This document shows positions 1 to 64,000 of a stretch of DNA of 64,000 bases, piece after piece (position 1 is the stretch's first letter; each line of letters opens with the position of its first letter). The notes under the pieces are model-generated. The model made no database searches. It was not told the DNA's origin and saw only the letters and a list, made by a program, of their open reading frames with translations. This DNA comes from Ruegeria aquimaris (GTDB lineage: Bacteria; Pseudomonadota; Alphaproteobacteria; Rhodobacterales; Rhodobacteraceae), in the NCBI RefSeq assembly GCF_025751555.1, contig NZ_JAOWLB010000002.1, positions 124,001-188,000 on the forward strand. Reading direction: 5' to 3'. The translations under genes were made by a program, and so were the position numbers.

Positions 1-1691
1 CACCCGAGGGGCGCCGGACGCTGATGTTCTCGGCCACCGTTTCACCCGCCATCGCGGAACTGGCCAAGACCTATCAGCGCGAGGCCGTGCGCGTCTCGAC
101 GATTTCCGCCAAGAGCCAGCACGCCGATATCGCCTATCAGGCGGTACAGGTCGCGGCGCATGACGCCGAACATGCCATCATCAACCTGTTGCGGTTCCAC
201 GATGCGCCCACCGCCATCGTGTTCGCCAATACCCGCGCCGCCGTCGCCCGCCTGACCGCGCGGTTCGCCAACCGCGGGTTCGCCGTGGTCAGCCTGTCGG
301 GCGAATTGAGCCAGGACGAGCGCAGCCATGCGCTGCAAGCCATGCGCGACGGACGTGCACGGGTCTGCGTCGCGACCGATGTTGCCGCGCGTGGCATCGA
401 CCTGCCGAACCTCGATCTGGTCATCCATGCCGATCTGCCGATCAACACCGAAGGGCTGCTGCACCGTTCAGGCCGTACCGGTCGGGCCGGGCGCAAGGGG
501 ATCTCGGCGCTGATCGTGTCGGACAAGATCGCCAAGAAGGCGCAGCGCCTGCTGAAATGGGCCAAGATCGAGGCGGAATGGACCTTTGCGCCGACGCCCG
601 AGGATATCCTGGCCAAGGACGAGGCCCGGCTGCTGGACGATCCGATGTGGACCGCCGAGGTGGCCGAGGATGAAACCCGGTTCGCCGCCGATCTGATGCA
701 GCGGTTCAGCGCAGAGCAGATTGCTGTCGCCTGTTTGCGGTTGCACCGCGCCGGGTTGACCGCGCCCGAGGAACTGAACCGCGCGCCTGTGCGCACCGAT
801 CCTGCGGCGAGCTTTGGGCCGTCGGCCTGGGTGGCTCTTTCGGTCGGGCGGAACCAGCGGGCAGAGCCGCGCTGGCTGTTGCCGCTGCTCTGCCGCGCCG
901 GCAACCTGGAGAAGAGCCAGATCGGCAAGATCCGGATGCAGGCGGACGAGACCCATGTGGAACTGGCTGAGGCCGCGCTTCAGGGTTTCCTTGCCCATAT
1001 TGGTCCCAAAGGCGTGCTCGAAGGCGAGATTACCGCAAAGGCGATGGACCGCGCGCCAGCGGACGAACCGCGTGCGCGTGCGCCCAAGAAGCGTTTTGAC
1101 CGCGATACAGAACGGACAGCCCGGCCACCTCGCAAGGAACCGCACCCGCCGCGCGATACCGCCCGCGAAGCGCCCGTTGCGGCGCCGGAACCGAAAAAAG
1201 ACGTCGTTGCACAGGAAACGGCCAAGCCGCGCCCCAAACCGGTGGCGGAGAAACCTGCCGCACATACGGCACCGGTCGAGGCGAAGCCCGCCGCAAAGAA
1301 ACCGTTCAAGAACGCGCGCCCGGCTTCATCCGCCGCAGCGGACAGCAGCCGTTCATTCCGTGCAGGCAAGCCCGGTAGTGGCAAACCTTACCGCGCAGCT
1401 AAGTCGGATAGCGACAAACCGGCCCGGTTCGCCAAGCCGGATGGCGGCAAACCGTCCCGCCCCGGGAAACCGGCAGGCGACAAGCCGTTTCGCGGCGGCA
1501 AACCCGAAGGTGGAAAACCGGCGCGTTTCGCGAAACCCGAGGGCGGCAAACCGTTTCGCAGCGGCCCGGACGGTGCAAAACCCGCCCGCTTTGCCAAGCC
1601 GGGTTCCGGCAAACCAGCCAAGCCTGGCCCACGCCCCTCGGGCAAACCCGCAGGTCGCGGCGGCGACGCCCCGCCGCGCCGTAAAGGATAA
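1..1691 (+). CDS. DEAD-box RNA helicase, 5' end cut off by the window
   Basis: ATP-dependent RNA helicase, C-terminal part. The reading frame is open from base 3, where the helicase motif III (SAT) is read, so the true start lies upstream and the ATG at 24 is internal. RecA-like domain 2 follows, with a TDVAARGID motif and a HRSGRTGRAGR motif (motif VI) used for RNA and ATP binding. After about residue 350 comes a roughly 200-residue Lys/Arg/Pro/Gly-rich low-complexity tail with repeated KPARFAKP and GGKPFR units, typical of RhlE/CsdA-like enzymes where such tails bind RNA. Likely acts in ribosome assembly or mRNA decay. A paralogue such as rhlE or deaD cannot be told apart without the N-terminus. 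Confidence 0.88.
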   Translation, partial: PEGRRTLMFSATVSPAIAELAKTYQREAVRVSTISAKSQHADIAYQAVQVAAHDAEHAIINLLRFHDAPTAIVFANTRAAVARLTARFANRGFAVVSLSGELSQDERSHALQAMRDGRARVCVATDVAARGIDLPNLDLVIHADLPINTEGLLHRSGRTGRAGRKGISALIVSDKIAKKAQRLLKWAKIEAEWTFAPTPEDILAKDEARLLDDPMWTAEVAEDETRFAADLMQRFSAEQIAVACLRLHRAGLTAPEELNRAPVRTDPAASFGPSAWVALSVGRNQRAEPRWLLPLLCRAGNLEKSQIGKIRMQADETHVELAEAALQGFLAHIGPKGVLEGEITAKAMDRAPADEPRARAPKKRFDRDTERTARPPRKEPHPPRDTAREAPVAAPEPKKDVVAQETAKPRPKPVAEKPAAHTAPVEAKPAAKKPFKNARPASSAAADSSRSFRAGKPGSGKPYRAAKSDSDKPARFAKPDGGKPSRPGKPAGDKPFRGGKPEGGKPARFAKPEGGKPFRSGPDGAKPARFAKPGSGKPAKPGPRPSGKPAGRGGDAPPRRKG

Positions 1692-1700
1692 AGCCCGTCG

Positions 1701-1726
1701 CTGCCGTCCACACCTGTGGGCGGCAG
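1701..1726. terminator. Hairpin between convergent genes
   Basis: A 12-bp stem (CTGCCGTCCACA with TGTGGGCGGCAG, one G-T pair) sits in the 36-base gap between the helicase stop and the stop of the opposite-strand protease gene. There is no clear U-tract on either strand, so termination is inferred from position. Confidence 0.4.
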
Positions 1727-1727
1727 A

Positions 1728-2459
1728 TCAGAGCGTAATGTCAGGCAGGCTGTCGAAGGCCAGTTTCAGGGCCGAACCCCAGCCGGTCGAGATGGTCTGG
1801 AAATAGGGGTCTTCGGCGTCGATCCGACGCGTCAGCCCCTGTTTGCAGCTGTCGGTCTCGTAGAGTTGCAGGTCGAGCGGCAAACCGACGGACAGGTTTG
1901 CCTTGATCGTGGAATCGAAACTGACCAGCAGCAGTTTTACCGCAGCCTCGAAACTCATGTCCGGTTCGTAGGCCCGGACCAGGATCGGGCGACCGTACTT
2001 GGTTTCCCCGATCTGGAAATAGGGGGTATCGTCGCCAGCCTCGATGAAGTTCCCCTCGGGATAGACCATGAACAGGCGCGGCGGGTTATCCGCGATCTGG
2101 CCGCCGACGATCAGCGTCGCATTGAACGCCGCATCGGCGCGCTGACCGGTTTCGGCATTGGCCGCGATGACCTCGCGCAGGGTCTGGCCCACCAGCCGTG
2201 CCACCTGGAACATCGACGGCGCCTCCATGATCGAAGGGCTGCGGTCCGCGGGCGCCTTGGTACGTTCCTCGAGGATGGAAATCACCGCCTGCGTGGTGGC
2301 GAGATTGCCTGCGGTCAGGATGGTGATGAATCGCTCGCCGGGTTCCTCGAATCTGAACATCTTGCGAAAGGTCGAGATATTGTCGACGCCTGCGTTTGTG
2401 CGGGTATCCGACATGAAGACCAGCCCGTGATCGAGCCGCATCCCTACGCAATATGTCAT
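1728..2459 (-). CDS. Anbu, proteasome-like Ntn-hydrolase (COG3484)
   Basis: Predicted proteasome-type protease of the Anbu (ancestral beta subunit) family, 243 residues, the usual family length. The protein starts MTYCVG, so Thr2 becomes the N-terminal nucleophile after Met removal; the segment GLVFMSDTRTN follows as in proteasome beta subunits. Anbu proteins are known to form ring or lock-washer assemblies, but the substrate is unsettled. It is the last gene of a four-gene minus-strand operon with transglutaminase, alpha-E and circularly permuted ATP-grasp genes, the conserved Anbu neighbourhood proposed to make and break an unusual peptide. Spacing to the gene upstream is 9 bases. Confidence 0.9.
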   Translation of the reverse strand: MTYCVGMRLDHGLVFMSDTRTNAGVDNISTFRKMFRFEEPGERFITILTAGNLATTQAVISILEERTKAPADRSPSIMEAPSMFQVARLVGQTLREVIAANAETGQRADAAFNATLIVGGQIADNPPRLFMVYPEGNFIEAGDDTPYFQIGETKYGRPILVRAYEPDMSFEAAVKLLLVSFDSTIKANLSVGLPLDLQLYETDSCKQGLTRRIDAEDPYFQTISTGWGSALKLAFDSLPDITL

Positions 2460-2468
2460 AGCATGCCT

Positions 2469-3269
2469 TTACTGCTGCTGGACCTGAACCTGCACCATGA
2501 GGGTCTCGCCTGCGGTGCCGAACCGCGTCCCTGATACCGGAGCCGCCTCGGCATAGTCCAGCCCTGTTGCCGCACGCACATAGCGGGTGTCGGGAGAAAT
2601 CCCGTTCGACACGTCGAAACCGACCCAGCCGAGGCCCTCGACGTTGGCCTCGGCCCAGGCGTGCGTCGCGTCCTGCTCGATCCGGTCGTTCATCATCAGG
2701 TAGCCCGACACATAGCGGGCAGGTATACCCAAGTGCCGACAGCAGGCGATGAACACATGCGCATGGTCCTGACAAACGCCATGTCCGGCTTCGAGTGCAT
2801 CCTCGGCGGTCCAGCCGACCTCGGATTTTCCGGTTTCATAAGCGACCGCCCCAAGAATGGCCGCCGAAAGCGCGTGCAGCCAGTCAAGACTTCCCGGCGC
2901 GCCATCGACATCGGCAGCCAGTTTGCGCACAAGCGGCCCCGCTTTCGTGACATCGTTCGCGCGCAGGAACATCCACATCGGCATATAGCCGCCATGCTGA
3001 CCGATGACGCCATGGGTTTCGTCAACCTCAACCAGACCGCTGCAATGCACGGCGATCTCGGTGGTGCCTGGCGTAAAACTGATCAGGTCGACAATATTGT
3101 GGTGCTGGTCTTCGAAGCTCGCTTCTTTTTGCCCGCCCTCGACGGTCACCGTCCAATTGTGAACGGTCTGTCCATGCCCGGACTTTGGCGTGACCCGCAA
3201 TTGCTGCAAGGCATATGGGACAGGCTGGTCATAGGCGTAGCGAGTGGTATGGCTGATGCTGAGGCGCAT
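2469..3269 (-). CDS. Transglutaminase-like cysteine peptidase of the Anbu operon
   Basis: 266 residues: N-terminal beta-strand domain (bacterial transglutaminase N-region, about 1-80) followed by a papain-fold transglutaminase core. The catalytic triad can be read: Cys in GHGVCQDHAH, His in DATHAWAEA and Asp in GFDVSNG. No signal peptide, so cytoplasmic. In this operon type it is thought to hydrolyse or transfer amide bonds in a peptide built by the ATP-grasp partner (inference from published gene-neighbourhood analysis, not from this sequence). It follows the alpha-E gene by 3 bases, so the two are likely translationally coupled. Confidence 0.9.
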   Translation of the reverse strand: MRLSISHTTRYAYDQPVPYALQQLRVTPKSGHGQTVHNWTVTVEGGQKEASFEDQHHNIVDLISFTPGTTEIAVHCSGLVEVDETHGVIGQHGGYMPMWMFLRANDVTKAGPLVRKLAADVDGAPGSLDWLHALSAAILGAVAYETGKSEVGWTAEDALEAGHGVCQDHAHVFIACCRHLGIPARYVSGYLMMNDRIEQDATHAWAEANVEGLGWVGFDVSNGISPDTRYVRAATGLDYAEAAPVSGTRFGTAGETLMVQVQVQQQ

Positions 3270-3272
3270 GGG

Positions 3273-4217
3273 TCAGTTGTAGAACCTGTAATCGGTTTCG
3301 ATCTGGCTGCCGAGTGAGGCAAGGGATTTCAGAAAGTCGCTGATGAACTCATGCAGTCCCAACTCGATGATTTCGTCAATGGCATGCGACATGGTGTGTT
3401 CGGCCAACTGGTCACACAGATCATGGCAGGATAGACGCGCGCCATAGTCATCGGCCAGGTATCCCAGGTTGTCCCGGATCTTGCCGACACAGAAGGCCAG
3501 GCTGCGCGGCATCCGCTTGTCGAGCATCAGGAACTGCGCAATCTCCCGTGGCCGGGCATCCTGGCCGAATGTCATGTGGAACCCGCCTTCGGCCGAGACC
3601 GAGCGCAGGATGGTCTGCCACTGAACATTGTCGATCGACGTTCCAACCGCTACCACCGAGGGCAGCAGCACGTAATACTTCACATCCAGAATCCGCGCGG
3701 TGTTGTCGGCCCGCTCCATGAACGTGCCGATCCGGGCGAAATCATAGATGTCGTTGCGCAGCATGGTGCCATGCATGGCGCCGCGCACAAAGGCCGAGCG
3801 CTGCCGGATCAGGGCCAGCACATCGGGCAGATCACGTTCAGGGACCTTGCGCGCCAGGGCATCGCGCAGCGTCATCCAGTTCTCGTTGATACTTTCCCAA
3901 ACCTCACGTGTCAGCGCCGTGCGGACCGTTTTGCCATTGTTGCGCGCGGCCTCGGCCATGTTCAGGACCGAAGACGGGTTGTCCGAGTCGCGCAACATCC
4001 AGTCGATGGCGCCATCGCGGCTGATCTCGGTGCCGTGGATATCGACAAATCCGCCATAGGCGCCTGCCGATTGCAGCACGCTGGCCCATTCGTCATCGGC
4101 CGAACTGGAACGGGTGAGCGCGATACGCTGACCCGCCTCGATCAGGCGTGCCGTATTTTCCGAGCGTTCGAGGTAGCGGAACATCCAGAAGAGGCCGCCT
4201 GCGGTTTTTCCCAGCAT
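3273..4217 (-). CDS. Alpha-E domain protein of the Anbu operon
   Basis: 314 residues, all-helical alpha-E family. Begins MLGKTAGGLFWMFRYLERSENTARL, matching the family start where a helical bundle carries conserved Arg and Glu residues. Function is not experimentally defined; it always occurs with the circularly permuted ATP-grasp protein, sometimes fused to it, so it is probably its partner in amide-bond formation. It is three bases downstream of the ATP-grasp gene and three bases upstream of the transglutaminase gene. Confidence 0.88.
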   Translation of the reverse strand: MLGKTAGGLFWMFRYLERSENTARLIEAGQRIALTRSSSADDEWASVLQSAGAYGGFVDIHGTEISRDGAIDWMLRDSDNPSSVLNMAEAARNNGKTVRTALTREVWESINENWMTLRDALARKVPERDLPDVLALIRQRSAFVRGAMHGTMLRNDIYDFARIGTFMERADNTARILDVKYYVLLPSVVAVGTSIDNVQWQTILRSVSAEGGFHMTFGQDARPREIAQFLMLDKRMPRSLAFCVGKIRDNLGYLADDYGARLSCHDLCDQLAEHTMSHAIDEIIELGLHEFISDFLKSLASLGSQIETDYRFYN

Positions 4218-4220
4218 GTC

Positions 4221-5645
4221 CTAGTCCTCCAGCACCCAGGTGTCCTTGGTGCCGCCCCCTTGCGATGAGTTCACCACCAGGCTGCCCTTTTTCAACGCCA
4301 CACGTGTCAGGCCGCCGGGGGTGATATCGACACCTTGCGGCGAGACCAGGACAAAGGGGCGCAAATCGACATGCCGGGGCGCAAGCCCTGCCTTGGTAAA
4401 GATCGGCACGGTCGACAGCGACAGCGTCGGCTGGGCGATATAGTTGCTGGGCTTTGCCTTGAGTTTCCTGCGGAACTCCTCCAGTTCGCGTTTCGACGAT
4501 GTCGGGCCGATCAGCATGCCGTAGCCACCCGATCCATGGACCTCTTTCACCACCAGCTCGGCCAGGTTGTCGAGCACATAGGCGAGGCTGTCAGGGTCAT
4601 TGCAGCGCCATGTCGGCACGTTTTTCAACAGGGCCTTTTCGCCGGTATAGAACTCGACGATTTCGGGCATGTAGGAATAGATCGCCTTGTCGTCGGCGAT
4701 ACCGGTGCCAGGAGCATTCGCGATAGTGATGCCGCCAGCGCGATAGACGTCGAGAATACCGGGAACGCCCAGCGCCGAATCCGGATGGAAATTCAGCGGA
4801 TCCAGAAAATCATCGTCGACCCTGCGGTAGAGCACATCAATCGGCTGGTATCCACGGGTGGTGCGCATTGCGACGCGCCCATCGACCACCCGCAGATCGT
4901 GGCCTTCGACCAGTTCGACCCCCATCTTGTCGGCCAGGAAGCTGTGTTCGTAATAGGCCGAATTGTAGATGCCCGGTGTCAACACCGCCACGGTGGGCCT
5001 GTCCCCGGACATCGCCGGGGCGCAAGCCGCCAACGAGCGGCGCAATTGCCTTGGATAGTTCTGGACCGGTTGCACACGGTTCTGCGAGAACAACTCGGGG
5101 AACATGTGCAACATGGTCTCCCTGTTCTCCAGCATGTAGCTCACGCCCGATGGGGTGCGCGCATTGTCCTCGAGCACGAAGAACTCATCCGGGCCGGTGC
5201 GCACAAGGTCGATACCGACGATATGGGTATAGACACCACCCGGAGGCGAAACGCCGATCATCTGCGGCAGGAACGCCGCATTCTTCGCGATCATTTCGAC
5301 AGGCAACCGCCCGGCACGGATGATCTCTTGCCGATGATAGATGTCGTGCAGAAAGGCGTTGATCGCCCGGACCCGCTGTTCGATGCCACGGCAGAGGCGT
5401 GACCATTCCCGCCCCGAGATGATGCGCGGAATGATGTCGAAGGGGATCAGCCTTTCGGTCGCCTCGGCCCGCCCATAGACGTTGAAGGTGATACCTGTCA
5501 GCCGAAACAGCCGCTCCGCTTCTGCCTGTTTCTTGCGCAAACGCGAAGGCTCCTGGCCCTCGAACCAGGTGTTGAAATCGGAGTAGGCGTCGCGCAACGC
5601 GCTGTCCTGCCCCCACATTTCGTCGAACGATTGTTCTTGTTTCAT
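4221..5645 (-). CDS. Circularly permuted type-2 ATP-grasp protein
   Basis: 474 residues, first gene of the Anbu operon. The circularly permuted ATP-grasp fold is supported by the acidic metal-binding region FVLEDNARTPSGVSY, the KEVHGSGGYGM nucleotide-binding loop near residue 370 and the family's C-terminal SSQGGGTKDTWVL motif. Family members are predicted peptide (amide) ligases; substrate is unknown. No signal peptide or membrane segment. About 107 bases separate its start from the dapB stop upstream on the same strand; no clear promoter was identified in that gap. Confidence 0.88.
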   Translation of the reverse strand: MKQEQSFDEMWGQDSALRDAYSDFNTWFEGQEPSRLRKKQAEAERLFRLTGITFNVYGRAEATERLIPFDIIPRIISGREWSRLCRGIEQRVRAINAFLHDIYHRQEIIRAGRLPVEMIAKNAAFLPQMIGVSPPGGVYTHIVGIDLVRTGPDEFFVLEDNARTPSGVSYMLENRETMLHMFPELFSQNRVQPVQNYPRQLRRSLAACAPAMSGDRPTVAVLTPGIYNSAYYEHSFLADKMGVELVEGHDLRVVDGRVAMRTTRGYQPIDVLYRRVDDDFLDPLNFHPDSALGVPGILDVYRAGGITIANAPGTGIADDKAIYSYMPEIVEFYTGEKALLKNVPTWRCNDPDSLAYVLDNLAELVVKEVHGSGGYGMLIGPTSSKRELEEFRRKLKAKPSNYIAQPTLSLSTVPIFTKAGLAPRHVDLRPFVLVSPQGVDITPGGLTRVALKKGSLVVNSSQGGGTKDTWVLED

Positions 5646-5752
5646 AACGCCCAGTGTATGCCAGCCCTACCGAAAGACAATGACATTGCCGAACGCGTCA
5701 CCACGTTTCGGTCGGAGCGCTCAAAACTTGAGCATCTCAAGCTGAACTGGTG

Positions 5753-6562
5753 TCAAAGCCCAAGAACATCGACCATGTCGTACTGACCAGGCGCCTTGCC
5801 CTGCCCCCACAGCGCAGCCTTGAGCGCCCCACGGGCAAACACCGCCCGGTCGGTGGCGATGTGGCGGAGCACGATTCGCTCCCCCGGCGCCGCAAAGAGC
5901 ACGTCATGCTCTCCAACGATATCGCCGCCACGAATGGCGTGGAAACCGATGGCCCCTCGCCTACGGGCACCGGTTATTCCATCACGGGCGCGATCCGATA
6001 CATCCTTCAGGTCCACGCCGCGCCCTTCGGCGGCGGCCTCACCCAGCATCAGCGCGGTGCCCGACGGCGCGTCGACCTTGTGGTGATGGTGCGCCTCGAT
6101 GACTTCGATATCGAAATCCTCGTCCAGAGCGGCGGCGACCTTCTTGGTGAGTTGCACCAGCAGGTTAACGCCCAGGCTCATATTTCCGGCGCGCACGATT
6201 ACGGCGTGGCGCGACGCGGGCTCCAGCGCGGCGATCTGCTCGGGCGTCATGCCGGTTGTTCCGATCACATGCACGCAACGGGCCTGCGCGGCCAGCGCCG
6301 CAAACTCCAGCGTGGCGGCAGGCGCCGTGAAGTCGATCACCGCCTGCGCGCGTGCAAATGCCTCCAGCGGATCGTCGGTGACAGTAACGCCCAGAGGCTG
6401 ACCGCCCATCGCCTCGCCCACATCGCGGCCAACCCAGGCGTGGCCTGAACGCTCGACCGCGCCCACCAAGCGTGCCTTGTCGCTGTCGGCTACAGTCTGC
6501 ACCAGCATCTGTCCCATACGGCCCGACGCTCCGGTGATCACGATACCTGGAATATGGGTCAT
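5753..6562 (-). CDS. dapB: 4-hydroxy-tetrahydrodipicolinate reductase
   Basis: Reduces hydroxy-tetrahydrodipicolinate with NAD(P)H in lysine and diaminopimelate synthesis. 269 residues, the normal length. The N-terminal Rossmann motif GASGRMGQ is followed by the family signature around [20 protein letters not shown] (substrate-binding His and catalytic Lys). Divergent from rbfA, with 87 bases between the two starts. Neighbouring lysine-pathway gene asd lies far away at 43.9 kb. Confidence 0.96.
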
Positions 6563-6649
6563 GGGCTGTCCTTCCTGTCCTTGGCCTTCTGCGTCCTAGC
6601 CTGTTCGGGGCCGCTTGGCAAAGCCCGGCTTTGGGCGTAGATCAAAACC

Positions 6650-7045
6650 ATGGCAAAGAACAAGTTTCATGATGGTCCCGGCCCCTCGCAACGCCAGTTG
6701 CGCGTCGGTGAAGTAATCCGCCGCACCCTGTCCGAGGTGCTGGCGCGTGGCGATGTGCATGATCCAGACCTCAACCGTCTGTCGATCACCGTGGGCGAAG
6801 TGCGCACTTCGCCCGATCTGAAGATCGCAACAGCTTTTGTGCTGCCGCTGGGTGGCAAGGGGCAAGAGGATGTGCTGCAACTCCTCGCCCGCAACAAGAC
6901 CGAGCTGCGCCGGGTGGTCGGCAAGAAACTGGGGTTGAAGTTCACCCCGGATCTGCGGTTCCGGCTGGACGAGACATTCGACCGGCTCGACGAGACGCGA
7001 CGGATATTCGATCAGGACGCGGTGCGCCGCGATCTGGACGAGTGA
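6650..7045 (+). CDS. rbfA: 30S ribosome-binding factor A
   Basis: 131 residues with the KH-type RbfA fold: N-terminal [19 protein letters not shown] and the central [18 protein letters not shown] strand. Assists late 30S maturation by contacting 16S rRNA. It opens the cluster that ends with truB and rpsO, the common bacterial order, here interrupted by three extra genes. The stop overlaps the GTG start of the next gene (GTGA), so the two are translationally coupled. Confidence 0.95.
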
Positions 7046-7779
7046 TCCGCTGTGTCGCGGCTTTTCTGGCGTTTGCCGCGGCGGGGCCTGCGGCGGCGGT
7101 GGAATGTCGCGACCTGACGCATCAGGGCAATCTGTACACCGTGTGCGAGGTCGATCCGCGCACCGAAGAATTGCGCCTGTTTCTCAACGATGACCAGGGC
7201 AAGCTTCTGGGCCAGTTCTCTGCCGTGGACTCGACCCTGCGAGCCGAGGGCACGCGGCTGGCCTTTGCGATGAACGCGGGCATGTATCACACCGACCGCT
7301 CCCCGGTCGGGCACTATATCGAAAACGGCAGGGAACAGAAACGCGTTATCACGAATGCGGGGCCGGGCAACTTTGGTCTGTTGCCCAATGGTGTTTTCTG
7401 CATCCGGGCAGGGCGCGCCGATGTAATCGAGACGCTGGCCTATGATGCGGATCGGCCCGGTTGCGCCTATGCCACCCAGTCCGGGCCGATGCTGGTGATC
7501 GACGGCGCCTTGCATCCGCGGTTCCTGCCGGATTCGACATCGCGCTATATCCGCAACGGGGTCGGTACCAGCGCCGATGGGACGAGGGCGGTTTTTGCCA
7601 TTTCCGGTAACGCCGTCACGTTCCATGAATTCGGCAGCCTGTTCCGGGATGTGCTGAAGGTGCCTAATGCGCTCTACTTCGACGGCAACATCTCACGCCT
7701 TTATGCTCCACAGCTTGGGCGCTCGGATCCGGGCTTTTCGATGGGCCCGATCGTGGGCGTGGTGGCAAGCGGTCCGTGA
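7042..7779 (+). CDS. Phosphodiester glycosidase family exported protein
   Basis: 245 residues with a cleavable signal peptide ([19 protein letters not shown], then VECRD). The body matches the NAGPA/phosphodiester glycosidase (DUF2233) fold, with [35 protein letters not shown] and [13 protein letters not shown] segments characteristic of the family. Probably periplasmic and acting on a phosphodiester-linked sugar or on a cell-surface glycoconjugate; the natural substrate cannot be read. The GTG start overlaps the rbfA stop. Its place between rbfA and truB looks like an insertion into the translation cluster. Confidence 0.85.
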
Positions 7780-7850
7780 CCGCGCCCGCACGGTTTGACA
7801 GCCTCTTCACAATGGGCTAACCGGCGCGCCTTGGACCCAGTGAGGACGAC

Positions 7851-8756
7851 ATGGCACGCAAACGCAAGGGACGCGATATCTCGGGATGGCTGGTGGTGGA
7901 CAAGCCCGCCGGCATCACCTCGACCGCCGTCGTCAACAAGGTGCGTTGGGCGCTGGGCGCCAACAAGGCCGGTCATGCGGGCACGCTCGACCCCGAGGCC
8001 ACGGGTGTTCTGGCCATTGCACTGGGCGAAGCGACCAAGACCGTTCCCTACATCACCGATGCGCTCAAGGCCTATGTGTTCACCGTGCGGCTTGGGCAGG
8101 CCACCAATACCGACGACGCCGAGGGCGAGGTGATCGCCGAGAGCGACCAGCGCCCGACCGATGCGCAGATCAAGGAGGCGCTGCTTCCCTTCCTGGGCGA
8201 AATCATGCAGGTTCCGCCCAAGTTTTCAGCGGTCAAGATCGACGGCCAACGCGCCTATAAACTTGCTCGCGACGACGCAGAATTCGAAATCGCAGCGCGC
8301 CCTTTGTGGGTCGAGGAACTGGTGCTGGTGGACCGGCCCGATGCCGATCACGTGGTACTGGAAATGACCTGTGGCAAGGGCGGATATGTCCGCGCCATCG
8401 CCCGCGACCTGGGCGCGGCTTTGGGCTGCCACGGTCATGTCAGAGAGTTGCGCCGCATCTGGTCCGGTCCCTTCGAGGCCGAAGACGGAATCAGTCTGGA
8501 AGAGGTCGACGCGCTGGCCAAGACCCCCGCGCTGGACGAACACCTGTTGCCGCTGGAGGCCGGTCTTGCCGACCTGCCGGAACTGAAATGCACGCCCGAG
8601 GGCGCCCAGCGCCTGCGCAACGGGAACGCGGGCATGGTCTATCCCGGTGAGGCCGAGTACGGCGACGAGGCCTGGGCCTCGTTCGAGGGCCGCCCGGTCG
8701 CCGTGGGGATCTACAAATCGGGTGAGCTGCACCCGGTCAGGGTCTTTGTGGCCTAG
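7851..8756 (+). CDS. truB: tRNA pseudouridine(55) synthase
   Basis: Converts U55 to pseudouridine in the T-loop of tRNAs. 301 residues. The catalytic Asp is in [16 protein letters not shown], and [19 protein letters not shown]-type ([20 protein letters not shown]) and [15 protein letters not shown] motifs follow in order. The C-terminal PUA-like segment covers about residues 240-301. The start is an ATG preceded by GAGGACGAC. Part of the rbfA-truB-rpsO series. Confidence 0.97.
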
Positions 8757-8757
8757 C

Positions 8758-8893
8758 TTACTTGCGCTTACCTTTTGTTTCGTCTTGAGACAGCACAGAT
8801 GCTGCCAGAGACTTAACCTCCTTTGGCGGGCTTCTTTTTGCCGGAAAGCACTTTTGAAGCTTGAATCGACGTCTTGTCGCTCGATTGCTTTTT
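8758..8893 (-). pseudogene. Small Lys/Ser-rich protein split by a one-base frameshift
   Basis: On the minus strand one frame reads KKQSSDKTSIQASKVLSG then KKKPAK and stops (GGTTAA near 8815). A second frame, one base off, reads KEVKSLAASVLSQ then DETKGKRK and a stop at 8758. Joined at the AAAGGAGG run by removing one G, the two give a continuous protein resembling the small alphaproteobacterial ASKVL...SLAASVLSQ proteins I recall in this lineage. No ATG is found in the first frame, so the N-terminus is also damaged or the start is non-standard. Either a decayed gene or a base error in the sequence. Confidence 0.45.
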
Positions 8894-8997
8894 CCGGTGG
8901 CACCGCAGTCTCCATTGGCATTGTCAGGCGGCGATGGCACAAACGGGATCATAGCCCATCTCTTGCGGTATCAAATTGGGAGTTTGACGGATCACGC

Positions 8998-9504
8998 ATG
9001 ATCACCCGTTGCCATACCAAGGGCGATGCGCCCTCAACCGCCGTCTACTCGGATTGCGAGCGGTACCGCTACAGCCTGACCCGCGTGTGGGACACGGCCG
9101 GGTCCAAGGCGCTGTTCGTGATGCTCAACCCCTCGACTGCGACCGAGGTACAGAACGACCCCACCGTCGAACGCTGTGAGCGGCGAGCAAGGACACTGGG
9201 ATTTGGTGCCTTTCGGGTCACCAACATCTTTGCCTGGCGCGACACGGATCCACGCAAGATGCGCGCGGCGCAGGATCCCGTCGGGCCCGACAACGACCAT
9301 GCCATCCTGGACGGCGCGGACTGGGCCGATCAGATCGTGGCCGCCTGGGGCACGCATGGCGCGCATCTGGGCCGTGGACCGGATGTTGAGCGACTGCTGC
9401 GGAACACCGGCTTGCCGCTGTTTCATCTTGGGCTGACCAAGGACGGGCACCCCAAGCATCCACTGTACATCGGATACAGTCAGCAGCCCGCTCTCTGGAT
9501 CTAG
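8998..9504 (+). CDS. DUF1643 domain protein
   Basis: 168 residues from the ATG at 8998. It matches the DUF1643 family: RYSLTRVWD, ALFVMLNPSTATEVQNDPTV, ERCERRARTLGFGAFRVTNIFAWRDTDP-type block and VAAWGTHG. Function is unknown; the family is found in bacteria and phages. A longer frame extends upstream into truB but the conserved part begins here. It lies on the truB strand, 241 bases downstream, with no obvious promoter. Confidence 0.85.
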   Translation: MITRCHTKGDAPSTAVYSDCERYRYSLTRVWDTAGSKALFVMLNPSTATEVQNDPTVERCERRARTLGFGAFRVTNIFAWRDTDPRKMRAAQDPVGPDNDHAILDGADWADQIVAAWGTHGAHLGRGPDVERLLRNTGLPLFHLGLTKDGHPKHPLYIGYSQQPALWI

Positions 9505-9599
9505 CTCAAACCGTTAACCATTTGATCCAAAACGCTTTGACCCAACTAGGTCCGCCATGAGATATTTGCGGATGGGGTAAGGTGTGTTCGGAGTTCACC

Positions 9600-10616
9600 A
9601 TGTTGATGCTCGCAAGTCTGTTAGGGCTGGCCGCCGTCGGGGGAATGGTTCTCATGTCGTCGGACGCCGAAGACGAGTTGTCAGACGAGGAAGGCGGCGG
9701 CGAGGGCCTTGTTCCGGAACCCGAGGCCGAACTTGCGGTAGAGCAGAACTCAGGTGCGGCAACGGGCAATGAGACAGGCGATTTGACCGAGTATCTGGTG
9801 CTTCCCGGAACGGATGACGCGGACGCGATCACCGGGGGCGAGGGCGATGACCAGATCAACGGGTATGACGCGGACGACACGCTGTCTGGTCAGGATGGGC
9901 GGGACACGATCTATGGGTCGGCTGGCGCCGACCGGATCGACGGCGACGCCGGGGATGATCTGCTCCATGGCGAAGATGATGATGACACGCTCGACGGCGG
10001 CGACGGGGACGATAGCCTGTTTGGGCATTTCGGTGCCGATCTGTTGCAAGGCGGCGCGGGCCAGGACAACCTTCATGGCGGGCAGGATAACGATCGGCTG
10101 GACGGGGACGCGGACAACGATGCGCTGCACGGCGGACACGGCGATGACACGCTCACCGGAGGAACGGGAGAAGACAGCCTGTTCGGCGGTTTCGGAAACG
10201 ATGTGATATCCGGGATCGAAGGAACAAACCATGCACCGCTTGCCGCAAGCGAACAGGATGTCGATTACCTGAACGGTGGCGACGGGCAGGACACGATTTT
10301 TGCCGGTGCCGGCGATATCGTCACGACTGGGGCGGGTGAAGATGCGGTTTTCGCCGGTCATTGGGTTACCGATGGTGCCCCTGTCCAGATCATGGATTTC
10401 GAACCGGGGGTCGATCAGTTGCAGGTCATCTGGAACACCGACAGCGACGCCGATCCGGCGATCGAGATCAGCAAGGACCCGGACAATCCCGGCTTGACCC
10501 GTGTTTCCGTCGAAGGCGAACAGGTTGCCGTCCTTCATAGCGAAAGCGAAGTGCTTCCGTCGGACATTCTGCTGATCCGAGAGAACGTGCTGGCGCAGCA
10601 AAACTGGCCGAACTAA
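9600..10616 (+). CDS. RTX-type calcium-binding repeat protein with N-terminal hydrophobic segment
   Basis: 338 residues starting at the ATG that has GGAG six bases upstream; an in-frame GTG at 9582 is less likely. Residues 1-20 are hydrophobic (MLMLASLLGLAAVGGMVLMS), then an acidic stretch of Asp/Glu (22-60). From about residue 70 to 205 there are repeated nonapeptide-like units of the GGxGxDxLx type (GGEGDDQING, GGDGDDSLFG, GGHGDDTLTG, GGTGEDSLFG), the calcium-binding beta-roll of hemolysin-type proteins. The C-terminal 100 residues hold a DFEPGVDQLQV strand seen in such proteins. No type I secretion genes are nearby. Surface or periplasmic role likely; no enzymatic domain seen. Confidence 0.85.
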   Translation: MLMLASLLGLAAVGGMVLMSSDAEDELSDEEGGGEGLVPEPEAELAVEQNSGAATGNETGDLTEYLVLPGTDDADAITGGEGDDQINGYDADDTLSGQDGRDTIYGSAGADRIDGDAGDDLLHGEDDDDTLDGGDGDDSLFGHFGADLLQGGAGQDNLHGGQDNDRLDGDADNDALHGGHGDDTLTGGTGEDSLFGGFGNDVISGIEGTNHAPLAASEQDVDYLNGGDGQDTIFAGAGDIVTTGAGEDAVFAGHWVTDGAPVQIMDFEPGVDQLQVIWNTDSDADPAIEISKDPDNPGLTRVSVEGEQVAVLHSESEVLPSDILLIRENVLAQQNWPN

Positions 10617-10770
10617 GGATCGGGGAAGTTTCCCTTTGCGCTCTGAGAAATAAACGCGTATAGGCCCGCATCCGCCGTGGAATCTTTTTCACGGTGGCCA
10701 ATCTCCATGGGCCTGAGCTGGACGACATCCCGGCCTGCGCCATTCACTCTAACCTGACAAGGAGACCCCG

Positions 10771-11040
10771 ATGTCGATTACTGCCGAAGAAAAAGCACGC
10801 GTGATGAAAGAATATGCAACCAAGGACGGCGACACCGGTTCGCCCGAAGTCCAGGTTGCGATCCTCAGCTCGCGCATCGCGACCCTGACCGAGCACTTCA
10901 AGACCCACAAGAAAGACAACCACGGCCGCCGTGGTCTGCTCAAGCTGGTGGCGCAGCGCCGCAAGCTGCTGGATTACCTGAAGGGCAAGGACGAAGCACG
11001 TTATTCGTCGCTGATCGAACGTCTGGGCCTGCGTCGCTGA
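10771..11040 (+). CDS. rpsO: 30S ribosomal protein S15
   Basis: 89 residues, exact family length, with the S15 signature [22 protein letters not shown] and [20 protein letters not shown]. Binds 16S rRNA helices 20-22 and usually represses its own translation through its leader. In many bacteria pnp follows; here a terminator and a TetR gene follow instead. The start has AAGGAGA eight bases upstream. Confidence 0.98.
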
Positions 11041-11072
11041 TCCGGACCAAAACCGGAAACGGATTTGCTGGA

Positions 11073-11097
11073 ACGCCCGCCTTTGGCGGGCGTTTTT
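11073..11097 (+). terminator. Rho-independent terminator of rpsO
   Basis: A 9-bp perfect stem (ACGCCCGCC / GGCGGGCGT) with a TTT loop is followed by TTTT, 32 bases past the rpsO stop. It also lies just past the end of the opposite-strand TetR gene. Confidence 0.9.
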
Positions 11098-11101
11098 GCG
11101 T

Positions 11102-11719
11102 TCAGGCGCCGTAGCGCGCCATGAACATGTCGACGGTGTGCAGCGCCACCTCGTCAATCTCGGCCTGGGTGAACCTGTTCTGAATGCCGAACACGGCCCG
11201 GGTCCAAAGCCGGGTCTTGCAAAGCTCGGAAAACTGCTCGGCGGCCATCGGGATATCCTCGATAAGCAGCTCACCCTTGGCGACTGCCTTTTCAAGATAC
11301 TCGCAGATGCGCTGCTGTCCGTTTTCGGGACCGGCAGCATAAAAGGCGCGGGCCAACTCTGGAAAACGGTCACGTTCCGCAAGACAGATACGAAAAACCT
11401 GCTGCGCGAAATCGGATGTAAGAAACGCGACCAACTGCGTCGCGGTGATTGTAAGAACTTCACGGGCCGGACGGGTTTCGTCGATCATCGACAGAATGCG
11501 TTCGGCCATCAACTGGCATTCTGTCTGCGCGACCTCGATGAACAGCAGGCGTTTGTCCGGAAAATAACTGTAAAGCGTGGCCTTGGACACGCCGGCGACA
11601 CGCGCGATATCGTCGACATTCGCCCCTTCGAACCCGTCCGCCATAAAGACCTCGCGCGCGCCTCTCAGCACCTGTTCGAACTTGCGCCCGGTACGCACGA
11701 TGATGGCGGCCTGCGTCAT
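11102..11719 (-). CDS. TetR/AcrR family transcriptional regulator
   Basis: 205 residues. Helix-turn-helix near the N-terminus: AREVFMADGFEGANVDDIARVAGVS then KATLYSYFPDKRLLF, typical of TetR proteins. The C-terminal ligand domain resembles the TetR_C type found with AcrR-like regulators (CLAERDRFPELARAFYAAGP). Start chosen at the ATG at 11719, with GGAG five bases upstream, rather than the GTG two codons earlier. It is divergent from the ferritin-VIT gene 132 bases away, but its target cannot be inferred. Confidence 0.9.
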   Translation of the reverse strand: MTQAAIIVRTGRKFEQVLRGAREVFMADGFEGANVDDIARVAGVSKATLYSYFPDKRLLFIEVAQTECQLMAERILSMIDETRPAREVLTITATQLVAFLTSDFAQQVFRICLAERDRFPELARAFYAAGPENGQQRICEYLEKAVAKGELLIEDIPMAAEQFSELCKTRLWTRAVFGIQNRFTQAEIDEVALHTVDMFMARYGA

Positions 11720-11820
11720 CCTCACTCCTCAGATATTCCGTTTTTCCAAGGTATGGAGCGGGAGCTAGAGTTTCAACGATTCGGGTGGAACGGGTTGCAT
11801 GCCTGCGGACCGGTGCTATC

Positions 11821-11835
11821 TTAGAATAATTCTAA
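11821..11835. promoter_or_regulatory. Irr-type iron control element (ICE) upstream of mbfA-like gene
   Basis: Perfect 7-1-7 inverted repeat TTAGAATAATTCTAA, 16 bases before the ATG of the ferritin-VIT gene. It agrees with the ICE/Irr box consensus known in alphaproteobacteria. A site this close to the start would block transcription, as in Irr-repressed mbfA genes of other alphaproteobacteria. Confidence 0.75.
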
Positions 11836-11851
11836 TTCACGGGGCTGCCGG

Positions 11852-12826
11852 ATGCGCTTTCTTTCCTATCGCAAACATTTCCGAGACCTCTCTGAGCAGG
11901 AAGTCATCGCCCTGGCGATTTCCTCGGAAGAGGACGACGCGCGCATCTACCGTTCTTATGCCGAACTATTGCGCGCCGACTTTCCCGCGTCGGCCCGCAT
12001 GTTCGATGGCATGGCCGCAGAAGAGGATGAACATCGCGCCCAGTTGATCGCCCTGCACGAGCGGCGGTTTGGGTCGGTGATACCGCTGATCCGGCGCGAG
12101 CATGTGGCGGGCTACTACGCGCGCCGCCCTGTCTGGCTGGTTGAGAACCTTGGGATCGAACGTATCCGGACCGAGGCCGAAGCAATGGAGCGCGACGCCG
12201 AACGTTTCTATCTTGCCGCCGCCGCGCGCTCGACCGATGCGGCCACACGCAAGCTGTTGGGAGATCTGGCCGCGGCAGAGGCTGGGCATCAGGCCACCGC
12301 AACCGAGTTGGAGGAGGCCCATCTTGACGAAGACAGCCGCGCAAAAGAGGAAGCCACCGCGCGGCGTCAGTTCATCCTGACCTGGGTGCAGCCGGGCCTG
12401 GCCGGCCTGATGGACGGATCGGTTTCGACCCTGGCCCCGATCTTTGCCACGGCATTCGCGACCCAGGACACATGGACCACGTTCCTGGTGGGCGTCGCCG
12501 CATCCGTCGGCGCCGGTATCTCGATGGGCTTTACCGAGGCCGCCTCGGACGATGGCGAGCTTTCGGGGCGCGGTTCCCCGGTCAAACGCGGTATCGCGTC
12601 CGGCGTGATGACCACACTCGGCGGCCTGGGTCACGCGCTGCCTTACCTGATCCCTGATTTCTGGACCGCAACGACGCTCGCAGTGATCATTGTTTTCTTC
12701 GAGCTTTGGGCCATCGCCTGGATTCAGAACCGGTACATGGAGACCCCCTTCTTTCGCGCGGCTTTCCAGGTTGTTCTTGGTGGCGCGCTGGTCCTGGCCG
12801 CTGGTGTCCTGATCGGCAGCGGCTAG
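11852..12826 (+). CDS. mbfA: Ferritin-like/VIT membrane protein (MbfA-type iron exporter)
   Basis: 324 residues. Residues 1-165 form a ferritin-like diiron domain: SSEEDDARIYRSYAELL, GMAAEEDEHRAQL, ERDAERFYLAA and LAAAEAGHQAT supply the Glu and His ligands. Residues 175-324 are a VIT1/CCC1-type membrane domain (VQPGLAGLMDGSVSTLAPIF, GAGISMGFTEAASDDGELSG) with several membrane segments. MbfA proteins of Bradyrhizobium and Agrobacterium export iron and protect from iron and peroxide stress. A consensus Irr box sits in the promoter, so derepression under high iron is expected. Confidence 0.93.
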   Translation: MRFLSYRKHFRDLSEQEVIALAISSEEDDARIYRSYAELLRADFPASARMFDGMAAEEDEHRAQLIALHERRFGSVIPLIRREHVAGYYARRPVWLVENLGIERIRTEAEAMERDAERFYLAAAARSTDAATRKLLGDLAAAEAGHQATATELEEAHLDEDSRAKEEATARRQFILTWVQPGLAGLMDGSVSTLAPIFATAFATQDTWTTFLVGVAASVGAGISMGFTEAASDDGELSGRGSPVKRGIASGVMTTLGGLGHALPYLIPDFWTATTLAVIIVFFELWAIAWIQNRYMETPFFRAAFQVVLGGALVLAAGVLIGSG

Positions 12827-12871
12827 ACGGCCACTCTTGCCATCAGGTCAGAAAATGTTACCAGATCGAGC

Positions 12872-13801
12872 ATGGTCGAGATCTTTCTGCGCACACTCCC
12901 GTTCTTTGCCATTATCGGTTTGGGCTTCTGGGCCGGGCGCAGCCGTTTCTTCAGCCCTGAAGCCACCGCTTATCTGACCAAGTTCGTGTTCTTCTTCGCT
13001 CTTTCGGCGATGCTGTTCCGGTTTTCCGCCAACCTGCCGTTCAACGAGATATTCGATGGCCAACTCGTCGCCGGGTACTTGTGGGGAACAGCAGGGGTTT
13101 ACGGCATCGGGATGCTGGTCGCCTTTCTCAGGCGCCTCGACGTTCCGACAGCGGCGGTCGAGGCGCAATGTGCCGCCATCGGCAATACTGGGTTTCTGGG
13201 GCTGCCGATGCTGGCGCTCTTGTTTGGCGAAGCGGCGATCGGTCCGATCATGCTGATCCTCTCGGTCGATCTGGTGGTGTTCTCGTCTCTCATCGTGATC
13301 CTGATCAACGGCGGACGCGACGGTCGCCTGACCCTCGCCACCCTGCGCCTGATCGGTCTCGGGCTGGTCAGGAACCCGATGATCGTCTCTATCTCGGCTG
13401 GCTTGGCGTGGTCGGCCATCGGGTTGCCGGTGCCTGACCCGATGAACGACTTCCTGACGATCCTTGGCGGGGCCGCAACCCCCGGCGCCCTGTTCGCGAT
13501 CGGCGCCTCTCTTGCCGAACGCTCGGCCGAGCGGGTGCAGATCGCGGCCTGGCTGAGTTTTTGCAAGCTGATCGTACATCCGGTTCTGGTGGCGCTTGCA
13601 GTGCTTTGGGTGTTTCCGGTCGACGCCTTCACCGCCTCGGTGGCGATTTCCGCCGCGGCCCTTCCGGTCGCTGGTAACGTCTACATGCTGGCCGCTCATT
13701 ACGGCGTTGCCCCGCAACGTGTCTCCGCCGCGATCCTGCTTTCGACTGCCGCCTCCATCCTGACCGTTCCGGCCTTCATCGCCTGGGTCAGCGCCCCCTG
13801 A
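12872..13801 (+). CDS. AEC family transporter
   Basis: 309 residues with about ten hydrophobic segments; auxin efflux carrier/malonate permease family. The N-terminal FFAIIGLGFWAGR and central AIGNTGFLGLPMLALLFGE (the broken-helix region with the conserved Asn-Thr and Gly-Pro) fit this family. Substrates in bacteria include malonate and other small organic acids; not predictable here. It starts 45 bases after the mbfA-like gene on the same strand. Confidence 0.88.
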   Translation: MVEIFLRTLPFFAIIGLGFWAGRSRFFSPEATAYLTKFVFFFALSAMLFRFSANLPFNEIFDGQLVAGYLWGTAGVYGIGMLVAFLRRLDVPTAAVEAQCAAIGNTGFLGLPMLALLFGEAAIGPIMLILSVDLVVFSSLIVILINGGRDGRLTLATLRLIGLGLVRNPMIVSISAGLAWSAIGLPVPDPMNDFLTILGGAATPGALFAIGASLAERSAERVQIAAWLSFCKLIVHPVLVALAVLWVFPVDAFTASVAISAAALPVAGNVYMLAAHYGVAPQRVSAAILLSTAASILTVPAFIAWVSAP

Positions 13802-13824
13802 GCCTTATTCTGTTCACCAGATGC

Positions 13825-13901
13825 TGGTGACCCCGACAGGATTCGAACCTGTAACCTGCCCCTTAGGAGGGGGCTGCTCTATCCAATTGAGCCACGGGGC
13901 C
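13825..13901 (-). tRNA. tRNA-Arg (anticodon CCT)
   Basis: Reading the minus strand gives a full cloverleaf: acceptor GGCCCCG pairs with CGGGGTC, D-arm GCTCAATTGGATAGAGC, anticodon stem GCCCC/GGGGC with loop CTCCTAA (anticodon CCT, reads AGG), T-arm ACAGGTTCGAATCCTGT, and CCA encoded at the 3' end. 77 nt. Confidence 0.97.
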
Positions 13902-14018
13902 ACGGGGCCCTCTCTAACGGGGTTTGAAAGGCTTGTCATCGGACAATGCGTAGCAGTTGAACGTGCCAACCTGTTCGCGCTAGCATCCAAGTACAACCAA
14001 ATCAGTGCAGGTACGCCG

Positions 14019-15044
14019 TTGACAACCGACACCAAACGCCCGCTCACCCTTCGCGATGTCTCCGAAGCTTCGGGGGTTTCGGAAATGACCGTCAGCCGCG
14101 TATTGCGCAATCGGGGGGATGTTTCGGATGCAACCCGTGCCCGCGTGCTCGCCGCAGCCAAGGAACTGGGATACGTTCCCAACAAGATCGCCGGCGCGCT
14201 GGCGTCGAACCGGGTCAATCTGGTGGCGGTGATCATCCCGTCCCTGTCGAACATGGTGTTCCCCGAGGTTCTGACTGGCATCAACCAGGTGCTGGAGGAT
14301 ACCGAGCTTCAGCCGGTGGTGGGCGTCACCGATTACCTGCCCGAAAAAGAGGAAAAGGTGCTCTACGAGATGCTCTCGTGGCGCCCGTCGGGCGTGATCA
14401 TCGCGGGGCTGGAGCATTCCGAGGCGGCACGCGCCATGCTGGATGCCGCCGGGATTCCTGTGGTCGAGATCATGGACAGCGACGGCAAGCCGGTGGATGC
14501 GATGGTGGGCATTTCGCACCGCCGCGCCGGGCGCGAGATGGCACAGGCGATCCTCAAGGCGGGTTATCGCCGGATCGGCTTCATGGGCACCAAGATGCCG
14601 CTCGATTATCGCGCCCGCAAACGGTTCGAAGGGTTTACCGAGGTGCTGGGCAAGAACGGGGTCGAGATCGAGGATCGCGAGTTCTACTCCGGCGGTTCGG
14701 CGCTGGCCAAGGGGCGTGAGATGACGCAAGCCATGCTGGAACGTTCGCCCGACCTCGATTTCCTCTATTACTCCAATGACATGATCGCGGCGGGCGGTCT
14801 GCTCTACCTGCTCGAACAGGGGATCGACATTCCCGGCCAGATCGGGCTGGCGGGCTTCAATAATGTAGAACTGCTCCAGGGCCTGCCGCGCAAGCTGGCC
14901 ACGATGGATGCCTGTCGGCTGGAGATCGGGCGCAAGGCGGCCGAGATCATCGCCAAGCGGCTGGAAGACCCCGAGGCCGATATCGAAACCCGGATAACGC
15001 TCGAGCCCAAGATCAGCTATGGCGATACGCTGAAACGGCGCTGA
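14019..15044 (+). CDS. LacI family transcriptional regulator (GntR-like)
   Basis: 341 residues from a TTG start. The HTH is LTLRDVSEASGVSEMTVSRV with hinge helix NKIAGALASNR, then a periplasmic-binding-protein-like sensor domain (VAVIIPSLSNMVFPEVLTGI to the end). It resembles the gluconate-type LacI regulators, but no sugar genes are nearby. The frame also opens further upstream, across the tRNA gene on the other strand, which cannot be coding there, so the TTG at 14019 giving MTTDTKRPLTLRDVSE fits the usual family start. The next gene begins four bases downstream. Confidence 0.88.
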   Translation: MTTDTKRPLTLRDVSEASGVSEMTVSRVLRNRGDVSDATRARVLAAAKELGYVPNKIAGALASNRVNLVAVIIPSLSNMVFPEVLTGINQVLEDTELQPVVGVTDYLPEKEEKVLYEMLSWRPSGVIIAGLEHSEAARAMLDAAGIPVVEIMDSDGKPVDAMVGISHRRAGREMAQAILKAGYRRIGFMGTKMPLDYRARKRFEGFTEVLGKNGVEIEDREFYSGGSALAKGREMTQAMLERSPDLDFLYYSNDMIAAGGLLYLLEQGIDIPGQIGLAGFNNVELLQGLPRKLATMDACRLEIGRKAAEIIAKRLEDPEADIETRITLEPKISYGDTLKRR

Positions 15045-15048
15045 TCAC

Positions 15049-16263
15049 GTGGCGCTGCAACGGCTCGACAACCGCGCGGCGCGGGCGCTGTTCCTGGATC
15101 GGCACGGGCTGGCGGAACAACCCAACGGCCCGGCGCGCGGGGCGGATCTGCTTGACCTGATCACCCGGCTCGGCTTTGTGCAGCTCGACAGTATCAACAC
15201 CGTGGCGCGGGCGCATGACATGATCCTGTTCTCGCGCCGCCCCGCCTATCGCTCGCCCGATCTGAAACGGCTGTATGAGCGGGACCGGGCTCTTTTCGAG
15301 CATTGGACCCATGACGCCGCCGTCATCCCGATGGCGTTCTATCCGCACTGGCATTTGCGGTTTGAACGCGATGCCGAGATGCTGCGCGCAAGGTGGAGGA
15401 ACTGGCGCCGCGACGGGTTCGAGGGCAAATTCGCCGCCGTGTTGGATCACATCCGCGATCATGGGCCGGTCGGTTCCTCGGATGTCGGCAAGGACGAAGA
15501 GAAATCATCTGGCGGCTGGTGGGACTGGCACCCATCCAAGACCGCGCTGGAATACCTCTGGCGCTCAGGCGCGCTGACGGTGATCGGGCGCGAGGGGTTC
15601 CAGAAACGCTATGACCTGACCGAACGGGTGATCGAAGAGCACCTCTGCCCCGGGGCAATCGACTGCGATCCGGCTAATACGATCGACTGGCTCTGCAACG
15701 CGGCCCTTGACCGTCTAGGCTTTGCCACGATGGGCGAGCTGGCTGCCTTCTGGGACAGCGCCAGCCCGGCCGAGACGAAGGTTTGGGCGGAAGGCGAACT
15801 GTCGCGCGGAAATCTGGAACAGATCGAGATTCAGAGCGCCGACGGAAGCTGGCGCAAGGTACTGGCCAGGCCGGATGTGAGCGAGCAGGCGGCCATCGCT
15901 CCGCAGGCGCCGGGCCGGATCCGGGTGCTTAGCCCCTTTGACCCCGCTCTGCGAGACCGGAAACGCGCGGAACGACTGTTTGGCTTCCATTATCGGATCG
16001 AGGTTTTTGTCCCGGAACCGAAGCGGGTCTATGGTTACTACGTCTTCCCTTTGCTTGAGGGTGACCGCCTGGTCGGTCGCATCGACATGAAGGCACATCG
16101 AGACTGTAGCGAGTTGCGGGTCAGAGCGTTTTGGCCAGAGCGTGGTTTGCGCTGGTCAGAGGCCCGTACCCGGAAGCTGGAAGCCGAACTTGACCGAGTT
16201 CGTCGCCTGGCAGGCGTCGAACGGGTCGTGTTTGCTGCGGACTGGATCAGGGCACCGCATTGA
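15049..16263 (+). CDS. ycaQ: YcaQ/AlkZ-like winged-helix DNA glycosylase
   Basis: 404 residues, GTG start. Matches the winged helix DNA-binding HTH_42 family (AlkZ/YcaQ) that unhooks interstrand DNA crosslinks or alkylated bases. The catalytic Q-x-D motif is at residues 45-47 (FVQLDSINTV), the YcaQ type rather than the Q-x-Q of AlkZ. Also seen: RLYERDRALFEHWTHDAAVIP and LSPFDPALRDRKRAERLFGFHYRIE, both conserved in the family. Four bases after the LacI stop. Confidence 0.88.
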   Translation: MALQRLDNRAARALFLDRHGLAEQPNGPARGADLLDLITRLGFVQLDSINTVARAHDMILFSRRPAYRSPDLKRLYERDRALFEHWTHDAAVIPMAFYPHWHLRFERDAEMLRARWRNWRRDGFEGKFAAVLDHIRDHGPVGSSDVGKDEEKSSGGWWDWHPSKTALEYLWRSGALTVIGREGFQKRYDLTERVIEEHLCPGAIDCDPANTIDWLCNAALDRLGFATMGELAAFWDSASPAETKVWAEGELSRGNLEQIEIQSADGSWRKVLARPDVSEQAAIAPQAPGRIRVLSPFDPALRDRKRAERLFGFHYRIEVFVPEPKRVYGYYVFPLLEGDRLVGRIDMKAHRDCSELRVRAFWPERGLRWSEARTRKLEAELDRVRRLAGVERVVFAADWIRAPH

Positions 16264-16272
16264 ACGTTGAGG

Positions 16273-16291
16273 CTGGGGGCCAGCCCCCCAG
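16273..16291. terminator. Short GC hairpin between convergent genes
   Basis: 7-bp stem CTGGGGG / CCCCCAG with a 5-base loop lies between the ycaQ stop and the boxR stop on the other strand. It is followed by CCCCCCGG then a repeat copy, not a U-tract. Termination is inferred from the convergent gene ends. Confidence 0.4.
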
Positions 16292-16299
16292 ACCCCCCG

Positions 16300-16323
16300 G
16301 AGTATTTCCAACCAGAAAGAAGC
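16300..16323 (+). repeat. Dispersed 24-bp repeat, copy 1
   Basis: Begins GAGTATTT and ends ACCAGAAAGAAGC. The copy at 39307-39330 matches it at 21 of 24 positions, differing only in the three bases between GAGTATTT and ACC. I recall similar short sequences behind GC hairpins in Rhodobacteraceae genomes. Confidence 0.6.
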
Positions 16324-16346
16324 ATGAACTGGCTGCCCGATCGGAC

Positions 16347-17264
16347 CTAACCAAGGTAGCCGCGGTCGTTTACCAATGCCTTGAGTTGCAACAGCGATGT
16401 TTCGACGGACTGGCCCGATGTATCGAGTTGGGCCAGTGCCTTGCCATAGAGAATCTCGCGGCTGGCCAAAATGGATTTCAGCTGCTCCATGGCCTCGGGA
16501 TTTCCGGCCATCGGGCGTTCGTCGCCCTGGGCCCGGACCCGTTCCATGTGCTCTTCTGGATCGGCGCGCAGCCAGATCGTGTGGAAATGGGTCAAGAGCA
16601 TGTTGTAGGTTTCAGGTTCGGCGACGATCCCGCCCGCAACCGCCAGAACCATCGCCTCGTGTTTGGCCACGACCCTGCTGACCGCCTGCGCTTCGAGCTT
16701 GCGGTATCCTTCCTGACCGTAGAGTGCCATGACTTCGCCCACGGGCATGCCGGCCTGCTCCTCGATCTCGTCATTGAGTTCCACGAAGGGCAAACCGTAC
16801 TCCGCCCCCAAGCGGACCCCAAGGGTGGATTTTCCCGCGCCGCGCAGACCGACCAGGCAGATCCGTTGGGCCCGGATCGCCTCGGCCGGTTCAGGACTGA
16901 GCGCGCGCAGGACGGCTTGTTGCACGTCGGACTTGGCGACCCGATACAGGTCAGCGACACGCAACGCTTCGGAGGTCCACGGGTCGTCTTGACCAACAAG
17001 CCACTCGATCCGATGATCAAGCGCAATCGCGACCCGCAGCAAGAGACCGATCGAGATATTCCCCTCGCCCGCTTCGAGTTGCGCCAGATAGCGTGGCGAT
17101 ACACCGGACGCCTCGGATAGAACACGCCGAGGGATTCCCTTCCGCTGCCGGGCGGCCCGAACCCGGTCCCCAACCCTCGCGATCAGGGCCGAAACCTGGG
17201 CTTCTGCACTGTCTGCCGGTCCGTTTGACGCCGTTTCGCCGCGGAAATTGGTTATCTCGGTCAT
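16347..17264 (-). CDS. boxR: BoxR-type benzoate regulator (HTH + shikimate kinase-like)
   Basis: 305 residues from the ATG at 17264; an earlier in-frame ATG at 17330 would lie upstream of the operator. XRE-type HTH at about 31-90 (GIPRRVLSEASGVSPRYLAQ) and a shikimate-kinase-like domain from about 133 with P-loop GLRGAGKST. This two-part architecture is the BoxR repressor, which senses benzoyl-CoA in Azoarcus and relatives and controls the box pathway. The start is 18 bases below a GCAA-N4-TTGC operator, so it probably controls itself. It is last in the minus-strand box gene row, after boxA. Confidence 0.93.
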   Translation of the reverse strand: MTEITNFRGETASNGPADSAEAQVSALIARVGDRVRAARQRKGIPRRVLSEASGVSPRYLAQLEAGEGNISIGLLLRVAIALDHRIEWLVGQDDPWTSEALRVADLYRVAKSDVQQAVLRALSPEPAEAIRAQRICLVGLRGAGKSTLGVRLGAEYGLPFVELNDEIEEQAGMPVGEVMALYGQEGYRKLEAQAVSRVVAKHEAMVLAVAGGIVAEPETYNMLLTHFHTIWLRADPEEHMERVRAQGDERPMAGNPEAMEQLKSILASREILYGKALAQLDTSGQSVETSLLQLKALVNDRGYLG

Positions 17265-17281
17265 GCTACCTGCAGCTTTGT

Positions 17282-17300
17282 GCAAAATATTGCGCAATAT
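17282..17300. promoter_or_regulatory. Candidate BoxR operator before boxR
   Basis: GCAAAATATTGC at 17282-17293 overlaps a perfect 14-bp palindrome ATATTGCGCAATAT (17287-17300). The 12-mer recurs before boxC (22095), the CoA ligase (25081) and, in variant forms, dctP (30211, 30240). It lies 18 bases above the boxR start. Confidence 0.6.
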
Positions 17301-17360
17301 TACGGCAGGAGACCCGCGGGTGCAATCCAATCCACAAGCAGATGAACCCTGAGCAGGTCC

Positions 17361-18545
17361 TTAGTAGGTCTCCACATGGAAACGGCCCTGATCGCGCATC
17401 TGGTCTCGCAATTCGGTCCAGACAACGCCCCGTGCCCGCGCAATATCCTTCAGCGCTTCCTCTACCCCCTGCTCCATCGCCTTCAGACCGCAGACATAGA
17501 TATGGGTCGACGGCTCCAGCAACAACTGACCAATGCGGTCTGCCTCGGCGCGCAGCTTGTCCTGCACATAGTGTTTGGGTTCCCCGTCTTGCCGGGAAAA
17601 GGCAAAATGCTTGGCCATGAAGCTTTCTGGAACCTTTCCCAATGGGCCAAAATAGGGCAATTCCTGTTGCCGACGAGCGCCGAAAACGAGGGTCAGGGAG
17701 TTCTTGAGCTTGGGGTTCTCCCGTTGGCGCCGCATGGTGAAGGCGCGGAAGGGGGCCGAGCCGGTTCCGGTGCAGATCATCAGCAAATGCGCGTTCGGAT
17801 CCGATGGCATCAGGAAGGTCGCGCCAAACGGGCCGGTCACCCGCACGGTATCGCCCGGCTTCAGATCGCAGACAAAGTTCGAGCACACGCCATGCGGCTC
17901 TCGCTTGACGGTCAGCGAGAGGTTGTTGAAATTGGGTCTTTCGCCATCGCGGGGGCTTGAAACCGAATACAGACGCGGCAGATGCGGTTTGCCTTCGGCA
18001 TCTGTTCCGGGCGGAATGATCCCGATGCTTTGACCTTCGAGCACGGGAAAGGGTTGGCCGCCAAAGTCCAGGATGATGTGACGCACATCGCTGTCACTAC
18101 CTTCGGCCGTCAGGCGGAAATTCCCGGTCACCCGCGCTTCGGCAGGTTTGCCCAGCGTATATAGGTTGATTGTCGGCTTGGCCGCTGTTGCAGGTGCGCG
18201 TGACTTGCCACCGACCCCCTTGTGCGCCTCGGCCAAGAGCGCCGCGACCGCGTCGTCCAGGGCTTCGAGCCCGGCATCGTCGCCCGCCACGTCTTCCTGA
18301 GCGGGCAAATCCGTCCAAGCGTATTGGTCTTCCAGCGAATATGGCTCGGCCACAATGCGCCAGTTATCAATGGATCCCGTCGGACAGACCGGAATGCAAT
18401 CCATGCAGAACTTGCACTTGTCCACGTCCACGACGACATTCATGTCGTCATGTTCGATGGCCTGCTCGGGACAGGTCATTTCGCATGTATAGCAGCGGAT
18501 ACAGATTTCGGGGTCGATCAGGTGCTGCTTGATCGGCTGTGTCAT
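17361..18545 (-). CDS. boxA: Benzoyl-CoA 2,3-epoxidase reductase subunit BoxA
   Basis: 394 residues. N-terminal pair of 4Fe-4S clusters (CIRCYTCEMTCP at 15-26 and CKFCMDCIPVCP), then a ferredoxin:NADP reductase-type FAD and NADP domain: RLYSVSSPRDGE for FAD, GVCSNFVCDL, LLMICTGTGSAPFRAFT for nucleotide. Passes electrons from NADPH to BoxB for epoxidation of benzoyl-CoA. Start overlaps the stop of the small Cys-rich gene (ATGA). Ends with HVETY, typical of FNR-like enzymes. Confidence 0.96.
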   Translation of the reverse strand: MTQPIKQHLIDPEICIRCYTCEMTCPEQAIEHDDMNVVVDVDKCKFCMDCIPVCPTGSIDNWRIVAEPYSLEDQYAWTDLPAQEDVAGDDAGLEALDDAVAALLAEAHKGVGGKSRAPATAAKPTINLYTLGKPAEARVTGNFRLTAEGSDSDVRHIILDFGGQPFPVLEGQSIGIIPPGTDAEGKPHLPRLYSVSSPRDGERPNFNNLSLTVKREPHGVCSNFVCDLKPGDTVRVTGPFGATFLMPSDPNAHLLMICTGTGSAPFRAFTMRRQRENPKLKNSLTLVFGARRQQELPYFGPLGKVPESFMAKHFAFSRQDGEPKHYVQDKLRAEADRIGQLLLEPSTHIYVCGLKAMEQGVEEALKDIARARGVVWTELRDQMRDQGRFHVETY

Positions 18546-18718
18546 GGGGTCTCTTGTTTTCTGGTCAGAACGATGTCGGGAACGATCAGCGTATCAATCA
18601 GTGCCTTGCACAGACCCACGCAGTCAGAGCACCCAACACACGGACCTTGCAATGCAGATATCTGACCGGCCAGCGCCTGAAGGCGTGGCGTTTCGGACTT
18701 TGAGCGGTCAATCTGCAT
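18542..18718 (-). CDS. Small 4-Cys protein in the box operon
   Basis: 58 residues from the ATG at 18718, chosen for GAGG eight bases upstream; a longer frame starts at 18784. Four cysteines at about 27, 30, 33 and 37 form C-x2-C-x2-C-x3-C (CVGCSDCVGLC), the ligand pattern of a 4Fe-4S ferredoxin site but without the usual following Pro. It lies between boxB and boxA, with a 4-base overlap with boxA. I do not recognise a named family. It may be an electron-transfer or assembly factor for BoxAB. Confidence 0.75.
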   Translation of the reverse strand: MQIDRSKSETPRLQALAGQISALQGPCVGCSDCVGLCKALIDTLIVPDIVLTRKQETP

Positions 18719-18838
18719 GGTCGGGTCCTCGCATTTTCCGATCAGGCTGGGATCAGCGAACAGGAGAATACCCCTGTCCGTCAATCCGCGGGCGGGTCAC
18801 AAATTGTTTCCGCCCACGGTTCCCGCCTGTGAACAAAT

Positions 18839-20290
18839 TCAGGCCATATGGAGTTTTACATACTCGAAATCGCCAGGCTTGTTGTCGATGCCAACCTTCG
18901 GCGGGGCGATCCAGCGGGCGTATTGGCCAGCCTCGTAGCACGGCTTCATCAGCGACTGGATATAGTCGCCATCGGCGTGGGTCGGCAGCCACTCGGGCAG
19001 GCCTTTGTCATACTCGGCCCCGGTCACAACCTTGCCTTCGGGATCGAAAGGAAGGTTGGCAAAGACGCCGATCTTGCGATGGAACGCTTCGTGCGGCAGC
19101 TTCAATTCAAAGTCGATGCCGTGTTTCTCGATAATCTTGTTCCAGCGGCCAACGCCACCCGCGGCGTCCTTGGTGTAATCATCGCGCAGGCGCATATTGA
19201 TCGCGGTAAGGGCAGGGACTTCTTTTTGCACTGCCTTGCCATCGACCAGATCCCAGACCACGTAGGTATCGCTTTGCAACTGGTGATCGTCGGTGATGCG
19301 CGCCTCCATGTAGCGGCCTTTGATACCGGCGTTGAATGCGTTTGCGGCGTTGGTCGAAACTTCCTGACCGAACAGATCCAGCGACAGCGTGTAATGCAGA
19401 TTCAGCTTCTTCTGGATCAGCGGCAGGTCGATCACGCCGAGGCCGCGGATACGGTCCACATCGAACGGATCGTCGATCCCATTCTCCTTCATCACCTGGC
19501 AGGTCCGTTCGATGGTGCGGCCGACGCCAGTTTCGCCCACGAACATGTGGTGCGCTTCCTCGGTCAGCATGAAGCGGCAGGTGCGGCTGAGCGGGTCGAA
19601 CCCCGATTGCGCCAGGCTTTCCAGCTGCATCTTGCCGTCACGGTCGGTGAAATAGGTGAACATGAAGAACGACAGCCAATCCGGCGTCTCCTCGTTGAAG
19701 GCGCCCAGCATCCGCGGGGCCTCTTCGCTACCCGACTGGCGGCGCAACAAGTCATCGGCCTCTTCGCGACCGTCACGACCGAAATACTTGTGCAACAGAT
19801 AGACCATCGCCCAGAGGTGGCGGCCCTCTTCGACGTTCACCTGGAACAGGTTGCGCATGTCGTAAAGCGAAGGCGCGGTCAGCGCCAGCAAGCGCTGTTG
19901 TTCAACCGAGGCCGGCTCTGTATCGCCCTGGATCACGATCAACCGCTTGAGCAGGTTGCGATACTCACCCGGCACTTCCTGCCATGCGGGTTGTCCGTAA
20001 TGCTCGCCACAGGGAATTGTGCGGTTTTCCACCTGCGGTGCCAGCAGCACGCCCCAACGGTATTCGGGCATCTTCACATAATCGAACTTGGCCCAGCCTT
20101 TCGGGTCCACCGAAACGGCGGTGCGCAGATAGACCATGCTTTGTTGAAAATTCTGCGGGATCAGGTCGTTCCACCAGTTGATGTAGCCGGGGTGCCATTT
20201 CTCCAGCGCCTTCAGTACCTTCTTGTCCTGGCTCAGCCCCACGTTGTTGGGGATCTGGGTGTCGTAGCTTACGTTGATCAGGTCGAGCAT
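18839..20290 (-). CDS. boxB: Benzoyl-CoA 2,3-epoxidase oxygenase subunit BoxB
   Basis: 483 residues, diiron epoxidase that adds one oxygen across the ring of benzoyl-CoA with BoxA as reductase. Metal-binding Glu/His segments are visible as VEEGRHLWAMVYLLHKYFG and MLTEEAHHMFVGETGVGRT. Start ATG has GGAGGAAAG just upstream. 74 bases separate it from boxC, holding two hairpins. Length and composition match known BoxB proteins. Confidence 0.96.
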   Translation of the reverse strand: MLDLINVSYDTQIPNNVGLSQDKKVLKALEKWHPGYINWWNDLIPQNFQQSMVYLRTAVSVDPKGWAKFDYVKMPEYRWGVLLAPQVENRTIPCGEHYGQPAWQEVPGEYRNLLKRLIVIQGDTEPASVEQQRLLALTAPSLYDMRNLFQVNVEEGRHLWAMVYLLHKYFGRDGREEADDLLRRQSGSEEAPRMLGAFNEETPDWLSFFMFTYFTDRDGKMQLESLAQSGFDPLSRTCRFMLTEEAHHMFVGETGVGRTIERTCQVMKENGIDDPFDVDRIRGLGVIDLPLIQKKLNLHYTLSLDLFGQEVSTNAANAFNAGIKGRYMEARITDDHQLQSDTYVVWDLVDGKAVQKEVPALTAINMRLRDDYTKDAAGGVGRWNKIIEKHGIDFELKLPHEAFHRKIGVFANLPFDPEGKVVTGAEYDKGLPEWLPTHADGDYIQSLMKPCYEAGQYARWIAPPKVGIDNKPGDFEYVKLHMA

Positions 20291-20309
20291 TGCTTTCCTC
20301 CTTGCGGGA

Positions 20310-20356
20310 AAAAATCTTGCAAAGATTTTTCAACAGATTTTTCGGCGAAAAATCTG
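20310..20356. repeat. Tandem AT-rich palindromic hairpins between boxC and boxB
   Basis: Two adjacent hairpins: a 9-bp stem AAAAATCTT/AAGATTTTT (20310-20330) and a 10-bp stem CAGATTTTTC/GAAAAATCTG around GGC (20334-20356). They share the AAAAATCT core with each other. A nearly identical palindrome lies inside the hpaD-like gene (33429-33453). Placed in the boxC-boxB spacer they could stabilise or separate the two messages. Confidence 0.7.
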
Positions 20357-20364
20357 TCCCCTCC

Positions 20365-22026
20365 TCAGACACGTTCCATGTTGTAGTCGCCACGCACACC
20401 GGTGCCGTAGCGTTGCAGCGCACCATCAGGACCTACCGCGTTCGGGCGCTGGAAAATCCAGTTCTGCCACGCGGTAAGGCGGCCAAAGATGCGTGTTTCC
20501 ATCGTTTCGGGACCGGCAAACCGCAGGTTCGCCTCCATCCCCGTCATCGCATCAGGCGAGAAACTCGCCCGCTCCTCAAGGAAGATGCGCACTTCATCCT
20601 CCCAGTCGATATCGTCATAGGCATAGGTCACCAGACCCAGTTCTTCGGCTTCAGCGGCCTCCAGCGCCTTGCCGACATGGCCACGCAGGGTATCGACCGT
20701 TTCCGGAGCACCCAGGAACCGGGTCTGCAAGCGCGTCAGATCGTTGCCCATCGGGTAGGGGCCGAAATTCCCCTCACTCAAAGTCACCGCCGCAAGTGGG
20801 CGATTGTCGCCTTCGAACTCGTCGAGCATCATGTAAGACCGGTCTACCGCCCAAAGCAACTCCGCCAAGGGTCCGGCAAAGCAAGAGCCATGCTCGACAA
20901 TGGCGACGAGGCTGCGCGAGGTCATGTCGACCCGCTTCAGGACGCGCTTCCAATAGTGCAGGATTTCGTTCGCCAGCCAGTGGTCACGGTTGGCCAGCAA
21001 AAGCGCTTCATGCGCCAAAACCGCAGTCGGGTCGCCTTGTGTCTGGAACACCAGGGTGCCGATCTGGCGTTCATTCAGACGCAGATGCAGGATGGCGTCG
21101 TCCAACTCGCGGGCGGCGCGCAGGATCCAGGCTTGCGCCCCCTGCCACTGCAATTCCGCCACCGAGGCCGGAGCCGGATCGGACGGGCCTGTGATGGTCA
21201 GCGTTGCCCGGCCACCGGCCCGGTCGATCGAGACCTCGACGGCGGAATAAGTAAGGGAGCCGTCTTCGGCAAAGCGCCGGTCGAGCGGGGTGAGTTCGAT
21301 CCCCGTCAGGTTCGAAGGCTTGGCGCTGGCTGCGGCGAATTCGCGGGCGCGTTCCTGCACGACCTCATCAAACTTGGAATTTGGCGCGATCTCGTCCACC
21401 AGCCGCCAATCAACGGCGCGCTGGCCTTTTACACCTTCTTCGACCGAGCAGAACACATCGGCCAGATCGCGACGCACCTTGCGCTTGTCCGTGACGCGCG
21501 TCAGCCCACCGGTGCCCGGCAGAACGGCCAGAAGCGGAACCTCAGGCAAAGCCACCGAGGAAGAGCTGTCATTGGTCAGCAGGATATAGTTGCAAGCCAG
21601 CGCCAGTTCATACCCGCCGCCCGCGCAGGCGCCCTTGACCGCCGCGATGTATTTCTGGCCGCTGTCGGCCTCGGCGGCCTCGAACGTGTTGCGGGTCTCA
21701 TTGGTGAACTTGCAGAAATTGACCTTGTGGGCATGGCTGGCGCCGCCCAACATGCGAATATTCGCACCGGCACAGAACACGCGGTCCTTGGCCGATTGCA
21801 TGACCACCACCTTGACCTCGGGATGCTCAAACCGCATCCGCTGGACGACATCGGCCAATTCGATATCGACACCCAGATCATAGGAGTTGAGCTTTAGCTC
21901 ATATCCGGGGAACAACCCGCCCTGCTCATCCACATCCATGTAGAGATTGGCGATCTCGCCGTCGTACTCCACGCGCCAATGACGATAGCGGGAGGGATCG
22001 GTTTGAAAGTCGATACGGTGGGTCAT
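20365..22026 (-). CDS. boxC: Benzoyl-CoA-dihydrodiol (2,3-epoxide) lyase BoxC
   Basis: 553 residues from the ATG at 22026 (GGAG six bases upstream); four more codons precede it to an earlier ATG. Enoyl-CoA hydratase/isomerase fold: FCAGANIRMLGGASHAHKVN with oxyanion-hole Gly, then AVKGACAGGGYELALACNYI. Opens the ring of 2,3-epoxybenzoyl-CoA hydrolytically, releasing formate. First of the boxC-B-(small)-A row, with a candidate operator about 69 bases upstream. Confidence 0.96.
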   Translation of the reverse strand: MTHRIDFQTDPSRYRHWRVEYDGEIANLYMDVDEQGGLFPGYELKLNSYDLGVDIELADVVQRMRFEHPEVKVVVMQSAKDRVFCAGANIRMLGGASHAHKVNFCKFTNETRNTFEAAEADSGQKYIAAVKGACAGGGYELALACNYILLTNDSSSSVALPEVPLLAVLPGTGGLTRVTDKRKVRRDLADVFCSVEEGVKGQRAVDWRLVDEIAPNSKFDEVVQERAREFAAASAKPSNLTGIELTPLDRRFAEDGSLTYSAVEVSIDRAGGRATLTITGPSDPAPASVAELQWQGAQAWILRAARELDDAILHLRLNERQIGTLVFQTQGDPTAVLAHEALLLANRDHWLANEILHYWKRVLKRVDMTSRSLVAIVEHGSCFAGPLAELLWAVDRSYMMLDEFEGDNRPLAAVTLSEGNFGPYPMGNDLTRLQTRFLGAPETVDTLRGHVGKALEAAEAEELGLVTYAYDDIDWEDEVRIFLEERASFSPDAMTGMEANLRFAGPETMETRIFGRLTAWQNWIFQRPNAVGPDGALQRYGTGVRGDYNMERV

Positions 22027-22052
22027 GTTAGACTCCAAAACTTGAGGTTGAG

Positions 22053-22068
22053 GTGCATTTTAGTGCTC
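22053..22068. promoter_or_regulatory. GTGCAT-type imperfect inverted repeat before boxC
   Basis: GTGCATTTTAGTGCTC lies 27 bases above the boxC start. It resembles the perfect palindrome GTGCAT-N4-ATGCAC at 25112-25127, upstream of the CoA ligase gene. Could be a second BoxR site type or a different regulator's site. Confidence 0.4.
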
Positions 22069-22094
22069 AGCAGCACTTTGGCAATAGATTTTAA

Positions 22095-22106
22095 GCAAGA
22101 TATTGC
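22095..22106. promoter_or_regulatory. Candidate BoxR operator before boxC
   Basis: GCAAGATATTGC, identical to the 12-mer upstream of the CoA ligase at 25081. Inverted repeat GCAA-N4-TTGC, 69 bases above the boxC ATG. Confidence 0.6.
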
Positions 22107-22192
22107 ATATTTAGTTTTCTTTACTATCAGTATTTTGCCGAAAAAAGTACCACGGGCCCATAATCTGATAGCTATTTTATGCATTATTATGC

Positions 22193-22621
22193 CTATTTCG
22201 TGAGTCGTTTTTCCAACTTTTCAACGAGCACCACCAGATCGTCAGAACACAACCCCATCGCCCGTTCTCCCCCGGTCCTGTCGATATGTTCCCGGACCAG
22301 AGCACAGAGGCGCCGCGCGGCCCGAGGGCGGTCCATCTGTATCTTGAGCTCTGCATTGGCCAGCTGAATCGATGCCTGCACGACATGACGCGCGGCTGAA
22401 TTCGGCGGCAACTGCATCCAGACGGGCTCCCAGACTTCATGCGCCTCCCAGAAATAGCCCGCGCCGTAGAGTTGCCAACCCGCCCTCCAGGCTGGGCAAG
22501 CGGCCAGTTCATCTTCCATCATTCCCACCGTTACGCTTTTGCGCAAATCGAGAAACGCGTCCTCAGGCGGGCGGGCTGTCCGACCGGGGACATAAGCCGG
22601 ATATGACAGACACAATGCCAT
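22193..22621 (-). CDS. DUF309 domain protein
   Basis: 142 residues with the DUF309 signature GYFWEAHEVWEPVWMQLPPN-type helix at about 56-75 (Glu and His likely metal or substrate contacts). Helical protein of unknown function, often next to metabolic genes. It starts four bases after the alpha/beta-hydrolase gene stop on the same strand, suggesting one transcript with the benzoate-CoA ligase. The first residues could be shorter; an internal Met is at residue 34. Confidence 0.85.
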   Translation of the reverse strand: MALCLSYPAYVPGRTARPPEDAFLDLRKSVTVGMMEDELAACPAWRAGWQLYGAGYFWEAHEVWEPVWMQLPPNSAARHVVQASIQLANAELKIQMDRPRAARRLCALVREHIDRTGGERAMGLCSDDLVVLVEKLEKRLTK

Positions 22622-22624
22622 AGC

Positions 22625-23440
22625 TCAGGCGGGAATGACCTGGGCGGCCTCGATACGGATCAGCCGGGCACAATACTCGCCCACCGCGTCCAGCACTTGC
22701 TCCGGACACTCCTGATGTGGTGCATGCTGGCAATCGAGGATCAACGTATCGACCGGGCAATAGGCGCGATTTTCGATCTCTTCGATCTGCGCCATGGTGC
22801 CATATTGGTCCTGCCGCCCCTGGATGGCCAGTATCGGAACCCGGATATAGTCGATCACCTCGGCCACGTTCCATGCGGCAAAACCCGGATCCAACCATGC
22901 ACCATTCCAACCCTTGAAGGCTCCGTCAGGGTCAAGATGGTACTTGGCCATTTTCGCTTTCAGATCGCCGCTCTCATATGCCTCGCGCGCGGCCGCAATC
23001 GAAGCCAGCCCGCCCGGTTCGGTAAAGAAATGCGGCGCCTCAAGGATCAGACCGCGCACGCGCCGGTCCTCGACGCTGCCGGCATAGATCGCCGCTATTG
23101 TCGCCCCGTCGGAATGCCCAAAGAGAATGGCACGCTCGACGCCAGTAACGTCCAGAACCCCAGGCAGAACATCCAAAGCCTCGCGCGTCTGAAAGTCCAA
23201 CGGTCGCGGCAAGGCAATCGGATCAGACTTGCCATAGCCCTGGCGCGAATAGACAAGCACGCCAAGCCCGGTGCGTTCGGCAAGCCGACTTGGAAAATCC
23301 CGCCATAGGGCAGCGCATCCCAAGCCTTCGTGCAACAGGACAATTGTCAGCGCCTCGGACGGCGCCGGGCCGTAGCAGGCGTATTCCAGCGCCGCGCCGT
23401 TGACGCGCAGCTTTTCGGTCGGCGTAGAACTCCATTCCAT
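22625..23440 (-). CDS. Alpha/beta-hydrolase in benzoate cluster
   Basis: 271 residues. Nucleophile elbow GHSDGAT (Ser within 120-130), acid Asp in QGRQDQYGTMAQ and His in CQHAPHQE. HEGLGCAALWRDFP supplies the oxyanion strand. No signal peptide. It sits between the CoA ligase and DUF309 with 3-base gaps, so it likely serves benzoyl-CoA metabolism, for example as a thioesterase or a lactone/CoA-ester hydrolase; the substrate is not determined. Confidence 0.85.
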   Translation of the reverse strand: MEWSSTPTEKLRVNGAALEYACYGPAPSEALTIVLLHEGLGCAALWRDFPSRLAERTGLGVLVYSRQGYGKSDPIALPRPLDFQTREALDVLPGVLDVTGVERAILFGHSDGATIAAIYAGSVEDRRVRGLILEAPHFFTEPGGLASIAAAREAYESGDLKAKMAKYHLDPDGAFKGWNGAWLDPGFAAWNVAEVIDYIRVPILAIQGRQDQYGTMAQIEEIENRAYCPVDTLILDCQHAPHQECPEQVLDAVGEYCARLIRIEAAQVIPA

Positions 23441-23443
23441 CTC

Positions 23444-24973
23444 TCACCCCTCCTGTCGCAGCTTGAAACGCTGGATCTTGCCTGTGGCAGTCTTGGGCAG
23501 ATCCTCGACAAACTCGATCCAGCGGGGGTATTTCCACTTACCCACCTTCTCCTTGACGAAGTCGCGTAAGATATCCGCCAGCCCTTCGGTCTCTGCCGTC
23601 TTGAGCACGATGAACGCCTTGGGTTTTTCCAACCCATCGGCATCGCGGGCCGCCACCACCGCCGCCTCCAGCACCGCCGGATGCGCCACCAGGGCCTGCT
23701 CCACCTCAAAGGGCGACAGCCAGATGCCCGAAACCTTGAACATGTCGTCTGTGCGCCCGCAATAGATATAGCGGCCCCCGGGCGTCAGCTCGTACTTGTC
23801 GCCTGTGCGGGTCCACTCACCCTCGAACGTGGCGCGGCTCTTGTCGCGCTTGTTCCAATAGCCGTCCGCGGCCGAAGCACCGCGCACCAGCAGCTCTCCC
23901 AAGCCTCCGGGTCCGACATCGGCGCCACTCTCATCGACCAGCCGCACCTCGTATCCCGGCACCGCGCGTCCCGAGGTGCCATAGACCACGTCGCCCGGCG
24001 CGTTCGACAGAAAGATATGCAGCATCTCGGTCGAGCCAACACCATCCAGAATATCGACGCCCCACTGCCGGCGCCACGATCGCCCGATCTCTTCTGGCAG
24101 AGCCTCACCGGCCGAGATGCAGCGGCGCAGCGTAACATCCGGCACACCCTCGCGGTCCAGCATGGCGACCATCGCGGCGTAAAGCGTCGGTACCCCGCAG
24201 AACACGGTTGGCCGCTCGGCGACGATGATATCGCGCACCCCTTCCGGCGTGGGGCGTCCGTTGAACAGGATCGTTTCTGCCCCGACCGACATCGGAAAGG
24301 TCATGCCGTTGCCCAGCCCATAGGCAAAGAACAGTTTGGCTGCGGAAAAGACCAGATCGTCAGGTTCTATTCCAAGCACCTGCGCGCCGTAAGTATCCGC
24401 CGTTGCCCTGAGGCTGCCATGCACATGCCGAACGCCTTTGGGTTGCCCCGTCGACCCCGAGGAGTAGAGCCAAAAGGCGACATCGTCTGACGAGGTTTGA
24501 ACCGCAGGCAGAATATCGGCGTCGCGCATGAAATCCGAATAGCTCTGCGTGCCCGCAGGCGCCGCACCGACGACCACGATCCGGGTCAGATGCGGAGATG
24601 CCTCGGCAGCGGGCTGCACTACGGGCCAAAGTTCTTCGGACACAAACAGAATACTGGCCCGGCTATCGTTCAGGATGACATCATAGACAGAGGTCGCCAG
24701 TAATGTATTCAGCGGCACCGGCACCACGCCCGCCTTCAGGCATCCCCAGAACAAGGTCGGAAACTCCACCTGGTCCAGCACCAGCATGGCGGCACGCGCC
24801 TCGCGCGGGATACCGGCGCGGGCGAGAGCGCCCGCGACACGGCCACTCTCCGTGGCCAGCGCGCCATAACTGATCCTGCGCTTTTGCCCTGCGGCTTCAC
24901 GAAAGGCGGGGCGGTCGCCCTGCCCTTCGTCAATGTGCCGATCCACAAAGTAATGCGCGGCGTTTCCGCTCAT
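23444..24973 (-). CDS. Benzoate-CoA ligase family protein
   Basis: 509 residues from the ATG at 24973 with GGAGGAG six bases upstream. ANL superfamily adenylation enzyme: P-loop-like YSSGSTGQPKGVRH, GVGSTEMLHIFL and TGDKYELTPGGRYIYCGRTDDMFKVSG hinge, with C-terminal Lys in LPKTATGKIQRFKLR. Activates benzoate (or a related aryl acid) to the CoA thioester that BoxAB needs. The hinge and active-site sequence match benzoate-CoA ligases better than feruloyl-type enzymes. A candidate BoxR operator lies 108 bases upstream. Confidence 0.93.
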   Translation of the reverse strand: MSGNAAHYFVDRHIDEGQGDRPAFREAAGQKRRISYGALATESGRVAGALARAGIPREARAAMLVLDQVEFPTLFWGCLKAGVVPVPLNTLLATSVYDVILNDSRASILFVSEELWPVVQPAAEASPHLTRIVVVGAAPAGTQSYSDFMRDADILPAVQTSSDDVAFWLYSSGSTGQPKGVRHVHGSLRATADTYGAQVLGIEPDDLVFSAAKLFFAYGLGNGMTFPMSVGAETILFNGRPTPEGVRDIIVAERPTVFCGVPTLYAAMVAMLDREGVPDVTLRRCISAGEALPEEIGRSWRRQWGVDILDGVGSTEMLHIFLSNAPGDVVYGTSGRAVPGYEVRLVDESGADVGPGGLGELLVRGASAADGYWNKRDKSRATFEGEWTRTGDKYELTPGGRYIYCGRTDDMFKVSGIWLSPFEVEQALVAHPAVLEAAVVAARDADGLEKPKAFIVLKTAETEGLADILRDFVKEKVGKWKYPRWIEFVEDLPKTATGKIQRFKLRQEG

Positions 24974-25080
24974 CCCGTTCTCCTCCCGGTGACTACCCAG
25001 GGCCGCACGCGGACGGCTCTCTTCCACGGTCCCGCGCGCCTCCCTCTGCGACCGCCATCATGCATCTCAAAGTCATTTAT

Positions 25081-25092
25081 GCAAGATATTGC
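25081..25092. promoter_or_regulatory. Candidate BoxR operator before benzoate-CoA ligase
   Basis: GCAAGATATTGC, the same 12-mer as before boxC. 108 bases above the ligase ATG. Confidence 0.6.
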
Positions 25093-25111
25093 TCATCTTC
25101 ATCGAGAAAAA

Positions 25112-25127
25112 GTGCATCTTAATGCAC
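25112..25127. promoter_or_regulatory. Perfect GTGCAT palindrome before the ligase
   Basis: GTGCATCTTAATGCAC: 6-4-6 inverted repeat, overlapping the stop of the feruloyl-CoA ligase-like gene. Related to the imperfect copy before boxC (22053). Confidence 0.5.
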
Positions 25128-26906
25128 AAATATGACTGTTTCATCCGGATCCTCGTGCAACCGGATCACCTGTTCGGCGCGGAGCATCAGGATCTTTCGG
25201 AAGTTCAAGTTTCCTTTAGCGGTGACCTCGCCATCGGCCATTGACGGCGGGTCAGACAGAATCAGGGCGCGCGCAATGGTTGTGGCACTGCCACGGCCCG
25301 CATTCAGACGAGACAGGCGCCTGGCGATCTCCTTGGCCTGTTCCCCGGGAAGACAAGCGCCATCACGCGCGTCGAGCCCCTGCGCCAGCGCGGGCGATGG
25401 CACAATCATCGCCCCAACCTCGCCACGCCCCTCTCCGGTCAGGACCACATCCGCCGCCAGGGGCGCCAATGCCGCCAGCACCTCTAGCCGCAGATCGGAG
25501 GCAGGCACCCATATCCCGGTGGTCAGCTTGAACTCCTCGGCGATCCGCCCGTCGAACCGAAGCCCCTTGTTCGGGTCCTCCGGATCGACCAGAGAAACCT
25601 TGTCGCCGGTACAAAAGAAACCCTCGTCGTCAAAGGCTTCGGCTGTCTTTTCCGGATTGCCGAGATAGCCGGAAAAAACGTTGGGGCCCTGCACACGCAA
25701 CTCGTGGGCGCCACCATCAGTCGGAACAAGCTTGGCCGTCACCCCGGTTAGCGGTACTCCGATGATACCGGGCAGGTTTGTCGGCACATGCTGGAAAATG
25801 CAGGCAGGCGCGGTTTCGGTCATGCCCCAGCAAGTGGTGATCAGGGGTTGGGTGTCGCGCACTTCGGCGGCCATATCGCTGAGATCGCGCCAGACATCCG
25901 CGGGCAGGGAAGCTCCCGCATAAAAGAGCATGTCGAGATCGGCAAAGAAATGGCGCTTCAACGCGGGATCCCTTCGCATCTCGTCGCGCATCTGAGCAAA
26001 GCCCACCGGCACGTTATAGGCGATGGTGCCGTTCATCAGGCGGTTGTTCTCAAACGTCTTGCCGATCAGGGCCGGCGCGGGCTTGCCCCCGTCGATGTAA
26101 AGCGCACCGCCAAAGGCCAGCATCTGGTTGAAATTGTTCGATCCACCAAAAACGTGATTCCAGGGCAGCCAATCGACCAGTCGCGGCGGGCGTTCGGACA
26201 GGAACGGCAAGGCGCGGGTGTACTGCGCCTGATTTGCGCACAGCATCGCTTGCGTGGTCAGCACCCCCTTGGGGTTCGAGGTCGAGCCCGAGGTCATCAG
26301 GATCTTGGCAACCGTCTCGGGGCCAACAGCCTCGGCCGCGGTATCGATATCAGCGGTTTCGCGTTCGAGATCGGCAAGAAGACTCATGCCCGGCCCAGGA
26401 TTTCGGCCGACAACGATTTGGCGGCCTGTGATCTCTTCCATCGCAAGGGCATTCGCGAACTGCGCGCTGTCTTCGGCGTAAACCATCGCCGGTGCGATCA
26501 GCCCGATCACATAGCGTAGCTGTTTCAGGGCACCGGGGATCAGCGAATACTGTTCCGCCACCGGGACCGGCACCAGGCCCACATACTGCGCCGCAAGTGC
26601 CAACACCCCGTGATTGACGCTGTTGCCCGAGATGATCAGGATACGATCCCCGGGCATCAGTCCACGCGCCAACAGACCTGCTGCTAGCGCGCGAACCCGC
26701 TCCAGCGCTGCGTCATAGCGCAACTCGGCCCAGCCTGCCCCGCTGCGTTCGGCCAGAAACACCGCATCGGGCGTACGTTCGGCCCAGCGATGCAGCCAAT
26801 CGGCAGTCTTTCGGTCAGGCGATACGGTCTCGTGCCCCGACCGCAGCAGGATCGTGCCATCCGCGCGATCCTCGCGCCGGACATCATGCGCCTGATATTG
26901 CGGCAT
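25119..26906 (-). CDS. Feruloyl-CoA synthetase-like acyl-CoA ligase
   Basis: 595 residues, longer than the benzoate ligase. ANL enzyme with LMTSGSTSNPKGVLT, TCWGMTETAPACIF, CTGDKVSLVDPEDP and DGRIAEEFKLTTGIWV motifs. The overall form and C-terminus match feruloyl-CoA synthetase (Fcs) types. May activate hydroxycinnamates or other aryl acids; no ech or vdh genes were seen here. GGGAGGAGAGG precedes the ATG. The TRAP transporter genes lie just upstream on the same strand. Confidence 0.85.
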   Translation of the reverse strand: MPQYQAHDVRREDRADGTILLRSGHETVSPDRKTADWLHRWAERTPDAVFLAERSGAGWAELRYDAALERVRALAAGLLARGLMPGDRILIISGNSVNHGVLALAAQYVGLVPVPVAEQYSLIPGALKQLRYVIGLIAPAMVYAEDSAQFANALAMEEITGRQIVVGRNPGPGMSLLADLERETADIDTAAEAVGPETVAKILMTSGSTSNPKGVLTTQAMLCANQAQYTRALPFLSERPPRLVDWLPWNHVFGGSNNFNQMLAFGGALYIDGGKPAPALIGKTFENNRLMNGTIAYNVPVGFAQMRDEMRRDPALKRHFFADLDMLFYAGASLPADVWRDLSDMAAEVRDTQPLITTCWGMTETAPACIFQHVPTNLPGIIGVPLTGVTAKLVPTDGGAHELRVQGPNVFSGYLGNPEKTAEAFDDEGFFCTGDKVSLVDPEDPNKGLRFDGRIAEEFKLTTGIWVPASDLRLEVLAALAPLAADVVLTGEGRGEVGAMIVPSPALAQGLDARDGACLPGEQAKEIARRLSRLNAGRGSATTIARALILSDPPSMADGEVTAKGNLNFRKILMLRAEQVIRLHEDPDETVIFVH

Positions 26907-26975
26907 CCTCTCCTCCCAAATCCCGCATCCCGACCCGTGATCGGGCCGGTCGCGTAGAGCCGGGAAAGAACCGTC

Positions 26976-28472
26976 CTATCCCAGCAGAAACAGTGTGATC
27001 GCGGGAAACGCGACCAGAATGACAACGCGGATCAGGTCCGTCGCGACAAAGAACATCACCGCCTTGTAAGTGTCGACCATGCGGGTGGCCCGATCCATCG
27101 CATTGATGATGAACAGGTTCATGCCGACAGGCGGCGTGATCAACCCGACCTCGACCACGATCAGCACCAGAATGCCGAACCAGATCGCCACATGTTCGGC
27201 CTCCATCCGGTTGGCCATGCCTCGGGTGACGCGGATACCAAGCTCCTTCATCTGATCGCGGGTCAGTTCGGCGCCGCTGGCGATGGCATCCTTGATGCTG
27301 GCCAGCGTTTCGGCGCTCATCCCTTCTGGTACACCAGCCTTGAGAACCTCCATCGCCGCATCGGCCTGCAAGGCGGCAAGCGAAACGAGGTCGAAGTCCA
27401 TGGCAGAAATCACAGGAAAGAAGATCGGGATGGTCAACAGGATCATGCTGAGGCTGTCCATCAGGCAGCCGAACACCAGATAAAAGACAAGGATCAGCGC
27501 CAGTACCGTCCACGGGCTGTATCCCTGACTGACGACGAAGTTCGACAATTCCTGCGGCACCTGTGTCAGGGCAAGAAAGCCATTGTAGAAAGCCGCCCCC
27601 AGCACGATGAAAAAGATCATTGCGGTGGACCGCGCGGTAACAAGGAAGCTTTCTGTCAACGAGGCCCGCGTCAGGCCGCCGTTCAGCCAGGCAATCACGC
27701 CAGTCCCCAATGCACCGACGGCCGCGCCCTCGGTTGGCGTGAACCAGCCAAGGTAGATGCCGCCGACGACGAGACCAAACACCAGAAGAACGGGCCAGAC
27801 CTGAACCAAAGCAGCGAACCGTTCGGCATAGGGCACGGGCGGACGGGTGCCCGCGCTTTCCGGGTAGAGCCGCACGTAAACCGAGATGGCGATCAGATAG
27901 CCGACCGCCGCCATGATGCCGGGAATGAAGGCCGCGAGAAACAGCTTGGCAATGTTCTGCTCGGTCAGGATGGCATAGATCACCAGCACTACCGATGGCG
28001 GGATCAGGATGCCCAGCGTACCGCCCGCCGCCAGCGTGGCCGTCGAAAACCCGCCAGCATAGCCATATTGCCGCAGCTCTGGCAGGGCGACACGGCCCAT
28101 GGTGGCCGCAGTGGCCAGGGACGATCCACAGATCGCGCCAAACCCTGCGCAGGCGCCGATGGCGGCCATGGCAACACCACCCTTGCGATGACCCAGCCAC
28201 CCTTCGGCCGCCTTGAACAGGGCATTCGACATGCCGCCAAGGGTCGCGAAATGGCCCATCAGCAGGAACATCGGCACGATGGTCAGCGAGTAGCTGGAAA
28301 AGGTCGTATAGGTCTCGTTCTTCAATCGGGCAAAGGCGACCTGAGTTCCGTCGGTCACCAGCACCAGCCCGATCAGGCCTACAAGGAACATGGCAAGCCC
28401 GATCGGCACGCGCAGAAAGATCAGAACCATCAGGGCGGGGAACGACGCGATGCCGATTTCAAGCGCGGTCAA
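26976..28472 (-). CDS. TRAP transporter large permease (DctM/SiaM type)
   Basis: 498 residues from the TTG that overlaps the dctQ-like stop (TTGA). A longer frame to 28601 would overlap that gene deeply. About 12 or more membrane segments, with FLRVPIGLAMFLVGLIG at the N-terminus and an inserted hydrophilic region around residues 355-420 (EVLKAGVPEGMSAETLASI), longer than typical DctM proteins of about 430. Sodium-driven uptake of an organic acid, probably an aromatic or related acid given the genes around it. Confidence 0.9.
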   Translation of the reverse strand: MTALEIGIASFPALMVLIFLRVPIGLAMFLVGLIGLVLVTDGTQVAFARLKNETYTTFSSYSLTIVPMFLLMGHFATLGGMSNALFKAAEGWLGHRKGGVAMAAIGACAGFGAICGSSLATAATMGRVALPELRQYGYAGGFSTATLAAGGTLGILIPPSVVLVIYAILTEQNIAKLFLAAFIPGIMAAVGYLIAISVYVRLYPESAGTRPPVPYAERFAALVQVWPVLLVFGLVVGGIYLGWFTPTEGAAVGALGTGVIAWLNGGLTRASLTESFLVTARSTAMIFFIVLGAAFYNGFLALTQVPQELSNFVVSQGYSPWTVLALILVFYLVFGCLMDSLSMILLTIPIFFPVISAMDFDLVSLAALQADAAMEVLKAGVPEGMSAETLASIKDAIASGAELTRDQMKELGIRVTRGMANRMEAEHVAIWFGILVLIVVEVGLITPPVGMNLFIINAMDRATRMVDTYKAVMFFVATDLIRVVILVAFPAITLFLLG

Positions 28473-29053
28473 TGGCCTGTCTCCACACCATCCCAGACGA
28501 TCACGCGTCCGGTAAAGAACTCGACAATACGCACACCAGCCATGTAACAACCGACCGCAGCCGCCGCCAGAGATGCAGCAAAACTCAGCGCGTAGGCCCA
28601 CCAGATTGGAAACTCCAACAGCAGAGTCGTCTCTCCGTAACTAAGCTTGCTGATCATGCCGTCGCCCAGTTTCCAGGCGATCAGGATGAGAACGGCGGCA
28701 AACACGGTCTCGGTCACCATCCGCAAAAACCGGTTCACGCCCTGAGAGAACGAGTTCGTCAGGATGTCGACGGACGCGTGGCCAGCGGTAATCTGGCAGA
28801 ACGGCAGGAAGCAGAAGATCGCAAAAGCGACACCAGCTTCGACAAGTTCGAAATCGCCGTTTACTGGCCCCACACCCAGCTGGATCATCCAGTGAGAAAA
28901 TTCAGGCGCGATCCCGGTCATGAAATTGCCGTGAAACGCACCGTTGAGCAGACGGCCCAGAATGGACACGCAGGTCAGCATGATCAAGGCGCTGAGCACG
29001 ATCCCACCCAAAATGGCCATGGCCTTGGCCAGCCCCATCATCAGCTTGTGCAT
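28469..29053 (-). CDS. TRAP transporter small permease (DctQ type)
   Basis: 194 residues with four predicted membrane segments (GGIVLSALIMLTCVSILGR near the N-terminus). Forms the membrane complex with the DctM-like protein, whose start overlaps this stop. The start lies 72 bases below the substrate-binding gene. Confidence 0.88.
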   Translation of the reverse strand: MHKLMMGLAKAMAILGGIVLSALIMLTCVSILGRLLNGAFHGNFMTGIAPEFSHWMIQLGVGPVNGDFELVEAGVAFAIFCFLPFCQITAGHASVDILTNSFSQGVNRFLRMVTETVFAAVLILIAWKLGDGMISKLSYGETTLLLEFPIWWAYALSFAASLAAAAVGCYMAGVRIVEFFTGRVIVWDGVETGH

Positions 29054-29065
29054 CTGTTCTTTTCG

Positions 29066-29080
29066 TCTTTCGCCGAAAGA
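29066..29080. repeat. Palindromic hairpin between dctP and dctQ
   Basis: TCTTTCG-C-CGAAAGA, a 7-bp stem with the TTTCGCCGAAA core of the palindromes at 20334 and 33429. Lies in the spacer within the transporter operon. Confidence 0.5.
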
Positions 29081-29125
29081 GGACCCCGCAGCAGTTGCGA
29101 GCCGCGGGGTCGGTTCTTGTCCGGA

Positions 29126-30184
29126 TCAGTTCGCGTAATCCGGTGTGTACTTCTCGATCAGCATCTGTGCTTCGTCGATCAGCGCCTGACCGTCGATGCC
29201 TTTGCTGTTCATGTCGGCGACCCACTCATCATAGATCGGCTGCGCCAGCGCGCGCCATTCAGCCACCCCGGCCTCGTCGATGGTGATGATGTTGTTGCCC
29301 AGGTCTTCGGCAACCTTGCGGGCGGGCCCGTCGGAATCGGCCTGTGTGCCACCCGCAAACACCGAGAATTCAAGACCCGAGTTCTTGTCGACGGCGGCTT
29401 TGAGATCATCCGGCAGGCTGTCGTACTTGGCCTTGTTCATCGCCAGAACGAAAGTCAGGGTGTAAAGCGCCTTTCCGGAGAATTCGGTGTGGTTCTCCAC
29501 CAGTTCAGGAACCTTCAATGCCGTGGTGACTTCCCACGGAATTGTGGTCCCGTCGATCACACCCTTGCTGAGCCCCTCGGGAACGGCCGGAACCGGCATG
29601 CCGACCGGGGTCGCGCCCAGCTTGGTCAGCAGCGAGTTGACTGAACGCGAGCCGCCGCGGATCTTCATGCCTTGCAGGTCCTCGGGTTTTTCCACCGGAT
29701 CCTTGGTATGGATCATGCCGGGCCCGTGAACCCAGGTGCCAAGGATATGCACATCCTTGAACTCGGTGTCCTTCATGTGCTTTTCGAACATCTCCCAATA
29801 GGCATGGCTGACCGCGCGCGCATTGGTCATCATGAAGGGCAGTTCGAACACCTCGGTCGAGGGGAAGCGGCCCGGCGTATAGCCGACAACGGTCCAGACC
29901 ACATCGGCCACGCCATCGATGGCCTGATCCATCAGTTCCGGCGGCTTGCCGCCCAACTGCATCGAAGGATAGCGCTCGACCTTGATGCGGCCGCCCGAAT
30001 CCTTTTCAACGTTGTCGGCCCAGACATCCAGCACCAGTTTTGGCACATTGGCCTGCGCTGGCAGGAACTGGTGCAGTTTCAGTGTAACCTCCTGTGCAAG
30101 CGCAGTGCCTGCGCTGAAGCCGGTCGCCAGAGCCGCCACCGCGGCGCCGCCGATCAGGCCCAGAATCTTTCTGCGATAGGTCAT
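29126..30184 (-). CDS. TRAP transporter substrate-binding protein (DctP type)
   Basis: 352 residues from the ATG with AGGGAGGA five bases upstream. Signal peptide MTYRRKILGLIGGAAVAALA then ATGFSAGTALAQ, followed by the DctP fold (VTLKLHQFLPAQANVPKLVL, KIRGGSRSVNSLLTKLGATP, PWEVTTALKVPELVENHTEF). Periplasmic receptor for the TRAP system. Two BoxR-like operators lie upstream, suggesting benzoate or a related aromatic acid as ligand (inference). Ligand-binding Arg is likely in GGSRS. Confidence 0.92.
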   Translation of the reverse strand: MTYRRKILGLIGGAAVAALATGFSAGTALAQEVTLKLHQFLPAQANVPKLVLDVWADNVEKDSGGRIKVERYPSMQLGGKPPELMDQAIDGVADVVWTVVGYTPGRFPSTEVFELPFMMTNARAVSHAYWEMFEKHMKDTEFKDVHILGTWVHGPGMIHTKDPVEKPEDLQGMKIRGGSRSVNSLLTKLGATPVGMPVPAVPEGLSKGVIDGTTIPWEVTTALKVPELVENHTEFSGKALYTLTFVLAMNKAKYDSLPDDLKAAVDKNSGLEFSVFAGGTQADSDGPARKVAEDLGNNIITIDEAGVAEWRALAQPIYDEWVADMNSKGIDGQALIDEAQMLIEKYTPDYAN

Positions 30185-30210
30185 GTCATCCTCCCTTTGA
30201 CCCTCTCTGA

Positions 30211-30251
30211 GCAATATAATGCGCATATCTGGCATGTTTGCAATATATTGC
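30211..30251. promoter_or_regulatory. Pair of BoxR-like operators before the TRAP gene
   Basis: GCAATATAATGC (30211-30222) and the perfect palindrome GCAATATATTGC (30240-30251), spaced 29 bases start to start, about 27 and 56 bases above the dctP-type ATG. The spacing is close to three helical turns. Confidence 0.6.
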
Positions 30252-30405
30252 TACACTCCCTTCCAATGGCTCCGCTCTCACCGGCGCCGCCGTAACGCAA
30301 CCTGATCTAATCGTACCACTTTTCTTGCGACTCGATGATCATCATCGCAATTTGGATCGTTCTCCAAATACCCTTGGTTTATTGAATGCGTTCGTCAACC
30401 ATGGG

Positions 30406-31104
30406 CTAATCTGCTGGGCCAAGCGTCAGGGCGATCGGATGCAGCCCGTCGATGCCGCCGGTGATCGCGTCCCCGGCAACGACCGGGCCAACCCCGGCTG
30501 GCGTGCCTGTCATCACCAGATCACCGGGACGCAGGTGGTAATAACCCGACAGATGACCGACAATCTCGTCGATCTTCCAGATCAGCTCGGACAAGGTGGC
30601 GTCCTGTTTGACCGCGCCATTCACCTCAAGATGAATGCGCTTTTCCTCGCCAGGCGACCAGTCGGCCGCCCGGGTCAGAGGGGCAAAGACCGCTGCGTTC
30701 TCGACATCCTTGCCCAGATCCCAGGGACGTTTCTTGTCCCGCTCGCGGATCTGCTGGTCGCGCCGGGTCATGTCGAGCGCGCAGCCATAGGCATAGACGG
30801 CACCCCAGGCCTCGGCCCGGCTTGCGCGGAACACCGGTTTTCCGATGGCAAAGGCCAGTTCCATCTCGTAGTGGAAATTCTCGGTGCCCGGCGGATAGGG
30901 AACGGTGGCCCCGGTCAGGATCGCATTGGCGGGGGATTTGGTGAAATAGAACGGCGCCTCGCGGTCCACTTCGTTGCCCATCTCGGCGGCATGGGCGGCA
31001 TAGTTGCGGCCAACGCAGAATATGCGCCCGATCGGATAGGTGCTGCTTTCCCCTCGAACCGGAATGCCGGGGATCGGGGGAAGGGTGAACAGGTGGTCGC
31101 TCAT
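30406..31104 (-). CDS. Fumarylpyruvate hydrolase (FAH family)
   Basis: 232 residues. FAH-fold hydrolase: IFCVGRNYAAHAAEMGN, PFYFTKSPANAIL, EMELAFAIG with metal-binding acidic residues and GDLVMTGTPAGVGPV. Breaks fumarylpyruvate into fumarate and pyruvate in the gentisate pathway. The start overlaps the gentisate dioxygenase stop (ATGA), which fixes the pathway assignment; an HpaG-type role is less likely. Confidence 0.9.
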   Translation of the reverse strand: MSDHLFTLPPIPGIPVRGESSTYPIGRIFCVGRNYAAHAAEMGNEVDREAPFYFTKSPANAILTGATVPYPPGTENFHYEMELAFAIGKPVFRASRAEAWGAVYAYGCALDMTRRDQQIRERDKKRPWDLGKDVENAAVFAPLTRAADWSPGEEKRIHLEVNGAVKQDATLSELIWKIDEIVGHLSGYYHLRPGDLVMTGTPAGVGPVVAGDAITGGIDGLHPIALTLGPAD

Positions 31105-32135
31105 CTGGCGCGTTCCTCGTAGTAACCAAGTTTCTCTTGCAGTGGGCGATCATGGATGCGGACCAGGAATGCCTCGCTTTCCGCCTCGTGCCAGATGCGG
31201 GCAAAGACCGGCGCGGTGAACGTGTCCTTTGGCCCCCACTCGATGACCTGCCCATCGATCTCGCTGCGCCCGGTCCCGGCGATCACGTGAAAGGCCGAGG
31301 AACAGGACCGCAGCGGTGGCGCCTCGACCTGACCGGCCTTGAGCATCATGGCGGTAAAGCCCAGCGCCGGAAGCACATCCTCGCCAGTTTCGGGGTTGAT
31401 ATAGTCCAGTTCGGCAATCCCCTCGCCATAGGCCGCCATCTGGCGCAGCGCCGCCTCGGTCGCGGCCCAGGGATATCGCATCATCGGATAACGCCGCGCA
31501 CCCCGCCCCGGTCGTCGCGAGGGCACCAACCCGACGGCGCTGTATTCGACCTGGCTGGCATCGGGGCGATTGCGCTGCGCCTGCAAGGTGCCCTCGATCG
31601 CATATGAGCCTTCAAGCTGCACGAAAATCGGCAAGTCCAGCGCGTCGAGCCAGATCACAGGCTCGTCCCCGTCATGGCCGTGATCGTGCCATTCACCGCC
31701 CGGTGTCAACACCAGATCGCCCGGCTCCATCGGCAGGCGCTCGCCATCGACTACAGTGTAGCCACCCTGCCCCTCGACCACAATGCGCGCGGCCGACGGC
31801 GTGTGACGATGCGCGGGCGCCGTCTCGCCCGGCAGCAACAATTGCAGGCCCAGATAGATCGCCGCCGTCGCCTGCATCGCTCCCGCGCCACGCCCCGGGT
31901 CGGACAGAACCAACACCCGGCGTTCGGCCTTTTCCACCGGCGTCAATTCTCCGGCACGCAGCAAGAGCGGTCGCACCGCCGGATAAGACCAATGCCCCAA
32001 GCGTGTTACGGCTTGCGGAGCATTGTGCGGCAGCACATTGCGCATCATCGGCCAAAGCGGCGCCACACCGGCCGCCGCCATCTGATCGCGATAGTCCTGC
32101 GGCAGTTCCTCCATGGTGCCAAGCTGCTCGGTCAT
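31101..32135 (-). CDS. Gentisate 1,2-dioxygenase
   Basis: 344 residues, bicupin. HRHTPSAARIVVEGQGGYTV carries the iron-binding His-x-His, then GDLVLTPGGEWHDHGHDGD with the third His; a second cupin domain near residues 230-330 (SCSSAFHVIAGTGRSEIDGQ). Ring-cleaves gentisate to maleylpyruvate. No maleylpyruvate isomerase was found in the window. First gene of the two-gene gentisate unit; RBS GAGAGGG. Confidence 0.94.
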   Translation of the reverse strand: MTEQLGTMEELPQDYRDQMAAAGVAPLWPMMRNVLPHNAPQAVTRLGHWSYPAVRPLLLRAGELTPVEKAERRVLVLSDPGRGAGAMQATAAIYLGLQLLLPGETAPAHRHTPSAARIVVEGQGGYTVVDGERLPMEPGDLVLTPGGEWHDHGHDGDEPVIWLDALDLPIFVQLEGSYAIEGTLQAQRNRPDASQVEYSAVGLVPSRRPGRGARRYPMMRYPWAATEAALRQMAAYGEGIAELDYINPETGEDVLPALGFTAMMLKAGQVEAPPLRSCSSAFHVIAGTGRSEIDGQVIEWGPKDTFTAPVFARIWHEAESEAFLVRIHDRPLQEKLGYYEERAR

Positions 32136-32588
32136 TTTCCCTCTCGAAACGGTACTGCCATCTTAGGCAGGTCTGTTGTTCTGGCAACTGGCTTGTCCCC
32201 GAGCCACGTCCGTGCGCCATACGCAGCAATCTGCCCGCAACCGGTAATTGCATCGGCGCTTTTTCGCGCAATCCTTGCCTTTGTGTTTCAAAGCGCTAAA
32301 ATCAATATTGCGCCACCTTTGGTTGTGCGTCTTTCTGGGTAACGAAGATTGAACAGAGATAAACGAGAACTCGGAACATCATGCTGACGGGCAGACCCCC
32401 TCGTCCCGTTCGGTTTTGAAAGGTGCCGTCCCTACCGGCGCACAGGTGTTCCGACGACCCAGCGGCGTGGACGGTGACCATTACGTCCGATTTCTGCTGG
32501 ATGGTCAGGCGGCGCAGCTACATCTGGCCTGGCCTTTCTGCCGGAGAGAGCCCCCTCCTCTCCGGCAGATCCCCTTACCGCGATGAAG
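32136..32588. other. Intergenic region between gentisate and MarR genes
   Basis: 453 bases. A perfect 11-bp GC stem with 9-base loop lies at 32538-32568 (CTGCCGGAGAG/CTCTCCGGCAG). It is not followed by a U-tract on either strand. One plus-strand frame reads a plausible but unstarted 70-odd codon stretch (end near 32584) that I do not call. The gentisate promoter is expected near 32136-32220 on the minus strand, but I could not place it. Confidence 0.5.
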
Positions 32589-33026
32589 TCAGCTGGATTT
32601 TTCCTGATAAAGCTCGTTCAACAGATCGAGCAGGGTTTCAAAACGGCCAGCCCCCAGTTGCGTCCGAATATCGTCAAACACAGCCTGGCTGGCACCCAGG
32701 TTGTCGCGAATGATCTTGGCGCCGGCCGATGTAATACTGACAATCTGCTTGCGCCTGTCGCCCGGATCCGGTTCCCGCGTAATCAGGTCCTTCTCTTCCA
32801 GTTTCTGAAGGATCCGGGTCAGGCTGGGCAGCAACAAACATGCCTGATCGGCGATTCGGGTCGGATCTTGCGGCCCCTCCTCCTCGAGGACGCGCAGAAC
32901 GCGCCATTGCTGTTCCGTGATTCCGACATCCATCAGTATGGCGCGGATCGGACCCATGACACGTTCGCGCGCCCTGAGCAGCGCAATCGGCAAGGACCTT
33001 GAAGTTAAGGGCAAATCAGAGCTCAT
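32589..33026 (-). CDS. HpaR-like MarR family regulator
   Basis: 145 residues from the ATG at 33026; the frame extends 17 codons upstream. The N-terminal SLPIALLRARERVMGPIR and GITEQQWRVLRVLEEEGPQD, then the winged HTH LLPSLTRILQKLEEKDLITR, are close to HpaR, the homoprotocatechuate operon repressor. Divergent from the extradiol dioxygenase gene (135 bases between starts), the expected arrangement for a repressor of that unit. Confidence 0.85.
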   Translation of the reverse strand: MSSDLPLTSRSLPIALLRARERVMGPIRAILMDVGITEQQWRVLRVLEEEGPQDPTRIADQACLLLPSLTRILQKLEEKDLITREPDPGDRRKQIVSITSAGAKIIRDNLGASQAVFDDIRTQLGAGRFETLLDLLNELYQEKSS

Positions 33027-33113
33027 AGTGAAGTCTTGCCGAAATCTTTGCGCCCCGCAACGGGCGAATGGCCTCACACGCCAGCCGAAAACAGGTTTGA
33101 CAAGTTGAATTTA

Positions 33114-33134
33114 ATTTCACATGTTAATGAAAAT
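33114..33134. promoter_or_regulatory. Candidate MarR/HpaR operator
   Basis: Imperfect inverted repeat TTTCA-N8-TGAAA in AT-rich DNA, between the divergent regulator and dioxygenase starts. The position fits a repressor site; the exact boundaries are uncertain. Confidence 0.4.
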
Positions 33135-33160
33135 CACCCCTCAAACCAAGCAGGACTCAC

Positions 33161-34141
33161 ATGCCGGTTCCCGCCCCCAACCTGTATCCGCCGTTCAACA
33201 TCGTGCGTCTCAGCCATGTGGAATACCGGGTAAGGGACCTGGCTGCCAGCCGTGCCTTTTATGTCGATATCCTCGGCCTTCAGGTCACGCACGAGGAAAC
33301 CGGGCGCCTGTATCTGCGCGCGATGGAAGAGCGTGGGCATCACTGCATCGTCCTGGTTGAGGCCGATACGGCCGATGTGGGGGTACTGGGCTTCAAGCTT
33401 TATGACGAACCGGACCTTGAGCGGGCCGAAAGATTTTTCGCCGAAAAATCTTTGCCCACCGCCTGGGCCGAGCGGCCACATATGGGCCGCACGCTGCGCA
33501 CCCGCGATCCCTGGGGCATTCCGCTGGAATTCTATGTGCGGATGGACCGGCTGCCGCCGATCCACCAGAACTACCGGCTCTACAATGGGGTAAAGCCGCT
33601 CAGGATCGACCATTTCAACATGTTCTCGGCCAATGTGGACGCCAGCGTCGCCTTTTACGGCGAGATGGGGTTTCGCGTCACCGAATACACCGAAGATGAC
33701 GAAAGCGGCCGCCTCTGGGCCGCCTGGATGCACCGCAAGGGCGGCGTGCATGACGTGGCCTTTACCAATGGGCTGGGCCCACGCCTGCATCACACCGCCT
33801 TCTGGGTGCCGACCCCGCTGAACATCATCGACCTGCTCGATCTTATGAGCACCACCGGTTATGTCGCCAATATCGAGCGCGGGCCGGGGCGGCACGGGAT
33901 CTCGAACGCCTTCTTCCTCTATGTCCGCGATCCCGACGGGCACCGGATCGAGATCTATTGTTCGGACTATCAGACTGTCGACCCGGATCTGGAACCGATC
34001 CGCTGGTCGCTCACCGACCCGCAGCGCCAGACCCTGTGGGGGGCGCCCGCCCCGAAAAGCTGGTTCGAGGAAGGATCAACCTTTGAAGGCACTGAGCCGG
34101 TGCCGAGCGCCCTCAAGGCGCAACCGATCATTGCCCCCTGA
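33161..34141 (+). CDS. hpaD: Homoprotocatechuate 2,3-dioxygenase-like extradiol enzyme
   Basis: 326 residues, two VOC domains (about 15-130 and 145-290). The metal ligands read as His in RIDHFNMF, His in RLHHTAFWV and Glu in HRIEIYCSD, as in Brevibacterium HPCD (His155, His214, Glu267), and GPGRHGISNAFFLYVRDPDG matches that enzyme. Ring-cleaves 3,4-dihydroxyphenylacetate or a similar catechol. A 25-bp palindrome lies in frame at 33429-33453 (ERFFAEKSL). The rest of the hpa pathway is missing here apart from the HpaI-type aldolase. Confidence 0.9.
   Translation: MPVPAPNLYPPFNIVRLSHVEYRVRDLAASRAFYVDILGLQVTHEETGRLYLRAMEERGHHCIVLVEADTADVGVLGFKLYDEPDLERAERFFAEKSLPTAWAERPHMGRTLRTRDPWGIPLEFYVRMDRLPPIHQNYRLYNGVKPLRIDHFNMFSANVDASVAFYGEMGFRVTEYTEDDESGRLWAAWMHRKGGVHDVAFTNGLGPRLHHTAFWVPTPLNIIDLLDLMSTTGYVANIERGPGRHGISNAFFLYVRDPDGHRIEIYCSDYQTVDPDLEPIRWSLTDPQRQTLWGAPAPKSWFEEGSTFEGTEPVPSALKAQPIIAP
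33429..33453. repeat. Palindrome inside the dioxygenase gene
   Basis: Arms of 12 bp, AAAGATTTTTCG and its complement, around a single C. Shares its core with the boxB/boxC spacer palindrome at 20334 and is translated in frame. Confidence 0.7.
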
Positions 34142-34162
34142 GGGCTGGCGAGGACATGACAG

Positions 34163-35572
34163 ATGAAATGGGACGAATTCGCCGATTGGGGCCGACGGGT
34201 CGCCGACTGGACGCAGGACTATCACCTGACCGTGGGCGAACGCCCGGTGCGCGCCCGAACCGAGCCGGGCGCGATCCTGAACGCTTTGCCCGAAACGCCG
34301 CCCGAAACGCCCGAAGCGATGGAAGATATCTTTCGCGATTTCGAGGATATCGTGATGCCGGGCATCACCCATTGGCAGCATCCGCGCTTTTTCGCCTATT
34401 TCAACTCGAACGCCTCGGCGCCCTCGGTGCTGGCCGAATTCCTGGCCTCGGCCATCGCGCCGCAATGCATGTTGTGGCAGACCTCGCCCGCCGCGACCGA
34501 GATGGAAACGCGGATGATGGACTGGCTGCGGCAAGCACTGGACCTGCCCGAACGCTTTGCCGGGGTGATCCAGGACAGCGCCTCGTCGGCGACGCTGGCG
34601 GCGGTGCTGACGCTTAGGGAAAAGGCGCTGGGTTGGCAGGGGAACCAGCAGGGCCTGTTCGGTCAGAAGCCATTGCGGGTCTATTGCTCGTCCGAGGTTC
34701 ATACCTCGGTCGATCGCGCCATCTGGGTGGCCGGGATCGGGCAGGACAATCTGGTGCGAGTGCCGATCAAGGGCGACTGGCGTGGCATGGACCCCGACGC
34801 GCTGGAGGCCGCGATCAAGGCCGATCTGGCAGCGGGGCGGCACCCGGCAGGCCTGATCCTGTGTGTGGGCGGCACCGGCACCGGCGCCACCGATCCGGTG
34901 GATCGCTGTCTGGATGTGGCCGAGACATACGGCCTCTACACCCATGTGGACGCGGCCTGGGCCGGGTCTGCGATGATCTGTCCCGAGTTCCGCCATTACT
35001 GGCCCGGCATCGCGCGCGCCGACAGCATCGTCTTCAACCCGCATAAATGGCTGGGCGTTCAGTTCGATTGCTCGGCGCATTTCCTGAAGAACCCCGACGA
35101 TCTGGTGCGCACTCTGGCAATCCAGCCTGAGTATCTCAAAACCCACGGGCGCGACGGCATCATCAATTACTCCGAATGGTCGGTACCGCTAGGCCGCCGG
35201 TTCCGTGCGCTGAAACTGTGGTTCCTGATGCGCAGTTACGGGATGGAGGGGCTGCGCCAGCGGTTGCGCAACCATATCGCCTGGTCGGGCGCATTGCATG
35301 ACCGGCTTGCCGCCGAACCGGATTTCGAGATCATGACGCCGCCGATGTGGTCGCTCTGGACCTTTCGCTATCTGCGCAACGGGTCCGACCCGGACGAGTT
35401 GAACCAGCGGCTGGTCAACGCGATCAACGATGACGGTCGCATCTACCTGACCCAGACCCGCGTCGATGGCGCACTGGTGATCCGGTTTCAGGCCGGACAG
35501 TTCGAAACCACCGAAGACGATGTGATGATGGCCTTTGACGTGATCACCGAAATCGCTCGCACTCTGCCCTGA
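34163..35572 (+). CDS. PLP-dependent aromatic-L-amino-acid decarboxylase
   Basis: 469 residues, group II decarboxylase. The PLP lysine is in SIVFNPHKWLGVQFD, Asp in THVDAAWAGSAMICPE, and the histidine of SSEVHTSVDRA stacks on PLP. DOPA/tyrosine/tryptophan-type specificity is likely from the family; the exact substrate is not readable. Between an extradiol dioxygenase and an aldolase, it could feed an aromatic amine such as dopamine toward homoprotocatechuate (inference). Start ATG after AGGACATGACAG. Confidence 0.87.
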   Translation: MKWDEFADWGRRVADWTQDYHLTVGERPVRARTEPGAILNALPETPPETPEAMEDIFRDFEDIVMPGITHWQHPRFFAYFNSNASAPSVLAEFLASAIAPQCMLWQTSPAATEMETRMMDWLRQALDLPERFAGVIQDSASSATLAAVLTLREKALGWQGNQQGLFGQKPLRVYCSSEVHTSVDRAIWVAGIGQDNLVRVPIKGDWRGMDPDALEAAIKADLAAGRHPAGLILCVGGTGTGATDPVDRCLDVAETYGLYTHVDAAWAGSAMICPEFRHYWPGIARADSIVFNPHKWLGVQFDCSAHFLKNPDDLVRTLAIQPEYLKTHGRDGIINYSEWSVPLGRRFRALKLWFLMRSYGMEGLRQRLRNHIAWSGALHDRLAAEPDFEIMTPPMWSLWTFRYLRNGSDPDELNQRLVNAINDDGRIYLTQTRVDGALVIRFQAGQFETTEDDVMMAFDVITEIARTLP

Positions 35573-35635
35573 ATGCTGGACGGGACCTGTGCGCTGACGC
35601 AGGCTGACCGCAAGACCTGACCAGAGGAGGCCCCA

Positions 35636-36406
35636 ATGCCCGCTCCCAATAACCCGTTCAAACAGGCCCTCGCCGAGGGCAGGCGCCAGATCGGCTGCTG
35701 GATGAGCTTTGCCGAACCCAGCGTGGCCGAGATCATGGGCACCTGCGGCTTTGACTGGCTGGTGGTGGATGGCGAACATGCGCCCAATGACATTCGCTCG
35801 ATCCGCGACCAGTTGACCGCGCTGGCCGCCAGCCCGTCGCATCCGGTCGTGCGGGTGCCGGTGGGCGCGGACTGGATCATCAAGCAGGTGCTGGACGCGG
35901 GCGCGCAAACGGTCCTGGTGCCCATCGTGGAAAGCGCCGATCAGGCCCGTCAGCTGGTGCGCGCCTGCCGCTATCCACCGACGGGCGTACGCGGTGTGGG
36001 CGCCACTGCGGCCCGCGCAACCATGTTCGGCAGCGTCAGCGATTACATCCAGACCGCCGATCAGGAGATCTGTCTGTTGGTGCAGGTCGAAAACCGCGCC
36101 GGCATTGCGGCGCTGGACGAGATCCTGACCATCGACGGGGTGGACGGTGTCTTTATCGGACCCGCCGACCTGTCCACCGATATGGGGTTTCAGGGCAACA
36201 GCGCGGCCCCCGAGGTGCGGGCAGTGATCGCCGATGCCGTCCAACGTATCCGGGCGGCAGGCAAGGCGCCGGGCATCCTGGGAACCACCGACGAGGCGAC
36301 CCAAGCCTATCTGGATATGGGCGCCCAGTTCGTGGCTGTCGGGCTGGACGTGATGCTGCTGGCCAACACCGCGCGGCGGCTGTCGGCACAGTGGAAATCC
36401 GCCTGA
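35636..36406 (+). CDS. HpaI/HpcH family 2-oxo acid aldolase
   Basis: 256 residues with the HpcH/HpaI TIM-barrel signatures GFDWLVVDGEHAPNDI and VENRAGIAALDEI; metal-binding Glu and Asp fall in QVENRAG and GPADLSTDMG. Cleaves 4-hydroxy-2-oxoheptanedioate to pyruvate and succinic semialdehyde in homoprotocatechuate degradation; related substrates are possible. RBS GAGGAGG before ATG. Confidence 0.9.
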   Translation: MPAPNNPFKQALAEGRRQIGCWMSFAEPSVAEIMGTCGFDWLVVDGEHAPNDIRSIRDQLTALAASPSHPVVRVPVGADWIIKQVLDAGAQTVLVPIVESADQARQLVRACRYPPTGVRGVGATAARATMFGSVSDYIQTADQEICLLVQVENRAGIAALDEILTIDGVDGVFIGPADLSTDMGFQGNSAAPEVRAVIADAVQRIRAAGKAPGILGTTDEATQAYLDMGAQFVAVGLDVMLLANTARRLSAQWKSA

Positions 36407-36554
36407 GCGCACCACGCTTAGCCGACACCGCCGCAGGCCTCGGATACGGGTACGTATTTCCGCATAATTGACCGAAACCGCTCCTCACAACTAGCCTGTT
36501 GCCATTCTAAGCGCGACGCGCCGAAACCCTCGGCGCATATCGGGGAGGAGAAAC

Positions 36555-37730
36555 ATGAAACGCATTTTGTGCGCGGGTGCGGTGTCGGTATTGGCACTGG
36601 CATCCGCTGCGGCCGCCGACATCAAGATCGCCCATGTCTATGGCAAGACCGGCCCGTTCGAGGCCTATGCCAAACAGTCCCATGACGGGCTGATGCTGGG
36701 GCTGGAATATGCCACCGGCGGGTCGATGGAGATCAATGGCGAAAAGATCGTGGTGATCGAGAAAGACACCCAACTGAAGCCTGAAAACGGCAAGGCCCTG
36801 CTGGAAGAGGCCTATGGCGATGACGAGGTCGATCTGGCCGTGGGCCCGGTGAGTTCCGGCGTGGCGCTCGCGATGCTGCCGGTGGCCGAGGAATACGAAA
36901 AGGTGCTGATCGTCGAACCGGCGGTGGCGGATTCGATCACTGGGGCCAACTGGAACCGCTATATCTTCCGCACCGGGCGCAACAGCAGCCAGGACGCGGT
37001 GTCGAACGCCATCGCGCTGGCGGGTGAGAACGTGCGTATCGCCACGCTGGCACAGGACTATGCCTTTGGCCGTGACGGCATCGCCGCGTTCAAGGAAGCG
37101 CTGGAGGGTGCGGGTTCGGGCATCGTGCACGAGGAATACGTGCCGACCGATACCACCGACTTTACCGCTGCGGCCGAGCGTATTTTTAACGCGATGAAGG
37201 ACCTGGATGGCGAAAAGCGCCTGTTCATCATCTGGGCCGGGGGCGGCAACCCGATGGGCAAGATCCAGGCGATGGATCCCAGCCGTTTCGGCATCGAGAT
37301 CGCGACCGGCGGCAACATCCTGGCGGCAATGGCGGCCTACAAGGATTTCCCGGGCATGCAGGGGGCGACCTATTACTACTACGAGATCCCGCAGAACCCT
37401 GTGAACGACTGGCTGGTCAAGACCCATCAGGACCGTTTTGGCACCCCGCCCGACTTCTTCACCGCGGGCGGCATGGCGGCAGGTATCGCCGTGGTCGAGG
37501 CTATCAAGAAGGCAGGCTCCACCGATACCGAGGCGCTGATCTCGGCCATGGAGGGCATGGAATGGGAGACACCCAAGGGCAAGATGATGTTCCGCCCCGA
37601 GGATCACCAGGCGTTGCAATCCATGTATCACTTCAAGATCAAGGTCGACCCGAATGTCGAATGGGCGATCCCGGAACTGGTGCGCGAGTTGACGATCGAC
37701 GATCTGCCGATCCCGATCCGCAACAAGTAA
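36555..37730 (+). CDS. Branched-chain-type ABC substrate-binding protein
   Basis: 391 residues. Signal peptide MKRILCAGAVSVLALASAAA then ADIKIAHVYG. Periplasmic binding protein type 1 fold (Peripla_BP_6), with DLAVGPVSSGVALAMLPVAEEYEKV and IATLAQDYAFGRDG segments. First gene of a five-gene Liv-type transport cluster; the ligand is unknown. It is separated from livG-like by a strong hairpin with a U-tract (37744-37783), so it is probably made in excess over the membrane subunits. RBS GGGGAGGAG. Confidence 0.93.
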   Translation: MKRILCAGAVSVLALASAAAADIKIAHVYGKTGPFEAYAKQSHDGLMLGLEYATGGSMEINGEKIVVIEKDTQLKPENGKALLEEAYGDDEVDLAVGPVSSGVALAMLPVAEEYEKVLIVEPAVADSITGANWNRYIFRTGRNSSQDAVSNAIALAGENVRIATLAQDYAFGRDGIAAFKEALEGAGSGIVHEEYVPTDTTDFTAAAERIFNAMKDLDGEKRLFIIWAGGGNPMGKIQAMDPSRFGIEIATGGNILAAMAAYKDFPGMQGATYYYYEIPQNPVNDWLVKTHQDRFGTPPDFFTAGGMAAGIAVVEAIKKAGSTDTEALISAMEGMEWETPKGKMMFRPEDHQALQSMYHFKIKVDPNVEWAIPELVRELTIDDLPIPIRNK

Positions 37731-37743
37731 TTCCCCGACCTGG

Positions 37744-37783
37744 CCGGTCCCGTGGCGCGTGACGCGCCGGGGCCGGTCTTTTT
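37744..37783 (+). terminator. Terminator/attenuator between binding protein and ATPase
   Basis: Stem GGCGCG/CGCGCC (37754-37768) extended by TCCC/GGGG and CCGG/CCGG with a GT bulge, followed by TCTTTTT. An intrinsic terminator inside the operon would let the binding protein be expressed above the membrane genes. Confidence 0.8.
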
Positions 37784-37802
37784 GCAAGCGGAAGACAAAG
37801 CC

Positions 37803-38567
37803 ATGCCATCCCCCATCCTGGCGACCGAGGGGCTGACCGTGCGGTTTGGCGGCCATGTGGCCGTGGACACGGTTTCCTGCGCCTTTCACACCGGGGAACT
37901 CACCGCAATCGTGGGTCCGAACGGTGCCGGCAAGACCACCTATTTCAACCTGATCTCGGGCCAGATCCCGGCCAGTGCGGGCCGTGTCCTGCTGCGTGGG
38001 CGCGATATCTCGGGCCAGTCGGTGTCCCAACGTACCCGCGCCGGGATCGGGCGCGCGTTTCAGCTGACCAACCTGTTTCCCAATCTGAGCGTCTTGGAAA
38101 ACGTGCGCCTGGTGGTTCAGTCGAAGGCAGGCCAGGGCATGAACCTGTGGTCGATGGCCAGCCGCCACGCGGAACTGACCGACGCTGCCGAGGCGATCCT
38201 GACCCGGGTGCGGCTGATCGACAACCGCGATCAGACCGTGTCCGAGCTGAGCCACGGCAACCAGCGCAAGCTGGAGGTTGCGCTGCTGATCGCGCTCGAC
38301 CCCGCTGTCTATATGTTCGACGAACCCACTGCGGGCATGAGCGTGGACGAGGCACCCGTGGTGCTCGATCTGATTGCCGAGTTGAAAGAGCAGCGCGACC
38401 GGACCATCCTGCTGGTGGAACACAAGATGGACGTGATCCGTACGCTGGCCGACCGTATCATTGTGCTGCATAACGGCGCGCTGGCCGCCGATGGCGACCC
38501 GGCCACGGTAATGGCCTCGGACGTGGTGCAAGAGGCCTATATGGGCCGGGAGCTGGAAGATGTCTGA
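37803..38567 (+). CDS. Branched-chain-type ABC ATPase (LivG-like)
   Basis: 254 residues from the ATG at 37803; a longer frame begins within the terminator stem. Walker A GPNGAGKTTYFNL, signature ELSHGNQRKLEVA (LSHGN in place of LSGGQ) and Walker B VYMFDEPTAG. The C-terminal RIIVLHNGALAADG is the LivG-type tail. Pairs with LivF-like; its stop is eight bases past the livF start. Confidence 0.93.
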   Translation: MPSPILATEGLTVRFGGHVAVDTVSCAFHTGELTAIVGPNGAGKTTYFNLISGQIPASAGRVLLRGRDISGQSVSQRTRAGIGRAFQLTNLFPNLSVLENVRLVVQSKAGQGMNLWSMASRHAELTDAAEAILTRVRLIDNRDQTVSELSHGNQRKLEVALLIALDPAVYMFDEPTAGMSVDEAPVVLDLIAELKEQRDRTILLVEHKMDVIRTLADRIIVLHNGALAADGDPATVMASDVVQEAYMGRELEDV

Positions 38568-39282
38568 TCCGATCCTGCGACTGGAGGGCGTCTATACCAA
38601 CATCGCCCAGTATCACATCCTGCAAGGTGTTGACCTCGAGGTGCCGCGCGGCGCGGTGACCATGCTTCTGGGGCGCAACGGGGTGGGCAAGACCACCACG
38701 TTGCGCACGATCATCGGGCACTGGCGCGCGCATCAGGGCCGCGTCCTGCTGGACGGCCAGGATATCACCCGGATGCCAACCCCGGCGATTGCGCGGGCCG
38801 GTGTCGGGTTTGTGCCTGAGGATATGGGCATCTTTGCCAATCTCACGGTTGAAGAGAACATGGTGCTGGCCGCCGCCTCGGGCCCCATCGACGGTGCGCG
38901 GCTCGACTGGGTGTTCCAGGCCTTTCCGCCGCTCAAGACCTTCTGGAAATCTGAGGCCGGGAACCTGTCGGGCGGGCAGAAACAAATGCTGTCGATCGCG
39001 CGCGCGATGGTCGAGGAGCGCAGGCTCTATCTGATCGACGAACCCACCAAGGGCCTTGCGCCCGCGATCGTGTCGACCATGGCCCGCGCGCTGCGCGAGT
39101 TGAAGGCGCAGGGCGCCTCGATCCTGCTGGTGGAACAGAATTTCTCGGTCGCGCGGGCGCTGGGCGATACCGCTTGCGTGATGGATGACGGGCGCATCGT
39201 CTGGTCCGGCGAGATGCGCGAACTGGCCACCGATGCAAGTTTGCAGGAGCGGTTGATGGGTCTGAGCATGGAGGCCCATTGA
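38560..39282 (+). CDS. Branched-chain-type ABC ATPase (LivF-like)
   Basis: 240 residues. GRNGVGKTTTLRTII Walker A, NLSGGQKQMLSIARAM signature, LYLIDEPTKGLAPAIV Walker B, and a His loop in LLVEQNFSVARALG. Overlaps LivG-like by 8 bases. A 24-bp repeat copy lies in the spacer to the next gene. Confidence 0.94.
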   Translation: MSDPILRLEGVYTNIAQYHILQGVDLEVPRGAVTMLLGRNGVGKTTTLRTIIGHWRAHQGRVLLDGQDITRMPTPAIARAGVGFVPEDMGIFANLTVEENMVLAAASGPIDGARLDWVFQAFPPLKTFWKSEAGNLSGGQKQMLSIARAMVEERRLYLIDEPTKGLAPAIVSTMARALRELKAQGASILLVEQNFSVARALGDTACVMDDGRIVWSGEMRELATDASLQERLMGLSMEAH

Positions 39283-39306
39283 GATGCGCGTGGAGAGGTT
39301 GGAATT

Positions 39307-39330
39307 GAGTATTTTTGACCAGAAAGAAGC
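39307..39330 (+). repeat. Dispersed 24-bp repeat, copy 2
   Basis: Starts GAGTATTT and ends ACCAGAAAGAAGC; 21 of 24 bases match copy 1 at 16300, with TTG in place of CCA in the middle. Lies within the operon spacer just before the LivH-like RBS. Confidence 0.6.
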
Positions 39331-39342
39331 AGGAGGCGTGTC

Positions 39343-40374
39343 ATGAGCATGGCCCCGGAACACGCGCCCACGATGGCGCGGCTATCGCTGGCACAGCGGT
39401 TGGCGCCGTGGATGCCGGTGCTGCTGGTGCCGCTGCTGGTCGTGGCCGGTCTGCTGGCGATCCCGAATACCTCGTCCTGGCTGACGCTGACGGTGTCGGG
39501 GTTGGCGATGGGGATGATGATCTTTCTCATGGCCTCGGGCCTGACGCTGGTCTTTGGCCTGATGGATGTCATCAACTTCGGCCATGGCGCCTTTGTCTCG
39601 GTGGGCGCCTTTGTCGGTGTCTCGGTGCTGCTCATGCTGGGCGGCATGACCGGCGCGCCCTCGCTGGCGCTGAACCTTGCGGCCATGGGGCTGGCGGTGA
39701 TCGGGGCCATGCTGGCCACCGGCGCCATGGGCTGGGCCTTTGAAAAGGTCATTGTCAAGCCGGTCTATGGTCATCACCTGAAACAGATCCTGGTGACCAT
39801 GGGCGGGCTGATCGTGGTCGAGCAGCTGATCATCGTGCTCTGGGGACCCGAGGAGATCTATATCTCGCGCCCCGAAGCGCTGAAGGGCGCGATCACATTC
39901 GCGGGCGCCGCGCTGGAGAAATACCGGCTGGTAGCGGTGGGTCTGGGTCTTGTGGTCTTTGCCGCCATGCGCTGGACGCTGAGGCGCACCAAGATCGGGC
40001 TGATCGTGCGCGCGGGCGTCGAGAATGGCGAGATGGTGCAGGCGCTGGGCTATCGGCTGCGGCTGGTCTTTGTCGGTGTGTTCATCGCCGGTTCGGCGCT
40101 GGCCGGGCTGGGGGGCGTCATGTGGGGTCTCTATCAGGAGGTCGTGAGTGCCCATATGGGCAATCAGGCGATGATCCTGATCTTTATCGTCGTCATCATC
40201 GGCGGGCTGGGCAGCGTCGAGGGCTGTTTCATCGGCGCCCTGCTGGTGGGGCTGATGCAGAACTATGTCGCGTTTCTGGAACCCAAGGTGGCCCTGATTT
40301 CCAATATCGGCCTGATGGTCGCGATCTTGATGTGGCGCCCGATGGGCATGATCCCGGTGGTGAAGGCAAAATGA
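39343..40374 (+). CDS. Branched-chain-type ABC permease (LivH-like)
   Basis: 343 residues, about nine membrane segments, with GLTLVFGLMDVINFGHGAFVS, IVKPVYGHHLKQILVTMGGL and the cytoplasmic loop RTKIGLIVRAGVENGEMVQALGYR typical of LivH. An N-terminal hydrophobic helix precedes the core. The stop overlaps the LivM-like start (ATGA). Confidence 0.94.
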   Translation: MSMAPEHAPTMARLSLAQRLAPWMPVLLVPLLVVAGLLAIPNTSSWLTLTVSGLAMGMMIFLMASGLTLVFGLMDVINFGHGAFVSVGAFVGVSVLLMLGGMTGAPSLALNLAAMGLAVIGAMLATGAMGWAFEKVIVKPVYGHHLKQILVTMGGLIVVEQLIIVLWGPEEIYISRPEALKGAITFAGAALEKYRLVAVGLGLVVFAAMRWTLRRTKIGLIVRAGVENGEMVQALGYRLRLVFVGVFIAGSALAGLGGVMWGLYQEVVSAHMGNQAMILIFIVVIIGGLGSVEGCFIGALLVGLMQNYVAFLEPKVALISNIGLMVAILMWRPMGMIPVVKAK

Positions 40375-41423
40375 TCAACGCTGTTCTTTCGGGCGACATG
40401 CCCCGCTCTCGGGTACTGGCCCTGATCCTGGGGCTGATCCTGATCTGTCTGGCGCTGGCGCCCTTCCTGTTTCCGGGCGTGCGCACCGTCGACACGGCGG
40501 CGCGGATCTGCGTGTTCATCGTGCTGGTGGCCAGTTATGATCTGCTTTTGGGCTATGGCGGTATCGTCAGTTTCGCCCATACCATGTTCTTTGGCATCGG
40601 CGCCTATGGGGTCGCACTGGCCCTGACCCATATGGGGCGCGGGTTCGACGCGATCATCGTCGGCGCGAGTTCGGGTGCGCTGCTCGCGGCGGTGCTGGCC
40701 TTTGTCATTGGCCTGTTCAGCCTGCGGGTAAGGGCGATCTTCTTTGCCATGATCACGCTGGCGGTGGCCTCGGCGGTGGCGGTTCTGGTCAGCCAGCTGT
40801 CGGGCCTGACCGGGGGCGAGGATGGGCTGACCTTTCAGACCCCCCGCGCACTGGGTCCGGCCTTCAAGTTCGGGGACGAGCTGTTCGGGGTGAAGTTGAA
40901 CGGCAAGCTGTTGTCCTATTACGTGGTCTTCCTGGGCAGTCTGGTCCTGTTCCTGCTGATGCTGCGGGTGGTGAATTCACCCTTTGGCCGGGTGTTGCAG
41001 GCGATCCGCGAGAATGATTTCCGCGCCGAGGCGATCGGCTATCGGGTGGTCTATTACCGGGTTGCGGCGACCTGCCTTTCGGCGGCGGTTGCGGCGCTGG
41101 CGGGCAGTCTCTATGCGATCTGGCTGCGCTATGTGGGGCCGGATACCACGCTGAGCATGGAGATCATGATCGACATTCTGCTGATGGTGGTGATCGGTGG
41201 CATGGGCACCATGTATGGCGCGGTGATCGGGGCAACGCTGCTGGTGTTGGCGCAGAACTATCTGCAAAACCTGATGGGGGTTGCGGCGTCTCTGGTCGAA
41301 GGGGTGCCGGTGCTGCCGCAACTCTTGGATGCCGACCGCTGGCTCTTGTGGCTGGGCGTGCTCTTCATCCTCAGCGTCTATTTCTTTCCCACCGGCGTTG
41401 TGGGGCGGCTGCGGCGCGGTTAG
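40371..41423 (+). CDS. Branched-chain-type ABC permease (LivM-like)
   Basis: 350 residues, ATGA overlap with the LivH-like gene. Membrane segments with GYGGIVSFAHTMFFGIGAYG and VNSPFGRVLQAIRENDFRAEAIGYRVV typical of LivM. Last gene of the transporter; its stop overlaps the convergent DUF3095 stop by four bases, and no terminator is visible between them. Confidence 0.94.
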   Translation: MINAVLSGDMPRSRVLALILGLILICLALAPFLFPGVRTVDTAARICVFIVLVASYDLLLGYGGIVSFAHTMFFGIGAYGVALALTHMGRGFDAIIVGASSGALLAAVLAFVIGLFSLRVRAIFFAMITLAVASAVAVLVSQLSGLTGGEDGLTFQTPRALGPAFKFGDELFGVKLNGKLLSYYVVFLGSLVLFLLMLRVVNSPFGRVLQAIRENDFRAEAIGYRVVYYRVAATCLSAAVAALAGSLYAIWLRYVGPDTTLSMEIMIDILLMVVIGGMGTMYGAVIGATLLVLAQNYLQNLMGVAASLVEGVPVLPQLLDADRWLLWLGVLFILSVYFFPTGVVGRLRRG

Positions 41424-42565
41424 GCGCGGCGGATGCGCTCGGCGGCGGCGGCGTAACCACCCGCCGCCCCGTCGATGAAATGCACATGGTCGTCGCGCAT
41501 GGCCGAGGGCACGAAACAGGTCATCATCGCCTCGTCCTGGGCAAACAGACCATAGCGGATCTTGCCACGTTGGCGGGCATCCTCAAGGATCACCTCGATC
41601 CGCGCGCGGGTGTCGGCATCGCAGTCGAGAGTCATCTTCAGCCCGTCATCGAATTTTCGGAAATCGGCGTTGCGGCTGACCATGCGGGCATAGTGGCCGG
41701 GCTGAAAGTCACCCAGCCGCAGACCGGTACGGAACAACAGCCAGATCAGCAGGTTCTGGCCCAGGAGCTTCAGTTTGTGCAGGCCTAGATTGCGGCCCTC
41801 TCGCGACACATGCGCATCCAGCGACAGACCCGGGGGCGGCCAGGTCACAGCCGGACCGCCGGGCGGCACCGGATGGCCGCCTCGCTCCAACCCGTTGGCA
41901 GCGGTGACGACACGCCTCGCCAGATCGGCAAAGTCGCGCTCGGTCGCCCTGTCGGTGGGATGGACCACCAGCGACACAATCTGCCCGTTGCGGGCGCGCA
42001 TGTTGGACCAGCGGCAGGACAGTCCGGTCAAATCCGGCTGCGCGCCCGGAGGACCTGGGTCAACGGTGAACTCCCCGGCCTTCATCCGCGCTTCAGCCCA
42101 GGCCAGCCCCCGGCCCGAGAACATGGCATAATCGACCCCTTGCGAGGCCGCATAGCGGGCCACCCGCACATCGCGTCGGGCCGCGCGGATGTCGGCCACC
42201 GGCACCAGCGCGGCGCGCAGGGCGATGCCAAACTCCTCTTCCGCCCAGCGGCGCAGCGCGGCCAGCACCGCGCGAACCTGAGCGGCCCTGTCACCGGGAA
42301 CCGCGAAACCGGCGCCGTCACCGCCGAACACATAGGGAAATCGCAGGTCGCCCATGGCGTTGATCATGGCCGAAATCACCGCGGCGCCAACCATGTTCAC
42401 GGTCTTGTAACGTCCGCGTGCGATCTCTCTGGTGCTGTCGACGATATCGGCGGTGCCCAGCACCCAGTCATCGGGAAGCGGCGTGAAACGTGATGGCTCC
42501 GACAGCTCGGGGAAATCCATCACCGGGCGCAACGAGGCGTAAAACGAATCCGAACCGTCAACCAT
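41420..42565 (-). CDS. DUF3095 protein
   Basis: 381 residues from the ATG at 42565 (MVDGSDSFYASLRPVMDFPEL). Matches the DUF3095 family: VLGTADIVDSTREIARGRYKTVNMVGAAVISAMINA and YVFGGDGAGFAVP resemble a class III nucleotide cyclase core (a metal-binding Asp in ADIVDST and FGGDGA), followed by a C-terminal DUF3095 region. Function is unknown, possibly a degenerate cyclase. Divergent from the MFS gene. Confidence 0.8.
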   Translation of the reverse strand: MVDGSDSFYASLRPVMDFPELSEPSRFTPLPDDWVLGTADIVDSTREIARGRYKTVNMVGAAVISAMINAMGDLRFPYVFGGDGAGFAVPGDRAAQVRAVLAALRRWAEEEFGIALRAALVPVADIRAARRDVRVARYAASQGVDYAMFSGRGLAWAEARMKAGEFTVDPGPPGAQPDLTGLSCRWSNMRARNGQIVSLVVHPTDRATERDFADLARRVVTAANGLERGGHPVPPGGPAVTWPPPGLSLDAHVSREGRNLGLHKLKLLGQNLLIWLLFRTGLRLGDFQPGHYARMVSRNADFRKFDDGLKMTLDCDADTRARIEVILEDARQRGKIRYGLFAQDEAMMTCFVPSAMRDDHVHFIDGAAGGYAAAAERIRRA

Positions 42566-42701
42566 GTGACCCCCACAGCACTCCCATTCTAAATAGCAGC
42601 CGCGCAGCGAAATCCAGTGCCTCACCACACCATCGGCGCGCTTGTGCGCAAGCCGGTAACATGTCAACCATCGAGCGCATGCCCGGGTAGGAGGAAAACA
42701 C

Positions 42702-43874
42702 ATGCAGGCCGGTCTGTTCATCCTGTGTCTGGCCTATGTGCTCAGCCAGTTCTTTCGCGCATTTCTGGCGGTGCTGACCGCCGATCTGGCCCGTGATATC
42801 GGTGCGCAACCCGACGATCTGGCCTTTGCCTCGGGCCTGTGGTTCCTGACCTTCGCTGCCATGCAGATTCCCGTGGGCTGGGCACTCGACCGGATCGGGC
42901 CGCGCCGGACGGCGGCGGCATTACTGCTGGTGGGTGGCGGTGGCGGTGCTGCACTGTTTGCGGCGGCCACGGCACCCCTGCATATCAGCGCCGCGATGGT
43001 CCTGATCGGGATCGGCTGTTCACCGGTGCTGATGGCCTCGTACTTCATCTTTGCCCGCGAATACCCGCCCGCGCGGTTCGCGACGCTTGCCGCACTCATG
43101 CTGGGCGTGGGGTCTGTGGGCAATCTTGTGGCCTCGTACCCCACGGCGCTGGCGGTAGAGCTGATGGGATGGCGCGCAACGCTCGCTGGGCTTGCCGCGA
43201 TATCAGCGGCGGTGGCGGCGGGCATCTGGCTATCGGTGCGCGACCCCGAGATGGTGCAGCATGACAGCAAGGGGTCGCTGCTCGACCTGCTCAAACAGCC
43301 CTTATTGTGGACCATCCTGCCACTGATGCTGGTGGCCTACGCACCTGCCGCGGCGCTGCGCGGGCTGTGGGCGGGGCCCTATCTGCGTGATGTGTTTGGC
43401 CTCGACACCGGGCAGATCGGGCAAGCCACGCTGATCATGGGGGCGGCGATGATTGCCGGAACTTTTGCCTATGGGCCGCTTGACCGGATTCTGCGCACCC
43501 GCAAATGGGTGATCTTCGGCGGTAACCTGGGCGGAGTACTGGCCCTGGTCCTGCTGGTTCTATGGATCGACCTTGGCGTCTGGTCTTCGGTTGCGCTGTT
43601 AGCGGCGATCGGCTTTCTCGGCGCCTCGTTCCCGGTAATCATGGCGCATGGCCGCGCCTTTATCCCGGCCCATCTGGTGGGGCGTGGGGTGACGCTGCTC
43701 AACCTCTTTGGCATCGGCGGTGTCGGGCTGATGCAATTCGTCACCGGGCGCCTGCACGAGAGCTATGCCACTGTCGGCGCCGCCGCCCCCTATTCCGCGA
43801 TCGTGACCTTTTTCGCGGTGTCTCTGGCGGCCGGTCTCGTGATCTATCTGTTCAGCCGCGACAGTCTGGCCTGA
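42702..43874 (+). CDS. MFS transporter
   Basis: 390 residues, about 12 hydrophobic segments. RBS AGGAGG seven bases from the ATG. Conserved MFS loop GWALDRIGPRR after TM2 and the second-half loop GPLDRILRTRKW. Substrate not predicted. It precedes asd on the same strand by 83 bases. Confidence 0.9.
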   Translation: MQAGLFILCLAYVLSQFFRAFLAVLTADLARDIGAQPDDLAFASGLWFLTFAAMQIPVGWALDRIGPRRTAAALLLVGGGGGAALFAAATAPLHISAAMVLIGIGCSPVLMASYFIFAREYPPARFATLAALMLGVGSVGNLVASYPTALAVELMGWRATLAGLAAISAAVAAGIWLSVRDPEMVQHDSKGSLLDLLKQPLLWTILPLMLVAYAPAAALRGLWAGPYLRDVFGLDTGQIGQATLIMGAAMIAGTFAYGPLDRILRTRKWVIFGGNLGGVLALVLLVLWIDLGVWSSVALLAAIGFLGASFPVIMAHGRAFIPAHLVGRGVTLLNLFGIGGVGLMQFVTGRLHESYATVGAAAPYSAIVTFFAVSLAAGLVIYLFSRDSLA

Positions 43875-43957
43875 CTGGGGCCTTTCCTCGCCGCCACTTT
43901 CCCTGTATGGAACCGCCGCCGGTCAAGGCGACCGGGTATATCTGGAGAAACAAGAAA

Positions 43958-44980
43958 ATGGGTTATCGCGTCGTCGTCGCTGGCGCCACGGGCAATGTGG
44001 GCCGCGAAATGCTGAACATCCTGGCCGAGCGCCAGTTCCCCGTGGATGAAATTGCCGCGTTGGCAAGCCGTAAATCCCTGGGCACCGAAGTCAGCTTTGG
44101 CGACAAGACGATCAAGACCCAGGATCTGGATACCTTTGATTTCACCGGCTGGGACATGGCGCTGTTCGCCATCGGCTCGGACGCGACCAAGGTCTATGCG
44201 CCCAAGGCGGCCGCGGCCGGTTGCGTGGTGATCGACAACAGTTCGCTCTACCGCTACGACCCCGACATTCCGCTGATCGTGCCCGAGGTGAACCCGCATA
44301 CCATCCACGGCTATGCCAAGAAAAACATCATCGCCAACCCCAACTGCTCGACCGCGCAGATGGTGGTGGCACTGAAGCCGCTGCATGACCGCGCCACGAT
44401 CAAGCGCGTCGTCGTCTCGACCTATCAATCGGTGTCGGGCGCGGGCAAGGAAGGTATGGACGAGCTGTGGGAGCAGACCAAGGCGGTCTATAACCCGACC
44501 TCGGACGTGCCCCCGAAGAAGTTCCAGAAGGAAATCGCCTTCAACGTCATTCCCCATATCGACGTCTTCATGGAAGACGGCTCGACCAAAGAAGAGTGGA
44601 AGATGGTCGCCGAGACCAAGAAGATCGTCGACCCCTCGATCAAAGTCACCGCGACCTGTGTGCGGGTTCCGGTGTTCGTCGGCCATTCCGAGGCGGTGAA
44701 TATCGAGTTCGAGGAATTCCTGGACGAGGACGAGGCCCGCGACATCCTGCGCGAAGCACCAGGCATCATGGTGATCGACAAACGCGAGCCCGGCGGCTAC
44801 GTCACGCCCAAGGAATGCGTCGGCGATTTCGCAACGTTCATCAGCCGCATCCGGCAGGATTCCACCGTCGAAAACGGTCTGAACCTGTGGTGTGTGTCCG
44901 ACAACCTGCGCAAGGGCGCGGCACTGAACGCGGTTCAGATCGCCGAGTTGCTGGGCCGTGAGGTCCTGAAGAAGGGCTGA
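43958..44980 (+). CDS. asd: Aspartate-semialdehyde dehydrogenase
   Basis: 340 residues from the ATG at 43958 (GGAG eleven bases upstream). Rossmann motif GATGNVGREM, catalytic Cys in NPNCSTAQMV and His in CVRVPVFVGHSEAV. Makes aspartate semialdehyde for lysine, threonine, methionine and DAP; partner of dapB in this window. A clear terminator follows. Confidence 0.97.
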   Translation: MGYRVVVAGATGNVGREMLNILAERQFPVDEIAALASRKSLGTEVSFGDKTIKTQDLDTFDFTGWDMALFAIGSDATKVYAPKAAAAGCVVIDNSSLYRYDPDIPLIVPEVNPHTIHGYAKKNIIANPNCSTAQMVVALKPLHDRATIKRVVVSTYQSVSGAGKEGMDELWEQTKAVYNPTSDVPPKKFQKEIAFNVIPHIDVFMEDGSTKEEWKMVAETKKIVDPSIKVTATCVRVPVFVGHSEAVNIEFEEFLDEDEARDILREAPGIMVIDKREPGGYVTPKECVGDFATFISRIRQDSTVENGLNLWCVSDNLRKGAALNAVQIAELLGREVLKKG

Positions 44981-45002
44981 CAGCACCCTGGCACGACATG
45001 CG

Positions 45003-45039
45003 CCGCCCCCGTCCGGATGGATGGGGGCGGTTTTCTTTT
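45003..45039 (+). terminator. Terminator of asd
   Basis: Stem CCGCCCCC/GGGGGCGG enclosing GTCCGGATGGAT, followed by TTTTCTTTT. Confidence 0.9.
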
Positions 45040-45040
45040 G

Positions 45041-45469
45041 CCCGAAAGGTAGCGCAATCAATGATTGTGCGACTCCGAGAGGGAATCACTGAATCCCCTC
45101 CGGAAACCGTGTGTTTCCAGCCGAGCGAAAATCTGTCCGGAACAAGACAAACTTGGGCCGAGACGTGGACAAACTTTTGTTTTATTTGTGATTTTCCACT
45201 TTTTCGCCACAAAATTGCGCGATTCCCGACCGAATCTCAGCCAAACATCAAAGCATCAGGAAATTAACCCTTCGGCCCAAACGGCAGCGGCAGCCGGAAT
45301 AGACCTCAAAAGAGGTACCGGTAAAGTTGTATCTACCGACGCGCCGCAGCCGAAGGCACGACAAGAGTAACAAGTCCGGTTCATGGCGACGAGAGGAAGT
45401 TTCCCAAGCCTGGGCCCCAAAAACAGAAACGCAAGGCGGTATCGCCTCTGACAAAAGAGGAAAACGAAA
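45041..45469 (+). promoter_or_regulatory. Long structured leader before two small genes
   Basis: About 430 bases without a conventional gene. An AT-rich stretch around 45170-45215 may carry a promoter. Downstream are small stems: CCTC/GAGG, CGGTA/TACCG, GGAA/TTCC and AGGCG/CGCCT. An in-frame 22-codon upstream ORF lies at 45383-45451 and ends 18 bases before the next start. Transcribed leader and regulation are inferred. Confidence 0.45.
45383..45451 (+). CDS. Possible 22-residue leader peptide
   Basis: Reads ATG to TGA with Arg-rich end RNARRYRL; the final codons cover the AGGCG/CGCCT hairpin. Ribosome binding site is weak. It could be a regulatory leader peptide; coding use is unproven. Confidence 0.3.
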   Translation: MATRGSFPSLGPKNRNARRYRL

Positions 45470-45649
45470 ATGGCAACCATCATCACCTTCCGTCGCCCCG
45501 AAGCGCAAAACCTGGCCTGCGAAAGCCATGGTCGGTCGGACAATGTTCTGTCAATGGCCGACTGGCGGGCACAGGCCCATCCCCTGCGCACCGCGTCCGG
45601 CGTTTTCTTCGTCACCAACCCTTGGGGCACATCCGGCGACGCCGCCTGA
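45470..45649 (+). CDS. Small unknown protein (59 residues)
   Basis: ATG at 45470 with AGAGGA upstream, stop TGA at 45647. Begins MATIITFRRPEAQ and ends VFFVTNPWGTSGDAA. No family, signal peptide or membrane segment is seen. The good RBS and the second small gene that follows in the same direction support coding. Same-strand neighbour starts 45 bases later. Confidence 0.7.
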   Translation: MATIITFRRPEAQNLACESHGRSDNVLSMADWRAQAHPLRTASGVFFVTNPWGTSGDAA

Positions 45650-45694
45650 GCCCAACCACAGAATTCAGCCATTCAGAACACCAGGAGCACCCAG

Positions 45695-45886
45695 ATGAAT
45701 ATCTCTCTCGCACAGAAAGCCCGCCAGAACCGCATCGCCGCGCTGGAGTACCTGCGCCGCACCAAGCAAGGCGCCGAGGCAGAAGGTGAAGTCCTGAATT
45801 TCTTCGCCCACCGCGCACGGCAAAAGGCGAAACCGGTGTTCTTCTCGGTGCGCGGCCGGATGGACGACGAGCGGATCGCGGCCTGA
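45695..45886 (+). CDS. Small unknown basic protein (63 residues)
   Basis: Begins MNISLAQKARQNRIAALEYL, ends GRMDDERIAA. Basic, helix-rich in the first half, with AGGAG eight bases before the ATG. No family recognised. A terminator follows at 45912, so this and the 59-residue gene form one short transcription unit behind the leader. Confidence 0.75.
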   Translation: MNISLAQKARQNRIAALEYLRRTKQGAEAEGEVLNFFAHRARQKAKPVFFSVRGRMDDERIAA

Positions 45887-45911
45887 CACCCCACCCCTGC
45901 CGGAACACAGA

Positions 45912-45937
45912 AAAGGCGCCCTGCGGGGCGCCTTTCT
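45912..45937 (+). terminator. Terminator after small genes
   Basis: 10-bp stem AAAGGCGCCC/GGGCGCCTTT with a TGCG loop, then CTT. Also faces the end of the minus-strand folC gene. Confidence 0.85.
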
Positions 45938-45977
45938 TGCATCATGGTCCAGCCTATTGGGTATGCGGCCTGACAGA

Positions 45978-47252
45978 TCAGCCGTTCTCGCGCAGGATAT
46001 TGCCCGCCAGATAAAGCGAACCGCAGATCAGCACGCGCGCGGACGGGTCCCTGGACACGATCCCGGCCAGCGCGGCGGCCACGCCCGGCGCCGTAGAGGC
46101 GGTCAGCCCTAAGGCGTTCGCGGCAGCGGCTGTCTGATCAGCGGTCAGCGTGTTCGCCTCCCCCGGGATCGAAACGGCAGCAAGGCTCTCCGCCTGACCG
46201 GCGAGTGGCCGCAGATAGCCCGAGACATCCTTGGTGTTGAGCATGCCGCAGATCAGATGCGTTGGTCGTGCGGGCAGACGCGCCAGAAGGTCCGCCAGCG
46301 CCTCGCCCGCTGCCGGGTTGTGCCCCCCGTCAAGCCACAGCTCGACCTCGGGTGCCATTTCTGTCAGGGGACCGGTCTTCAGCCGCTGCATCCGGGCGGG
46401 CCAATAGGCGTTGGTCACAGCCGCCTCATACGCAGCCTCACCCAGGTTCAGATGCCGCAACGCCGCCAGCGCCGCGCCTGCGTTCTGGATCTGGTGCCCC
46501 CCAAGCAAGTTGGGCAGGGGCAGGTCACACAGGCCGGTTTCATCCTCGAACACCAGCCGCCCGTGTTCTTCCCGCACATGCCAGTGCTGACCATGGGCGA
46601 TCAGAGGCGCGCCAAGACCGGCGGCGGTGGCTTCGATCACCTCCATCACCTCGTCGGGCTGGGGACCGACCACTACCGGAATGCCGCGCTTGATGATCCC
46701 GGCTTTTTCGCCTGCGATCTTGGCCAGCGTGTCGCCAAGATATTGTTCGTGATCCATCGAGATCGGGGTGATGATCGACAAGGCAGGCCGGGCGATCACG
46801 TTGGTGGCATCGAGCCTGCCTCCCAAGCCGACTTCGAGCAGGGTGTAATCGGCGCGCATCCGGGCAAAGGCCAGAAGCGCCGCGCAGGTGGTGATCTCGA
46901 AATAGGTGATCGTCTCGCCGCCATTTGCGGCATAACATTCGTCCAGAACCGCCACCAGATCGGGTTCGGAGATCAGCTCTCCCGCCACCCGGATACGTTC
47001 ATGGAACCGCGCCAGGTGCGGCGAGGTATAGGCATGGGCCGACTTGCCCGCGCCCTCGATCCCGGCGCGGATCATTGCCTGGGTCGATCCCTTGCCATTG
47101 GTGCCCGCGATATGGATCACCGGCGGCAGGCGGTCCTGCGGATTATCCAGCGCGGCCAGCAGGCGCCAGACCCGGTCCAGCGTAAGGTCGATGATCTTGG
47201 GGTGGAGCGCCATCATCCGCTCAAGGATGACGTCAGAACCGGGTGTGGTCAT
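45978..47252 (-). CDS. folC: Folylpolyglutamate/dihydrofolate synthase
   Basis: 424 residues. ATP P-loop HIAGTNGKGSTQAM, then ISMDHEQYLGDTLAKIAGEKAGI and the C-terminal domain with WLDGGHNPAAG. Adds glutamate to folates and makes dihydrofolate. Start overlaps the accD stop (ATGA), the usual accD-folC order. Confidence 0.96.
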   Translation of the reverse strand: MTTPGSDVILERMMALHPKIIDLTLDRVWRLLAALDNPQDRLPPVIHIAGTNGKGSTQAMIRAGIEGAGKSAHAYTSPHLARFHERIRVAGELISEPDLVAVLDECYAANGGETITYFEITTCAALLAFARMRADYTLLEVGLGGRLDATNVIARPALSIITPISMDHEQYLGDTLAKIAGEKAGIIKRGIPVVVGPQPDEVMEVIEATAAGLGAPLIAHGQHWHVREEHGRLVFEDETGLCDLPLPNLLGGHQIQNAGAALAALRHLNLGEAAYEAAVTNAYWPARMQRLKTGPLTEMAPEVELWLDGGHNPAAGEALADLLARLPARPTHLICGMLNTKDVSGYLRPLAGQAESLAAVSIPGEANTLTADQTAAAANALGLTASTAPGVAAALAGIVSRDPSARVLICGSLYLAGNILRENG

Positions 47253-48208
47253 GATTTGGCAGCGGCCTTGGACTCGGTGGGTTTGGGCGCGGCGGTTTTT
47301 TCTGCCGCGGGTTCGTCGGCCTTCACCGCCGGTGCGGGCAATTCCCCGCGCACGGCGGGCGGCAGTTTCATCAGCATCCGGGTGATGGTGATCAGTTCAT
47401 CCCGCAGATCCGTACGCTTGACGACCCGGTCCAGCATGCCGTGATCCAGCAGGTATTCGGCGCGCTGGAACCCTTCGGGCAGGGTTTCCCGGATGGTCTG
47501 TTCGATTACGCGCGGCCCGGCAAAGCAGATCAGCGCATTGGGTTCAGCGATATGCACATCCCCCAGCATGGCATAGGATGCGGTCACACCACCGGTCGTG
47601 GGATGGGTCAGCACAACGATATAGGGCAGACCCGCCTCTTTCAGCATCTGAACGGCCACCGTGGAACGCGGCATCTGCATCAGACTCAGGATGCCCTCTT
47701 GCATGCGGGCGCCGCCAGCGGCCGAGAACAGGATCAGCGGGCGCTTTAGCTTCACCGCCTCTTGCGCGGCCGCGATGATGGCATTGCCCACATACATGCC
47801 CATCGACCCGCCCATGAAGGAAAAGTCCTGCGCGGCCGCCACGATCGGCGTGCGGCCAATCTCGCCGGTGGCGACCAACATGGCCTCTTTTTCGCCGGAC
47901 CCCTTCTGGGCCGCCTTCATCCGATCAGGATACTTCTTCTGGTCGCGGAAATGCAGCGGGTCGGCCACCGGCTCTGGCACGTCCACCTCGACGAACACGC
48001 CGCCATCGAACAGCCCGGTGAACCGGGCGCGCGGCGAAATGTTCATGTGGTGACCACAATGCGTGCAGACGTTCAGGTTTTCCGCCAGTTCGCGGTGGAA
48101 CAGCATCGTCCCGCAGTCATCGCATTTCTGCCAGAGGTTCTCGGGCACTTCGCGACGAGAGAAGATCGAGTTGATCCGCGGTCGGACGTAGTTCGTGATC
48201 CAGTTCAT
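47249..48208 (-). CDS. accD: Acetyl-CoA carboxylase carboxyltransferase subunit beta
   Basis: 319 residues from the ATG at 48208 (a longer frame to 48307 lacks conserved sequence). The N-terminal zinc ribbon is CDDCGTMLFHRELAENLNVC-type, with a second C-x2-C at HCG. AGGARMQEGILSLMQM and TTGGVTASYAMLGDV form the carboxyltransferase site. Forms malonyl-CoA with AccA. The Lys/Ala/Pro-rich C-terminal 40 residues are a tail beyond the core domain. Confidence 0.97.
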   Translation of the reverse strand: MNWITNYVRPRINSIFSRREVPENLWQKCDDCGTMLFHRELAENLNVCTHCGHHMNISPRARFTGLFDGGVFVEVDVPEPVADPLHFRDQKKYPDRMKAAQKGSGEKEAMLVATGEIGRTPIVAAAQDFSFMGGSMGMYVGNAIIAAAQEAVKLKRPLILFSAAGGARMQEGILSLMQMPRSTVAVQMLKEAGLPYIVVLTHPTTGGVTASYAMLGDVHIAEPNALICFAGPRVIEQTIRETLPEGFQRAEYLLDHGMLDRVVKRTDLRDELITITRMLMKLPPAVRGELPAPAVKADEPAAEKTAAPKPTESKAAAKS

Positions 48209-48266
48209 TTGGAAACCCTGTGAAGCTGCACTCGGGTCAGATAAGGCGATGCGCCCGGAAATGCAA

Positions 48267-49157
48267 TCAGCGACGCAATGCAACCCGCGCGGCAAGCCAT
48301 GCCACAAACATCACCGCGAAGTCGACCGCCAGCCAGGCACGCAGGTTTTCTGTATCGGCCATATCGTACGGCAGCAGATAGAGCGACAGCCCGCTGAGGC
48401 TGCCGGGCATGGCGACAATCAGCAATGCCACCATGTTGTTGAACAGGTGCATGGCGATGGCCGGGCCAAGCGTCCCCGCCCGGGCCGTGATATCGGCGGT
48501 GAGCATCCCGAAGACAAACGCCCAGAGCGCGATCAACAATGCGTTTTCGCCCGCCTCGGCAGGTAGGTAATGACCCAGGGCAAACAGCAAGGATGGCAGC
48601 GCCATCCAGGAGACACGGCTCTGGAACCGCGCCGCGACGGTTTGCTGAACATACCCTCGGAACAGGATTTCCTCGGCGCTGGTCTGGATGCCGATGGCGA
48701 CAAGCGACAATGGAAGCAGCGGCAGCCAGAGCCCGAGCGACAGATTGTCCTCCAGCGGTTCGCCCATGTCATAGGGCGGCAGGATCAGCAGGACGACACC
48801 AAGGCCAACCAGAGTCCGGAAAACCCGCCAGAACTGCGAAACCGCAAGATGCGGTTGGCCCAGGATGCCCCAGAAGCGTCGCTTGTTGACAATCCGTGCG
48901 GCCAAGGCAACGCCCAGCGTAACAAACAGGAAACTGCTCAACAGCAGGAGCAGACCCGCTGGCGTCGTTCCCGCCAGAAAGCTCTCGGTCCATTCCGGCG
49001 AGGCAAACCTGGAAACCAGAGCCAGGACCGCTGTGTTGCAGGCCAGCACAAACACCGAGATCAGCACCAGCCCCAGAAACAGCCGCCATATCTCCGGCCT
49101 CAATCTGCCCGGTGTAACCAGCGCTTCATGCGCGGCATAAGGGTCTGGCTCAGGCAT
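48267..49157 (-). CDS. CPBP family intramembrane metalloprotease
   Basis: 296 residues from the ATG at 49157, which overlaps the ABC gene's stop by 8 bases; AGGAGG lies 11 bases upstream. The three CPBP motifs are present: EEILFRGYVQQ, FALGHYLP and HLFNNMVALL in membrane segments. Abi/CAAX-type putative protease; targets unknown. Coupled to the upstream unusual ABC fusion. Confidence 0.9.
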   Translation of the reverse strand: MPEPDPYAAHEALVTPGRLRPEIWRLFLGLVLISVFVLACNTAVLALVSRFASPEWTESFLAGTTPAGLLLLLSSFLFVTLGVALAARIVNKRRFWGILGQPHLAVSQFWRVFRTLVGLGVVLLILPPYDMGEPLEDNLSLGLWLPLLPLSLVAIGIQTSAEEILFRGYVQQTVAARFQSRVSWMALPSLLFALGHYLPAEAGENALLIALWAFVFGMLTADITARAGTLGPAIAMHLFNNMVALLIVAMPGSLSGLSLYLLPYDMADTENLRAWLAVDFAVMFVAWLAARVALRR

Positions 49158-52100
49158 CGGCAGATTTGCCTCCTGCATCGGGGAACTTGGTGCTCATCCC
49201 CGGGTCGGTAAAATCAGTAATGTTGAGGCGCGCGGCACGCAGGATGTCGCCCGCCTCGACCAGGTGCCCGGAAACGGTCTGAAGAAGCTGTAGTGACACG
49301 CTGGCATCATGCTCGATCACCGCCCTGAACTCTTCGGCTCCGATCCGCAGGAACTTGCTGTCAGTTTCGGCAATCAGGTCCATCGGTCTTGGCTGTCGGG
49401 TGATGATCGACAGATCACCGATCAGCCGTCCCGGCTCAACCAGAGTGATCGGCCGCTCACCCGGGGCATCGTCCGGCCAGCGCAGCGCGGCGCGGCCTTC
49501 GAGGCAGAGATAGGCCGCATCCGCCGTCTGCCCGTGCGAAAAGATCACCTGTCCGGCCGGGACATCGTACCATTGCGCCGAAAACGCCAGCAGCCGCTGG
49601 TTACGGGTGTCGAGCCGCGCAAATAGCGGGGTCGCGGCGATGATCTTGAGCTTGCGATCCAGATCGACCCCCGCCATTTCACCCAGATTCAAATGCGCAT
49701 CGGAAATGCCATCGATCCGGCCATGTCTTATCTCAACAAACAGATCATAGGCTTCGGGGTGAGCAAAACGGTCTTCCATAAAAAGGATAATCGCGTTCGG
49801 CAGCAGGTCGCGCAGCTTCTGGCGCGTGCGCAAACGGCTTTCCGAATCATGGCTGGCCAACACCTTATCCAGAATCAGAATGTCCGGCCGCTTGATCGCG
49901 GCACGGGAAAACGCCGCGCGTTCCTGAAACACCGTCGGCAGGTTTGCACCACCCAGACCCGCAGGCAGGTCATAGATGATGGCGGCCAGTTTCCGCCTCA
50001 GCCCGGCTTCGTTCATGATCTCGGCAACGGTGTCTTCGACCTCTTCGGCGCGCGCCCCCGCCATGATCGAAACGCGCCCGAACAACGCGTTTTCCAGCAC
50101 TGTCAGGCGCGGGATGTAAGTGGACGGGTCAACCGCAACAAAGTCGCTGCCAACCAGCCCCCGCAACCGGTCCGCACGGGTGCGGCGTATGGCAAGGATC
50201 TTCTCCTTGTATTCCTCGGGGAACGCGGGACCTATCTGTTCGGCGGTGAGCAGGAAGGGAACCGTCATCAACAGCGCCCGGTCATCCGTGCTCAGCGCCT
50301 CTGCCCCGCGCGCCGAGTGCCTGTCCGCAATGTCGAGCAGGTGCAGATAGGTCTCGTCTTCGAGCCCGAGCTTACGGAACAGCGGGTGCTGGGTCCCGTC
50401 CCGGCCAAAGGTCTGCCGCAATGTCGCGACAACGCCCAGCGCCATCGCCATCGCCTCCTCCGCCAGGCCTTCCTCGTACAGCATCGTGATAAAGCGACCA
50501 TCCGAGACCAGTTGATCCTGCGAAATCTTGCGGGCGGGAGCGGCATATAACAGGTTGCCGCCCAACGGCACCGCGGGGTTGAAACGCTCCGGATCGAACC
50601 GATGGACCAGATCGGCCAGGCCGCGCTCGGCCAACCGATGCGCAACGGTCTCGCGAAGCCCCACGATCTCGTCGGCCAGTGCGGCATGGGCGCGAACGTC
50701 AATCATCGACCGCAGGGTGCGGCGAAACATGAACTCGTCGGTACCCATTGCCTCGACCAGCTGAAACCACCAGTCCCGGACCTGATCGCCATCCTCCAGC
50801 CCGGCCAGAGCGGGGTCGATCCAGTCGGCGTCCAGTCCGTCGCCGCTGTTCCCGGCCTGAAGCGCCTCGATCTGCTTGGTCGTCGGTCGTGTCTTCGATG
50901 CATCACCTTGCTGCGGACGGACGCGCAGCGGCATCATCAGGTTGTCCCCCAGCGTTCCGTCGAACAGATAAGGCCGGGAATGCGCGTGCCCGATCCGTGC
51001 GGCAATGACGGATTGATGCAATTCGTTGATCGGGTATCCGGACACCAGCACCTGCCCCCGCGAGGGCACGACCTCGCGCGTCAGCAATTGCGCAAGAGCA
51101 GCACGTTCCGCCGGGCGATCGGACTGAACCGCAACCCGCGCACCGGGCGGAATGATCAGGTTGATATCCTCCAGGATCGTGTTGCCATCCTGATCCCGCA
51201 CCGTGACATCGCGCAGCTCGATCGGCCCATCCAGCCGCGGAATGGTCTCCGGCTCGCCTTCAAACAGTTCGGCCGGGATCATGCCCAGCGGCGCAAACCG
51301 TTCCGTCACCACCTGCCAGCGCAGCGACATGTCCTGCACCTGGTTGTAGTAGTCGAGAAGCTCCTTCCACGGGCTGGACAGATCCTTGTAGGCCGCCAGC
51401 GCCGCCACTAGCGCCCCCACCGTGATCTGCCCCTTGATCGCCAGATAGCCACCCACCGAATAGAACAGGAACGGCGTCATCTGGGAGATCAGGTTGTTCA
51501 GGAACTTCATGAAGAATTTCTTCTGATAGATCCTGAAGCGGATATCGTAGAGCCGCCCGAGCCGATCGGTCACCTGCGCCAGCCGGTAGCGCCAGCCGCC
51601 GTTAGCGCGCAGGTCCGAGATTCCGGCGGCGGTTTCACCGATTTCGGAACTCAGCCGCCGGACTTCCTGAATGCGGGCCTTGTTCAGCAGGTTGATCTGG
51701 CGCTGAAGCTTGGGAATGATCCAGGCCTGCAACGGGATCAGCGCCACCGAGGCAAGCCCGAACCAGACGTTCTGTATGAACAGGAACGTCACGATGGTCA
51801 GCATCTGCCCCGCCTGGAAAACAGGTTGGGCGATGGCATCGCCCATCAGCCCGCCCATCGGCTCGGCCTCGGAGGTGATCATCGAGACCAGCTCCCCCTG
51901 ACTGGTGGTCTGGTAGTAGCTGCGCGGGAACCGCATCATTCGACCGATCAGCATATACCGCAGCCGCCGGAGCATCCGTTCGCTCAACACCCCTTTCATG
52001 GTGTTGAGTTTCATCTTCATCAGCCCGCTGATCAGCACCATTGCCAAAAACGCCAGGCACAAGGCAAACAGGTACTGGATCTGGGTCAGTTCGACCCCCC

Positions 52101-52266
52101 AGACAGTGACGCGGTTCAACTCGGCGCCGATGGCGTCGTTGATGATCCGTTTGGGCAGTTCCAGCGAGGCATAGAGAAAGGGAAAGGAAAGCAGCGTCAG
52201 GGCCAGCAGGACCAGTTGCTGTTTCCTGGAGTGTTTCCAGATAAAGGAAAACAGACTGGGCTCCAT
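49150..52266 (-). CDS. Pseudo-ABC exporter fused to cNMP-binding domain
   Basis: 1038 residues from the ATG at 52266. Residues 1-320: six-segment ABC exporter membrane domain (RFPRSYYQTTSQGELVSMI is the family loop). About 345-850: nucleotide-binding domain split by a roughly 300-residue insertion (445-745). ATPase motifs are degenerate: no GxxGxGKST (PGARVAVQSDRPAERAAL in place), no LSGGQ (LPTVFQ), Walker B reads ILILDKVLASHD with Lys for the catalytic Glu, and the His loop is MEDRF. About 871-1000: cyclic-nucleotide-binding-type domain (GRLIGDLSIITRQPRPMDLI). Likely regulatory rather than an active pump. Confidence 0.85.
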   Translation of the reverse strand: MEPSLFSFIWKHSRKQQLVLLALTLLSFPFLYASLELPKRIINDAIGAELNRVTVWGVELTQIQYLFALCLAFLAMVLISGLMKMKLNTMKGVLSERMLRRLRYMLIGRMMRFPRSYYQTTSQGELVSMITSEAEPMGGLMGDAIAQPVFQAGQMLTIVTFLFIQNVWFGLASVALIPLQAWIIPKLQRQINLLNKARIQEVRRLSSEIGETAAGISDLRANGGWRYRLAQVTDRLGRLYDIRFRIYQKKFFMKFLNNLISQMTPFLFYSVGGYLAIKGQITVGALVAALAAYKDLSSPWKELLDYYNQVQDMSLRWQVVTERFAPLGMIPAELFEGEPETIPRLDGPIELRDVTVRDQDGNTILEDINLIIPPGARVAVQSDRPAERAALAQLLTREVVPSRGQVLVSGYPINELHQSVIAARIGHAHSRPYLFDGTLGDNLMMPLRVRPQQGDASKTRPTTKQIEALQAGNSGDGLDADWIDPALAGLEDGDQVRDWWFQLVEAMGTDEFMFRRTLRSMIDVRAHAALADEIVGLRETVAHRLAERGLADLVHRFDPERFNPAVPLGGNLLYAAPARKISQDQLVSDGRFITMLYEEGLAEEAMAMALGVVATLRQTFGRDGTQHPLFRKLGLEDETYLHLLDIADRHSARGAEALSTDDRALLMTVPFLLTAEQIGPAFPEEYKEKILAIRRTRADRLRGLVGSDFVAVDPSTYIPRLTVLENALFGRVSIMAGARAEEVEDTVAEIMNEAGLRRKLAAIIYDLPAGLGGANLPTVFQERAAFSRAAIKRPDILILDKVLASHDSESRLRTRQKLRDLLPNAIILFMEDRFAHPEAYDLFVEIRHGRIDGISDAHLNLGEMAGVDLDRKLKIIAATPLFARLDTRNQRLLAFSAQWYDVPAGQVIFSHGQTADAAYLCLEGRAALRWPDDAPGERPITLVEPGRLIGDLSIITRQPRPMDLIAETDSKFLRIGAEEFRAVIEHDASVSLQLLQTVSGHLVEAGDILRAARLNITDFTDPGMSTKFPDAGGKSADA

Positions 52267-52538
52267 GCCCCACCTTTCGTCACCGCACTGTAAACCCACG
52301 GTCCAGCGCCTGAAACGCGGCTATTCCCGGGATAAGGACGGTAAGCACTGCAAGCCGCAAATTCAAGCGCTCCGGCTGGTATGGGGACCTCGCAGCCCTA
52401 CGCCATAAACCGGACGATACAGCGATTGTTTCCAACCGGATCAAAAAATGCAGCCAAACTTGGTTCTTGGGCTTAATTAGTTAACATCCTTTCGCTAAAC
52501 AGAGAAAACACCAAGTCACCACTTTTGACGGGTCGGGA

Positions 52539-53300
52539 ATGGGCAGGCTACTGGACAGATTGTTTCACTTGCGCGAGATGCGGCGCTGGCGTGCGGCCGC
52601 GCGCAATTCGCTGGCCGCGCCGCTGTCCGAGTTACGTCGCCAGCGCAATCGCGCCCGTGACCTTCGGTTGCATCTGGACCGCCTGATCAATGTAGCCGAC
52701 GGCCGCCTTGCCCTGCCCCTGATCGGATCGTCCTACTTTCCAAAACCGCATGGAACCGACTGGTCCTGGCGGCCCGAACTCTGGCGCGGCCCGCTGCCGA
52801 CGCCCGGCCTGTCCTCGGTCCCGACCCGGTCGATGCTTGGCAATGAGGTGACCTTGTTTCACGACTGCGAGTTCTCTGAACTGACGCTGCGACAGTTGCG
52901 CAACCTGCGCGAGGCGGATCTGGCGCCCTACGGGTTGCGGATGGATGTCTTCAAGTTTGACGGATCCTTCCTGTCGCTGGTGATCGACCTGCCCGAGGAG
53001 GCGGTGGACGGATTGACCCGCACCCATCTCTTGCGGATGGATACGATTATCGAAACAGAGAAACCGCTGGAGATTTTCGCCCGCCTCAACATCCGGCACG
53101 GGCCCAACACCGAACAGATCGTTCGGGAACTTCCGCTGCACGAACAGGATGTGATGGTTGAATTCGATCTGGCCTATTCACGGCTCAACGAGAAGCGGAT
53201 CGAGAAGATCTGGCTGGACCTGATCTTTGAAGCACCCGAGATGAACCAGGTGGTGATCCGCGATCTGACCTTCTGTCGGCACCGCCGCGCAGCCTTGTGA
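52539..53300 (+). CDS. Conserved unknown protein (DUF6478-like)
   Basis: 253 residues. Basic N-terminal helix (MRRWRAAARNSLAAPLSELRRQ) then an acidic mixed domain with LIGSSYFPKPHGTDWSWRPELW and MLGNEVTLFHDC. I recall a Rhodobacteraceae DUF6478 family of this form; assignment is tentative. No signal peptide or membrane segment. Followed 17 bases later by the next gene. The ATG follows GACGGGTCGGGA. Confidence 0.65.
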   Translation: MGRLLDRLFHLREMRRWRAAARNSLAAPLSELRRQRNRARDLRLHLDRLINVADGRLALPLIGSSYFPKPHGTDWSWRPELWRGPLPTPGLSSVPTRSMLGNEVTLFHDCEFSELTLRQLRNLREADLAPYGLRMDVFKFDGSFLSLVIDLPEEAVDGLTRTHLLRMDTIIETEKPLEIFARLNIRHGPNTEQIVRELPLHEQDVMVEFDLAYSRLNEKRIEKIWLDLIFEAPEMNQVVIRDLTFCRHRRAAL

Positions 53301-53316
53301 TGAACGGGGATATGAC

Positions 53317-53694
53317 ATGAGCGAGCTTACTCTCACCAAGATCCGGTTCCGCAATTCGGTATGGGAAGGGCGCATCACAGGCGCACCGACCACCGGCAAG
53401 CGGCCCCGGATCGAGGTCACGCATCTGGACCAGACAGTGGGCGGCGTGGAACTGGTCGAAGGCACCGATAGTTCCTTCTGGACCCTGACCGTTCCTGTTC
53501 CGGAATACGCCATCGCTGACGGCGTGCAGACATTCCTGATCCGGGACGTCGACGCAGATGCGAAGCTAGGCAGCTTCACCATCATCGCCGGAGAAAGCGT
53601 GCCTGACGATCTGCGCGCCGAGGTCGAACTGTTACGGGCGGAGCTGGATATGTTGAAACGCGCTTTTCGACGGCATTGCCTGGAGACCATGTAG
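53317..53694 (+). CDS. Unknown protein, beta-rich with C-terminal helix
   Basis: 125 residues. Begins MSELTLTKIRFRNSVWEGRI and ends with a helix of Leu/Glu/Arg repeats (ELLRAELDMLKRAFRR), which could oligomerise. No family recognised. Starts 17 bases after the DUF6478-like gene, so likely the same operon. The terminator at 53720 follows. Confidence 0.65.
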   Translation: MSELTLTKIRFRNSVWEGRITGAPTTGKRPRIEVTHLDQTVGGVELVEGTDSSFWTLTVPVPEYAIADGVQTFLIRDVDADAKLGSFTIIAGESVPDDLRAEVELLRAELDMLKRAFRRHCLETM

Positions 53695-53719
53695 CCCCGA
53701 TAAACCGGCCCGGAAAAGC

Positions 53720-53748
53720 AGGAGCCGCGCCCGTCGGGCGCGGCTCCT
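53720..53748. terminator. Strong shared terminator hairpin
   Basis: 13-bp perfect stem AGGAGCCGCGCCC with GTC loop. On the minus strand it is followed by GCTTTTCC. Ends both the plus-strand pair and the minus-strand ctpA. Confidence 0.75.
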
Positions 53749-53769
53749 GTCATGTTCACGCTGCACGGC

Positions 53770-55101
53770 TTACTTTGCCGGTGTGAAAGCCGACAGGCCC
53801 TTGAGGATGTCGATCGCATAGGCCAGTTGATAATCCTCCTGCCGCAGTTCGGCGGTGGCCTCGGCCTTGGCCCGATCTTCCTCGATCTGGCGGATTTCAT
53901 CCTCGCTCAGGCTGTCATTGTTCAGACGGCCACGCAGATCGGCCTCGGACCGGGCGCGGGGCGAGGCCGCCTCTTCCTCGGCCTCGGGGCGGCGGCGCGG
54001 CTGTTCAACCACGATGTCCGGGCTGACGCCCAGCGCCTGGATCGAACGGCCCGACGGCGTGTAATAGCGTGCTGTGGTCAGACGCATGGCGCCATCGCCC
54101 CGCAGCGGCATCACCGTCTGTACCGATCCCTTGCCGAAACTCTTGGTCCCGACAACAATCGCCCGGCGATGATCCTGCAAGGCACCGGCCACGATCTCCG
54201 AGGCAGAAGCCGATCCGCCGTTGATCAGCACCACCACGGGCTTACCCTGCGCCAGATCCCCATCCGTCGCGTTGAAGCGCTCGCCATCTTCCGGGTTGCG
54301 GCCCCGGGTCGACACGATCTCTCCGCTGTTCAGGAAGGCGTCCGACACCTTGATCGCCTGGGTCAGCAGGCCGCCGGGATTGTTGCGAAGGTCCAGAACG
54401 ATACCGTTGATCTTGTCGATACCGCCGGCCGCTTCGACCTGCTTTTTCAGGCCCTCTTCCAGGTTCGGATAGGTCTGGTCGTTGAACGTGGTCACCCGCA
54501 AAACGACCGAAGTCCCCTGGGTGCGGGCCCGTACGGCGGTCAGCTTGATGGTGTCGCGGATGATCGAAACGTCGAACGGCTCGTCCTCGCCCTCGCGCAC
54601 CACGGTGATCACGATCTCGCTGCCCACCGGGCCGCGCATCAATTCCACCGCCTTGTCCAGCGTCAGGCCCAGCACGCTTTCACCATCCACATGGGTAATG
54701 AAATCGCCCGCCTCGATCCCCGCCTCATCGGCCGGAGTGCCATCAATCGGGGACACGACCTTGACGAAGCCCTCTTCCTGGGTGACCTCGATGCCAAGGC
54801 CCCCGAACTCACCCCGCGTCTGAACCCGCATCTGCGCCGCATCCTCGGGCGACAGGTACGAGGAGTGCGGATCGAGCGAGGTCAGCATCCCGTCAATCGC
54901 CGCTTCGATCAATTCGCCCGCGTCGACCTCTTCGACGTACTGGGCGCGGATGCGTTCGAATATGTCTCCAAACAGGTCCAGCTGTTCATAGACCTTGGAA
55001 TTGCTCTTTGCCTCTTGCGCCACCAGCGGACCGGCCACCTGTGTCGTTGCAATGATACCCGCGAGGGTCCCGGCCAGACCGGCCACAACGAATCTTCTCA
55101 T
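53770..55101 (-). CDS. ctpA: Carboxy-terminal processing protease (S41)
   Basis: 443 residues with an N-terminal membrane or signal segment (MRRFVVAGLAGTLAGIIATT). A PDZ domain (IEVTQEEGFVKVVSPIDGTP, HVDGESVLG) precedes the catalytic core with Ser in INGGSASASE and Lys in SFGKGSVQ. Degrades periplasmic proteins and PG hydrolases; next to the EnvC activator. Ends after the acidic AEATAELRQEDYQLA tail. Confidence 0.95.
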   Translation of the reverse strand: MRRFVVAGLAGTLAGIIATTQVAGPLVAQEAKSNSKVYEQLDLFGDIFERIRAQYVEEVDAGELIEAAIDGMLTSLDPHSSYLSPEDAAQMRVQTRGEFGGLGIEVTQEEGFVKVVSPIDGTPADEAGIEAGDFITHVDGESVLGLTLDKAVELMRGPVGSEIVITVVREGEDEPFDVSIIRDTIKLTAVRARTQGTSVVLRVTTFNDQTYPNLEEGLKKQVEAAGGIDKINGIVLDLRNNPGGLLTQAIKVSDAFLNSGEIVSTRGRNPEDGERFNATDGDLAQGKPVVVLINGGSASASEIVAGALQDHRRAIVVGTKSFGKGSVQTVMPLRGDGAMRLTTARYYTPSGRSIQALGVSPDIVVEQPRRRPEAEEEAASPRARSEADLRGRLNNDSLSEDEIRQIEEDRAKAEATAELRQEDYQLAYAIDILKGLSAFTPAK

Positions 55102-55107
55102 GCTCGT

Positions 55108-56244
55108 CTATCCATCCTTGTCGGTTTGGAACCACGTTTCGGGGTCCACCGGGCTGTCGCCCTCTCTGACCTCTATATAGAGCGTTTCTGACCGCTCTGT
55201 ACCAGAGCCATCACCGCTTGTTGACAGAATCGCGCCGATTTCCTGGTTTGCGCCGCCCATCAATCCGACAGGTGAACCCGCCGGAATGACCTCACCCGCG
55301 TTTCCGTAGACCTCTTGCAGCCCCGACAAAACGATCAACAGGTCGGGTTGCGGCTCCAAGATCACCACATTGCCAAGATCCAAGAGCGGGCCACGGTACC
55401 GAATAGTGGACGCCGTCGGCGCAGAGACCAGCGCGCGGGGCCGCGTGGCAATCAATATGCCGCTGCGGGTGACGCCAGCGGCATCGGCCTGCCCGGCCTT
55501 GCGCAACAGGACACCCTGCACCGGCAGCGGCAATTCCCCCTTGAGCGCGCTGATATCGGCCGAGGTCTCGGCAATCTCTCCCTCGGCAATCTCGGCCAGA
55601 CCGCTGGCGAACCCATCGAGCGTCTCGGTCGACGAGACCAGGATCGCGGTGCGCACCGGGTCTTCGGTAAAGCGGCGTGGCAGGTCGGTCCGGTCGGCAA
55701 TCGCCTGGCTCAGATCGGCGCGCGCCTGCTGGATCCCGGCCAGACCCTCTTGCAGGGTTTCGGCGGCGCTCTGCTGCAACTCGCGCAGGGTGCGCACCTC
55801 TTCCAGATCGTGGGACAGTCGGTCGACCTGCGCTTTCAGCGCGGGGGTCACCTCGGCCACCATCATCGCCGAACGCGCCGCACCCAGGGGGCCGGAGGGA
55901 TGCAACAGCAGGACGGGCGGCGGCGAGGTCTCGATGGTCTGCAAGACCCCAAGCAGTTGAGAAACCTCACTTTCTCTGGCCTTCAGTTGCGCCGCGATCT
56001 GACCCTCGCGGACGCTGGCGCGGCGCAATCCGTCGCGCATGGCAGCCAGCCCTGCCTCGAAGGCCTGCACTGTATCGGTCAGGGCGCGCACCCTGTCGCG
56101 GGCGCTTTCGGCCTCGGACAGGGCAATTGACGCATCCTCGAGCATCTGCGCCGCCGCGCGCGCTGCTTCGGCCGGGTCGGTCTCGGCAACCGCCGTTCCC
56201 GCCCACAGGCCAAGGCTGAACACAAAGGCGGCGCGCCGGATCAT
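55108..56244 (-). CDS. envC: EnvC-like murein hydrolase activator
   Basis: 378 residues. Signal peptide then long coiled coil (about 25-215, with AAQMLEDASIALSEAESARDR and ALKAQVDRLSHDLEEVR). The C-terminal LytM-like domain has no obvious HxxxD/HxH zinc site, in line with EnvC activators rather than enzymes (RPRALVSAPTASTIRYRGPL region). Activates PG amidases at division. Start overlaps the gpmI stop (ATGA). Confidence 0.85.
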   Translation of the reverse strand: MIRRAAFVFSLGLWAGTAVAETDPAEAARAAAQMLEDASIALSEAESARDRVRALTDTVQAFEAGLAAMRDGLRRASVREGQIAAQLKARESEVSQLLGVLQTIETSPPPVLLLHPSGPLGAARSAMMVAEVTPALKAQVDRLSHDLEEVRTLRELQQSAAETLQEGLAGIQQARADLSQAIADRTDLPRRFTEDPVRTAILVSSTETLDGFASGLAEIAEGEIAETSADISALKGELPLPVQGVLLRKAGQADAAGVTRSGILIATRPRALVSAPTASTIRYRGPLLDLGNVVILEPQPDLLIVLSGLQEVYGNAGEVIPAGSPVGLMGGANQEIGAILSTSGDGSGTERSETLYIEVREGDSPVDPETWFQTDKDG

Positions 56245-57758
56245 GACAGCAGGCTTTCGCCCGTCATTTCGGGCGGTTTCGGCAGGCCCATCAGCGCCAG
56301 AACCGTTGGGGCGAGGTCACTCAGGCGGCCGTCGCGCAACGTGGCCCCGGCCGGGCCGCCGACCAGCGCAACCGGAACCGGGTTCAGCGTGTGCGCGGTG
56401 TGCGGACCACCGGTGACCGGGTCGACCATCATCTCGCAATTGCCGTGATCGGCGGTGACGATCATGGCACCACCCGCCTGCTCCAACGCGGCGATGACGC
56501 GCGTAAGCCCTTGATCTACCGCCTCGCAGGCCTTGATCGCGGCTTTCAGATCGCCGGTATGGCCGACCATGTCGGGGTTGGCGTAATTGGTGACGATCAG
56601 GTCATAGCCCGCTCCGATCGCCTCGACGAACTTGTCGGTGACTTCGGGCGCGCTCATCTCGGGTTGCAGGTCATAGGTTGCCACCTTGGGTGATTTCGGC
56701 ATGAACCGGTCTTCGCCTGGTTCGGGGTCCTCCTTGCCACCGTTCAGAAAGAAGGTGACATGGGGATACTTCTCGGTCTCGGCCAGCCGGAACTGGCGCC
56801 GCCCGTGTTTGGCCACCCATTCACCCAGCGTGTTGACGATATCGCGCTTGGGAAAGACCGTGGTCATATAGGCGTTGTGGCCCTCGGAGTATTCGACCAT
56901 CCCAAGCAGCGCGGCCAGCGATGGCCGCTGCCCGGTGTCGAAATCGGCAAAGCCCGGCTCGCCGATGGCGCGCAGGATCTCGCGGGCGCGGTCGGCGCGG
57001 AAGTTCAGGCAAAAGAACCCATCCCCATCCTTAACGCCTTGATATCCCTTCAAAACCGTGGCCGAGATAAACTCGTCGCTTTCCGACTGATTATAGGCAT
57101 GGTCGATGGCGGAATGGGCGGTCATGACCTGACGGCCCTGCCCTTTGATCATCGCGTCATAGGCTTCTTGCACCCGTTCCCAGCGGTTGTCGCGGTCCAT
57201 CGCGAAATAGCGCCCGGTGACGGTGACGACGCGCGCACCCTCGGGCAGGCGGTCTGCAAGCTCAGCCATATAGCCATAGGCCGATTTCGGCGCCACGTCG
57301 CGCCCGTCGGTCACGGCATGCAGCGCCACCGGTACTCCGGCGCGGGTGATCGCCTGCGCGGCGGCGACGATATGGTTGATATGCCCATGCACCCCACCAT
57401 CCGAGACCAGCCCCATCAGATGCGCCGTTCCGCCGGAAACTTTTGTTTTTGCAATGAAATCTTGAAGTGCCGCATTGTCGAAAAACGACCCGTCCTCGAT
57501 CGCGAGGTCGATCTGGCCAAGGTCCATCGCCACCACCCGGCCGGCACCGATATTGGTGTGGCCGACCTCGGAGTTGCCCATCTGCCCGCTGGGCAAGCCA
57601 ACGTCGGGGCCGTGGGTGATCAGTTTTGCATGGGGCCCCTTGCTCATGATCGCGTCAAAGGTCGGGGTATGCGCAAGGTGGGGCGCGTTGGCACGGGTGT
57701 CGTCGGAGAGGCCCCAGCCATCGAGAATGCACAGGACAACGGGTTTGGGGGCGGTCAT
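56241..57758 (-). CDS. gpmI: 2,3-bisphosphoglycerate-independent phosphoglycerate mutase
   Basis: 505 residues from the ATG at 57758 (GGAGA upstream), replacing a longer frame. Alkaline phosphatase-fold mutase: CILDGWGLSDD, catalytic Ser in MGNSEVGHTNIGAGRVV, HAVTDGRDVAPKSA, TADHGNCEMM. Converts 3- to 2-phosphoglycerate with Mn. First of gpmI-envC-ctpA, a set often linked in alphaproteobacteria. Confidence 0.97.
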   Translation of the reverse strand: MTAPKPVVLCILDGWGLSDDTRANAPHLAHTPTFDAIMSKGPHAKLITHGPDVGLPSGQMGNSEVGHTNIGAGRVVAMDLGQIDLAIEDGSFFDNAALQDFIAKTKVSGGTAHLMGLVSDGGVHGHINHIVAAAQAITRAGVPVALHAVTDGRDVAPKSAYGYMAELADRLPEGARVVTVTGRYFAMDRDNRWERVQEAYDAMIKGQGRQVMTAHSAIDHAYNQSESDEFISATVLKGYQGVKDGDGFFCLNFRADRAREILRAIGEPGFADFDTGQRPSLAALLGMVEYSEGHNAYMTTVFPKRDIVNTLGEWVAKHGRRQFRLAETEKYPHVTFFLNGGKEDPEPGEDRFMPKSPKVATYDLQPEMSAPEVTDKFVEAIGAGYDLIVTNYANPDMVGHTGDLKAAIKACEAVDQGLTRVIAALEQAGGAMIVTADHGNCEMMVDPVTGGPHTAHTLNPVPVALVGGPAGATLRDGRLSDLAPTVLALMGLPKPPEMTGESLLS

Positions 57759-58072
57759 TTCAGGTCTCCGGAAACTGCTCTGGGCGACTTCTACCCTGTG
57801 GCCGCGCGGGGGTGAACCTGCTTTTTTGTCCCGCACATTTTTGGATATTGACCGTTTTGTACAGCATTCCGGGACCCGATTGACCGTTTTGTACAGGTTT
57901 TCCAGCAGGTTTTTCCGGCGCGAAAGCGACCGGACGGTCGCGGCCCCGGCGCAGGTTTCCGACCGCCAACGGTCGTGTTCCGGCAAGCCGCCGCTTGCAA
58001 TCGCGGGTCAAGTGGCGGCAAGTGGCGGCTGCCGTCAGTCAGGGTCGCCGATGGCATTCAGGGAAGGTTCGG
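57759..58072. promoter_or_regulatory. Divergent gpmI/phosphoesterase intergenic region with repeats
   Basis: 314 bases. Two 18-bp direct repeats ATTGACCGTTTTGTACAG at 57847-57864 and 57879-57896, 32 bases start to start. Two inverted repeats of the CGACC-type: 57926-57941 (GCGACCGGACGGTCGC) and 57960-57975 (CGACCG-CCAA-CGGTCG). A 10-bp tandem AAGTGGCGGC is at 58010-58029. Looks like an operator array for a shared regulator; the regulator is unknown. Confidence 0.6.
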
Positions 58073-58858
58073 ATGAAGTTCATTCACATTACAGACACCC
58101 ATCTTGTCGGCGACGGTCAGCCGTTGAATGGCGGGGTGCCGTCGGCGCGGCTGGATGCCTGTCTGGATGACATCGCGCGCTGGCATGGCGACGCCGCGTT
58201 CTGCGTGATCTCGGGGGATCTGGCCGAGTTTGCCGAGGCCGAGGCCTACCGGGTGTTCAAGGCTCGGCTCGACCGTTTCGCCCTGCCCTGTTTCCTGATG
58301 ATCGGCAACCACGACGACCGCGACGTGTTCCTGTCGGTGTTTCCAGACCATCCGAAAGACGAGCACGGGTTCATCCAGCACCGGTTCGAGACCGGCGAAG
58401 GCGTTTTCCTGTTCCTCGACACCACCCGCGACGGGCGCGACAATCACGACGGGCAGTTGTGCCCGGCGCGGCTGAGTTGGCTTCGCACGCGGCTGGAGGA
58501 GGCCGGGGACAGACCCACTTACCTGTTCCTGCATCACCCGCCCTTTGGCATCGGCATTTCTTATGTCGATGATATCCGCCTGGCCGACGCGGATGCCTTT
58601 GCCGAGGTACTGGGGCATGGGCGCAATATCCGGCACGTGTTCTACGGGCATGTGCATCGCATGACCTATGTGAACTGGCGCGGCATCCCGTTCACCAGCC
58701 TGCCCAGCCTGAACCACCAGGTGCCGCTGATCCCGGCCAGCGTGGCGGGCGAGTTCTGCGACGAGCCGCCCGCCTATGGTATCGTGCAGATCGCGGACGA
58801 TCAGATGACGGTGCATTTCAACACTTTCCTTCAGCGCAACCCGCTGCACCAGACCTGA
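58073..58858 (+). CDS. Metallophosphoesterase, CpdA-like
   Basis: 261 residues from the ATG at 58073. Class III phosphodiesterase motifs: HITDTHL, SGDLAEF, GNHDDRD, LFLHHPP and YGHVHR. Relatives include cAMP phosphodiesterase CpdA and glycerophosphodiesterase types; substrate undecided. Two bases before the next gene, so it is co-transcribed with it. Confidence 0.9.
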   Translation: MKFIHITDTHLVGDGQPLNGGVPSARLDACLDDIARWHGDAAFCVISGDLAEFAEAEAYRVFKARLDRFALPCFLMIGNHDDRDVFLSVFPDHPKDEHGFIQHRFETGEGVFLFLDTTRDGRDNHDGQLCPARLSWLRTRLEEAGDRPTYLFLHHPPFGIGISYVDDIRLADADAFAEVLGHGRNIRHVFYGHVHRMTYVNWRGIPFTSLPSLNHQVPLIPASVAGEFCDEPPAYGIVQIADDQMTVHFNTFLQRNPLHQT

Positions 58859-58861
58859 GGC

Positions 58862-59725
58862 ATGGAGGCGTACTGGATCGCCCTGGTTCTGGTCTCGGCC
58901 GCGACCCACCCGTTGCGCGACCTGACGCTCAAGGGCGCGGCGCATCCGGTGTCGTGCTATGTCGGGGTGTCGGTGATCTGGGTGCTTCTTGCAGCGGGCC
59001 ATGCGGCGGTCACCGGGACCGCGCTGAGCCTGCCGCGGGAGACCTGGCCGTTTGTGATCGTCTCGGCGCTGGGGCTGGCCTTGTATTACTACGGCACATT
59101 GTCGGCGCTGCGGCGGGGCAATCTGTCGGTCTATTACCCGATCGTCCGGTCCTCGCCGGTGGCCATCGCCGCGTTCAGCTGGCTGGTGCTGGAGCGGGAC
59201 TATGCCCCGCTGGCGCTGCTGGGGATCGCGCTGGTGCTGCTGGGCAGCCTGATGATCCAGAAATCGCCGGGCGGGCTGTTGCAGGATCGCCGGGCCTTTG
59301 GCCTGGCGGTGTTGGCGATACTGGGGTCGGCCGCCTATTCGCTGAGCGATGCGGCGGCCATGCAGCAGGTTTCGCCTGCGCCCTTTCTATTCTTTACCTA
59401 TATCCTGGTGGTGCTGATGCTGTCGGGCATCCGCGCCTGGGAGGATCGCGCAACCGAGGCGCCGTTTCTGGGCGTGGTGCGCGGCTGGGCGATGGCGCCC
59501 GGGCGGATCGTCTTTGCCGGGGTCGCGTCTTATCTGTCGTATCTGCTGATCCTCAGCGCCTTTGGACTGGGGGCCGAGGCCGCCACGGTCAGCGCGGTGC
59601 GGCAGGCGTCGATCCCGGTTTCTGTGATCCTGGCGGCGGTGGTGCTGAAGGAGCCGCGGTTTCTGCACCGGATCGGCTGGGCCAGCCTGATCGGTCTGGG
59701 GGTTTTGTCGATCTCGCTGTCCTGA
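58862..59725 (+). CDS. DMT/EamA family transporter
   Basis: 287 residues, ten hydrophobic segments with the two-fold EamA pattern (ALGLALYYYGTLSALRRGN, ILSAFGLGAEAATVSAVRQA). Exporter of a metabolite such as an amino acid; not resolved. Starts 3 bases after the phosphoesterase stop. Confidence 0.9.
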   Translation: MEAYWIALVLVSAATHPLRDLTLKGAAHPVSCYVGVSVIWVLLAAGHAAVTGTALSLPRETWPFVIVSALGLALYYYGTLSALRRGNLSVYYPIVRSSPVAIAAFSWLVLERDYAPLALLGIALVLLGSLMIQKSPGGLLQDRRAFGLAVLAILGSAAYSLSDAAAMQQVSPAPFLFFTYILVVLMLSGIRAWEDRATEAPFLGVVRGWAMAPGRIVFAGVASYLSYLLILSAFGLGAEAATVSAVRQASIPVSVILAAVVLKEPRFLHRIGWASLIGLGVLSISLS

Positions 59726-59758
59726 GGCGCGGGGGCCCCGGCCTGACAGGGCAGGATC

Positions 59759-59775
59759 GCGGGGCAAAGCCCCGC
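59759..59775. terminator. GC hairpin between convergent genes
   Basis: 7-bp stem GCGGGGC/GCCCCGC with AAA loop, followed by a C-run rather than Ts; lies between the EamA stop and the cytochrome stop. Confidence 0.55.
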
Positions 59776-59780
59776 CCCCC

Positions 59781-60233
59781 TTACCGCTCGGTTCGATAGC
59801 GGCTGTGGCAGGCCAGGCAGGCCGACATCATCGCCGGCAGGCTGCGACGCAACGCGGGCAGGCTGCTGGTGCGCAGGCCCCGGGCCGCCTCCTGCGCGGT
59901 CTCGGCGCTGCGCAGGAAGGCGGGCCAGTTCTCCCATATCTCGGGGCGGGCGCGGGTATGTCTGTCGGAATAGGGCTGTTCGAACCGGTCGGGCAGATCC
60001 GCGAGCGCCTCCTGGAGCCGCGCCCGGGCGGCGCGGGCGGCGGCGCGGTCAAAATTGCGGCGCAGCGCGCTCATCTCAGCCAGGACCGCCAGCGCCGCCT
60101 TGGCCGATTTCATCGTGGCCTGGCGGGCCAGGACCGCCTCGTCCCGGACCACGGGTTCATCGGCGCGGACGCCGGACAGAAGCCAGACGGCCAGCAGCGC
60201 GCAAAGCGCCAATCCGGTCGGGTGGCGCCTCAT
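59781..60233 (-). CDS. Cytochrome c' family protein
   Basis: 150 residues from the ATG at 60233. Signal peptide MRRHPTGLALCALLAVWLLS then GVRADEP. Four-helix type with a single haem site CLACH near the C-terminus, followed by SRYRTER, as in cytochrome c'/c556. Periplasmic electron transfer or NO/redox role; not further defined. A longer frame has extra upstream residues without signal-peptide form. Confidence 0.85.
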   Translation of the reverse strand: MRRHPTGLALCALLAVWLLSGVRADEPVVRDEAVLARQATMKSAKAALAVLAEMSALRRNFDRAAARAARARLQEALADLPDRFEQPYSDRHTRARPEIWENWPAFLRSAETAQEAARGLRTSSLPALRRSLPAMMSACLACHSRYRTER

Positions 60234-60459
60234 CCCGAGGGTTCCGGCGCTTGCGGGCCGTCGATGGGCCGGGATAGGGTCCGCCGCATGTTCACAGTCC
60301 TGGTTCTTTTGCCATGGGTCAGGCAACAGTCCACCATGCGGGTTATCACGGCGTTAAGCGCGGCGGGCCGGTACCGCCGGAACGCCACCGCCTGACGATC
60401 AGATGGCGGGCGAAGCGTTTTTGCTGGGGCGCGCAGGGCGGGCGGGGTAATCTCCGGGC
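60234..60459. other. Intergenic region upstream of the HTH gene
   Basis: 226 bases between divergent starts. No repeat, palindrome or promoter was confidently seen. Confidence 0.4.
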
Positions 60460-61155
60460 ATGACCCTGACCCCACGTCTCGATATCCTGGGCGCCGCCCT
60501 TGCCGATACCAGCCGCGCGCGGATGCTGTGCGAGCTGATGGATGGCCGCGCCTATACCAACAAGGAGCTGGCCAGCGCCGCCGGTATCACGCCGCAGACC
60601 GCCACCGCGCATCTGCGGCGGCTGGAGGAGGCCGGGCTGATCCATGCCGCCCGCAGCGGCCGTTGCCTGTATCACCGGATCGCCGGGCCGGAGGTGGCCG
60701 AGGCGCTGGAAACCCTGTTGGTGCTGGCGCCCAGCGATCACCTCTACCGCGCGCAGCAGCGCAAGGGCGCGCGGCTGAAGATGCTGGAGGCGCGCAGCTG
60801 TTACGACCACCTGGCCGGGCGGCTGGGGGTGGGGATCGCGCAGGCGCTGCTGGCCTCGGGCGATCTGCTGCCGGACGGGGCGCAATACCGCGCGGTGGCT
60901 TCGGAACGCTGGGCGAAACTGGGCGTCAGCCTGAGCGGCCGGGCACCGCTGGCGCGGCCCTGCCTGGACTGGACCGAGCGGCTGCCGCATGTGGCGGGCC
61001 CGATCGGGCGCGAGATCCTGACCCACGGTCTGACCGCCGGATGGCTGCGGCGGATCCGGGGCGAGCGGGGTCTGGATGTGACCCCTGCCGGGGCGGCGGC
61101 GCTGCGCCAGATCCTCGGGCTGCGCTGGGAGGGCGGACAATGCTGCCCCGCCTGA
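60460..61155 (+). CDS. ArsR-like winged-helix regulator with C-terminal domain
   Basis: 231 residues. N-terminal winged HTH (YTNKELASAAGITPQTATAHLRRL) like ArsR/SmtB, then a C-terminal domain with CLDWTERLPHVAGPIGREI. Pairing with the next gene (16-base overlap) suggests one function. Metal or effector sensed is unknown; the final Cys-Cys in QCCPA might take part. Confidence 0.8.
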   Translation: MTLTPRLDILGAALADTSRARMLCELMDGRAYTNKELASAAGITPQTATAHLRRLEEAGLIHAARSGRCLYHRIAGPEVAEALETLLVLAPSDHLYRAQQRKGARLKMLEARSCYDHLAGRLGVGIAQALLASGDLLPDGAQYRAVASERWAKLGVSLSGRAPLARPCLDWTERLPHVAGPIGREILTHGLTAGWLRRIRGERGLDVTPAGAAALRQILGLRWEGGQCCPA

Positions 61156-61628
61156 GTTCGGACCGGTTCACCGCCGAGGCGGGGTACCGGGTGATGGTGC
61201 AGGTGCCCGCACCCGAGGCGGCCGCCCTGCGGGCGGCGATCCTGTCGGAGGACCCGTTGCAATGGGGCGATTACGATCAGGTCAGCCATGAGACCGGTGG
61301 CGTGCAGCGCTTTCGCTCCTTGCCCGGCGGGGTGAACGCGGCCACCGAGGCGGCGGTCGAGGTACCCTGTCTCGAGCTGAGCTTCTTCCTGCCCGACGGG
61401 GCCGCGCGGCTGGAACGGGTGATCCGCGCGATCTATCGCGCGCATCCCTATGAGGAGCCGGTGATCCAGGTGGTGGCGGCCCTGCGCACCCGCCATATCC
61501 GGGGGCTGGATGAGGACAATCCCAACCGGTTCTGGAACCGCGCCGATGCCGATTGGCTGCCCGATGCGCACCGGCGCGGCGTGCCCGGCACGCCTCAGCC
61601 CGGCACAGAGGATACGCGGGAGGCTTGA
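61140..61628 (+). CDS. NIF3/CutA-like small protein
   Basis: 162 residues starting inside the end of the regulator gene (ATG at 61140). YRVMVQVPAPEAAALRAAIL and the C-terminal HPYEEPVIQVVAAL match the PII/CutA-like inserted domain of NIF3 (YqfO) proteins, here free-standing. No catalytic NIF3 metal site. Unknown function; possibly a ligand-binding partner of the regulator upstream. Confidence 0.7.
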   Translation: MLPRLSSDRFTAEAGYRVMVQVPAPEAAALRAAILSEDPLQWGDYDQVSHETGGVQRFRSLPGGVNAATEAAVEVPCLELSFFLPDGAARLERVIRAIYRAHPYEEPVIQVVAALRTRHIRGLDEDNPNRFWNRADADWLPDAHRRGVPGTPQPGTEDTREA

Positions 61629-61658
61629 TTTGCCCGCAAATTGCGGCAAGCTGTAAAC

Positions 61659-62009
61659 ATGAACATGCAGCCTCCCAGCCCGTATCCTGCGGGCCCGGCC
61701 CAGACTCAGGTCGCCTTTGACAGGCGCGAACTATCCGTCATCCTTGGCGTCTATGGCCGCATGGTGGCTGCCGGCGAGTGGCGCGACTACGGCATTTCCA
61801 ACCTGACCGACGTGGCGGTTTTCTCGGTGTTCCGGCGCACCGCCGAACACCCGCTTTACCGCATCGAGAAACGCCCGCGCCTGCGGGGGCGACAGGGTAT
61901 GTATGCGGTTGTGGGCATGGACGGGCGCATCCTGAAGCGCGGTCACGATCTGAAATCAGTGCTGCGCGTGCTGGAACGCAAGCTGATCCGGGTGGTGAAC
62001 CCGGACTGA
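61659..62009 (+). CDS. DUF2794 protein
   Basis: 116 residues from the ATG at 61659. VAFDRRELSVILGVYGRMVAAGEWRDYGI and YRIEKRPRLRGRQGMYAVVG are the DUF2794 signature. Alphaproteobacteria-restricted, unknown function. 30 bases after the preceding gene's stop. Confidence 0.88.
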   Translation: MNMQPPSPYPAGPAQTQVAFDRRELSVILGVYGRMVAAGEWRDYGISNLTDVAVFSVFRRTAEHPLYRIEKRPRLRGRQGMYAVVGMDGRILKRGHDLKSVLRVLERKLIRVVNPD

Positions 62010-62080
62010 CGCCGGAGCAAATCCTGCCCGGCCAGAGGACCGCCAACGGTTAACGGCGGCCGGGTGTTCGAGGGGGCAAG

Positions 62081-63949
62081 ATGGAACGGCGCATCGCTGC
62101 AATCCTGGCCGCCGACATGGTCGGCTTCAGCCGCCTGATCGAGATGGACGAGGCGGGCACGCTGGCGCGGCAGAAACGGCATCGGCTGGAGCTGATCGAC
62201 CCCACCATCCGCGACCACCACGGGCGCATCATCAAGCTGACCGGCGACGGGCTGATTGCCGAGTTCAACTCGGTCGTCGAGGCGATGCAGGCCGCGGTGC
62301 TGGTGCAGCGCGCCATGCCCGCGCGCGAGGTGGAGGTGCCCGAAGACCGGCGTATCCGCTATCGCATCGCGATCAATCTCGGCGACGTGGTTTTCGACGA
62401 GGGCGATATCTATGGCGACGGGGTGAACATCGCCGCGCGACTGGAGGCGCTGGCCGAACCGGGCGGCATCGTGGTCTCGGGCACCGCACATGACATGCTG
62501 AAATCGCAGGTCGAGGTCGGGTACCGGCCGCTGGGCGAGAAACGGCTGAAGAATATCTCGACCCCGGTGCGGGTGTTTCAGGTCACCGACGGCGCTCCGG
62601 GGTCGAGGAACCCGGCCGCGCGCGGCCGACCCGCGCGCCTGATACTGATCGCATTGATCGCGACGCTCGCGCTTGCCGCCCTGGGCTGGCTCTGGACGCG
62701 GCCGGATTTCACTCCGGTCGATCCGGCGGAGATGGCGCTGGAACTGCCGAAAAAACCGTCCATCGCGGTGTTGCCCTTTGAAACGCACGGCGCAGCGGGA
62801 TCGCAGGACTGGGTGGCCGAAGCGATCACCGAAAGCGTGATTTCAACCCTGTCGTTTTCCCCCGACATGCTGGTGATCGCGCATTCGACGATGAAAGGGT
62901 ACAAGAACCGGCAGGTGAGCGCGACTGACGTCGCCCGCGAGCTGGGGGTGCGCTATATCCTGAGTGGCAGCGTGCTGCGCTCTGGCGAGACGCTGCGGGT
63001 GACCACCGAACTGGCCGACGCGATCAAGGGCCAGCAGATCTGGTCGATCCGCGAAGACAGCAGCATGGACGACCTGCTCGCCTTGCAGGACGGGATATCC
63101 CGGCGCGTGTTCGAGGAGCTTTCGGTATCGTTGACGGTGGGAGAAGGCACCCGAACATGGCTCGAAAGGTCGGGCAGTTTCGAGAATTATGTGGCCCTGG
63201 TCCAGGGACGCGCCGAGTTTCAGAAGTTCAGTCCCGAAGGCCATGCCAATGCCGAACGCCTTTGGGGCGCGCTCTATCGCAAGGAGCCGAACAACGCGTC
63301 GACCAACTACCTGATGGGCTGGCTATTCTGGCACAAGGTCACGCTCGGCCTGTCCGGCGACCCGGCGGCGGACTGGCAAAAGGCGATGGACTTCGCTACG
63401 CGCGCTTTGGAGATTGAGGAAAACGGCGAGTTCTACACGTTGGCGGCAGTCCTCACGCAGGGGTCAGGCCAGCATGACGAGGCCATCGCGCTCGCCGACA
63501 AGGCCATCGCCCTGGCGCCGGGCAGCGCGGATGCGAACGCCTTGGGCGGGTTGGTCAAGGCGACTTCGGGTCAGGCGCACGCGGGGCTGGAATTGATGGA
63601 ACGGGGCATGCGGCTGGAACCCGACTACGCCGAGTGGCTGCCTGCATCCGTCACCTATGCCCGTCTGGAGCTGGGCCTCTACGACGAGGCCCGGAAGCTG
63701 GCGCGTGAGGTTCTGGCATCCGACATCAAGGATGTGCGGGCCAAGCCCCAGGCACAATCCGTTCTGGTGGTTGCCGCTGTTTTCGAGGGCAAGATGGAAG
63801 AGGCGCGCAAGGAGGCCCGAAAGCTGCTCGAGATCTTTCCTAAGGCCAGTGCGGCCTATGGGCGGCAAATGCGCTCGACCCACCGAAACAAGGCGTTCCT
63901 CGAAAAATACCTTGATGCGCTGGTTCAGGCCGGGATACCTGAGAGCTGA
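62081..63949 (+). CDS. Class III adenylate/guanylate cyclase with C-terminal repeats
   Basis: 622 residues. Residues 1-175: cyclase homology domain with metal Asp in LAADMVGF and TGDGLIAEF, the substrate Lys in IIKLTGDG, and transition-state Asn/Arg in GDGVNIAARLE, so it looks active. A transmembrane segment (LILIALIATLALAALGWLW) at about 187-205, then a TolB-like/peptide region (SIAVLPFETHG, GVRYILSGSVLRSGE) and TPR-like helices to the end. Signals by cAMP or cGMP; the sensed input is unknown. Confidence 0.92.
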   Translation: MERRIAAILAADMVGFSRLIEMDEAGTLARQKRHRLELIDPTIRDHHGRIIKLTGDGLIAEFNSVVEAMQAAVLVQRAMPAREVEVPEDRRIRYRIAINLGDVVFDEGDIYGDGVNIAARLEALAEPGGIVVSGTAHDMLKSQVEVGYRPLGEKRLKNISTPVRVFQVTDGAPGSRNPAARGRPARLILIALIATLALAALGWLWTRPDFTPVDPAEMALELPKKPSIAVLPFETHGAAGSQDWVAEAITESVISTLSFSPDMLVIAHSTMKGYKNRQVSATDVARELGVRYILSGSVLRSGETLRVTTELADAIKGQQIWSIREDSSMDDLLALQDGISRRVFEELSVSLTVGEGTRTWLERSGSFENYVALVQGRAEFQKFSPEGHANAERLWGALYRKEPNNASTNYLMGWLFWHKVTLGLSGDPAADWQKAMDFATRALEIEENGEFYTLAAVLTQGSGQHDEAIALADKAIALAPGSADANALGGLVKATSGQAHAGLELMERGMRLEPDYAEWLPASVTYARLELGLYDEARKLAREVLASDIKDVRAKPQAQSVLVVAAVFEGKMEEARKEARKLLEIFPKASAAYGRQMRSTHRNKAFLEKYLDALVQAGIPES

Positions 63950-64000
63950 CCGACGGGATCAAAGCTGATTGACGTTCCGCCTGCGGCAAACGTCGGTCGC

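Follow-up and report, generated by a model that had tools for sequence, protein, structure and literature searches.

A degenerate ABC-exporter-like protein of roseobacters and its possible place in a conserved glycan module

Results

The window analyzed here is a 64,000-nucleotide stretch of the Ruegeria aquimaris genome (contig NZ_JAOWLB010000002.1); all features described below lie on its minus strand and are numbered within it. The gene at 49150-52266, defined by an ORF from ATG, Pfam, homologues and a structure model, encodes a 1038-residue ABC-exporter-like protein with a cNMP-binding domain (CNBD), which we refer to as A-type; its frame is also opened by a GTG at 52299. At 48267-49157 lies a gene for a CPBP/Rce1-like intramembrane protease, identified by Pfam (PF02517, 53.5 bits against a cut-off of 22.4) and by its neighborhoods. 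The reading frames, the order of the two genes and their overlap in the window ORFs agreed with the initial annotation; the 8-base overlap holds for an inner CPBP ATG, and a start at the ATG at 49178 would lengthen it to 29 bases. That annotation had also called the CPBP protein a metalloprotease, a label that does not hold up: the nearest NCBIfam models, all below cut-off, describe intramembrane proteases, several of them glutamic-type. A PDB sequence search with the CPBP protein gave no match.

Residues 1-325 of the A-type protein (51292-52266) form the transmembrane domain, delimited by Pfam ABC_membrane (PF00664, 78.6 bits), the conservation table and the model; according to that table, it is the best-conserved region across the family. 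The nucleotide-binding domain (NBD) scored 23.2 bits with ABC_tran, under the cut-off of 25. The ABC-exporter fold is evident from structure searches, in which the top 50 Foldseek matches to the model were all ABC exporters or ABCC proteins (E 4e-16 to 3e-14), with modest TM-scores (0.19-0.34 by query, up to 0.59 by target) and large rmsd. A PDB sequence search with the ABC profile found only ABC proteins among the best 60 of 629 matches. The C-terminus carries the cyclic-nucleotide-type domain originally proposed for it: cNMP_binding (PF00027) matched residues 902-986 at 54.7 bits (cut-off 27.5), and the structure model agrees, placing the domain at residues 862-1010 (49237-49683). The Pfam scan found no C39 peptidase or other peptidase domain in the protein.

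The canonical ATP motifs of ABC proteins are Walker A (GxxGxGK[S/T]), the LSGGQ signature, a catalytic Glu and an H-loop His. All four are altered in the window protein, as had been claimed. By alignment and motif counts, QSDRPAERA occupies the Walker A position (residues 381-389, 51100-51126), within the N-terminal half of the NBD (residues 344-422, 51001-51237; model and alignment); NLPTVFQER stands at the signature position (residues 775-783, 49918-49944); the Walker B sequence ILILD is followed by K801 in place of the catalytic Glu (49864-49881); and FMEDRF, without a His, marks the H-loop position (49765-49782). Counting alignment rows, which differ from genomes since some genomes are present twice under two handles (e.g., L037 and L137), we found the Walker A Lys missing from 77/77 A rows, 31/31 rows of a paralogue, B, and 3/3 basal rows, with Arg at its position in 66/77 A rows and 30/31 B rows. 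The Q-loop Gln occurred in 0/77 A and 0/31 B rows, and the Walker B Asp was retained in 54/77 and 18/31, respectively. The window protein has other residues in place of the P-loop glycines, the signature Ser-Gly-Gly, the catalytic Glu and the H-loop His; at none of these positions is the canonical residue the most frequent one in A or B, and the replacement motifs are conserved lineage-wide. Close homologues with intact motifs were not found, as 108/108 A and B rows lacked the Walker A Lys; distant homologues (about 30-40% identity) were less degenerate, with this Lys in 17/29 rows, and may still use ATP. Motif loss across a conserved family supports the earlier expectation that the protein would not hydrolyze ATP in the usual way. 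With both A and B lacking the catalytic motifs, a composite A/B site with one canonical half looks impossible.

An insertion reported to be some 300 residues long does split the NBD, measuring about 280 residues in the alignment and model (about residues 445-722, 50101-50934); the model has a pLDDT of 79-92 in its blocks, with one block at 65. Profile comparisons of the sequences demonstrate that parts of this insertion repeat the Q-loop/helical segment of the NBD itself. The units compared were a first Q-loop-like strand and ENL-type helix with the Gln replaced (unit 1, residues 423-444, 50935-51000; also seen in the alignment), a second Q-loop/helical-like unit (unit 2, residues 553-706, 50149-50610) and a third that runs to the degenerate signature (unit 3, residues 707-790, 49897-50148). 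Unit 2 matched unit 3 at 95-97%. Unit 1 matched units 3 and 2 at 36% and 7% with distant rows and at 0.3% and 22% with all rows, and realigned profiles with distant rows gave 67% for units 1 and 3 and 97% for units 2 and 3; the 18 control pairs per set reached at most 0.71%. When compared with intact NBDs from two exporters of the window's own genome, with unit 3 profiled as residues 707-806, the three units scored 92%, 1-6% and 98%, respectively, against at most 0.6% for controls. The first repeat is the weakest of the three, and we regard the term "triplication" as secure only where units 2 and 3 are concerned. We rejected a foreign origin of the insertion: its model had no PDB match at E ≤ 0.001, and the profiles indicate internal repeats.

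The family was present in 78/240 sampled genomes of the class (about a third), and the window genome itself holds a second copy, paralogue B, with 51% identity to A. Across 295 genomes, A was found only together with B (37 genomes, all 37 with B), and B alone occurred in 10 more. These counts were read by eye from score tables with two candidates scored per genome; they include a fragment (G357) and an A' copy (G431) for A and a split copy (G457) for B, take a long-branched B-like copy (G055) from separate searches, and assign to neither type G008 and G432 (near-equal scores), other basal copies and the 30-34% relatives. The presence of A within B genomes could be plain phylogeny. The named loci are the best 80 of 575 related loci, so this set is biased to close relatives. 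Full-length homologues, at about 50-95% identity, have open frames in dozens of genomes, and dN/dS between the window gene and its nearest homologue (L137) was 0.071 overall, 0.04-0.13 in parts of the NBD and 0.04 in its C-terminal half; overall values were 0.16 against L138 and 0.08 against L195. These substitution ratios establish that the A-type gene is under purifying selection. Given the full-length homologues and the dN/dS of 0.071, the A-type arrangement is more than chance.

A CNBD was either fused to the ABC protein (5) or encoded directly downstream (35) in 40/40 ABC neighborhoods fetched from the class sample, which represent 39 genomes among the 78 that are ABC-positive. A Glu and an Arg in the phosphate-binding cassette are characteristic of cNMP binders. 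Both were retained in the 22/22 separate CNBDs examined and in 31/31 B rows. The A cassette has Asp and Arg in 77/77 rows (G950, D951 at the Glu position and R960 in the window protein, 49387-49419, by cassette alignment), and the positions that follow the Arg differ as well; these changes suggest that A may not bind cNMP. Pfam found no DNA-binding domain in the six separate CNBD proteins scanned; the CNBD neighbor is therefore less likely to be a transcription factor than to supply the sensor of an export complex. The annotated plasmid records examined label the family member an ABC transporter and its neighbor a Crp/Fnr regulator or CNBD protein. Class III cyclase genes were present in both rhizobial clusters read; located by tblastn and checked with Pfam, they also directly adjoined 3/39 distant members (L109, L110 and L121; 36/39 had none beside the ABC/CNBD pair) and lay beside 10/31 B loci. 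PADLOC matched residues 893-1015 to two TIR-effector models (25.2 and 23.3 bits); since the match covered the CNBD part alone, we rejected an anti-phage defense system.

The family also co-occurs with a glycosyltransferase (GT) operon. Among the 240 class genomes, 74 had both the GT28 gene and the ABC gene, 4 the ABC gene only, 2 the GT gene only and 160 neither; in 23 of the 74 genomes with both, the two genes were more than 6 kb apart or on separate contigs. In 100 genomes of the host's taxonomic family, the GT gene was found in 17/17 ABC genomes and, among the others, in 7/83 (E ≤ 1e-20) or 3/83 (E ≤ 1e-100, a cut picked after a gap in the scores was seen). The Fisher tests of co-occurrence ignore phylogeny, and the GT and ABC lists that were compared and the locus family labels were entered by hand from tables. 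The window's own genome has the complete GT operon, including an Opp-type importer and a Methyltransf_17 gene; the roseobacter A gene is unlinked to this operon. That relatives keep company with sugar-transferring enzymes suggests signal-controlled glycan export rather than control of a neighboring protease.

The initial annotation had proposed a sensor or scaffold in which a nucleotide signal controls the CPBP protease. The association with a sensor-type domain stands family-wide, but control of CPBP is not supported by the accD loci or by the distribution of the genes. In each of the 30 best CPBP loci that were fetched, accD was present (30/30); 12 of these loci contained the ABC gene, 17 lacked it and one (L224) was cut by the contig end. 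In the host's taxonomic family, CPBP matched 70/100 genomes and ABC 17/100, without significant co-occurrence (CPBP in 14/17 ABC genomes versus 56/83 others, p = 0.26). CPBP was not found by tblastn (E ≤ 1e-6) in 14/63 A loci, of which at least 4 (L156, L172, L183 and L194) lie in the same accD locus, and different genes flank B and the distant relatives. Where both genes occur, they overlap by 1-14 bases in 42/49 loci (start codons were script-chosen) and are thus probably co-translated. Because CPBP adjoins accD even where the ABC gene is lacking, and was not found beside these 14 A-type genes, it is an unlikely partner, and we rejected this partnership as the main reading, although the frequent overlap counts against that rejection.

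We compared the A-type protein with known systems. Its best NCBIfam profile was MsbA, the lipid A flippase (TIGR02203), at 146.8 bits; the curated cut-off is 602, and the window protein differs by its insertion, CNBD and motif loss. The model cyc_nuc_ocin (TIGR03896), which by its description covers a CNBD protein tied to an exporter system, matched weakly (53.6 bits, cut-off 161). We know of no glycosyltransferase link for cyc_nuc_ocin proteins. As portrayed in PMC10986499, HetC of Nostoc PCC 7120 is a PCAT-type ABC exporter that, like the window protein, has a fused CNBD, needed for its function; it differs in that this domain is N-terminal rather than C-terminal. HetC also has a C39 peptidase and cannot do without its catalytic ATPase Glu, where the window protein has no peptidase and has lost its ATPase motifs. 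TmrAB, TM287/288, TAP and ABCC proteins are described as type I exporters with one degenerate and one canonical site (PMC7756269). The A-type protein resembles them in fold (P-glycoprotein and TmrAB were among the top structural matches) and in occurring as paralogue pairs, but in the putative A/B pair the catalytic motifs are missing from both proteins, and the NBD has extra repeats and a CNBD. In Sinorhizobium meliloti, the MsbA2 operon (SMb21188-21191) likewise places an ABC exporter beside glycosyltransferases on pSymB (PMC3687685). The family member of S. meliloti maps to 841.7-844.4 kb, and it and its operon proteins had no match at E ≤ 1e-10 in pSymB 880-975 kb, home of the MsbA2 operon; we therefore rejected MsbA2, another gene at another locus, as an experimentally known family member. 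SMb20813 is described as the S. meliloti msbA homologue (PMC10945364).

Discussion

We propose, at a probability of about 0.5, that A is an exporter-like subunit with a degenerate ATPase and regulation by cNMP, which pairs with B and serves a glycan module, with CPBP as a bystander. A and B are two roseobacter paralogues in an alphaproteobacterial family of ABC-exporter-like proteins; this family would carry out the membrane step, export or flipping, for a conserved glycosyltransferase module, and the two would form a heterodimer. Their CNBDs would sense a cyclic nucleotide (cAMP or cGMP) from class III cyclases, some of which have their genes next to those of family members. Binding of the ligand, whether it replaces weak ATP binding or adds to it, would switch the transmembrane domain and so gate export of the glycan or glycolipid made by the GT enzymes. 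The CPBP protease would be an accD-locus gene that became co-translated with A. It is a more speculative idea that the exporter pair swapped ATP for cyclic nucleotide, with ATP catalysis lost in both, the tandem Q-loop/helical copies serving as a coupling device and cNMP binding at the C-terminal domains gating glycan export.

We weighed several other explanations. The protein may be a true exporter with non-canonical ATP use, in which the P-loop, with its Arg in place of Lys, and the signature have been rebuilt yet bind and slowly hydrolyze ATP, alone or at A/B composite sites, and the CNBD only modulates. The prevalence of Arg at the Lys position, the frequent Walker B Asp, the strong selection on the C-terminal NBD half and the Arg reported in the degenerate Walker A of ABCG5/G8 (PMC7756269) all speak for such an exporter, but the replaced glycines, Ser-Gly-Gly, catalytic Glu and His and the missing Q-loop Gln leave it, judged from sequence, a tentative option. 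Somewhat less probable is a CNBD ligand other than a cyclic nucleotide, such as ppGpp, which would couple starvation to glycan export. The HetC CNBD is reported to bind ppGpp and not cAMP (PMC10986499) and the A-type cassette is altered; however, the separate and B-type CNBDs retain Glu and Arg, and several members have cyclase genes next to them.

It is improbable that the protein is a scaffold that senses a nucleotide and controls CPBP, the intramembrane protease encoded next door: the common gene overlap favors this reading, against which stand the accD loci without ABC, the wider distribution of CPBP, the A loci where it was not found and the other neighbors of B and the distant relatives. 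The lost ATP motifs might also suggest a decaying exporter gene becoming a pseudogene, a reading we rejected as extremely improbable for the sampled lineages given the low dN/dS against all three homologues, the conserved replacement motifs and the intact, full-length frames.

Among the matches listed in searches of the open-access literature (e.g., the best 12 of 69), none dealt with the family, with its pairing to a CNBD or with the GT operon. If cNMP-regulated glycan export by the A/B pair is correct, a nucleotide signal would directly control the export of surface glycan, and the family would be a natural experiment on what the ABC fold can do without ATP hydrolysis. The associated, uncharacterized GT operon is also present in Sinorhizobium and Rhizobium, both of them readily accessible to genetic work.

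A degenerate exporter-like ABC protein with a probable internal duplication

The ABC-like gene (49150-52266, minus strand) and the overlapping gene for a CPBP, or Rce1-like intramembrane, protease (48267-49157, minus strand) were both confirmed at the positions given by the initial annotation, and its pseudo-ABC observation is real. In Pfam, the 1038-residue protein scored above the cut-off for an ABC transmembrane domain and a cNMP-binding domain (CNBD) and only below it for the ABC ATPase domain; its nearest NCBIfam profile was MsbA, at 146.8 bits (cut-off 602). An AlphaFold model built with 57 sequences (window and related; mean pLDDT 80.3, pTM 0.64) was grouped by Foldseek with P-glycoprotein, TmrAB, and PCAT1 (E value 4 × 10−16 to 3 × 10−14), with modest TM-scores (at most 0.34 by query and 0.59 by target) and large rmsd.

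We counted ATP motifs over 77 A rows (the window type), 31 rows of its roseobacter paralogue B, 3 basal rows outside both, and 29 distant rows at roughly 30-40% identity. In the first three groups the Walker A lysine was missing throughout and arginine usually stood in its place (66/77 A, 30/31 B, 3/3 basal); among the distant rows, 17 of 29 had lysine and 11 arginine. Canonical exporters carry Ser or Thr after this lysine; 25 of the 29 distant rows had Asp or Glu. The catalytic glutamate was kept in 13/29 distant rows and was not among the four commonest residues at its position in A or B rows. These counts indicate that the whole family is unusual and that the A/B clade is the most degenerate. 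The dN/dS of the window gene was 0.071 against locus L137 (insertion 0.071, CNBD 0.047), 0.159 against L138, and 0.081 against L195.

The insertion in the nucleotide-binding domain (NBD; residues ~445-722) also occurs in distant members, and its level of conservation is similar to that of the remaining domain. Modelled by itself it reached a pLDDT of 84.5, and a PDB search with this model found nothing at E ≤ 0.001. It carries three copies of a motif made of a Q-loop strand and an ENLLFG helix, counting those of the flanking domain. In profile comparison, units 2 and 3 reached 95-97%; unit 1 scored 36% against unit 3 with distant rows (0.3% with all rows) and 7% against unit 2 with distant rows (22% with all rows), and all controls were at or below 0.71% (two sets of 18 pairs). 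Against intact NBDs from two further exporters encoded in this genome, unit 3 (98%) and the start of unit 1 (92%) matched, with unit 2 at 1-6% and controls at or below 0.6%. From these comparisons and matches, we read the insertion as a predicted duplication of the protein's own Q-loop/helical segment; support is good for two of the units, and the third is likely.

Pairing with a cNMP-binding domain and a glycosyltransferase module

The neighborhoods fetched from the alphaproteobacterial class sample comprised 39 distant members and one B. In all 40, a same-strand CNBD match started no more than about 150 bases from where the ABC match ended, as a separate gene in 35 and fused in 5. Existing annotation labels such separate genes Crp/Fnr regulators or CNBD proteins, and in the six that we scanned with Pfam only the CNBD exceeded the cut-off. 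The phosphate cassette had Glu and Arg in all 22 separate CNBDs called by the gene picker (20 of them from these 40 neighborhoods) and in 31/31 B rows, and Asp and Arg in 77/77 A rows. Fusions also occur outside the A/B clade (L070, L071, L080, and L081 in the tree; L271:6001-9063 in Azospirillum thermophilum), so fusion arose more than once or was undone.

Many distant members adjoin a divergent operon of two GT28-like and two GT4 glycosyltransferases (GTs), a histidine phosphatase, and one further protein. Using one GT28 protein as probe (E ≤ 1 × 10−60), we found matches in 76/240 class genomes, 74 of them among the 78 genomes with the ABC family (Fisher p = 3 × 10−54, phylogeny ignored). 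This co-occurrence spans 46 families; four genomes had ABC without GT (G143, G170, G267, G308) and two GT without ABC (G124, G223). The two lay within 6 kb in 51 of the 74 genomes and not in 23, some of which perhaps reflect contig breaks. Among sampled genomes of the window's GTDB family, 17/17 with the ABC family (E ≤ 1 × 10−50) had GT, versus 7/83 others at E ≤ 1 × 10−20 or 3/83 at E ≤ 1 × 10−100 (Fisher p = 2 × 10−16 at the latter, phylogeny ignored). In the window's own genome, the GT operon is whole, and its neighbors are a Methyltransf_17 gene and an importer of the Opp/YejF-like type. In 9/40 neighborhoods, gene calling placed a Methyltransf_17-like gene downstream of ABC (checked with Pfam in one of them).

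A single cluster in Sinorhizobium meliloti R28, and likewise in Rhizobium leguminosarum BIHB 1148, brings together the ABC-like gene, a CNBD gene, a class III cyclase (domain above the Pfam cut-off in both), the importer, and three glycosyltransferases. Cyclases directly adjoin 3/39 distant members (L109, L110, L121; domain confirmed) and 10/31 B loci, and lie farther off in L113 and L136. The sensor pairing extends across the ABC family, which is also associated with a glycan module; the mechanism is inferred.

Two further associations were observed. In roseobacters, rhizobia, and Azospirillum, either the GT operon or the ABC-like gene is accompanied by a peptide importer of the Opp/YejF-like type (L266:5935-11897; L247:174-6045; L271:9213-15045). 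Genes belonging to a single cluster, MscS-type by Pfam at L247:6109-8652, were also present close to the GT operon in 15/17 loci read.

The CPBP protease and paralogue B

The suggestion that a nucleotide signal controls the CPBP protease found no support. All 30 CPBP loci fetched carried accD, with the ABC gene in 12, none in 17, and one locus cut, and CPBP matched 70/100 genomes of the GTDB family. Among named A loci, CPBP was found in 49/63 and overlapped the ABC gene in 42; it was not found beside at least four A genes in the accD locus. Annotated Ruegeria sp. B32 has the same gene order with 1 base between the genes. The pseudo-ABC finding is more interesting than its initial title in its sensor pairing and glycan module, and less so in that protease control is unsupported.

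Paralogue B, 51% identical to the window protein, is present in the same genome, where it adjoins a DUF3307 gene. A occurred in 37/295 family genomes, all of which also had B (36 directly, G055 via a divergent B-like copy), and B occurred without A in 10/295. That A is found only alongside B fits a heterodimer and also simple descent. A divergently oriented DUF3307 gene (for example, L057:10916-11386) adjoined B in 10/13 B-type neighborhoods (L057-L068, L097) and in 17/17 named B loci.

Distribution and phylogeny

In a maximum-likelihood tree of 76 rows, 3 of them with long, uncertain branches, A and B formed sister clades within a long-branched clade of window-family sequences (support 100). 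Close named homologues (best 80 of 575) came chiefly from roseobacters (Ruegeria, Tropicibacter, Sulfitobacter, and Roseobacter among them); a small number were on Granulosicoccus, Oceanospirillaceae, or other gammaproteobacterial MAG contigs. A-type copies at 54-55% identity occur on contigs labelled Granulosicoccus, Oceanospirillaceae, or uncultured gammaproteobacteria (L187, L188, L189, L191, L196, L198), reflecting either transfer from roseobacters or mis-binning. The family also matched 342 plasmid records (E ≤ 1 × 10−40), mostly Rhizobium (144) and Sinorhizobium (80), along with roseobacters and Azospirillum. In S. meliloti 1021 (NC_003078, 841723-844435), the ABC-like gene span is 1 base longer than in most other strains, either a sequencing difference or a frameshift.
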